A stretch of 29,838 bases of DNA from a virus, in the IMG/VR virus record IMGVR_UViG_3300037042_001256, positions 1 to 29,838 of that record; one strand, given 5' to 3'. Every line of letters begins with the position of its first letter. Position 1 is the first letter of the stretch. Below the pieces are notes generated by a model. The model was given only the letters and a program-made list of their open reading frames with translations, was not told the DNA's origin and searched no databases. The translations under genes were made by a program, and so were the position numbers. Shown here one piece after another: positions 1-29,838 of the stretch.

Positions 1-45
1 TATCTCAATATTCATTCGTTTGCTCTCAACTTTATACTTCGCCAT
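1..45 (-). CDS. Start of an unknown gene leaving the left edge
   Basis: Read on the minus strand, an ATG at 45-43 opens a frame that stays open to base 1, giving 15 residues (MAKYKVESKRMNIEI). A TAnnTTTG-type box (TACATTTG) lies on the same strand at 62-55, nine bases upstream of the ATG, which supports a real start. It would be the only minus-strand gene in the window and is divergent from the gene block beginning at 231. Too little is present to name a function. In phages a divergent gene at such a place may be a regulator, but nothing here shows that. Confidence 0.5.
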   Translation of the reverse strand, partial: MAKYKVESKRMNIEI

Positions 46-54
46 ACTTGAATA

Positions 55-62
55 CAAATGTA
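55..62 (-). promoter_or_regulatory. Bacteroidota-type -7 box for the leftward gene
   Basis: TACATTTG on the minus strand matches the TAnnTTTG -7 consensus of Bacteroidota primary sigma factors. No TTG/TTTG -33 element is evident at the usual 17-23 base distance. The start codon of the leftward gene follows after nine bases, so the transcript would have almost no leader. Confidence 0.4.
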
Positions 63-95
63 CATTAGTAGATAGTAGTATATATATATGTTGGG

Positions 96-103
96 TACCT
101 TTG
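96..103 (+). promoter_or_regulatory. Bacteroidota-type -7 box for the first rightward gene block
   Basis: TACCTTTG matches TAnnTTTG and is identical to the box at 1886-1893. The -33 region is not recognisable. Transcription would begin near base 110, leaving a leader of about 120 bases before the gene at 231. Together with the minus-strand box at 55-62 it forms a divergent promoter pair 33 bases apart. Confidence 0.5.
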
Positions 104-116
104 ACTAAAGGTTAAA

Positions 117-217
117 TATATCGCTTTGTTATTGTGATGTTAACAAGGGCAAATAATTTGCACTACATTGAGCCGCATAGTACTATTGCACTATCGAAGC
201 AATTCAGCGGAGATATA
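117..217 (+). ncRNA. Structured RNA leader (multi-helix junction), unknown class
   Basis: Helices found by eye: a closing stem TATATC (117-122) with GATATA (212-217); a hairpin CTTTGTTA (124-131) with TAACAAGG (141-148) including one G-U pair; a hairpin GCAAA (149-153) with TTTGC (157-161); and a nested stem-loop CCGC (173-176) with GCGG (207-210), holding ATTGC (185-189) with GCAAT (199-203). All are mutually compatible and sit between the promoter and the ATG at 231, so they could form a multi-way junction in the 5' leader. I do not recognise a known riboswitch or ribozyme. No folding energy was computed; AT-rich DNA produces some stems by chance. Confidence 0.4.
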
Positions 218-236
218 AAACATAAACACAATGAAA
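217..236 (+). repeat. 20-base start-region repeat, copy 1
   Basis: AAAACATAAACACAATGAAA spans the ATG at 231 and recurs identically at 449-468 over the next gene's ATG. A shortened form (AAAACATACACAATGG) lies at 26690-26705. This appears to be the phage's preferred translation-start context in place of a Shine-Dalgarno sequence. Confidence 0.7.
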
Positions 237-443
237 AACACAAAAAAAGATTACACACTTTTATTACTGCTCATCATTCTACTGAGTGCAATCGCAGTAA
301 GTTCTAAGCCAGTCACATTCAGAGACTGCAACAAAGTTACAGCGCCACTACGTTGTAAAGCTATCAAGACAAATAGTAAGCAATGTTTAAACAAGGCTTA
401 CAAATGTGACTCAGTTTGCAAATATCATAAAACTATTAAATAA
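231..443 (+). CDS. Small membrane-anchored or exported Cys/His protein
   Basis: This 70-residue protein has an N-terminal hydrophobic stretch (residues 10-25, run of Leu/Ile, then SAIAVSS) after several lysines, so it is either exported or anchored by one helix. The C-terminal half has five cysteines (33, 42, 52, 59, 63) and His66. The pattern RC42-x9-C52-x10-C63-x2-H66 resembles the putative zinc-binding arrangement of small Bacteroidota proteins grouped as DUF5763; this link is from memory. Combining such a motif with a membrane segment is unusual. It is the first gene of the rightward block, behind a structured leader. The start is supported by the 20-base context shared with the next gene. 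Function unknown. Confidence 0.65.
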   Translation: MKNTKKDYTLLLLLIILLSAIAVSSKPVTFRDCNKVTAPLRCKAIKTNSKQCLNKAYKCDSVCKYHKTIK

Positions 444-448
444 CCCTC

Positions 449-468
449 AAAACATAAACACAATGAAA
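449..468 (+). repeat. 20-base start-region repeat, copy 2
   Basis: Identical to 217-236 over 20 bases and centred on the ATG at 463. It argues that 463, not the in-frame ATG at 406 inside the previous gene, is the true start of this gene. Confidence 0.7.
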
Positions 469-846
469 CACTCAACAAAAACCGAACTCGTAAACTTCGC
501 AATCGAACACATTAAAGACTGCAAACCTTCCTGTTATGGTTGCGACTTGCATAACGAAATTTTCAACTCAGACTATTATATAATCGGTCGTTGGAAGGCT
601 GAACAATGGTTAACCGATAATGGCGGAATATTTTATAATATAGACTTGATTAAAGAGTACGAAGAATCAAATTTTGGCGAAGTAACTACCGACCTTTCAG
701 AATCTGAGACAGTAGTTAATATGGTTGTATACATATTAGGCGAAGAGATACTCAACGAATCAGAGACGTTACAAAGCAAGTTGAATAATCGCTTAGACGG
801 TGAAGATCTAGACGCTATTATCAACGAACTTCAAAACTCTATATAA
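463..846 (+). CDS. Conserved-looking acidic phage protein, function unknown
   Basis: The frame opens at 406, but the ATG at 463 carries the duplicated start context, giving 127 residues. Near the N-terminus there is a Cys/His cluster (C20, C24, C27, H30). The body, with YIIGRWKAEQWL, KEYEESNFGEVTTDLS and MVVYILGEEIL, resembles a recurrent family of uncharacterised Bacteroidota phage proteins seen in early or accessory regions, but I cannot give its name with certainty. The protein is rich in Asp/Glu and lacks membrane segments. It lies 19 bases after the preceding gene and two bases before the next, so it is probably co-transcribed. No catalytic motif was seen. Confidence 0.75.
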   Translation: MKHSTKTELVNFAIEHIKDCKPSCYGCDLHNEIFNSDYYIIGRWKAEQWLTDNGGIFYNIDLIKEYEESNFGEVTTDLSESETVVNMVVYILGEEILNESETLQSKLNNRLDGEDLDAIINELQNSI

Positions 847-848
847 CT

Positions 849-1046
849 ATGAAACGATTAAAACTATTCGGTAGCTATCACGTTACCATTTCACCAATCA
901 AACATACACAAGATGGCTTCGTACAAATGGCGAAAGTATACGAAGGTAGAGTATGTTTGGATCATCATATATTCACCGCTCCCGTTACTAATCTCGAAGT
1001 AAGAGAATATTTTTTAAACTTATTAATAACTAATAAACAAAAATAA
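849..1046 (+). CDS. Small hypothetical protein
   Basis: A 65-residue basic protein in the tight run of small genes at the left; it starts two bases after the previous stop and ends two bases before the next ATG. There is no signal peptide, membrane helix or recognisable motif; it is a mix of beta-prone and aromatic residues with a His pair (DHH) in the middle. The spacing supports expression as part of the operon from the promoter near 96. I do not recognise the family. Confidence 0.65.
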   Translation: MKRLKLFGSYHVTISPIKHTQDGFVQMAKVYEGRVCLDHHIFTAPVTNLEVREYFLNLLITNKQK

Positions 1047-1048
1047 CA

Positions 1049-1354
1049 ATGAAGACAATAAAAGCTATAACCGATTTTGGAATAGTCGATGTAACTACAA
1101 TAGGAACTAAAAAGGAAATATTTGGGGAATTATGGATTGTAGCCAAATGCCCTGTGCTATTTATGAATGCAAAAGAACCTTTAATTATAAGAATGGTATT
1201 GCATTATAAAACAGGTGCTAATTTACCAATAAAAGGAATCAAGTATAATGCTCCAGCAAAAGACTATTTAACATACGCTGAACGTTTTTTAAAAGGCATT
1301 CCATTTGATGCTATTCGTAATGAAATAGCCAAATATAAAACCATTAACCAATAA
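1049..1354 (+). CDS. Hypothetical protein
   Basis: A 101-residue protein with a start context of AACAATG. It is compositionally AT-rich and uses mainly AAA for lysine, unlike the terminase gene further right. No membrane segment, metal site or nucleotide-binding motif is apparent. The predicted texture is a beta-rich N-terminal half followed by a helical C-terminus (around YAERFLKGIPFDAIRNEIAKY). It is linked by two bases to the gene before it and by 18 bases to the gene after. Unrecognised. Confidence 0.65.
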   Translation: MKTIKAITDFGIVDVTTIGTKKEIFGELWIVAKCPVLFMNAKEPLIIRMVLHYKTGANLPIKGIKYNAPAKDYLTYAERFLKGIPFDAIRNEIAKYKTINQ

Positions 1355-1372
1355 ACAATAAAAACTAACACA

Positions 1373-1729
1373 ATGCAAAACAAAATTGAACAAATCAGAA
1401 CAGCGAATAGAAATAAATTCGCAACCATTACAAAATTTGATGACGGTAAATATTGCGCTTTCTATCAAAACAAATCAATTACATCAATGGTAAAAAGTAG
1501 AAAGGAATGTATACAAGATCTAAGAGATTTAGGCTATATATTTATCACTCCAACAAAAAAAGTAAAGATATCCAAATCGCTAACTACTGAGCGCACCTTA
1601 GTGACTGTTAGCCGTGTATGTTACGGATATCTGGATAGCGCTACTTTCGTACAAACAACCAAAGCTACCGAGTCGGTTCAATGTTGCATTGATAATTTCA
1701 TCACCTTAAATAACCTAAGCAATGCGTAA
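1373..1729 (+). CDS. Hypothetical protein
   Basis: A 118-residue basic protein beginning in an ACACAATG context like the genes at 231 and 463. It contains aromatic-rich N-terminal strands and a lysine-rich middle (TKKVKISKSL). Two adjacent cysteines (QCC) lie near the C-terminus. No known domain is recognised. Its last codons overlap the start of the 32-residue membrane microprotein at 1722 by eight bases, suggesting translational coupling. Confidence 0.65.
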   Translation: MQNKIEQIRTANRNKFATITKFDDGKYCAFYQNKSITSMVKSRKECIQDLRDLGYIFITPTKKVKISKSLTTERTLVTVSRVCYGYLDSATFVQTTKATESVQCCIDNFITLNNLSNA

Positions 1730-1820
1730 ACTACTAATATACTGTATCATTGCAGTCCAGGTCTTGATGTATGCCTTTATCCTTTATTGTGGGGCTTATC
1801 TGATAGCCTTGTTAGGTTAA
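1722..1820 (+). CDS. 32-residue single-helix membrane microprotein
   Basis: ATG at 1722 opens a 32-residue frame beginning MRKLLIYCIIAVQVL and ending AYLIALLG. Almost the whole chain is hydrophobic after two basic residues, as in a single transmembrane helix with the N-terminus inside. It overlaps the previous gene by eight bases and ends 25 bases before a terminator hairpin, so it would be the last gene of the left operon. It is one of several microproteins of this type in the window (see 3977, 12756, 27587). Function unknown; a minor membrane or lysis-related role is possible but not shown. Confidence 0.5.
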   Translation: MRKLLIYCIIAVQVLMYAFILYCGAYLIALLG

Positions 1821-1844
1821 ACATACATTTACCTTGAAACACTT

Positions 1845-1870
1845 AAGACTCTTTTATAGAGTCTTTTTTT
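1845..1870 (+). terminator. Intrinsic terminator ending the left operon
   Basis: A perfect 7-bp stem AAGACTC (1845-1851) with GAGTCTT (1859-1865), loop TTTTATA, running into seven consecutive Ts (1864-1870). It is placed 25 bases after the last small gene and just before the promoter box at 1886, separating the left block from the packaging genes. Confidence 0.85.
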
Positions 1871-1885
1871 ATGCCTATATCTCAC

Positions 1886-1893
1886 TACCTTTG
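1886..1893 (+). promoter_or_regulatory. Bacteroidota-type -7 box for the small terminase gene
   Basis: TACCTTTG matches TAnnTTTG and directly follows a terminator, so a new transcript very likely starts near base 1900. A TTG -33 element is not evident. The resulting leader is only about 15-20 bases before the ATG at 1917. Confidence 0.6.
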
Positions 1894-1916
1894 CACAATA
1901 TCAAATATGACAGAAT

Positions 1917-2231
1917 ATGACAGAAGCAATAAAGAAACGTCAGCCTGTGTCAACTTCCTTTAAAGCAGGTCACAAAGGATTGAAGGTTAAAGGCACTAAA
2001 CACAATAAGACAAAGGTACTTGAGAAGGTAGGGCTATCATCGTGGGAGAAATTCGGTGAATGGTTGACCACAAAGGGCGTTGAAGATTATATGGAGGCAA
2101 TGAACCAATTAGGTCCACGTGATAAGATAGTAGCGTTTAATGCGATCATTGAATACTACAAACCTAAGTTGACCAGGTCACAAGTTGATGTGAATGCAAA
2201 CGTGGTGATTGACAATATCTCATTTGAATAA
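1917..2231 (+). CDS. terS: Candidate terminase small subunit
   Basis: A 104-residue basic protein immediately upstream of the large terminase gene. The N-terminal half is Lys/Arg-rich; the C-terminal part (FNAIIEYYKPKLTRSQVDV followed by beta-prone residues) resembles the tail end of small terminase subunits in Bacteroidota phages, where a helix and an acidic or beta tail follow the phrase YxxPKLxR. A clear N-terminal helix-turn-helix is not obvious, and the identification rests on position, size and this C-terminal resemblance. A second ATG at 1907, out of frame, is produced by a tandem 10-base duplication and yields only 18 codons. Its own promoter sits at 1886. Confidence 0.6.
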   Translation: MTEAIKKRQPVSTSFKAGHKGLKVKGTKHNKTKVLEKVGLSSWEKFGEWLTTKGVEDYMEAMNQLGPRDKIVAFNAIIEYYKPKLTRSQVDVNANVVIDNISFE

Positions 2232-2330
2232 AGGTATTAATATATATATAGTAAATATATCCCTATACCCCTTATAAGAAATCAAATATGATATTTTAAA
2301 TAGCCTTAAACATAGGGATATCATATGTTT

Positions 2331-2346
2331 GGGGTGGGGTGGGGGG
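2331..2346 (+). other. G-rich run with quadruplex potential
   Basis: Three G tracts of four, four and six bases separated by single Ts, all on the plus strand. Four runs of three Gs can be drawn from it only by splitting the last tract, so intramolecular quadruplex formation is plausible but not certain. Such a run stands out in an AT-rich genome. Confidence 0.5.
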
Positions 2347-2425
2347 CTTTACAAATAGGCTGTTAACCGTTTCTATTTAACATAATAATTATTATAGGAC
2401 GGATAAAGTTCAACGTAAAAAGAAA

Positions 2426-2459
2426 AAGAGGGTGGGGGTATACCCTCTTCCCACTTTTT
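2426..2459 (+). terminator. Hairpin with T tract after the small terminase gene
   Basis: AAGAGGG (2426-2432) pairs with CCCTCTT (2443-2449) around a 10-base loop; five Ts follow at 2455-2459 after CCCAC. This could end the small terminase transcript, consistent with a separate promoter for the large terminase. The T tract is displaced by five bases from the stem, which weakens the call; a packaging-site structure is an alternative. Confidence 0.45.
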
Positions 2460-2510
2460 GTGCTAAATTTTGAACATATATAAATAAATGTAATATGTAT
2501 ATCATACCCA

Positions 2511-2565
2511 TACATAACTACATTACAAGAATATATCTACATAACTACATAATATACTACATTTG
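2511..2565 (+). promoter_or_regulatory. Promoter region of the large terminase with ACTACAT repeats
   Basis: TACATTTG (2558-2565) fits the TAnnTTTG -7 box and ends five bases before the ATG at 2570, implying a leaderless or nearly leaderless transcript. Upstream is a perfect 13-base direct repeat TACATAACTACAT (2511-2523 and 2538-2550, 27 bases apart). The core ACTACAT occurs three times (2517, 2544, 2556), the last overlapping the -7 box, which is a good position for a regulator's binding sites. The same core is clustered at 26564-26625. Confidence 0.5.
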
Positions 2566-2569
2566 CAAT

Positions 2570-3907
2570 ATGGACGTAATAGTTAAGAGAACTCCCAAGT
2601 TTGCACCTTTGTATGAGTTACCTGAAGATACCGAGATAGTAGTTTGTATCGGTGGTCGTGGTGGCGGTAAGACGTATGAAGTGTCTAAGTTTATAGCCTA
2701 TTCAGCAGCCATCAAGGGTAAGCGTTGTCAAGTCTTGCGTGATGAGAAGGAGGGTATCAAGGAGAGTATCTTGAACGAGGTACTACTTAGGTGGGATACG
2801 GCTAACAAGCAGTCGGTGTTGGATAAGCAGTTCTCAAGGTTGGAGAATGGTATCAAGAACAACAAGACTGGCGAGATGGCGGTGTTCACTAAGGGGTTCA
2901 GGGCGAGTACGTTGGATAAGAAGGCGAATATGAAGTCGGTGTCGAACGTAGACATAGCCTGTATAGAGGAGGGTGAAGATATAAGAGATGAGGATAAGTT
3001 CAATACGTTCTCGGACAGTATCAGGAAGCGTGGGTCGTACATCATCTTCATTATGAACACACCTGACATCTACCATTGGATCGTGCGAAGGTACTTCAAC
3101 GCTATACCTATCACCGAAGAGGATGAACCTCAGTTAACGGATACGGAGAGAAGTGGGTACTTCAAGCTGATGCCGAAGGATGTACACGGATTGGTAACGA
3201 TACAATGTAACTACAAGGATAATACGTTCCTGCCTGATAAGACTGTTCGGCAGTATGAAGCGTATGGTGACCCTGACTCTCACTTGTATAACCTACATCA
3301 CTACTTGACGAGTATCAAGGGTTACTCTACGACAGGGTTGAAGGGTCAGATATTCAAGAACTACGACATCATCACACCTGAAGAGTTTGCGGAGTTGGAC
3401 TATGCGGAGTGCTATGGTTTGGACTTCGGTACGGCAAGTCCTGCTGGTATAGTATGGATGAAGGTGAAGGGAGACCACGTTTACGTTAAGGAGTTGAACT
3501 ACGAGCCACTTGCGTTGGTAGAGTTGGGTAAGAAGCTAAATGACTTGGGTATGTTGGAAGACACACTCATCGTAGCTGACTGTGCCGAGCCTGATACCAT
3601 CCGTGAGTTGCGGTTCGGTATAGCGAAGTACTTGAGTGAGGAAGATAGGGAGAGGTACGAGAACGCATCGCTTGGGTTCAGGAATATGAGACCATCTCCT
3701 GATAAGAGTATCAAGGCAGGTATAGATAAGCTACTAAGTATGAAGATTCACGTTACGAGTGATTCACCGAACCTAATAGCTGAGTTGTCGCAGTATGTAT
3801 GGGCGGTAGATAAGGATGGGAAGCCAAGTGGGAAGCCGATTGATGCTCATAACCACTTAATCGATCCGATGAGATATTGCATCAAGGTACACGGATATTG
3901 GTTCTAA
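2570..3907 (+). CDS. terL: Terminase large subunit
   Basis: This 445-residue protein is the ATP-driven motor and nuclease that cuts and packages phage DNA at the portal. The N-terminal ATPase has Walker A GGRGGGKT (residues 28-35) and Walker B VDIACIEE (127-134, catalytic Glu133/134). The C-terminal RNase H-like nuclease shows acidic residues in GLDFG (D285), VADCAEPD (D337) and DAHNHLID (D425, D432). The frame opens at 2495, but the ATG at 2570 lies right after a promoter box and begins at the usual distance from Walker A; the extra 25 residues are repetitive and would be encoded by the promoter region. All 39 lysines are encoded by AAG, unlike the capsid gene, where AAA dominates. Confidence 0.95.
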   Translation: MDVIVKRTPKFAPLYELPEDTEIVVCIGGRGGGKTYEVSKFIAYSAAIKGKRCQVLRDEKEGIKESILNEVLLRWDTANKQSVLDKQFSRLENGIKNNKTGEMAVFTKGFRASTLDKKANMKSVSNVDIACIEEGEDIRDEDKFNTFSDSIRKRGSYIIFIMNTPDIYHWIVRRYFNAIPITEEDEPQLTDTERSGYFKLMPKDVHGLVTIQCNYKDNTFLPDKTVRQYEAYGDPDSHLYNLHHYLTSIKGYSTTGLKGQIFKNYDIITPEEFAELDYAECYGLDFGTASPAGIVWMKVKGDHVYVKELNYEPLALVELGKKLNDLGMLEDTLIVADCAEPDTIRELRFGIAKYLSEEDRERYENASLGFRNMRPSPDKSIKAGIDKLLSMKIHVTSDSPNLIAELSQYVWAVDKDGKPSGKPIDAHNHLIDPMRYCIKVHGYWF

Positions 3908-3930
3908 GGAAGGGGGCGGTGTGGTGAAGG

Positions 3931-3950
3931 AGTTAACTAATAAGTTAACT
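3931..3950 (+). repeat. Double palindromic octamer after the terminase gene
   Basis: Two copies of the self-complementary octamer AGTTAACT (3931-3938 and 3943-3950) are separated by AATA. They form both a direct repeat and a perfect 8-bp hairpin with a four-base loop. There is no T tract, so a protein-binding site seems at least as likely as a terminator. Confidence 0.5.
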
Positions 3951-3976
3951 ATCGGTAAGTAAGGAAAATATAAACT

Positions 3977-4072
3977 ATGCATATAGATGAACCAAAGGTA
4001 GATGTAATGGTAGGATTAGCAGTATTAGGATTAATACTTGTATCTTTCTATTATATTTTATCAATATTGTAA
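3977..4072 (+). CDS. 31-residue single-helix membrane microprotein
   Basis: ATG at 3977 starts MHIDEPKVDVMVGLAV and continues as an uninterrupted hydrophobic helix to a TAA at 4070-4072. The short acidic N-terminus followed by about 20 hydrophobic residues is typical of a one-pass membrane protein. It lies alone between the terminase and the promoter for the structural operon. No family is recognised; it may be a chance frame, but its composition is strongly protein-like and matches the other microproteins in this window. Confidence 0.4.
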   Translation: MHIDEPKVDVMVGLAVLGLILVSFYYILSIL

Positions 4073-4080
4073 AAAAAATA

Positions 4081-4109
4081 TTTGTTGACGTAAATATTTC
4101 GTATATTTG
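4081..4109 (+). promoter_or_regulatory. Promoter of the head-tail operon
   Basis: TTTG (4081-4084) and TATATTTG (4102-4109) are separated by 17 bases, which fits the TTG-N17-23-TAnnTTTG arrangement known for Flavobacterium and related hosts. It precedes the portal gene by about 95 bases and is probably the main promoter of the long structural operon that runs to about 24850. Confidence 0.75.
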
Positions 4110-4116
4110 CAAAGAA

Positions 4117-4205
4117 ATGAGACGAACTCATAGAAATTAACCAGCCTATATCCGAAAAGTAGCGATGTAAATCAGCCACGAGGAATATAGGTTCAAACGA
4201 AAAGG
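4117..4205 (+). ncRNA. Structured 5' leader of the portal operon with a mini-ORF
   Basis: Within the leader: a hairpin ATGAG (4117-4121) with CTCAT (4127-4131); a long-range stem CCTATATCC (4145-4153) with GGAATATAGG (4182-4191) carrying one bulge; and inside it GCGAT with ATCAGC near 4163-4177, also with a bulge. The first hairpin contains the ATG of a seven-codon frame (MRRTHRN, 4117-4140). The portal gene that follows has a TTG start, so the leader may control its translation. No known RNA class was recognised, and no folding energy was calculated. Confidence 0.4.
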
Positions 4206-5687
4206 TTGGCTAAGTCTAGTTTGTTAACAAAGATTAGGAGTATAGTACCTTCAATATTTGGAGGTGATTCTGCATTAAAGACAGTTTCAGGATTGTCTCC
4301 ATTCTATGGAAGATTAGAAGAAGGTATAAGACCAGGCGAATTTAGTTTCCCTGACTATATGAACCTTTCGGATAACATTTTCAATGTATCATCCGACCAA
4401 GAAATTATCAAAGCAGTTACGGATTGTCCTCAGATTGGTGCAATCTTACATAGCAAGTCTAACGCATACGTTAATGGTATCGTAGAAGTGTTATCTAAGT
4501 CAACACGCAACAAGGTTAAGGGTCAAGATAAGCGTTGGCAGACCTTGATGGAACATCCTAATGTATTGCAGAATGGAGAAGCGTTTAGGGCGCAGTTGAA
4601 GTTCTACATAATGGCATTCGGTTATTGTCCTGTCTTGCGTATCATCCCTGAAGGGTATGACTTTGGGACTGAGATAAGCGCACTATGGGTACTTCCTCCA
4701 CACTCAACAGAGATTAAGTTCAAGAAGGGTAATATGATGTATACGGATAACATCTCTAACCTCATTGAATCGGTTACGTTGCGTAGAGATAACGTGAAGT
4801 ACACCATCAAGAAGGAAGACGTTTACATCTTCACGGATACAACACCTTTAAGAGAGAATAGTTACCTGCCTTGCTCAAGGGTATCATCGTTGCAGTTCCC
4901 TATCAACAACATCATCAAGTCTTACAAGACTGAAGGTCGTATCATCTCTAAACCATTGGGTATCTTAGCGAATCAAGCAAGAGATACCATCAGTACGTTG
5001 CCGATTGGTAGCAAGGAACGTAGAGAGTTACATCGTGCGTTCAAGTCGTATGGTACAAGTGATGGACAAGAAGATACTATCATCACGGATGCTACGTTGA
5101 AGTGGGAGCATATGATGTACCCAGTTAGTGAGTTGCAGATGGTTGAGTTACGAACTGCAAACGCTGCCATCCTATGCGATGGTATGGGTTATCCGTTTGA
5201 CTTGTTCGGTAAGGATAAGGGTACTACGTTCACCAATGGTGCAAGTGCCGGTAAGACGTTGTATCAGAACTTCATCATCCCTGAGAGTAAGAATATGGAC
5301 ACTCAGTTCAACGAGTGTTTGTACGGAGATATTAATGGTGTTGAGTATGTGACTTGTTTCGACCACGTTGCAGCGTTACAAGATGACATCAAGGCAAGAG
5401 CAGAGGTAAGGAAGTTAAACATCGAAGCAGCGACATTGGAGTTCAACTCTAATGGTATTACCTATAACCAATTCTTAGTAAGTATAGGGTATCACGAAGT
5501 ATCAGAGCCATATAGCGATATGTATGCTTGGCAGATACGACAAGACTATCCTGAGTTCTTTAACAACACAAGCAATGGAACAAGCAACACAACAACGCAA
5601 GGTAGCGGAACAGCCACTAACGAAGCAACAGTTACAGGAAATCAAACGTCTAGCGGAACTCAAACTCAAAGCTCTCAAGGAGCATAA
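4206..5687 (+). CDS. Portal protein
   Basis: This 493-residue protein sits between the terminase and the prohead protease, where the dodecameric portal of HK97-type phages is encoded. The portal forms the capsid vertex through which DNA enters and to which the tail joins. The body has a typical portal texture: an N-terminal mixed region, a long alpha-helical middle and a C-terminal tail (about residue 452 on) that is low-complexity Asn/Thr/Ser/Gln/Gly. The start is TTG at 4206: an in-frame TAG at 4188-4190 rules out a longer form, and the first in-frame ATG is about 50 residues downstream, inside conserved-looking sequence. AAAAGG lies directly before the TTG. Confidence 0.85.
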   Translation: MAKSSLLTKIRSIVPSIFGGDSALKTVSGLSPFYGRLEEGIRPGEFSFPDYMNLSDNIFNVSSDQEIIKAVTDCPQIGAILHSKSNAYVNGIVEVLSKSTRNKVKGQDKRWQTLMEHPNVLQNGEAFRAQLKFYIMAFGYCPVLRIIPEGYDFGTEISALWVLPPHSTEIKFKKGNMMYTDNISNLIESVTLRRDNVKYTIKKEDVYIFTDTTPLRENSYLPCSRVSSLQFPINNIIKSYKTEGRIISKPLGILANQARDTISTLPIGSKERRELHRAFKSYGTSDGQEDTIITDATLKWEHMMYPVSELQMVELRTANAAILCDGMGYPFDLFGKDKGTTFTNGASAGKTLYQNFIIPESKNMDTQFNECLYGDINGVEYVTCFDHVAALQDDIKARAEVRKLNIEAATLEFNSNGITYNQFLVSIGYHEVSEPYSDMYAWQIRQDYPEFFNNTSNGTSNTTTQGSGTATNEATVTGNQTSSGTQTQSSQGA

Positions 5688-5699
5688 AACGATATTAAA

Positions 5700-6527
5700 A
5701 TGATTAAGTCACACTATTTCCCATCACGCACGTTCACTTCCAAAGAGGAGTTGTTTAAGGCATTGAAGGATTCCGAGATGGACATCATTGAGTTCAAGAC
5801 GGCTAACGTATACAAGGGTTGTGATAAGTCTACTACGATTGGCAAGTCACACAACACTAAGGAAGCCACTAAGGGCATAGGATTCGCAACTAAGGAGAAC
5901 TATATCTATCCCATCATCAGTACTACAAGGTATATGGATAGCCACGATGATGTTCACTTCGATGGTTGTTTCACTAAGACGGTTAAGGAACAACAAGGTA
6001 AGGTTTACTATTGTGCCGACCATAACCTATCTCTATCAGGCATCATTGCATCGAAGAAGAACGTAGAGATGATGGTTGAACCTGTTGATTGGTCTATCGT
6101 AGGTAAGGAGTATCAAGGGCAAACTGAAGCGTTGGTGTTTGCCATAGACAAGGCTAAGATTACGAATCAGTTAGCGTTGGATATGATTGAATCCGATCCT
6201 GAGTTGGAGAATAGTATCCGTATGCAGTACGTTAAGGTGCAGATGGGTGTAGATTCAATGGATAAGATGTATGCGGAGAACAAGAGATACTACGATAGTC
6301 GCATAAACGAGATAGCGAACGCTGATGTAGTGAAGGAGCAAGGATACTTCTTTGGTGTAGAAGAGTTAAAGATACACAAGGAAGGAAGTATGGTTATCGC
6401 AGGTGGTAGCAACGATGCAACAAGAATATATACTGAGCCGACTAAAGTCACTCAGACTATTATAGAGCCGACTACGGTCACTCAAACGGAACGAAATAAA
6501 GATTATTCAAAAATTAAATTCATTTAA
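5700..6527 (+). CDS. Prohead serine protease
   Basis: This 275-residue protein most likely cleaves the scaffold or delta domain of the capsid protein during maturation. The family pattern is visible: a strand region with MDSHDDV, then DHNLSLSG with the likely catalytic His108, and ENSIRMQYVKV with the likely nucleophile Ser172. The region about 176-275 is charged and ends with a repeated EPTKVTQT / EPTTVTQT segment, which may be a scaffolding or self-cleaved tail. Its position directly upstream of the capsid gene (one base between stop and ATG) is standard. I am confident of the family; the precise catalytic triad was not modelled. Confidence 0.85.
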   Translation: MIKSHYFPSRTFTSKEELFKALKDSEMDIIEFKTANVYKGCDKSTTIGKSHNTKEATKGIGFATKENYIYPIISTTRYMDSHDDVHFDGCFTKTVKEQQGKVYYCADHNLSLSGIIASKKNVEMMVEPVDWSIVGKEYQGQTEALVFAIDKAKITNQLALDMIESDPELENSIRMQYVKVQMGVDSMDKMYAENKRYYDSRINEIANADVVKEQGYFFGVEELKIHKEGSMVIAGGSNDATRIYTEPTKVTQTIIEPTTVTQTERNKDYSKIKFI

Positions 6528-6528
6528 A

Positions 6529-7857
6529 ATGACAAAAGCAGAAAAAGCAGCACAAGACGCTGCGATACTAGCACAGTTTGAAGAAAGCATTAAAGATTTG
6601 CCTGAAACTGAAAAGACCCTGATGAGAACAGTAAAGTCTCAAATTGATTCAGCATTAGCTAAACAAACTTCAGAGAATGAAGAAGCTACCGCTAAAGCCT
6701 TAGAAGATGCCCTTGCGCAACTTAAAGAGCAAGAAACTATCAAAGCTATGGCTAAGACATTACAAGCGCAAGGATTGGCTATTAGCCGTATCGAAGCAAG
6801 TAAGTTAGTTCCTAACGCAGAACCTGCTACTTTTCAAGAATCATTGAAAGCAGCATTGGAATCACAAGCATCTACACTTGAAGAAGTACGTTCACAAGGC
6901 GGTCTTCGTAAAGGTCAAGATTTGAACTTTGAAGTAAAAGCTGCGGTCACTATCTCAGAAGCTCAAACTATTTTATCAACAGGTACTTATCAAAGCCTTA
7001 CACAAAATACAGGTATCGTTTCAGCTATCAGACGCAGACCTGAGCAATATTTACAATCAGTTACAACGGGAACAATCAATACTCGTTATGCGATGTGGAT
7101 TGAGGAAACTGGAGATGATGGTGTTACACCTGTAATGATTGGTGAAAACGTAACAAAAACTCAAATTTCTGTTCTCTATTTAGAGAAAACTCAGAAAGTA
7201 GAAAAGATTGCAGTATATTCTAAAGTTACTACCGAAATGTTGGCTGACTTGCCACAATTGACAAGTTACATCCAAAATGCAATGTTGAAGCGTGTTAGTG
7301 TTGCTATTGAAAATCAATTATTCTCAGGTACAGGTACAAGCCCACAAATCAAAGGTGCTATAAATTGGGCAACTGCATTTGGAGCAGGGAGTTTAGCTAA
7401 TACTATCCCTTACGCTAACGAAATTGATGTTATCCACGCAGTTGCAAATCAAGTTGATTTAGCTTTCGGTACACCTAACGCAATCTTCGTTCACCCTGAT
7501 ACATTGAACAAAATCTTCGGATTGAAATCAACAACAGGCGAACCATTGTACAAAGATTATATGGATTGGTCTATCGGTGGTATGGGTCGTAACTTGGTTG
7601 TTGCAGGTATGCAAGTAATTGCTACTCCTGCCGTTACCGCAGGTACTTTCGTTGGTGGTGATATGAAAGCGTTGAATGTATTGTTCAGAGAAAGTTTAAA
7701 CATCCGTTTAACTCCATCAGGTGACGATCCAATCAACAACTTGATGACACTTATCGTTGAGGCTCGTCTTGTTCAGTTTGCATCTGCTAACGACTTAGGA
7801 TGTTTAGTAGAAGGTGATTTCACAACAGCTATCGCAGCTTTAACTTCAATAGCATAA
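6529..7857 (+). CDS. Major capsid protein, HK97 fold
   Basis: This 442-residue protein has the classic HK97-type layout. An N-terminal helical, charged segment (about residues 1-115, with many Glu/Lys/Ala/Gln) serves as the delta domain and would be removed by the upstream protease. The folded shell domain follows, with recognisable phrases such as TEMLADLPQLTSYI, ENQLFSGTGTSPQIKG and FVHPDTLNKIFGLK. It starts one base after the protease stop. Lysines are mostly AAA, unlike the terminase, which may reflect selection for high expression or a different origin. Assignment to the phage capsid family is strong from both sequence texture and gene order. Confidence 0.93.
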   Translation: MTKAEKAAQDAAILAQFEESIKDLPETEKTLMRTVKSQIDSALAKQTSENEEATAKALEDALAQLKEQETIKAMAKTLQAQGLAISRIEASKLVPNAEPATFQESLKAALESQASTLEEVRSQGGLRKGQDLNFEVKAAVTISEAQTILSTGTYQSLTQNTGIVSAIRRRPEQYLQSVTTGTINTRYAMWIEETGDDGVTPVMIGENVTKTQISVLYLEKTQKVEKIAVYSKVTTEMLADLPQLTSYIQNAMLKRVSVAIENQLFSGTGTSPQIKGAINWATAFGAGSLANTIPYANEIDVIHAVANQVDLAFGTPNAIFVHPDTLNKIFGLKSTTGEPLYKDYMDWSIGGMGRNLVVAGMQVIATPAVTAGTFVGGDMKALNVLFRESLNIRLTPSGDDPINNLMTLIVEARLVQFASANDLGCLVEGDFTTAIAALTSIA

Positions 7858-7868
7858 ATTAAATAACA

Positions 7869-8105
7869 ATGGCAAAATCTAAAGTAAATAAAGTAATAGA
7901 AGAATTGGATGTATTAGATACTCCCATCGAAGAACAACCGATGGTTGAACAACCGATAATTGAAGAACTACCAATCTTAAAAGGTGACCAAATTATCATC
8001 GGATTAGGATTAGGTGGACTTGTTAAGGATAAGGAATACAAGGTGTCATCCGACATAGCTACTATTTTAATTGCTAAGGGTTTTGCCTCTTTAAAAAATA
8101 AATAA
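7869..8105 (+). CDS. Small head-associated protein
   Basis: A 78-residue protein right after the capsid gene. The N-terminal half is acidic with a repeated EEQPMVEQPIIEELP segment. The C-terminal half has the phrase KDKEYKVSSDIATILIAKGFA, a pattern (GxxYxVxxxxAxxLxxxGxA) common in short phage proteins encoded between capsid and connector genes. A head decoration or connector role is inferred only from place and this pattern. A minus-strand frame covering the same bases is a shadow. Confidence 0.7.
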   Translation: MAKSKVNKVIEELDVLDTPIEEQPMVEQPIIEELPILKGDQIIIGLGLGGLVKDKEYKVSSDIATILIAKGFASLKNK

Positions 8106-8633
8106 ATGAAAAAAATAGGAATCATATTACTGATGGCTGCGCTCTTCAGTTGCAACGACACACAAGCGCAAATTACAATGTATAAGTCAACCGCTTTACA
8201 AAGTGGTATTACTACAAGTACAACAGATACGTTGGACAATAGTGAGACTACTTACTTTAATGCACCTTCAGGTTCATTGAACAAGTACACGGCTTGTAAC
8301 TATACGGTACACTTTACATTAGATACCATTTCAGGAACAGTAACTCCTGGTAATGTTATTCTTCAAGGAAGTTACGATGGTATAACTTGGTTTAATTTAG
8401 GCGGTAATCCTGGTATTGATGGTAAGAACTGCGATTCATTGACATATGCAGTAGGTAATTGTGCTAATGCGGTAAACTATGTAAGTTCAATGGGCGGTAC
8501 TAATAAATACGCTTATACTATACTTAATTCAGTAAACTCTCCAAGAGTAACTTATATCCGTTTAAAACTTGTTTCAACAGGTACTCAATCTACAAGGATT
8601 TACAATGTCAAACTAATTCCATTTACACGATAG
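8106..8633 (+). CDS. Lipoprotein-like exported protein inside the head gene block
   Basis: A 175-residue protein that begins immediately after the previous stop. The N-terminus MKKIGIILLMAALFSCNDTQAQ is a textbook Sec signal with a lipobox-like LFSC (Cys16), or alternatively a signal peptidase I site after TQA. The remainder is Thr/Ser/Asn/Gly-rich and beta-strand-like, ending in strands such as YIRLKLV, as in a small beta-sandwich. Finding a signal peptide between capsid and connector genes is unusual. It could be a surface-displayed protein altering the infected host or a virion decoration; the sequence does not decide. Confidence 0.7.
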   Translation: MKKIGIILLMAALFSCNDTQAQITMYKSTALQSGITTSTTDTLDNSETTYFNAPSGSLNKYTACNYTVHFTLDTISGTVTPGNVILQGSYDGITWFNLGGNPGIDGKNCDSLTYAVGNCANAVNYVSSMGGTNKYAYTILNSVNSPRVTYIRLKLVSTGTQSTRIYNVKLIPFTR

Positions 8634-8634
8634 T

Positions 8635-9195
8635 ATGAGCCAAATAACTCAATTAAATCATTTCGCAGGTAATATCTATTTACCCAATACGACTAATCAA
8701 TCAAGCGTAGAGGGTGCAAAAGCTACTGCGTTCATTTTAAAATATGAACCTGAGTATTTGCAGTATATATTAGGTTATGAATTGTACGATTTATTTGAGG
8801 ATGGGTTATTGGCTAATACGACTATCTACAAGAACATTAGAGATGGTGTTGTTTACACAGATGTATGGACAGGTCGCACGGAGAAATGGTATGGTTTTGC
8901 AACGGTTGGTAAGAATCCAATAGCAAATTATATTTACTATCAGTTGTTGAAAAACAACGCACAACAAACAACAGGAATTGGTCAGGTGAACACGGTAGCG
9001 GAAAACGCTACTCGTGTCTCTCCTGAGATTCCAATGTGTAGTGCTTGGAATGAGATGGTTGATTTTAATATCAAGTTATACGGATTCTTATACGCTAATC
9101 AAGACATATATCCATCTTGGATTGGCAACGATTACTACGCAAGGTCACAAGAGTTTGTAAACCTATTCAGAAAGATTAATACATTCGGCATCTAA
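8635..9195 (+). CDS. Head-tail connector-like protein
   Basis: A 186-residue protein with LNHFAGNIYLPNTTN near the N-terminus and an aromatic-rich helical body (YLQYILGYELYDLFEDGLL, NPIANYIYYQLLKNNAQQTTGIGQ). This resembles the DUF6712-type proteins of Bacteroidota phages that occupy the gp6-like head-tail connector slot, where a helical protein docks beneath the portal. Its place after the capsid and before the tail completion gene agrees. The final base of its stop codon overlaps the first base of the next ATG. The family name is from memory. Confidence 0.65.
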   Translation: MSQITQLNHFAGNIYLPNTTNQSSVEGAKATAFILKYEPEYLQYILGYELYDLFEDGLLANTTIYKNIRDGVVYTDVWTGRTEKWYGFATVGKNPIANYIYYQLLKNNAQQTTGIGQVNTVAENATRVSPEIPMCSAWNEMVDFNIKLYGFLYANQDIYPSWIGNDYYARSQEFVNLFRKINTFGI

Positions 9196-10382
9196 TGGCA
9201 GCAACCTATACTTCACTCCCAGTATCTATACCTTCATTAATGAAGGCGATTGTTAGCGAGGTAGAAGTTAATTTAACGTCTGATGCAACGCTTGATATTC
9301 CAAGAGTATCATTTAAGTGCGAGACTTGGATTAAGCTAATGGAAAGGCTGAGTAAGGAATCCCAAATATCTACATTTGATGAGGCAAAGTATCCTCTTGT
9401 TGCATTATTACGCAACTTTGATGAGAAGTATAAAGCCAACACGGATTTAGTTGAAGTATCATTGACATTGGTGATTGTAACACCATCTACACCCACAAAA
9501 GAGAGTGAGGACAGAGAAGTAGATAATTACACACCGATACTATATCCTATCTATGCTGAGTTGATGTCGGTACTTGCCGAATCACCTTACTTCTTAGGTT
9601 ATGGTATATCCATTGAGCATACCAAGACGGATAATATGCACTTAGGAGTTGATGGAACACAAGGTAACACAAAGTACTTACTTCCTGATTGCGTTGATGG
9701 TATTATCATAAGCGGATTGAAGTTAGGAGTTGTACCATCACGTTGTGTTGGGTTTAACTATGGCCCTTCAGTTCAGTTGACATACTTGAATAACATAAGC
9801 GATTTAGATATATATTCAAATGGTGATATCATTACCGTAACTCTTAGTGGCGCACAATACATCAATACAGGCTTTGGTTCAACTCCATTATATTACCTAA
9901 ATGTACCTACATCATCAGGTTATTCACAAGATTATGCTATTGATATTGGAGAAGATATTACATTCCAAATAGATGGATTAACGGATAATTCTTATATAGC
10001 GTATGTATGGTGCGATGATGGGTTAACAGTTAGTACTTTGTACTTTACTTTCTATGTTAAAGGGAATCAAGTTGTTAAGTATACACCAAGCGTTAAGTAT
10101 GAATTGACAAACTTCATAGTTACAGGTGAAGAATATACAGACTACCCATTTGATGTTGTACATAGATGTACTTATTCAAGTCCTAATATACAACAAATAA
10201 TAGTATTAAGCGGAGGTGGAAATGTACAATATGATAATCAATTTGTGCCATTTGTGCAAGATACAACTGAAATAACAACAACAATTTTAATAGAACAACC
10301 CCCTGTCCCTGCTGCGGTATATTATGAAGTTACGGTTGACGGACAAAATTTAACATCACAATCATTTTATAAAACAAATTAA
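9195..10382 (+). CDS. Tail completion-like protein with added beta domains
   Basis: A 395-residue protein. Residues 1 to about 170 look like a compact alpha/beta tail-completion or neck protein (start, then LMERLSKESQISTFDEAKYPLVALL, then TLVIVTPSTPTKES, then GYGISIEHTK). The rest (about 185-395) reads as two or three immunoglobulin-like beta domains rich in Tyr, Thr and Val, with many aromatic strands. The first part agrees with its place between connector and tail tube genes. The added beta domains are not required for that job and may project from the neck to bind host-surface sugars. The split into domains is by eye. Confidence 0.6.
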   Translation: MAATYTSLPVSIPSLMKAIVSEVEVNLTSDATLDIPRVSFKCETWIKLMERLSKESQISTFDEAKYPLVALLRNFDEKYKANTDLVEVSLTLVIVTPSTPTKESEDREVDNYTPILYPIYAELMSVLAESPYFLGYGISIEHTKTDNMHLGVDGTQGNTKYLLPDCVDGIIISGLKLGVVPSRCVGFNYGPSVQLTYLNNISDLDIYSNGDIITVTLSGAQYINTGFGSTPLYYLNVPTSSGYSQDYAIDIGEDITFQIDGLTDNSYIAYVWCDDGLTVSTLYFTFYVKGNQVVKYTPSVKYELTNFIVTGEEYTDYPFDVVHRCTYSSPNIQQIIVLSGGGNVQYDNQFVPFVQDTTEITTTILIEQPPVPAAVYYEVTVDGQNLTSQSFYKTN

Positions 10383-10387
10383 AAATT

Positions 10388-11365
10388 ATGCCTACATACA
10401 CAAACATAATCGCTTGTAATACTGCGAATAGTAATACAGGGATTCCTCAATGTTCCTTCGACTTTGGAACTATTGAAAAATTTATGCTTATCCCTAAAGG
10501 GACTAAGTTTACACAAACGCACGTTCAGACTTTATTCTCAGTCTTGAATGGCTCATCAGTAGCAGGTTCAGCGCAATATAGTCCTGAATCAGGAAGAGGT
10601 TACCCAATCGGTAAGTTCATAAACATTGAAGATAAGAGTACGGAAACGACTACTACTTCAACAGGATATGGCTCAATGATTCTTGGTAAGAAAGGTAAGT
10701 TCCACTTTGAGTGGGAGTATAAGAATGGTGGTATGAACTACGATATTATGCTTACTACATTTGAAGGCGCACAAGACACATACGATGTATTGTTATTCGA
10801 TAAGACTGCTAATGCGGTAATCGGAACTACACCTGATGCTAATGCTTCTAGTTACGTCCTTCAAGGTCTTAGCCTTGACTTGATTATCTGCCCTCTACCT
10901 AAGTTATCTGCCGATGGTGTTACAACACACAAGATAGGATTGATATTCTCTGATGCTAACGAGTTGATGCAATCAATGGCTTACTATGTATTACCTACTT
11001 CACAAAAAGTTAATAACATCGTAGGTTTGCGTAATTTGGAGTTAAATATCCATACATCATTTACAGGTACAACAGGTAAGATTAGAATTACAACCGATGG
11101 TGGTGCAGTAGACTTGTATGACACTTATGGTTCTATATTAGCAGGTCTAAACGCTAACTGGGCGGTAGTTAATAATAATACAGGTGCAACATTGACTATT
11201 ACTTCAATAACTGCAACGGCTGCTACAAAAACATTGAATTTTGTAATGTCGGCATCAATTACCGCAGCTCAGGAGATTACTATAACTACTCCTACGGCAG
11301 CTCAATTAAGCGCAGGTTCTATGCCTGGATTTGGTAACGGTCAAGTAATAACAACAGTAGTTTAA
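10388..11365 (+). CDS. Major tail (tube) protein candidate
   Basis: A 325-residue protein preceding the tail chaperone and tape-measure genes, where the tube subunit is encoded. Residues 1 to about 205 resemble a tube protein, starting MPTYTNIIACNTANSNTGIP and including LGKKGKFHFEWEYKNGGMNYDIML. The C-terminal 110 residues (from about VGLRNLELNIHTSF) form a Thr/Ala-rich beta domain like the Ig-type decorations that stud many siphophage tails. The length is large for a bare tube subunit (often 150-250), supporting the decoration reading. No frameshift signal for an optional C-terminal extension was noticed. Confidence 0.65.
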   Translation: MPTYTNIIACNTANSNTGIPQCSFDFGTIEKFMLIPKGTKFTQTHVQTLFSVLNGSSVAGSAQYSPESGRGYPIGKFINIEDKSTETTTTSTGYGSMILGKKGKFHFEWEYKNGGMNYDIMLTTFEGAQDTYDVLLFDKTANAVIGTTPDANASSYVLQGLSLDLIICPLPKLSADGVTTHKIGLIFSDANELMQSMAYYVLPTSQKVNNIVGLRNLELNIHTSFTGTTGKIRITTDGGAVDLYDTYGSILAGLNANWAVVNNNTGATLTITSITATAATKTLNFVMSASITAAQEITITTPTAAQLSAGSMPGFGNGQVITTVV

Positions 11366-11366
11366 T

Positions 11367-11552
11367 ATGGATAATATAACAATAACAATAGATAATACAA
11401 CTTGGAATACTAATGTAGTCAAGTCGTATACATCGGTATCTGAGTTTGTTGTAGCACACGCTACATACGATTGGTTCACCGAAGAATATCTTAACAATGT
11501 ATATTTTCTTGCAACTGCAACTGAGGACAAGCCTAAAGGTAAAAACAAATAA
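11367..11552 (+). CDS. Small hypothetical tail-region protein
   Basis: A 61-residue protein starting one base after the tube gene stop. The N-terminal half alternates polar and hydrophobic residues as in beta strands (MDNITITIDNTTWN), followed by an aromatic helix and a lysine-rich end (PKGKNK). No known family. Its tight link to the tube gene implies a tail role, but this is inference only. Confidence 0.6.
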   Translation: MDNITITIDNTTWNTNVVKSYTSVSEFVVAHATYDWFTEEYLNNVYFLATATEDKPKGKNK

Positions 11553-11559
11553 CAAACAG

Positions 11560-11585
11560 GGAGGGTGCGGTAATGCGCACCCTCC
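11560..11585 (+). terminator. GC-rich 10-bp hairpin inside the tail operon
   Basis: GGAGGGTGCG (11560-11569) pairs perfectly with CGCACCCTCC (11576-11585) around a GTAATG loop. There is no T tract. It fills most of the 41-base gap between two genes, and its loop and 3' arm hold an ATG (11573) in frame with the next gene. It may be a transcript-end or processing hairpin that raises tube-protein mRNA, or a translation block for the next gene. Confidence 0.5.
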
Positions 11586-11593
11586 ATTACCTT

Positions 11594-12028
11594 ATGACAA
11601 TAGAGGAGAAATATCGCAGGTTTAGAGGGTTGCAAAAAGACCTTGATATATGTGGTATGGATTCTATGAGAGACACGCAAAAAGAGTTCTTAGACTACAA
11701 TAAAGAGCAAATGTTGAGTGGTGAAGGTAATGATGGACAAAAGATGGGCGAATACGCATTTCCGTGGTACGGAGATATGAAGTTTAAGATGAACCCACAA
11801 GCAGATGGTAATGTTGACTTGTATCTAACTGGTTCTTTTCAAGCAGGAATGTTTATGGATATATCGGCTAAGAACTATGTCATCAAGAGTACTGACGGCA
11901 AGACTGCAAAGTTACTTGGTTGGTATCCTAACGCATTCGGATTGAATAAGGATAACTTGGATGAGTATAGAAATGGTGTATTTTTCGATGCCTTTATGAA
12001 AAGAGTAAGACGGCAAGTAAATGGCTAA
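11594..12028 (+). CDS. Tail-associated protein, possible tail completion factor
   Basis: A 144-residue protein. The frame extends up to an ATG at 11573, but that codon lies in the loop and 3' arm of a strong hairpin; the ATG at 11594 (MTIEEKYRRFRG) is preferred. The phrase VDLYLTGSFQAGMF followed by a basic C-terminus (FFDAFMKRVRRQVNG) resembles small neck or tail-completion proteins of the Mu gpG / HK97 gp10 type, but the match is loose. It lies between the tube and tape-measure genes and overlaps the next gene by eight bases. Function stays tentative. Confidence 0.65.
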   Translation: MTIEEKYRRFRGLQKDLDICGMDSMRDTQKEFLDYNKEQMLSGEGNDGQKMGEYAFPWYGDMKFKMNPQADGNVDLYLTGSFQAGMFMDISAKNYVIKSTDGKTAKLLGWYPNAFGLNKDNLDEYRNGVFFDAFMKRVRRQVNG

Positions 12029-12227
12029 GGTTAAGATATGTTTGCCGTGTGAGAGAGAGAAGGCTAAGTTACCAACGTATGGTAAATTGGCTAAAGAACG
12101 AGCAATAAATGAAAACAAAATAATAGTAGTATATTTCGATGAAGAGGATAAAAAGTATTATACAACGGATTTGGAAACAGCGCAAAAGCGAGGTTATAAA
12201 GCCGTTGAATATTACACGCCTCTATAA
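12021..12227 (+). CDS. Small CxxC protein in the tail operon
   Basis: A 68-residue basic protein beginning MAKVKICLPCEREK, with a single CxxC pair (Cys7, Cys10) and a C-terminal phrase KKYYTTDLETAQKRGYKAVEYY. One CxxC pair could bind metal as a dimer or be redox-active; no second pair is present. It overlaps the gene before it by eight bases and ends ten bases before the next ATG. It is not a recognised family. Confidence 0.6.
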   Translation: MAKVKICLPCEREKAKLPTYGKLAKERAINENKIIVVYFDEEDKKYYTTDLETAQKRGYKAVEYYTPL

Positions 12228-12237
12228 CTCTATTGAT

Positions 12238-12759
12238 ATGCCACTACGAGTATTCATTGATGCAATCGTAGATGGTAACACCGAAGATATTGATAACTTT
12301 GAAGATATTTACATTGAGTTTTGCGAATCTATTGGCGGTAAGCAGTTAGAACAATCAATGGATCAGAACAAGGAGATAGTAACTCTACGTTCAAGGGTTA
12401 TCGTTACCGCTAAGACTATTGAGATGTTGCTAATGTCAAGGAGTAAGGATATGTTTGACTTGCTTATGTCCTTTGAGTATCCTACACAAGCATTGGAGTT
12501 CTCTGATGAGAACATAGAGAAGTTGATAATGCAGATTGAACCGCACTTGAAGTTGGAATCGGTTGACTTACAAGTTATGCAGAACGCATTGCCAAAGACT
12601 AAAGGAAGTTACACAAGAGATTACTTTTACTCAATGTTGGTTGAGATTTCAACGGCATTCAAGATGTCCGTAACGGATGATATATCTCTTAGGATGTATT
12701 GTGCTTATGTAGTGAAATACAAGCAATACGCAGAACAATTAAATAGACAAAACATATGA
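12238..12759 (+). CDS. Tail assembly chaperone candidate
   Basis: A 173-residue, mostly helical and acidic protein placed just upstream of the tape measure, the usual slot for the chaperone that coats the tape measure during tail assembly. The frame continues upstream to 12139, but the ATG at 12238 (MPLRVFIDAIVDGN) follows the previous stop directly, while the longer form would overlap that gene heavily. I saw no obvious slippery sequence for the -1 frameshift that makes the second chaperone product in many siphophages; the next frame encodes a membrane microprotein instead. Assignment is by position and composition. Confidence 0.6.
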   Translation: MPLRVFIDAIVDGNTEDIDNFEDIYIEFCESIGGKQLEQSMDQNKEIVTLRSRVIVTAKTIEMLLMSRSKDMFDLLMSFEYPTQALEFSDENIEKLIMQIEPHLKLESVDLQVMQNALPKTKGSYTRDYFYSMLVEISTAFKMSVTDDISLRMYCAYVVKYKQYAEQLNRQNI

Positions 12760-12911
12760 TATACTTAGCTTGTTTTATTGGCGGTGTTATTTGCACATTT
12801 GCAACCTCTTGGTTGTATAATAAGATGATTGATATATATTTGCAAAGGAAGGAAGACGAAGACTTTTTAACGGACTATTTTAACCAATTAGAAGAAGATG
12901 GCAAACGCTAA
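12756..12911 (+). CDS. 51-residue membrane microprotein before the tape measure
   Basis: ATGA overlap joins this frame to the chaperone candidate (stop 12757-12759). It encodes MIYLACFIGGVICTFATSWL, a single transmembrane helix, followed by an acidic and aromatic tail (LQRKEDEDFLTDYF). Its stop lies 14 bases inside the tape-measure gene, so both ends are translationally coupled to neighbours, which supports it being real despite its size. It occupies the slot where a frameshifted chaperone extension often sits. Function unknown. Confidence 0.6.
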   Translation: MIYLACFIGGVICTFATSWLYNKMIDIYLQRKEDEDFLTDYFNQLEEDGKR

Positions 12912-15414
12912 CGGCAGTATAGATGAAATAATTGGGCAGGAAGCGATTAAGCAGATTGATGATGCTACCGCTAAGATGGGTACGTTATTAACTACCTTCA
13001 AGGAATCTGTTACTGCGGTTAACTTAATGAATGATGCTTTGAATAAAGCAGGTAGTGGTGGTAGTGGTGGGTTAAAGAGTAATACAACGGCTATCAATGA
13101 GCAAGAGAAGGCACTTAAAGCCTTGATTAAGGCTAATGAAGATGCAGGTAAGGAGTACATACAACTACAACAACTAACTAAGCAACAAACGGCTGCTAAT
13201 AGGTTAGATGCACAATCAGCGAATGCTTCCAAAGGTAGTTACAACGAACTACAAGCTAATATGTCATTGCTCATTGCTAAGTATAAGGCTTTGAGTGCAG
13301 AGATGCGTAGTGGTGCAATCGGTAAGGGATTACAAGCCGATATTGCAATGGCGAATAAGTCATTGAAAGATTTAGATTCAGGACTTGGAAATATGCAACG
13401 TAACGTAGGTAACTATGGTTCAGCGTTGTCAAAGGTTTGGGGCGGTATTAGACAGTTGGCTTACATATTGCCTGGTCTTGGTATTGCAGGTATATTTAAT
13501 TTGGCAGGTGAGGCTGTTATTGCTCTTGCAGATAAGATGGATTTATTTAAAAAGAAAGTAGATGACTTAGGTGAGGCTTTGGTTAAGGGGCAAAAAGATT
13601 CAACTGCCGAAGTTGTTAGTTTAGACCATCTTTATAAAAAGACACAAGATGTGACACTATCAATAAAAGAACGTAAGGCAGCAGTAGATAAGTTACAAGA
13701 ATTATATCCTAATTATTTCAAGAATATAAAGGATGAAGACTTCTTAATTGGCAAAGCAAAAAAGCTTTATGATGATTTAAAAGATTCAATAATAGCTACT
13801 GCTAAAGCAAAAGCTATTGAGGGTAGAATGACTGAAATAATTAATAATGGATTGGATGACGAGATAAGATTAAAAGAAAATGCTAAAAAAGCTAGTTTAG
13901 AAGAAAAAACTAATAGAGGTCAACCAATAGCTACCCGTAAATTTTCAGGTATAAATAAAGAATGGAGTACAATTAATATGTCACCTGATGAAGCCAATGC
14001 GTATAGAATTGAAAAGAAAAATATTGAACAAAAACAACTTGATGATTTTAAGGCAGCACAAACTGCAAAATTAAAAGTTTTAGAAGAAGGTTTAAACAAA
14101 GAAGAAAAAATAGTAAATTCTAATCCTTCAATAACTTCAACTAAAGCTACACCCAAAAAAGAAGTTAATCGTATTGATGACCTTAAAAAGCAAATGGATG
14201 ATGATATAGCCGTTGCAAAAGTAGCAGCTAGTAAAGCATATAAAACTGAAAATGAATTAAGGCAAGACATCTTAGAAATTTATAAAAAATACGCTACTAA
14301 AAAATTAAAAGCAGTTAAAAATTTAAACAAAGATGAAGAACATTCAAGCAAACAATTAGGCGAACAAATAGTTAAAGATACTCAATCAATAGTTGAAAAA
14401 CAATCTGCCGAAATAAATAAGCAGATTAAAAATGATATTGACCAACACAATAGAGCATTAAAAGTTAAGATTAAAAATAATGACGAAAGAGTAAAAGATG
14501 AAGAAAAGGCTTGTGATGCCATAGATAAAGCAGGTGAAGATGCTTGGAAAAAACAACAAGATAGAGGAGAAAAGGCTAAGAAAAAAAGAGAAGATGAACA
14601 AAAGTCTCTTATGGATTCTTTTCAGTCAATGGCAAATTCTACATTTGATATTGCAAATTCAATATCAGATGGAATACTTGCAAAGCAGATGCAGCAATTT
14701 GATGAAAGAGATAAAGCATTAGCTGAAAGTTATAAAAATGAACTTAAATTCATTGAGCAATCAGGTTTTTCGTCAGCAGAAAAGGAAAAAATGAAAGCTA
14801 AATTAGCTGCTGAAACAGAAGCTAAACAAAAGCAAATTGATAGGGAAAGAATTACCGCATTAAGAAAACAAGCCAAATTACAAAAAGCTTTAGATATAAA
14901 CCAAGCAGTAGCTAGTACGGCACTTGCAGTTCTTAAAGCATTAGGAGATAAAACTATTGAAAGTGCTTTATTAAGGGGGGCTAATGCAATTGCGGCAGGG
15001 TTAATAGGTGCGGCACAAGTTGCTCGTATCATAGCAACTCCACTCCCACAATACGCTAAAGGTCGTAAAGGTGGTAAGGCGGAACACGCTATCGTGGGTG
15101 AGATAGGGCAAGAGGCAATCGTAACTACTGATGGTAAGGTAACGCTTACACCATCAACACCAAGTCTTGCGTATATCCCACAAGGTGCGGATGTAATACC
15201 TCACAACGAACTGATAAAGAACTCAGCGTATGTAGCACTTGCAAGACAAGGAACGGTTACTACTGACAAGTTACAAATGGCATTGATAGCAGAATTTGAA
15301 AAGAATACTGAAGAAATTAAAGCCTTGCACCTTACAATGAAGTCTAAAAACCTAACTGCAACATATAACGGATTGGGTGGATTTGAATCATATAAACAAG
15401 CAAACATAAGATAA
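12898..15414 (+). CDS. Tail tape-measure protein
   Basis: An 838-residue protein that sets tail length and may cross into the host on infection. N-terminal helices contain NMQRNVGNYGSAL (near 170), a phrase typical of tape measures in Bacteroidota phages. A hydrophobic stretch at about 182-214 (LAYILPGLGIAGIFNLAG) could enter membranes. A long charged coiled-coil region follows, with many Lys/Glu/Asp. The C-terminus carries GEIGQEAIVTTDGKV, a glycine-rich ending common in the family. At roughly 1.5 Angstrom per residue the tail would be about 125 nm. The segment about 13550-15000 is AT-rich and uses AAA lysine almost exclusively, while both ends use much more AAG, a mosaic pattern. Confidence 0.9.
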   Translation: MANANGSIDEIIGQEAIKQIDDATAKMGTLLTTFKESVTAVNLMNDALNKAGSGGSGGLKSNTTAINEQEKALKALIKANEDAGKEYIQLQQLTKQQTAANRLDAQSANASKGSYNELQANMSLLIAKYKALSAEMRSGAIGKGLQADIAMANKSLKDLDSGLGNMQRNVGNYGSALSKVWGGIRQLAYILPGLGIAGIFNLAGEAVIALADKMDLFKKKVDDLGEALVKGQKDSTAEVVSLDHLYKKTQDVTLSIKERKAAVDKLQELYPNYFKNIKDEDFLIGKAKKLYDDLKDSIIATAKAKAIEGRMTEIINNGLDDEIRLKENAKKASLEEKTNRGQPIATRKFSGINKEWSTINMSPDEANAYRIEKKNIEQKQLDDFKAAQTAKLKVLEEGLNKEEKIVNSNPSITSTKATPKKEVNRIDDLKKQMDDDIAVAKVAASKAYKTENELRQDILEIYKKYATKKLKAVKNLNKDEEHSSKQLGEQIVKDTQSIVEKQSAEINKQIKNDIDQHNRALKVKIKNNDERVKDEEKACDAIDKAGEDAWKKQQDRGEKAKKKREDEQKSLMDSFQSMANSTFDIANSISDGILAKQMQQFDERDKALAESYKNELKFIEQSGFSSAEKEKMKAKLAAETEAKQKQIDRERITALRKQAKLQKALDINQAVASTALAVLKALGDKTIESALLRGANAIAAGLIGAAQVARIIATPLPQYAKGRKGGKAEHAIVGEIGQEAIVTTDGKVTLTPSTPSLAYIPQGADVIPHNELIKNSAYVALARQGTVTTDKLQMALIAEFEKNTEEIKALHLTMKSKNLTATYNGLGGFESYKQANIR

Positions 15415-17636
15415 TGGCGCAACCTAAACCATATAGACATTATCTAAGGTACTATGATATATCTGCATTAGCATACGAATACTATTATGTAACAGGCGGT
15501 ACGGTAGATACTACAAATGCTAAAACTGAACTTGCTCGTGCGCCTGAAGGATGGCAAGAATATGAAGTTGGTTGGGAACGTGGATTCACTTACTACGGAA
15601 TGTTTACATCATACGCAACACCTTTAAAGTTTCATAAGGATGGTGCATTGATACTTCGTTACTTACAATATACTTATGGCATAGAAGCTAAGTGCGAATT
15701 GCTTGTAGAAAAGTTTAATAGTGATACTGCGATATTTGATTACGAAACTTTCTTTACTGGAGATTTAGATTTGTCTAAAACTACTGATGAGTTTGATTAC
15801 GTTGTTGTACCAATAATGGAAAGCGGTTTCCCTGCAAAGTTAAAGGCAAGAGAAGATACACCTTATGAGTTTGCATTGGAAGGTAATACTGATGCTAAAT
15901 ATATTTATAATGATGGACTTTATATGAAATCTAAATTATTATGGATAGGTTCTTCAGGTGTAACTGGTGGTGGATTTCCTGATTTAAATTATTATAACTA
16001 CGAAGGAACTAATATTACTTTTCATTTTTATTCTCAAAGTTCAATTACTGCATTTCAAGAAAAGATAATTGTAAATGAATCATCTGTTTCTACTAATGTA
16101 ACAGTAAAAAATGTATTTAATATTGATTTTCACGTTGCATCGGTAGCTTCAGCAACATTTAAACTTAGATACACTGTTTTTAATGCTACAACATTTGCAA
16201 CAATATCAGATACTGATGTTTTTGTAGCACCAAGCTCTACTTCAATCGGTTCGACAAATACATATCAAAGTTCATTAACTAATATTATAAGTATTCCTAG
16301 TAACTGTGGTCTTTCTATAAGATATGTTGCCATTACAGGCACAGGTTCTCAATTAATACATCCTGAATTTGATGTGTTAACTAATAATATAAATGTAGAA
16401 GTATCTTTTACTAATTTATATGAAGCAACTTACCATCCAACTCTAAGAGCAGTTGATGTAATGCAATATCTTATTAATGAAATAGGAGAAAATAATTTAG
16501 GGCAACCTGACCAAACTCCTACTTTTCAAGACCATACTATTGAATCAAGATTTCCAAATCAAATAGTAATTACATCAGGTGATGGGTTAAGAAATTTAGG
16601 TGGTAGTAAATTAAAAATATCTTTTTCTGATTTATTCAAGTTTCTAAATACAAAGTTTGGAGTAGCATTTTATTACGATAAAACTACAAACACTTGCCAC
16701 TTACAAGAGAAATCAAATGTATTTATACCATCACAAGGTACAGGATATGGTAATATTGGAAGTGTAAATAATCTTAAAATAACTCCATTCACATCTGAGG
16801 CATTTGTGAACTTAAAGATTGGAGATAAAAAACAATCATACGACCAACGTGGTGCAAACGATACTGAAATAACAAATGGTAAAGATGAGTTTAATACTGA
16901 AACTGTACGTCTTAGTCCATTAGTAAGAATTAATAATACTGCTGATTATATTAGTCCTATTCGTTGTGATATGTATGGTATTGAGTTTGTAAGGATTAAT
17001 CTTGAAAGTAAAACTTTGGCAGATAGTTCAACCGACAATGATGTATTCGCCATTCATAAAAACGAAGATAGTACTGGTAATTTTGACTTAGTAAATCAAT
17101 CAACAGGAGCATTAGTTTCAACACCTTACTATCTTCTATACCGAACACCGATAGTAGCAGGTACTTGGGAGATACAAAATATCTTCTCACCTGAAACGGC
17201 ATACAACATACTTTTCTCACCACAGCGTTCTTTATTTAGAAATGGTGCTTATTTCCGTTCATTGCTAAAACTTAACGATTCCAATTCGCTTAACTTCCAA
17301 ATGAGCGGTATGAATAATGTTGGTAACTTGAAGATGATTACCTATACAAATGGTGTATTAGACTTCAATGAAGGTGGTGCGGTTCTAATTAGTGACCTAT
17401 GCCCTAATGAGGATGTATTATTCCAACCTGTAATCTTTGAATTTGAAACCAAAGAAGTGATAAATTTATACAATTTAATAGAGGATAATCCTTATAGTTA
17501 TGTTACCTTTACATACTTGGATAATCAATATGCAGGGTTCATAATATCAGCGAAAAGTAAACCAGTTATAAGAGGTACAACACAGTTCAAATTGTTAGCA
17601 GCACCGCACATAAATTTAACCAACTTAATACGATAG
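15414..17636 (+). CDS. Large tail-tip or baseplate protein (distal tail-like)
   Basis: A 740-residue protein directly after the tape measure, where the distal tail protein and baseplate hub of siphophages are encoded. The N-terminal 160 residues read as a beta-rich domain (PEGWQEYEVGWERGF, LILRYLQYTYGIEAKCELL, FFTGDLDLSKTTDEFDYV). The middle part (about 160-430) is AT-rich, Ser/Thr/Asn-rich and beta-like. The C-terminal part is again aromatic. I cannot assign exact Dit or hub domains from sequence alone. Its start overlaps the tape-measure stop by one base. Confidence 0.65.
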   Translation: MAQPKPYRHYLRYYDISALAYEYYYVTGGTVDTTNAKTELARAPEGWQEYEVGWERGFTYYGMFTSYATPLKFHKDGALILRYLQYTYGIEAKCELLVEKFNSDTAIFDYETFFTGDLDLSKTTDEFDYVVVPIMESGFPAKLKAREDTPYEFALEGNTDAKYIYNDGLYMKSKLLWIGSSGVTGGGFPDLNYYNYEGTNITFHFYSQSSITAFQEKIIVNESSVSTNVTVKNVFNIDFHVASVASATFKLRYTVFNATTFATISDTDVFVAPSSTSIGSTNTYQSSLTNIISIPSNCGLSIRYVAITGTGSQLIHPEFDVLTNNINVEVSFTNLYEATYHPTLRAVDVMQYLINEIGENNLGQPDQTPTFQDHTIESRFPNQIVITSGDGLRNLGGSKLKISFSDLFKFLNTKFGVAFYYDKTTNTCHLQEKSNVFIPSQGTGYGNIGSVNNLKITPFTSEAFVNLKIGDKKQSYDQRGANDTEITNGKDEFNTETVRLSPLVRINNTADYISPIRCDMYGIEFVRINLESKTLADSSTDNDVFAIHKNEDSTGNFDLVNQSTGALVSTPYYLLYRTPIVAGTWEIQNIFSPETAYNILFSPQRSLFRNGAYFRSLLKLNDSNSLNFQMSGMNNVGNLKMITYTNGVLDFNEGGAVLISDLCPNEDVLFQPVIFEFETKEVINLYNLIEDNPYSYVTFTYLDNQYAGFIISAKSKPVIRGTTQFKLLAAPHINLTNLIR

Positions 17637-19328
17637 ATGGCAAACATATTTGAAATACCTTTACTTAATCCACTTCGTGCAATATGGCAAAGTGATAAAC
17701 TGAACTCAGACGCAGGAACTGTACTATACCAAGCCTTCAATCCTTCTTATAACTATCGTAACATAGATTCCGATTGGTACTATCGAACTCTAAAGGAGTA
17801 TGAGCAGAAACAACCTTACGTTCAACCATTTCAGCAATCAGATACGATTAGAGTTCAATGGATAGGTAGTGATAATACTTCTGGCTTTTATGACCATATT
17901 AAGTTACTTGATAGCAATGGATCGGATACAGGTGTTCAGATTGTAGTAGGTTCTATGGTAGTCGGTAGTAACACCTTATACACCATTACACTTCCATTAT
18001 GGAACATCAACGAAGGTAAGTACTTCTTATCGGTGTATCATCTTCCTGCATCCAACGATAGGACTTATATTATCTTTGAGCCATTCCACGTTAAGCAAGT
18101 TCACATCAAGACGGTTCGAATAGATTACTACAACTCGTTTAATGACCAATCAGTTATATACCCTAGCTCCGCTTATATACCACAAATAAGAGTTCACGGA
18201 TGTATTACCGATGTAACGAACGATAGTAAGTTCAATGTGTACGAAGACCAACCTATGAACTTGGAGATGGTATCAGGTATTCCGTATCGCACATTTGAGT
18301 TAACGCTTGGTGGTAGTAAAGGTATTCCACAATGGTATGCAGACATCATAGAACGTGCCTTGTTGACCGATACTCTTATGATTGATGGTATTGCTTACAC
18401 AAGGGCAGAAGGTGCTAAATTAGAAGCTAAGAAGGAAGCAGGGAAGCCTTTGAATATGTATACTATTAAGTTACGAGAAAGATACAATACGGCAACATTG
18501 GATATAGTTCAAAAGAAGTCTTATATAGTCGGAGCAATGCCTCAGACGGATTACTTTTGGATTGAAACTATGACGATTAATGCGGCATCAGTTAACGTAA
18601 GAAAGATGTTCAAAGGTAAGCGTAACTTCTTAGATTACTTTAACGCAACCTACTTGCTTACTTATGGTTATTGGGCAGAAGATTACAATAATAAACTTGT
18701 GTTTGTACTTAACTCTGTAACTACAACCATAGGCACAACAACACTTACTACGGCTAATACGTTAGCTTATGGTATTAGATTCAGATGCGTTGGTATTGGA
18801 GATTTTGAGATTGATGTTTCAGCACCTGCAAGTAGTAACTTCTATGCAGTTGCGTATTCGGATGGTACGGCATCAGTTAACAAAACTGCATTGGCAACAA
18901 CACCAAGTGTAACAACGATAAGTGCTTCGTTTGCAATAAACAAAACAAGGGATGTTTTTATATTTACAAGTAACGCAAAGACTTATGATGGTAGCCCATC
19001 TAATGTAACAATCAGCGAAATAGATGGTGATTTGCCTATTGGATGTACCAATTTCTATTTTCCAAGTTCATTAAATACTAACACTATTGGTAGTATGTTT
19101 AAGTATATGACAAGTCTTAGAGAATTTGATTTGCGTTTTCAGAAGTTATCTTCATCAATGATAGATAGCATTATAATGAATCTGTACGATGCAAGGACAA
19201 GACTTCATTCGACTTGCTCTATACTATTAAATGGTCAAACACCATCTGCACCTCCAAGTAATACACAAGGTATTAACTTGTTTAAAACTACTATTAAATC
19301 ACTCATAACAACTTTAACTACCGACTAA
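17637..19328 (+). CDS. Second tail-tip protein
   Basis: A 563-residue protein beginning right after the previous stop. It is aromatic and beta-rich (TIRVQWIGSDNTSGFYDHIKLL, YFLSVYHLPASND), with an alpha/beta segment around KGIPQWYADIIERALLTDTLMI and a Ser/Thr-rich region near the C-terminus. The end includes a leucine-rich-like phrase (FKYMTSLREFDLRFQKLSSSM). It probably forms part of the tail tip together with the gene before it. I do not recognise a named family. Confidence 0.65.
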   Translation: MANIFEIPLLNPLRAIWQSDKLNSDAGTVLYQAFNPSYNYRNIDSDWYYRTLKEYEQKQPYVQPFQQSDTIRVQWIGSDNTSGFYDHIKLLDSNGSDTGVQIVVGSMVVGSNTLYTITLPLWNINEGKYFLSVYHLPASNDRTYIIFEPFHVKQVHIKTVRIDYYNSFNDQSVIYPSSAYIPQIRVHGCITDVTNDSKFNVYEDQPMNLEMVSGIPYRTFELTLGGSKGIPQWYADIIERALLTDTLMIDGIAYTRAEGAKLEAKKEAGKPLNMYTIKLRERYNTATLDIVQKKSYIVGAMPQTDYFWIETMTINAASVNVRKMFKGKRNFLDYFNATYLLTYGYWAEDYNNKLVFVLNSVTTTIGTTTLTTANTLAYGIRFRCVGIGDFEIDVSAPASSNFYAVAYSDGTASVNKTALATTPSVTTISASFAINKTRDVFIFTSNAKTYDGSPSNVTISEIDGDLPIGCTNFYFPSSLNTNTIGSMFKYMTSLREFDLRFQKLSSSMIDSIIMNLYDARTRLHSTCSILLNGQTPSAPPSNTQGINLFKTTIKSLITTLTTD

Positions 19329-19549
19329 TGGCACTACTACCAATAGGAAATAGAAAGCGTTATAGCAATAGGTTACAAGTAACAACCGTTGAAGCTGAGT
19401 ACAACATACTTATGAAAGCTAATGACGGAGATGACATTAGTATAAGTAAGGAAGATTTTATGACGTATGTGAGTAATAACGATATTGATGGAGGCGATGC
19501 GAATAGCAGATATTTAATAACACAAAAAATAGATGGAGGTAACGCATAA
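19328..19549 (+). CDS. Small tail-tip-linked protein
   Basis: A 73-residue protein joined to both neighbours by one-base overlaps. It ends with the phrase IDGGDANSRYLITQKIDGGNA, in which IDGGDA and IDGGNA form a short repeat; similar IDGGNA-type phrases occur in small proteins near fibre genes of Bacteroidota phages. No other motif. A role in joining the tail tip to the fibres is possible but only inferred from position. Confidence 0.6.
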   Translation: MALLPIGNRKRYSNRLQVTTVEAEYNILMKANDGDDISISKEDFMTYVSNNDIDGGDANSRYLITQKIDGGNA

Positions 19550-20148
19550 TGGCTAACATAATACAAATACGAAGAGATTTAGGTGCTAATTGGACTTCTG
19601 CCAATCCAATACTTGCCGATGGTGAGTTAGGTGTCGAAACGGATGCCTCACCTGCTGCCAAGATGAAGATTGGTAACGCAACTGATGATTGGACTACGTT
19701 ACAATATCTTGCCATTGATGGATCAAGAATATACAATGGGTCTGCCGTACCATCAACATTGTACAATGACCACGATTACTATATCCGTACTTCAAATGGT
19801 GCAGTATACGAACAACAATCAGGTGCTTGGGCATTGCTATTTACAATGTCAAGTGGTGGCGGTTCATCTTGGACTGATGTAACTATAACTAATGCCAACT
19901 TTACGGCAGCTAACGATACAAGATACTATTTGCCATCAGGTGTTTTGTCTGCCAATAGAACGGTTAACATAGGTAGCATAACAACGCAAGTAATGTTTAT
20001 CATTGAGGAAAATTATGATACCTTTCATCTATCGTTTACAGGAGGCACGGTATATGATTCAGGTGGTTCAAACGTGATAACTGAAATACTTGGTCAATGG
20101 ACAACAGTATACACTAAAATAGGAAGTAAATTAATAAGAACACAATAA
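19549..20148 (+). CDS. Tail fibre protein with Mtd-type N-terminal repeat
   Basis: A 199-residue protein. Residues 3 to about 55 contain IQIRRDLGANWTSANPILAD, then GELGVETD, then KMKIGNATDDWTTL. This is the short fibre repeat found at the N-terminus of many tail fibres, including the major tropism determinant. The middle part has YYIRTSNGAVYEQQSGAW, typical of a fibre shaft cap, and the C-terminal 80 residues are a beta domain. It probably links larger fibres to the tail tip. No reverse transcriptase or template repeat is present, so there is no sign of a diversity-generating system. Confidence 0.75.
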   Translation: MANIIQIRRDLGANWTSANPILADGELGVETDASPAAKMKIGNATDDWTTLQYLAIDGSRIYNGSAVPSTLYNDHDYYIRTSNGAVYEQQSGAWALLFTMSSGGGSSWTDVTITNANFTAANDTRYYLPSGVLSANRTVNIGSITTQVMFIIEENYDTFHLSFTGGTVYDSGGSNVITEILGQWTTVYTKIGSKLIRTQ

Positions 20149-20149
20149 T

Positions 20150-22267
20150 ATGAGAAGAATCATTACGGCACTATTAGTGCTACTAACAACAAGTGCAATA
20201 GCACAAAACGGAGGTCAGATAACTGGCAAGAAGAATAGCGGACTTACAGGAACAGTAATGGTAGATTCCGTAGCATTGAAAGTATCGGATAGTGCATCTC
20301 GTGTTTATCTATCGGCAATGAAGTTAAAGTCTGATAGCATCTACAAGCGTATGTACCAAGATAGCGTTAACCTTGCGAAGTTAGGTACAGGTGTGATTAC
20401 CACATTGGATAGTGCAACTCAACGAAGTACAATTAAAGTAAGCGGACACGATAGTACTACCGATAGCAGACTTGGTGTTAAGTTATTGGTTAATCCAACC
20501 ATTACTAACGATAGTAGTACGTTAAGTAGAACAACTATTAAAGTTAGTAACTTCCCTGCTACGCAACCTGTAAGTGGTAGCGTTACTGCAACATTAGATA
20601 GTGCTACACAAAGAACTACAATTAAAGTAAGCAATTTCCCTGCAACACAAGCAGTAAGTGGTACGTTTTGGCAGACAACACAACCTGTAAGTGGTACTAT
20701 AACTACTTCGCCTCCATCTAATGCAAGTAGTAATATATCTCAGATAAATGGTATAACTCCATTGATGGGTAATGGGGTAACAGGGTCAGGTTCACAACGA
20801 GTAACAATAGCATCAGACAATACCGCTTTTAGTGTAAATACAATACCATCGGCAAGTGATAGTACAAAGTATAGAAGTACAATACAAGTAAGCAACTTCC
20901 CTGCATCTCAATCAGTTACTTTCACTCGTTTAAAAGCAACAACGGATACACTTGTTGCAAGTCTTGATGTAACTGATAGCACTAATATTGCAGGTATCAA
21001 TAGTAAGTTAGCAGGCACGTTAACTGTTGGTAGCCACGCAGTAACTAATGCAGGAACATTTGCTGTACAAGCTGCTCAGTCAGGGGCTTGGAATGTAAAT
21101 AACGTAAGTGGTACTATATCACTTCCAACAGGTGCATCAACAGAAACAACCCTATCCGCTTTAAACAGCAAAGTGCCATCAAACTTATCAACTTCTGGGA
21201 ACAGACTTGCTATTTATAGTCCTGATAGTATTAGAGTTTTTGCAACTAATGGCTTTGGAAGTGGCGGTAGTGGTGGTACAACAAGTTTAGATGTAGTTGA
21301 TTCCACTAATCTTGCAAATACGGCTACAAATACATCAAGGCTACCATCAGGATTAACGGTGACATCAACTCGGTTATTAGTTGACGGTAGTGGGGTAACA
21401 CAGCCAGTATCAATATCAGGGAATGTTAATACAACTATATCAGGTGTTACTAAGAAGACATTAGGCACACAAGTAGTATCGGCAGATACAGGGTTGGTTG
21501 TAAATGCAGTTATGCACGGAGTGACAACAGGTGGTGGTGGTGGATATGTTGATGTAAAGGTTAATCCATCAGGTGCGTTAACGGTTGATGCTACTCAGTC
21601 AGGGACTTGGAATGTAAATAATACTCCATCTGCAAGTGATTCAAGTAAATATAGAAGTACAATACAAGTAAGTAACTTTCCTGCAACACAAGCGGTATCA
21701 TTCACAAGACTTAAAGCATCAACGGATACGGTGGCTATCTCAGGAACTATAACGTCTACGGCAGGTGCAACGGCTATTTATGATTCAACTTGGACGGCAG
21801 TTCAGATGGATACGGCAGGACTTGGTGCAAAGGCTAGCTCGGCAACGGTTGGATGGCAATCAGATTCGGTTGGGTTGCGTCAACATAAATGTACCGATGT
21901 AAAGATTGGAGTTAAGATAAGTATGGCAAACACCGCACCTGGAAATGACAAAGCGGTGTATCTATATGTCTATCCAATATGGTATAATTCTAGTACTTGG
22001 TACTTTGCATCAGGAGGTACAACAACTTTACCATCAGGTGCAAATAGCACTTATACAATCGCATCTCCTAATAACTTACGATTACTTGGAGTGTTAAGTT
22101 ACACTACTACTAATATGGTATTGCAAGACCAATTTATATTAAGTAACGCTTTCGGTTCAACAATGCCTGATGCTTTTGGATTGGTAATTGTTAACTTCTC
22201 AGGTGCTGCTATTCATACAACTGACCATAGAATCTATTATTCACTCATAAACAAAGTACAACGATAA
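20150..22267 (+). CDS. Large repetitive fibre-like protein with signal peptide
   Basis: A 705-residue protein whose N-terminus MRRIITALLVLLTTSAIAQ is a clear Sec signal peptide with a cleavage site after AIA. The body is made of degenerate Ser/Thr/Val/Asn-rich repeats containing TIKVSNFPATQPVSG, SGTWNVNN and LDSATQR phrases. The best pair is residues 233-267 and 493-527. The last 150 residues are non-repetitive and may bind the target. The repeats look like a beta-helical or fibrous shaft. An exported fibre is unexpected for a virion protein assembled in the cytoplasm. It may be surface-displayed in infected cells, or its hydrophobic start may be used otherwise. Confidence 0.75.
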   Translation: MRRIITALLVLLTTSAIAQNGGQITGKKNSGLTGTVMVDSVALKVSDSASRVYLSAMKLKSDSIYKRMYQDSVNLAKLGTGVITTLDSATQRSTIKVSGHDSTTDSRLGVKLLVNPTITNDSSTLSRTTIKVSNFPATQPVSGSVTATLDSATQRTTIKVSNFPATQAVSGTFWQTTQPVSGTITTSPPSNASSNISQINGITPLMGNGVTGSGSQRVTIASDNTAFSVNTIPSASDSTKYRSTIQVSNFPASQSVTFTRLKATTDTLVASLDVTDSTNIAGINSKLAGTLTVGSHAVTNAGTFAVQAAQSGAWNVNNVSGTISLPTGASTETTLSALNSKVPSNLSTSGNRLAIYSPDSIRVFATNGFGSGGSGGTTSLDVVDSTNLANTATNTSRLPSGLTVTSTRLLVDGSGVTQPVSISGNVNTTISGVTKKTLGTQVVSADTGLVVNAVMHGVTTGGGGGYVDVKVNPSGALTVDATQSGTWNVNNTPSASDSSKYRSTIQVSNFPATQAVSFTRLKASTDTVAISGTITSTAGATAIYDSTWTAVQMDTAGLGAKASSATVGWQSDSVGLRQHKCTDVKIGVKISMANTAPGNDKAVYLYVYPIWYNSSTWYFASGGTTTLPSGANSTYTIASPNNLRLLGVLSYTTTNMVLQDQFILSNAFGSTMPDAFGLVIVNFSGAAIHTTDHRIYYSLINKVQR
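20846..20950 (+). repeat. 105-base coding repeat in the fibre gene, copy 1
   Basis: Encodes residues 233-267 of the fibre-like protein, starting PSASDSTKYRSTIQVSNFPA. It differs from copy 2 at a handful of residues and more often at third codon positions, indicating an old duplication kept under protein-level selection. Confidence 0.7.
21626..21730 (+). repeat. 105-base coding repeat in the fibre gene, copy 2
   Basis: Encodes residues 493-527, starting PSASDSSKYRSTIQVSNFPA, and begins 780 bases after copy 1 in the same reading frame. Shorter partial copies of the NFPATQ unit lie near 20541-20680. Confidence 0.7.
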
Positions 22268-22743
22268 TGCGTAAACTAATCTTCATAGCCTTGATGTTGG
22301 CTTCATTCACATCATTCGGACAAGTAGAGACAATCCGTTATTTAGACCTTAATAGGCACATAGATTTTAGTCCATCAGGTATCCCATCAGGATATATCGA
22401 AGTTACGGCAATGTTTAGAATACCTATTCCTGCATCAATCATTGGCATAGATAACATATCAATGATAGCTAATACATACAAGTCTATGTATCGCATTGAC
22501 CACTTAGATACTATTGCAAATGTGGTATATGCTTGTTTTAACGTAGCACCTATTACTTTAAATATTTATCGTGTATTTGCTGGTATCACTACTTCCGAAT
22601 TGATTACCGACATTGACATTCAAGTAGCATTAGAAGATGAATATGTAAACTATGCTAAAAAGTTTGAAGACTTTGAATTATTCCCATTTGATAATATTAT
22701 TGGTAAATCTAAAATAGGCGAACAATGGGAAAACTCATATTAA
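22267..22743 (+). CDS. Exported protein of the fibre region
   Basis: A 158-residue protein with an N-terminal signal peptide MRKLIFIALMLASFTSFGQ (likely cleavage before Gln, a common Bacteroidota pattern). The mature part is beta-rich with several aromatic and Ile-rich strands and an acidic end (YAKKFEDFELFPFDN). It starts on the last base of the preceding stop and overlaps the next gene by 19 bases, so it belongs to the same translation unit. No family is recognised. It may act with the fibre proteins before and after it. Confidence 0.65.
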   Translation: MRKLIFIALMLASFTSFGQVETIRYLDLNRHIDFSPSGIPSGYIEVTAMFRIPIPASIIGIDNISMIANTYKSMYRIDHLDTIANVVYACFNVAPITLNIYRVFAGITTSELITDIDIQVALEDEYVNYAKKFEDFELFPFDNIIGKSKIGEQWENSY

Positions 22744-23465
22744 TATTATTGGCGGTGGTGCTGAGTTCGTTTGGGGTATCTATGCTTAATCGTTCTTCGC
22801 TTGTGGCTTATTATCCTATGACACAACAAACAGGTAATGTATTACTTGATATGAAAGGTGGAGATAAATTGGTAGGTCAAGGCAATCCTTATATTGTAAA
22901 TGCGTCAGCATATTGTAATGGAACTTCATCAGCATATACATCAAGCAATCAATTAGCGGTAAAGTCGCTAACAAATATGTTTACCGTATCATTTTGGGGA
23001 AAAAGAAATGCGATTAACTCACCTTGTCTTATTGCAACTTATAATGTTTCAACAGGGAATCCTATTTGGAATGTTCAAAATACAGGTACATCTGGAATTT
23101 TTCAAATGAATATAATATCTTCTCCTGCTGTAAATAATTTAATGCAGGACGCAGTAACACCATATATATCACCAATGATATGGAGACATTTTGTAGCTGT
23201 TTATGATGGCAGAGAAGCAACCGCATCAAATAGAGTTAAGTTATATGTTAATGGCAAAAATGTAGCAGGTACAATGTCAGGAACTATACCTACTACATTA
23301 TTAAATCCAACAAGTCAAGTTTTAGGAATAGGGGTAAGCGGTACAACTTTCTTAGGAAATAGTTACATCAAATTTGTTGAGATATACAATAGACCTTTAA
23401 CACCTACTGAAGTTAAAAACATTTATGTTGACGAGTATAACAAAATTCAACAAAGCGGACAATAA
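22725..23465 (+). CDS. LamG-like (concanavalin-fold) exported protein
   Basis: A 246-residue protein with an N-terminal signal (MGKLILILLAVVLSSFG). The mature part has the hallmarks of the LamG / Laminin_G_3 beta-jelly-roll. It opens with LVAYYPMTQQTGNVLLDMKG. FTVSFWGKR follows in the middle, then WRHFVAVYDG and VKLYVNGKNVAGT, and finally FVEIYNRPLTPTEVKNIY. These phrases are typical of sugar-binding domains in phage fibres. A role in binding host or environmental glycans is likely. It overlaps the preceding gene by 19 bases, which argues for a real coupled start including the signal. The gene is more AT-rich than the lysis genes to its right. Confidence 0.8.
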   Translation: MGKLILILLAVVLSSFGVSMLNRSSLVAYYPMTQQTGNVLLDMKGGDKLVGQGNPYIVNASAYCNGTSSAYTSSNQLAVKSLTNMFTVSFWGKRNAINSPCLIATYNVSTGNPIWNVQNTGTSGIFQMNIISSPAVNNLMQDAVTPYISPMIWRHFVAVYDGREATASNRVKLYVNGKNVAGTMSGTIPTTLLNPTSQVLGIGVSGTTFLGNSYIKFVEIYNRPLTPTEVKNIYVDEYNKIQQSGQ

Positions 23466-23468
23466 ACG

Positions 23469-23666
23469 ATGAACCTAATCACTCTCACTTGGACTGGCAC
23501 TTATGAAGATTTGAAGCAGTTATACATTGCTCATATCGAATCTGATGCCATACTTGGAGATGATGTGGAAAGTAAAGCGGAGATGGTATTTGGATTGATA
23601 CAACACCTAACCTTGAATAATAATATAAAAGCAAAAGTTGATATAAAGCAATGGAAACGAAACTAA
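23469..23666 (+). CDS. Small hypothetical protein before the lysis genes
   Basis: A 65-residue protein starting three bases after the LamG gene. The texture is one beta strand (LITLTWTG) followed by two helices; there is no membrane helix. It overlaps the putative holin or coiled-coil gene by 16 bases. Not recognised; position suggests a tail or lysis accessory role. Confidence 0.6.
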   Translation: MNLITLTWTGTYEDLKQLYIAHIESDAILGDDVESKAEMVFGLIQHLTLNNNIKAKVDIKQWKRN

Positions 23667-23992
23667 TCGAAGAGATGTTAAAGCAAAGCGCACTTGTAGG
23701 TGTGTTGGCTTTTTGTGGTTACATACTATGGAAACGATATGATAGATTCACCGAAAGGACGATGAATGAACTTGACGTACTTCGTGCGGAAGTGAAGCGT
23801 ATTATGGAAGAGGATAGAGTGAAGATGTATGGTATCATTGAAACAAATACTCGTAGCATTGATAGACAATCTTTGATGATGGATAGGTCAGCTAAAGTGA
23901 TGGAGTGCATTATTGAACAAATCAAAGACTTTAAGGAAGGAGACTTGTATCAAGAACATTTGGGGAGAAAAATTAAAACAATCCGTAAATAA
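23651..23992 (+). CDS. Membrane-anchored coiled-coil protein, holin or spanin-like
   Basis: A 113-residue protein with one transmembrane helix near the N-terminus (SALVGVLAFCGYILW) followed by a long charged coiled coil (MNELDVLRAEVKRIMEEDRVK and on). This layout recalls BhlA/UviB-type small holin-like proteins and the inner-membrane part of spanins. Its position right before the lysozyme, with a one-base overlap, supports a lysis role. Which of these roles it has cannot be decided from sequence alone. Confidence 0.65.
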   Translation: METKLIEEMLKQSALVGVLAFCGYILWKRYDRFTERTMNELDVLRAEVKRIMEEDRVKMYGIIETNTRSIDRQSLMMDRSAKVMECIIEQIKDFKEGDLYQEHLGRKIKTIRK

Positions 23993-24447
23993 TGAAAGTA
24001 TCACAAATAGGAATTAAACTAATCCAAACTTTTGAATCTTGCCGGCTACAAGCGTATCAAGATAGCAAGGGTATTTGGACGATTGGTTGGGGCAATACGC
24101 AATACGAGAACGGTATTAGAGTGAAGAAGGGAGATGTACTTACTCAGCAACGTGCTGATGAGTTATTTGCTACGATATTACTTAGCTTTGAGTATGGAGT
24201 TAATAAGCGAGTAGGTGTACCGGTAACGCAAGGGATGTTCGATGCGTTGGTATCATTCAGTTATAATCTTGGATTAGGGAATCTTGACAAGTCAACGCTA
24301 CTCAAGAAGGTGAATGCTAATCCATTGGATGTCACGATCCGATTGGAATTTATGAAGTGGGTTAATAAGGGTAGTTCATTTGAGAAAGGCTTAACACGAA
24401 GACGCAAGGCGGAAGCGGATTTGTACTTCACAACAACATCATCATAA
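23992..24447 (+). CDS. Endolysin, GH24 lysozyme
   Basis: A 151-residue muramidase that cleaves the MurNAc-GlcNAc bond of peptidoglycan to free progeny. The T4-lysozyme catalytic triad spacing is intact: Glu15 in FESC, Asp24 in YQDSKG, Thr30 in WTIGWG. Later blocks ALVSFSYNLG and KGLTRRRKAEADLY are also typical of the family. There is no signal peptide, so it should need a holin, and candidates flank it on both sides. The length is normal for a single-domain GH24 endolysin without a wall-binding domain. Confidence 0.95.
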   Translation: MKVSQIGIKLIQTFESCRLQAYQDSKGIWTIGWGNTQYENGIRVKKGDVLTQQRADELFATILLSFEYGVNKRVGVPVTQGMFDALVSFSYNLGLGNLDKSTLLKKVNANPLDVTIRLEFMKWVNKGSSFEKGLTRRRKAEADLYFTTTSS

Positions 24448-24457
24448 ACTTTTAGAT

Positions 24458-24637
24458 ATGTCAGACATTAAAGTAAACATCACGCAAGAAGGAAAAGACA
24501 TCTTAGTCAATGAGGCTTCGATAGTCGCTAACCAACTTGCATCAACACCATCAAGAACTTTCGGAGGTAAACTTTGGAGAGGAATTGTAAAAGGACTTTT
24601 GGTAATATTGCCATTTATTAAAATAACAAAAAAATGA
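24458..24637 (+). CDS. 59-residue protein with hydrophobic end
   Basis: ATG at 24458 gives MSDIKVNITQEGKDILVNEA and, after a basic patch (GGKLWRGIVKG), a hydrophobic C-terminal segment LLVILPFIKITKK. Its stop overlaps the ATG of the next membrane protein in an ATGA junction, showing translational coupling. It lies between the lysozyme and a two-helix membrane protein, so it may help lysis. The family is not recognised. Confidence 0.6.
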   Translation: MSDIKVNITQEGKDILVNEASIVANQLASTPSRTFGGKLWRGIVKGLLVILPFIKITKK

Positions 24638-24849
24638 AAAAAGCATTAACAACTCCGTTCGGAACATTCGTAAAAGGATTCGCAACTATTATCCTATCTT
24701 TGTGGCTTGTCGAGTTAAGCAATGGTCACGATCTATTCAGTTTTGATATGGTTATGGTTAAAAAGTTATTGACGGCAGGAATAGTAGCTAATTTGCCTGT
24801 GTTGATTAATTGGATTAACCCAGCGTACAAGGCTTACGGCAACAAGTAG
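24634..24849 (+). CDS. Two-helix membrane protein, holin candidate
   Basis: A 71-residue protein with hydrophobic stretches around residues 11-27 (TFVKGFATIILSLWLVEL) and 45-62 (KLLTAGIVANLPVLINWINP), separated by a polar loop, and a Lys-rich C-terminus. Small size, two helices and a lysis-cassette position fit a class II-like holin. Similar short proteins ending in NP-A-Y-x-x-G occur near lysozymes in Bacteroidota phages, from memory. It ends 11 bases before a hairpin that closes the late operon. Confidence 0.65.
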   Translation: MKKALTTPFGTFVKGFATIILSLWLVELSNGHDLFSFDMVMVKKLLTAGIVANLPVLINWINPAYKAYGNK

Positions 24850-24860
24850 TAATGGCTTAT

Positions 24861-24886
24861 GAGGGTGGCGAATCTACGTCACCCTT
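24861..24886 (+). terminator. Hairpin closing the late operon
   Basis: GGGTGGCG (24863-24870) pairs with CGTCACCC (24877-24884) with one G-U pair and an AATCTA loop; two further pairs can extend it. Only a short T run (TTT, 24885-24887) follows, so termination may be partial. It lies just after the last lysis gene and before the metallophosphoesterase gene. Confidence 0.55.
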
Positions 24887-24904
24887 TCACTTTAAAATAC
24901 ACAA

Positions 24905-26059
24905 ATGACATCGAAGTGGATTAAGTATGATGAAGTTATTAAGCAGATATATTCAGAGGAGAAAACAGGAGTAGAGATTGCTCAAACTATCTTGAATGTT
25001 AAAGCCAATAGTAAACAAAACAATGATGTCAAAGAGTTGGGCAGATACATCTCAAGACACGGAAGACGCATTGCCGATATTCAAGAAGGAATCTATGAGG
25101 CAGCCAATCGTCTTGGTGTATCAATAATGGATGCAAAAACGATGTGGCTAAAGGATGAAGGCGCATCAATACAAGTCAAGAATCCGAACTATGTGCCACA
25201 AGAAGTTCAACGAGTTGAGATACTTCGTTCTGAATTGATTGCTGATTTGCAGTTATACCGACCAACATTTACCAAGATAAAACGTGAGATTTGTAAGGAT
25301 GCTCACTTGTTAGTTATTGACCCTGCCGACATACATATCGGCAAGTTATGTTCAGCATTTGAAACAGGAGAAGATTATAATTCTCAGATAGCGGTTAAAC
25401 GAGTTTTAGAGGGGGTTAACGGCATCTTGAGTAAGGTGTCTGCGTATAACATTGACAAGATACTTTTCATCGGTGGTAACGATATATTGCACGTTGATAA
25501 TGCGAAGTCTTCAACTACGTCACTTACGCAACAAGATACCGATGGGATGTGGTACGACAATTTTATGATAGCGAAGAAATTGTACACCGATGTCTTGGAG
25601 TTATTGTTATCGGTTGCGGATGTTCACTTTACGTTTAACCCATCGAATCACGATTATACTAATGGGTTTTTCTTAGCGCAGATTATTGAGACTTACTTCA
25701 AGAATTGTTCTAACATAACTTTTGATTGTTCAATAGCGCATCGCAAGGCATATCAATACCATAATAACTTGATAGGTACAACGCACGGAGATGGTGCTAA
25801 ACAACAAGACCTTCCATTGCTTATGGCACTTGAGTATAGCAAAGAATGGGCAGATACCAAACATCGGTATATTTATACTCATCACATCCATCATAAGACA
25901 TCCAAAGATTATGCAGGGGTAACAGTTGAATCATTGCGTTCATCAAGTGGCACGGATAGTTGGCATCATCGTAATGGTTACTTGAGTATCAAAGCAGTTG
26001 AAGGATTCCTTCATCATAAACAACACGGACAAGTAGCACGAATCAACCACTTATTTTAA
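24905..26059 (+). CDS. Phage metallophosphoesterase, putative nuclease
   Basis: A 384-residue protein with the calcineurin-type two-metal motifs. DxH is seen in DPADIHIGK (D142, H144); the second motif is GGNDILH (G190-D193). NHD in NPSNHDY (N248-D250) is a variant of GNHD. THGDG at 293-297 and HHxHH at 326-330 supply later metal ligands. The N-terminal 80 residues are helical and contain a possible helix-turn-helix (KTGVEIAQTILNVKANSK...RYISRHGRRI), suggesting DNA binding. Phage members of this family are thought to act in DNA metabolism, by analogy with SbcD/Mre11-like enzymes; no SbcC-like partner is visible. It begins after the late-operon hairpin. Confidence 0.8.
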   Translation: MTSKWIKYDEVIKQIYSEEKTGVEIAQTILNVKANSKQNNDVKELGRYISRHGRRIADIQEGIYEAANRLGVSIMDAKTMWLKDEGASIQVKNPNYVPQEVQRVEILRSELIADLQLYRPTFTKIKREICKDAHLLVIDPADIHIGKLCSAFETGEDYNSQIAVKRVLEGVNGILSKVSAYNIDKILFIGGNDILHVDNAKSSTTSLTQQDTDGMWYDNFMIAKKLYTDVLELLLSVADVHFTFNPSNHDYTNGFFLAQIIETYFKNCSNITFDCSIAHRKAYQYHNNLIGTTHGDGAKQQDLPLLMALEYSKEWADTKHRYIYTHHIHHKTSKDYAGVTVESLRSSSGTDSWHHRNGYLSIKAVEGFLHHKQHGQVARINHLF

Positions 26060-26061
26060 CT

Positions 26062-26304
26062 ATGGCAGACGAAGAAAAAGAAAAAGAAGAAGAATTATTT
26101 GCTGATGCTATCGTTGAGTTTACGACCAATAGCGAATATATTACCAATAGTTACTGGGCAATATCAGCCGTTCAAGAACTCGATCCAATGACATCAGAAG
26201 GTAGAGCAATGAAGAACCGCATCCTTACTCGTTGCTTTAAGATTATTGATATGTGCGTGGATGAGATGTATAGCGAACTTTTTGACCCTTCAGCCGATGA
26301 CTAA
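26062..26304 (+). CDS. Small acidic protein
   Basis: An 80-residue, strongly acidic helical protein (begins MADEEKEKEEELFADAIVEF, ends FDPSADD). It starts two bases after the metallophosphoesterase stop and overlaps the next small gene by the eight bases ATGACTAA. DNA-mimic or partner-protein roles are conceivable given the charge, but there is no recognised family. Confidence 0.65.
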   Translation: MADEEKEKEEELFADAIVEFTTNSEYITNSYWAISAVQELDPMTSEGRAMKNRILTRCFKIIDMCVDEMYSELFDPSADD

Positions 26305-26401
26305 CGAAGAAAAAAGAGCAAAGGTAATGAAGAAATTATTGCTAATAGAAGCCGAAGCCGAACGATTACGCAAGTTGATGCGTGAGTTGATAAGTAAGTA
26401 A
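26297..26401 (+). CDS. 34-residue charged helical microprotein
   Basis: ATG at 26297 overlaps the previous stop through ATGACTAA and encodes MTNEEKRAKVMKKLLLIEA followed by a helix to RELISK. The whole chain looks like one amphipathic helix or short coiled coil. The same start junction is used by three other genes further right, which supports translation. Function unknown. Confidence 0.5.
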   Translation: MTNEEKRAKVMKKLLLIEAEAERLRKLMRELISK

Positions 26402-26435
26402 CACGATTGTTTTCATAATGTGTATTTTTAAGAGC

Positions 26436-26455
26436 CACCTCGTTTCTACGAGGTG
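26436..26455 (+). terminator. Hairpin after the microprotein gene
   Basis: CACCTCG (26436-26442) pairs with CGAGGTG (26449-26455), loop TTTCTA. Four Ts follow at 26462-26465 after ACTTGC, so the T tract is weak. The TCTA part of the loop and the CACC/GGTG stem are shared in part with the hairpin at 24861. Probably an intrinsic terminator. Confidence 0.6.
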
Positions 26456-26473
26456 ACTTGCTTTTGGGGTATC

Positions 26474-26505
26474 TCGTAACATATTTATATGAGTATTTGT
26501 TACGA
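26474..26505 (+). promoter_or_regulatory. Operator-like dyad
   Basis: TCGTAACA (26474-26481) and TGTTACGA (26498-26505) form an exact 8-bp inverted repeat with a 16-base spacer. The geometry, with centres 24 bases apart, would suit a dimeric regulator or a pair of monomers. It is not followed by a T tract. Confidence 0.45.
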
Positions 26506-26561
26506 AGTTGGTCTTGAAATGTTATGGTATTTGCGACTGAAAATCCAATTATTTCTGATTA

Positions 26562-26630
26562 TTACTACATAATTTCAAAATAATTTTACCGCTACAAGTA
26601 TCGTAAATACTACATTTTACTACATAATTT
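26562..26630 (+). repeat. TTACTACATAATTT direct repeats and ACTACAT cluster
   Basis: TTACTACATAATTT occurs at 26562-26575 and 26617-26630 (55 bases apart). A third related element, ATACTACATTT, lies at 26607-26617. The core ACTACAT is thus present three times (26564, 26609, 26619), just upstream of the early promoter. The same core is tripled at 2517-2562 upstream of the large terminase. Confidence 0.6.
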
Positions 26631-26650
26631 TAAAAAGTTGAAAAAAAAGA

Positions 26651-26683
26651 TTTGGTAGTATGAAGTATAGAATATTATATTTG
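26651..26683 (+). promoter_or_regulatory. Promoter of the right-hand early block
   Basis: TTTG (26651-26654) and TATATTTG (26676-26683) are separated by 21 bases, within the 17-23 range of the Flavobacterium-type consensus. The ATG at 26660 lies between the two boxes, so it cannot be the start; the ATG at 26702 is 18 bases after the -7 box. Confidence 0.8.
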
Positions 26684-26701
26684 AACTCTAAAACATACAC
26701 A

Positions 26702-26845
26702 ATGGCAAAAAAGACAGGCGCAAAGCCGAAGTACAAGACACCGCTAATGGGCGTATTCGTCCGAGTGGCGAACGAAAAGGATAAGAAAGTTATCCGCAAG
26801 ACAGAAAAAGAATTATTAACTAAACACTTAATTAAGAATGACTAA
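26702..26845 (+). CDS. Small basic protein
   Basis: The start at 26702 gives a 47-residue protein (MAKKTGAKPKYKTPLMGVFV...), strongly Lys-rich. An in-frame ATG at 26660 was rejected because it is inside the promoter. The start carries the ACACAATG context used at 231 and 463. The N-terminal Lys/Gly-rich tail suggests nucleic-acid contact, but no family is recognised. It overlaps the next gene by ATGACTAA. Confidence 0.65.
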   Translation: MAKKTGAKPKYKTPLMGVFVRVANEKDKKVIRKTEKELLTKHLIKND

Positions 26846-27098
26846 CGTAACTATTATCGGAGGGGTAACACCGATAGAAAAAAAGAAGCCTATTGAGTTT
26901 GTGAAAAGTATTGGAATAATAGGTATCCGTAATTCAATATCCAATCCTTATGTGTGGGATAATATCGAATTGATATGTAATAATTATGGGAATGGATTTG
27001 ACCTAATGTTTGCCTACAATAACAAAAGAGAGGATGGCATAGCATATCTTGGACACTTCAATGATGGCATAGTAGAAGGGGAGGTAGCCAATGACTAA
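26838..27098 (+). CDS. Hypothetical early protein
   Basis: An 86-residue protein beginning MTNVTIIGGVTPIEKKK; a central aromatic and Asn-rich region (YVWDNIELICNNYGNGF) precedes a Gly/Asp-rich end. No motif or membrane helix is seen. Both its start and its end lie in the repeated ATGACTAA overlap, so it is coupled to both neighbours. Unrecognised. Confidence 0.65.
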   Translation: MTNVTIIGGVTPIEKKKPIEFVKSIGIIGIRNSISNPYVWDNIELICNNYGNGFDLMFAYNNKREDGIAYLGHFNDGIVEGEVAND

Positions 27099-27318
27099 TC
27101 TACACATCAACCACCCACTTGTTATTGATATGGCAAAAAACAAAGACATATCACGAATCGAAGCTATTGCCGAATTAACAGGAGAAGAGAACGGAGTGCA
27201 ACCACACGAGATGGGAATGTACTTGGAAGAGTTCCATAAGAATATGGCAGATAGTATGACCTACACCGATAGCATTGGACGAGCCTTAATTTACACCTTT
27301 AAACCATTGAACAAATGA
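27091..27318 (+). CDS. Hypothetical early protein
   Basis: A 75-residue protein (MTNLHINHPLVIDMAKNKDI...) of mixed helical texture. A true Shine-Dalgarno GGAGG lies at 27080-27084, six bases before the ATG, which is rare for a Bacteroidota host. It overlaps the previous gene by ATGACTAA and the next by ATGA. No known family. Confidence 0.65.
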   Translation: MTNLHINHPLVIDMAKNKDISRIEAIAELTGEENGVQPHEMGMYLEEFHKNMADSMTYTDSIGRALIYTFKPLNK

Positions 27319-27593
27319 CACCATCAACACATTATAACATCGTATCTGCTTGGATAGATTCTTGCATCACGACCGAACAAATGGATAGCGTTATTGACTT
27401 CATAATCAACCGACTTATTACCGATGAGAAGACCCACGATGACTTGGTATCTTATTGGAAGTTGAAGAACGGACATCGTCAATGGACAGCATCGAAAGTA
27501 GCACTATCTGAAGACTGGGTGCGCTTGGATGACGAACAAGGTTCTAAAGGTGACCTTGAATATCACGAGCCTCAACCGACTGACGTATGTTAG
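27315..27593 (+). CDS. Hypothetical early protein
   Basis: A 92-residue acidic, mainly helical protein with a central Trp-containing segment (DLVSYWKLKNGHRQW) and an acidic end (DDEQGSKGDLEYHEP). An ATGA overlap links it to the previous gene and a seven-base overlap to the membrane microprotein at 27587. Unrecognised. Confidence 0.6.
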   Translation: MTPSTHYNIVSAWIDSCITTEQMDSVIDFIINRLITDEKTHDDLVSYWKLKNGHRQWTASKVALSEDWVRLDDEQGSKGDLEYHEPQPTDVC

Positions 27594-27661
27594 TCATAGC
27601 ACTCATACTTCTATTAGCTTTGCTGATATGGGGTAATCCTGATAATCAAGATATTTACTAA
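27587..27661 (+). CDS. 24-residue single-helix membrane microprotein
   Basis: ATG at 27587 encodes MLVIALILLLALLIWGNPDN followed by QDIY and a stop. Nearly the first 15 residues form one hydrophobic helix; the polar end would face the other side. It overlaps the gene before it by seven bases. The small size makes chance possible, but the composition matches the other membrane microproteins here. Confidence 0.4.
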   Translation: MLVIALILLLALLIWGNPDNQDIY

Positions 27662-27698
27662 TATTTAGTTAACGATGATTTCGTATTAAAAAATTAAT

Positions 27699-27706
27699 TA
27701 CTTTTA
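27699..27706 (+). promoter_or_regulatory. Weak promoter box before the recombination genes
   Basis: TACTTTTA differs from TAnnTTTG at one base and lies 25 bases (box start to ATG) before 27724, nearly the same distance as at 26676-26702. No convincing -33 element was found. The gap of 62 bases after the previous frame makes an internal promoter plausible. Confidence 0.3.
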
Positions 27707-27723
27707 CAAAAATTATATACACA

Positions 27724-27984
27724 ATGAAACTAACAAAAACAATCAAAATTGACACCGCAGAAAATCCGCAATTATTAACAATATCCGTTGATTATGACAA
27801 GAACGGAGATGTTGAATTATTATCTGCCGAACTTGAGCAAAGAGGAACAATGCTTAATGTTGATGTTGTATTTGACATCACTCACCTTATCGAACACTTC
27901 AGACTTGAGGATGCAATATTCCGTGACATTATTTGGAGTGAAATCTATGCCGACACATTATCAGAAGGAGGTAACAATGACTAA
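27724..27984 (+). CDS. Small acidic protein upstream of the annealing gene
   Basis: An 86-residue protein with two beta-strand phrases (KTIKIDTAENPQLLTISVDY) and an acidic helical second half. The ACACAATG start context is again present. It overlaps the Rad52-like gene by ATGACTAA with a strong Shine-Dalgarno sequence located near its own end. Unrecognised; a recombination accessory role is only a guess from place. Confidence 0.65.
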   Translation: MKLTKTIKIDTAENPQLLTISVDYDKNGDVELLSAELEQRGTMLNVDVVFDITHLIEHFRLEDAIFRDIIWSEIYADTLSEGGNND

Positions 27985-28663
27985 CAATACAAACTTAGTC
28001 AAGGCTACTAAGCCGACTATAACCTCTCTATTCAAACAACTTGACGTAGCAATACCACTTGAGCAACTCAATGTGGTACTTGCTACACCGCCACCGAGTG
28101 CTTGGGTTAAGCAACATCCATTCATCAAAGGTTATAACTACCTTCCTATTGATAAGGTCGAATACTTGCTTCGTAGATGCTTTAAAAAGTATTCCATTGA
28201 GGTGCTGAAGACTGGGATGCTTATGAATGCGGTAGAAGTGACGGTTAGGGTTCATTACCTTAACCCTGCCACCAATACTATGGAATTTCACGATGGTGTG
28301 GGTGCGCAAGAACTACAAACGAAAGCAGGTAGCGGATCGCTTCAAATGGATATGTCAAACGTGGGCAAAGGTGCGGTAATGATGGCACTACCAATCGCAA
28401 AGACCATTGCTATCAAAGATGCTTGTGACCACTTTGGTGACTTGTTTGGTGCGAACTTGAATCGCAAGGATGTGATAGCTTTCACAGGTGATACGGAGTT
28501 GTTATCGTATGACAAGATTAACGATGCCAAAGAGAAGGAAAGGGTATCGAAGTTTATCGAATCTTGCTTGAAACTTACAGACTTGACATCAGTTCGTGAT
28601 GTTGCTCAAACACTTAATTTAACTTCACAATACTACACGAAGGAGGCGTTACTCAATGGATAA
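27977..28663 (+). CDS. Rad52-family single-strand annealing protein
   Basis: The frame extends back to 27788, but the ATG at 27977 follows AAGGAGG by five bases and gives 228 residues. The middle and end of the domain read as Rad52/22-type: YLPIDKVEYLLRRCF, NAVEVTVRVHYLNP, then EFHDGVGAQELQTKAGSGS and the hallmark helix AVMMALPIAKTIAIKDACDH with FGDLFGANLNR (about residues 129-160). Such proteins anneal complementary strands during phage recombination and usually act with an exonuclease. Here the exonuclease gene follows after an inserted HNH gene. The C-terminal 60 residues are a separate helical tail. Confidence 0.78.
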   Translation: MTNNTNLVKATKPTITSLFKQLDVAIPLEQLNVVLATPPPSAWVKQHPFIKGYNYLPIDKVEYLLRRCFKKYSIEVLKTGMLMNAVEVTVRVHYLNPATNTMEFHDGVGAQELQTKAGSGSLQMDMSNVGKGAVMMALPIAKTIAIKDACDHFGDLFGANLNRKDVIAFTGDTELLSYDKINDAKEKERVSKFIESCLKLTDLTSVRDVAQTLNLTSQYYTKEALLNG

Positions 28664-29195
28664 GCAAATACTTACAAAACAAGAAATTTGGAAAGACGTA
28701 ATTGGATATAAAGGGTATTATATTGTATCTAATTTAGGGAACATTAAAAGTTTAGATAATTTTAAAGTTGGTTCATATAATTCTACATATTTAAAAAAAG
28801 GTAAGTTATTGAAAAATAATTTAAATAGGCAAAATTATAAATATGTAGTATTATGTAAAGACGGTATAAAAAAACACAGTTTAATACATAGGATTGTATT
28901 GGAATCATTTATTGAAAATACATATAATAAACCATTTGTAAATCATATTGATAGCAATCCATCTAATAATAGATTAGAAAATTTAGAATGGTGTACAGCA
29001 TCTGAAAACCAATTACATTCATTTAAAACAACTAATAGAAAATCAAATTCTGCAAAAATAGTATTAGACTTTGAAACTGGTATTTTTTATGATTCATCTA
29101 AAAAAGCAAGTATTGCTAAATCTATAAATGCAGGATATTTAAGAAGCCAATTAAATGGTAATGATAAAAATAACACATCATTAAAATATATATAA
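28656..29195 (+). CDS. Free-standing HNH homing endonuclease (NUMOD4-HNH)
   Basis: A 179-residue protein. Residues 10-33 (EIWKDVIGYKGYYIVSNLG...) are a NUMOD4 DNA-binding motif; the HNH core uses His78 (LIHRIV), then NHID (His97, Asp99) and NNRLENLEW (Asn105, Asn109). A C-terminal segment (about 131-179, with SSKKASIAKSI) resembles a NUMOD1-type helix-turn-helix. The gene is markedly more AT-rich than both neighbours and uses AAA almost only. A Shine-Dalgarno AAGGAGG ends nine bases before its ATG, inside the annealing gene. It splits an annealing/exonuclease pair, so it is probably a mobile intruder. Confidence 0.88.
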   Translation: MDKQILTKQEIWKDVIGYKGYYIVSNLGNIKSLDNFKVGSYNSTYLKKGKLLKNNLNRQNYKYVVLCKDGIKKHSLIHRIVLESFIENTYNKPFVNHIDSNPSNNRLENLEWCTASENQLHSFKTTNRKSNSAKIVLDFETGIFYDSSKKASIAKSINAGYLRSQLNGNDKNNTSLKYI

Positions 29196-29198
29196 ATT

Positions 29199-29838
29199 AT
29201 GGAAAACAAAATTTTATTCAGAGCATCAAGTTGTGGTGCATTACTAACTGAACCAAAACTAAAAGCAGATAAGGACGCAGGGAACTTGTCAGCAACGGCT
29301 AAGACATTGGTTGAATCAATGTGGCTACAAGGTGAATACGGCTATCGTGAGTTCGTTAACAACGAATATATGGACAAAGGTCTTTCGATGGAGCAAGATT
29401 CGATGCAGTTGGTACAAGATGTGCTTGGCGGTACATTCAGAACAAAGAATCGTGAGAAGTTACAAGATGAGTTCATCATCGGTACACCTGACATCATCCT
29501 CACGGATGCGGTAGAAGACATCAAAACTTCGTGGTCATTGCGTACGTTCTTTGAAGCCGAACCAACTACGATGTATGAAACACAAGCACAATGTTATATG
29601 AAGTTAACTGGAGTGCATAAGTATCGTCTAATCTATGCTCTTGTACCTAACACTAAGGAGATGATTATAGCCGAGTGCGAACGTCTTGCGTGGAAATTTG
29701 GACGTAACTACGAAAACGAAGATTATATTGCACAATGTCAGCAAATCCAAAGGAATAATGACATCATACTTGAACTACCGATTGATAAGCGTATTAAGGT
29801 CTTTAACTTTGAATATGACGCTACGTTAATGGAGAAGT
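29199..29838 (+). CDS. YqaJ/RecB-like exonuclease, cut by the right edge
   Basis: The ATG at 29199 opens a frame still open at 29838, giving 213 visible residues. The PD-(D/E)XK nuclease core is visible: an early acidic residue in GLSMEQDS (Glu65), GTPD (95-98, Asp98), then EDIKTSW with Asp107 and Lys109 as the metal-binding and catalytic pair, and ETQAQ (127-131) as the motif IV Gln. This resembles YqaJ-like viral recombinases and lambda-exonuclease relatives, which degrade one DNA strand to make single-stranded ends for an annealing protein. The annealing gene lies just upstream. The C-terminus is missing, so total length is unknown. Confidence 0.85.
   Translation, partial: MENKILFRASSCGALLTEPKLKADKDAGNLSATAKTLVESMWLQGEYGYREFVNNEYMDKGLSMEQDSMQLVQDVLGGTFRTKNREKLQDEFIIGTPDIILTDAVEDIKTSWSLRTFFEAEPTTMYETQAQCYMKLTGVHKYRLIYALVPNTKEMIIAECERLAWKFGRNYENEDYIAQCQQIQRNNDIILELPIDKRIKVFNFEYDATLMEK

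Follow-up and report, generated by a model that had tools for sequence, protein, structure and literature searches.

Gene pairs in which the stop codon of the upstream gene and the start codon of the downstream gene overlap by eight nucleotides form a recognised class of termination-reinitiation sites, which are less efficient than shorter overlaps; in one genome, 62 gene pairs with such an overlap were found among 2,511 unidirectional pairs (PMC10666635). In Bacteroidetes, Shine-Dalgarno (SD) sequences are reported to be used neither for initiation nor for reinitiation (PMC6728339). Short repeats at gene boundaries have also been described in phages. In the mycobacteriophages Island3 and Brujita, one gene is present or absent between repeats of approximately 50–60 bp at the 3' ends of genes, and one recombinant copy of the repeat is left (PMC3029335); for mosaic phages, conserved boundary sequences shared at the edges of exchanged genes have been put forward (see the discussion in PMC3029335). 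In Cluster K mycobacteriophages, the Start-Associated Sequence (SAS), a 13-bp GGGATAGGAGCCC repeat, lies 3–7 bp upstream of many non-structural gene starts and contains an SD core at some of them (PMC3203893).

The locus described here shares features with each of these systems. As in the known eight-nucleotide class, the overlaps have the geometry ATGNNTAA, the same orientation and a setting in runs of small co-directed genes, whereas here the same two bases NN occur four times, an SD-like sequence precedes only two of the four sites, and coupling is predicted from sequence. As in Island3 and Brujita, one gene is present or absent between short repeats, with a single copy left, although the repeat is 9 bp long and spans a stop/start overlap. 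As in the proposed boundary sequences, bases are shared at the edge of an exchanged gene (at junction 4, below); unlike those sequences, they double as the next gene's start and ribosome-binding site, a role that alone can explain their conservation. The SAS likewise combines a short repeat at gene starts with an SD core at some of them, but at the present locus the start is what is repeated, in only four copies, and no SAS-type GGGATAGGAGCCC repeat is present before any of the four starts.

The four overlaps and their surroundings

The window, i.e. the whole stretch of DNA that was analyzed, is a complete IMG/VR virus record of 29,838 bases. All of its genes were called on the + strand by our own script, whose start calls can be absent or displaced; the start at 27091 and sometimes that at 27977 went uncalled, so that overlap counts are approximate. 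The window encodes a large terminase. The best cultured matches of its capsid protein are Flavobacterium siphophages (31% identity), and an exonuclease-like protein (24905–26059) is 57% identical to its Flavobacterium siphophage counterparts. The host is probably a member of Flavobacteriia and the window presumably a Flavobacteriia siphophage; as a further clue to the host, we looked for a relative of the protein starting at 27977 in the genome contigs searched and found none. Seventeen contigs with 97–98% identity in the 27977 protein served as close relatives, and they mostly retain whichever junction sites they cover.

The initial annotation had described ATGACTAA at four gene junctions starting at 26297, 26838, 27091 and 27977, each giving a C-terminal Asp and an N-terminal MTN, and two of them preceded by GGAGGTA. 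This description was correct in every part: all four copies are on the + strand, each upstream open reading frame (ORF) ends GAC TAA, each downstream ORF starts ATG ACT AA followed by C or T, and GGAGGTA occurs at 27080 and 27967. The features are as follows.

26062–26304, + strand: small ORF of 80 aa ending at junction 1; without a known family, conserved in relatives
26297–26304, + strand: junction 1, ATGACTAA, without an SD-like sequence
26297–26401, + strand: small ORF (34 aa, MTNEEKR...) downstream of junction 1; retained in relatives
26436–26455, + strand: terminator-like hairpin between junction 1 and the gene run of junctions 2 and 3
26702–26845, + strand: small ORF of 47 aa ending at junction 2; 98–100% identity among relatives
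26838–26845, + strand: junction 2, ATGACTAA; the 9-bp repeat AATGACTAA is common to junction 3
26838–27098, + strand: ORF (86 aa) between junctions 2 and 3; exactly missing from contig L012
27080–27086, + strand: GGAGGTA ahead of junction 3; GGAGGT core with the same spacing in relatives
27091–27098, + strand: junction 3, ATGACTAA
27091–27318, + strand: ORF (75 aa, MTNLHINHP...) downstream of junction 3
27315–27318, + strand: ordinary 4-nt ATGA overlap of 27091–27318 with 27315–27593
27724–27984, + strand: ORF (86 aa) upstream of junction 4; 14 of 18 close records have an unrelated 114–115-aa ORF here instead
27967–27973, + strand: GGAGGTA ahead of junction 4, within AGAAGGAGGTAACA, which is common to both alternative upstream genes
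27977–27984, + strand: junction 4, ATGACTAA in the window and ATGAGTAA in several relatives
27977–28663, + strand: 228-aa protein, phrog_15333 (function unknown)
28656–28663, + strand: further 8-nt overlap with other bases, ATGGATAA, in the same gene run
12021–12028, + strand: further 8-nt overlap with other bases, ATGGCTAA

At each junction the upstream gene is read as xAT-GAC-TAA and the downstream gene as ATG-ACT-AAx. Because only NN is free in an eight-nucleotide ATGNNTAA overlap, the Asp end and the MTN start amount to one coincidence. As in the known class, the downstream ATG begins five bases before the upstream stop in a different frame; the gene pairs are retained in close relatives. 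Six overlaps of this length are clear in the window, namely the four ATGACTAA sites, ATGGCTAA at 12021 and ATGGATAA at 28656; ATGCGTAA at 1722 is a doubtful candidate, and a fifth copy of ATGACTAA, on the – strand at 27590, is incidental. Our main reading, to which we assign a probability of about 0.78, is that the four sites are ordinary eight-nucleotide ATGNNTAA stop/start overlaps in a small-gene region, with no dedicated joining module.

Frequency of the repeated overlap and borrowed stops

An over-abundance of ATGACTAA was considered as a signal and set aside, as its count on both strands of the window is only slightly above chance (5 observed against 1.98 expected, with at least 5 copies in 4 of 100 shuffles). 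By itself, GGAGGTA does not exceed chance: the window has five copies, with 2.39 expected. As a yardstick, viral contigs were scanned for GGAGGTNNCAATGNNTAA and the first 80 loci were used, among which 35 non-redundant stop/start overlaps were found, with NN being AG in nine, AC in six, GC in five, TT in four and other pairs in the remainder. In this broad viral sample, AC made up 6/35 of the SD-preceded overlaps and 6/26 of the SD-preceded starts that lack an overlap and was thus no more frequent at overlaps, which indicates that ACT is favoured as the second codon downstream of a ribosome-binding site of this kind in either case. With the NN frequencies of the 35 sampled overlaps, the probability that at least four of six overlaps have AC is approximately 0.0095, and the probability that at least four share any one NN is approximately 0.059. 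Among the eight-nucleotide overlaps of wider relatives outside the clade of the window, ATGACTAA occurred at none of 29 non-redundant sites.

The rarity of AC in the nearer relatives, together with these modest probabilities, marks the recurrence as a mild, lineage-level oddity, and the fourfold ACT is best read as lineage chance or local preference rather than as a dedicated signal. Against the ordinary reading, the same two bases at four of six overlaps, all inside 1.7 kb, are somewhat unlikely, and given the rarity of AC in the nearer relatives a local cause, i.e. repeated exchange that spread one joint, is conceivable. The proposal of a reusable ATGACTAA gene-joining module is nevertheless not supported by the counts of 0/29 in wider relatives and 6/35 against 6/26 in the broad sample. 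A module conserved across relatives was likewise rejected: ATGACTAA is missing from the eight-nucleotide overlaps of the 71% and wider relatives, and no conserved joining module was seen beyond the clade of the window. Junction 4 varies even within the clade, with ATGACTAA in some records and ATGAGTAA in others. In the 71% relatives, the 27977 homologue lies behind its own leader without an overlap upstream, and it overlaps the next gene by 11 nt, compared with 8 nt in the window.

How identical gene ends could arise at an ordinary overlap is illustrated by cultured phages. In the Flavobacterium phages hattifnatt, lillamy and snork, a gene starting ATGACTAAATTTG is preceded by a 37-base gap, while in snusmum and mymlan the same gene is overlapped by eight bases by a different upstream gene, whose frame continues across the same ~40 bases to the TAA within ATGACTAA. 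As seen in these phages, any gene arriving upstream of such a start is provided with a stop. An ATG ACT AA[N] start carries a frameshifted TAA at its bases 6–8, and an upstream gene that came to reach it by shortening, replacement or drift would terminate there, borrowing both its stop and its last residue from the next gene. Because the stop and last residue would be borrowed, gene ends and gene starts look identical, and no special signal is needed to account for them. A ribosome stopped at this TAA would sit five bases past the AUG and might restart there, perhaps aided by GGAGGT at two of the junctions; ACT would be simply one of several favoured second codons.

A second group of viruses, in which GGAGGTAACAATGACTAA lies behind seemingly unrelated proteins ending ...YYNETFGGNND, was considered as a true reusable module and downgraded, because most of the tailed proteins form one diverged family: single-linkage clustering of 55 proteins with such tails, by the sequence that precedes the tail, placed 43 in one cluster. 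Small proteins ending YYNETFGGNN[D/E] or WMRDKIQGGNN[D/E] are found in L155, L159, L175, L213, L250, L291 and other contigs; these tails encode GGAGGTAAC and overlap various next genes.

Possible gene loss and exchange at the junctions

It had further been suggested that the overlaps may give homology for gene exchange, to be checked by whether gene content changes exactly at the junctions. One exact case was found. In L012, the end of the 26702–26845 gene is joined straight to the start of the 27091 gene via a single ATGACTAA, and the 86-aa gene at 26838–27098 is absent to the base, with the join, at L012 position 4447, inside AATGACTAA. Among six possible parents, no direct repeat flanking the gene is longer than this one in five, where it is the longest or joint longest; in the sixth, L039, a 10-bp repeat elsewhere exceeds it. 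As the 86-aa gene was called in 15 clade records, including the window, and is missing only from L012, loss is a simpler reading than non-gain, on grounds of parsimony in one contig. Genomes with and without the gene and a single repeat copy at the join form the pattern of short-repeat excision, in this one contig. Under the ordinary-overlap reading, the shared nine bases would act as short direct repeats at gene edges merely as a side effect, and annealing or slippage between two copies could cleanly remove one gene. L012 would then clearly exemplify the apparent loss of a gene flanked by two such overlaps, suggesting a simple route by which a small-gene array can change while the neighbours stay in register.

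Junction 4 shows a shared right edge. The upstream protein is the 86-aa protein in the window, L005, L015 and L039, and the 114–115-aa protein in the other 14 close records; apart from the final EGGNND, the two have no convincing similarity. Both genes begin after the same leader, both end AGAAGGAGGTAACAATGA[C/G]TAA (GGAGGC in a few), which serves the next gene as ribosome-binding site and start, and the 14 bases immediately preceding the junction 4 start are the same in the two.

These two cases are evidence for an alternative that we regard as unlikely, namely that the repeated ATGACTAA with its SD stretch is a boundary sequence, by which phage recombination swaps or drops single genes while leaving adjacent genes intact and has spread one joint to four places. 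The exact absence in L012 and the 14 identical bases before two unrelated genes are consistent with it. So is strong allele mixing, as all four combinations with the type of the upstream gene occur at 82 of the 93 sites that are informative within the 27977 gene; the clade recombines freely. Candidate recombination functions also adjoin, as the gene following the 27977 gene in relatives matches phage exonuclease/RecE-like families (phrog_5715, E = 1.4e-39; phrog_434, E = 2.6e-8). However, the excision was seen once, a scan of viral contigs for the join between junctions 2 and 3 returned L012 only, the remaining flank combinations at ATGACTAA are all standard, and a repeat of nine bases is short. 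The shared stretch at junction 4 may persist simply as the ribosome-binding site of the next gene. Moreover, most nearby changes of gene content lie elsewhere: the cargo that separates junction 1 from junction 2 is variable, records differ in whether they have a small ORF at 27587, and in L012 (3325–3753) a GNAT acetyltransferase stands in place of both junction-1 genes, not at ATGACTAA. Homology for exchange thus has limited support, from the single apparent loss within AATGACTAA and from the shared right edge at junction 4, and most of the surrounding changes in gene content do not coincide with ATGACTAA.

The 27977 protein, which lies just before the RecE/lambda-exonuclease-type gene in relatives, is by context a candidate single-strand annealing protein. 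Its sole family match is phrog_15333, its AlphaFold model is poor (pLDDT 49.5), and a PDB sequence search with it returned no match. In the window, a NUMOD4/HNH endonuclease gene separates the 27977 gene from the exonuclease gene (28656–29195 and 29199–29837). Its first codons (MDKQIL), at the ATGGATAA overlap, match the start of the relatives' exonuclease gene there, a start that the endonuclease gene has apparently acquired. Separately, positions 26402–26700, from the terminator-like hairpin to the 26702 gene, and the same place in L003, L005, L010, L017 and L039, form a variable small-gene hotspot.

Shine-Dalgarno-like bases and possible coupling

By analogy with the known class, translational coupling at the four overlaps is plausible. 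Nearly all relatives have GGAGGT ahead of junctions 3 and 4, with constant spacing, and no SD-like sequence precedes junctions 1 and 2. Over the clade as a whole, SD-like use is little above that of shuffled bases, which is expected for a phage of Bacteroidota. Within the clade, SD-like sequences were present at a larger share of eight-nucleotide overlaps (4/11) than of the remaining close junctions (3/91; P = 0.002, a soft value as repeated junctions were counted), and a weak excess of the same kind was seen in the wider relatives (4/29 against 23/652, P = 0.02, again with repeated junctions counted). We regard this excess as a lead only; if it holds, it would bear on the translation of internal genes in Bacteroidota phages. 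A phage-encoded bS21 was considered as a cause of SD use, and none was found in nine records.

That AUGACUAA with an upstream GGAGGU is a selected reinitiation signal, i.e. the preferred coupling site of the phage-host system, is very improbable: the constancy of GGAGGT while neighbouring codons vary and the excess at eight-nucleotide overlaps would fit it, but half of the junctions have no SD-like sequence, the clade counts hold the same junction more than once, AGT is tolerated for ACT at junction 4, and SD sequences are reported to be unused in Bacteroidetes (PMC6728339). It is also rather improbable that overlaps with an internal GGAGGT in Flavobacteriia phages serve both as SD-pairing reinitiation sites and as joints at which single genes are removed or swapped with their neighbours undisturbed. 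GGAGG-type sequences ahead of overlapping starts were observed at 27080–27086, 27967–27973, 28642–28646 and 19535–19541.
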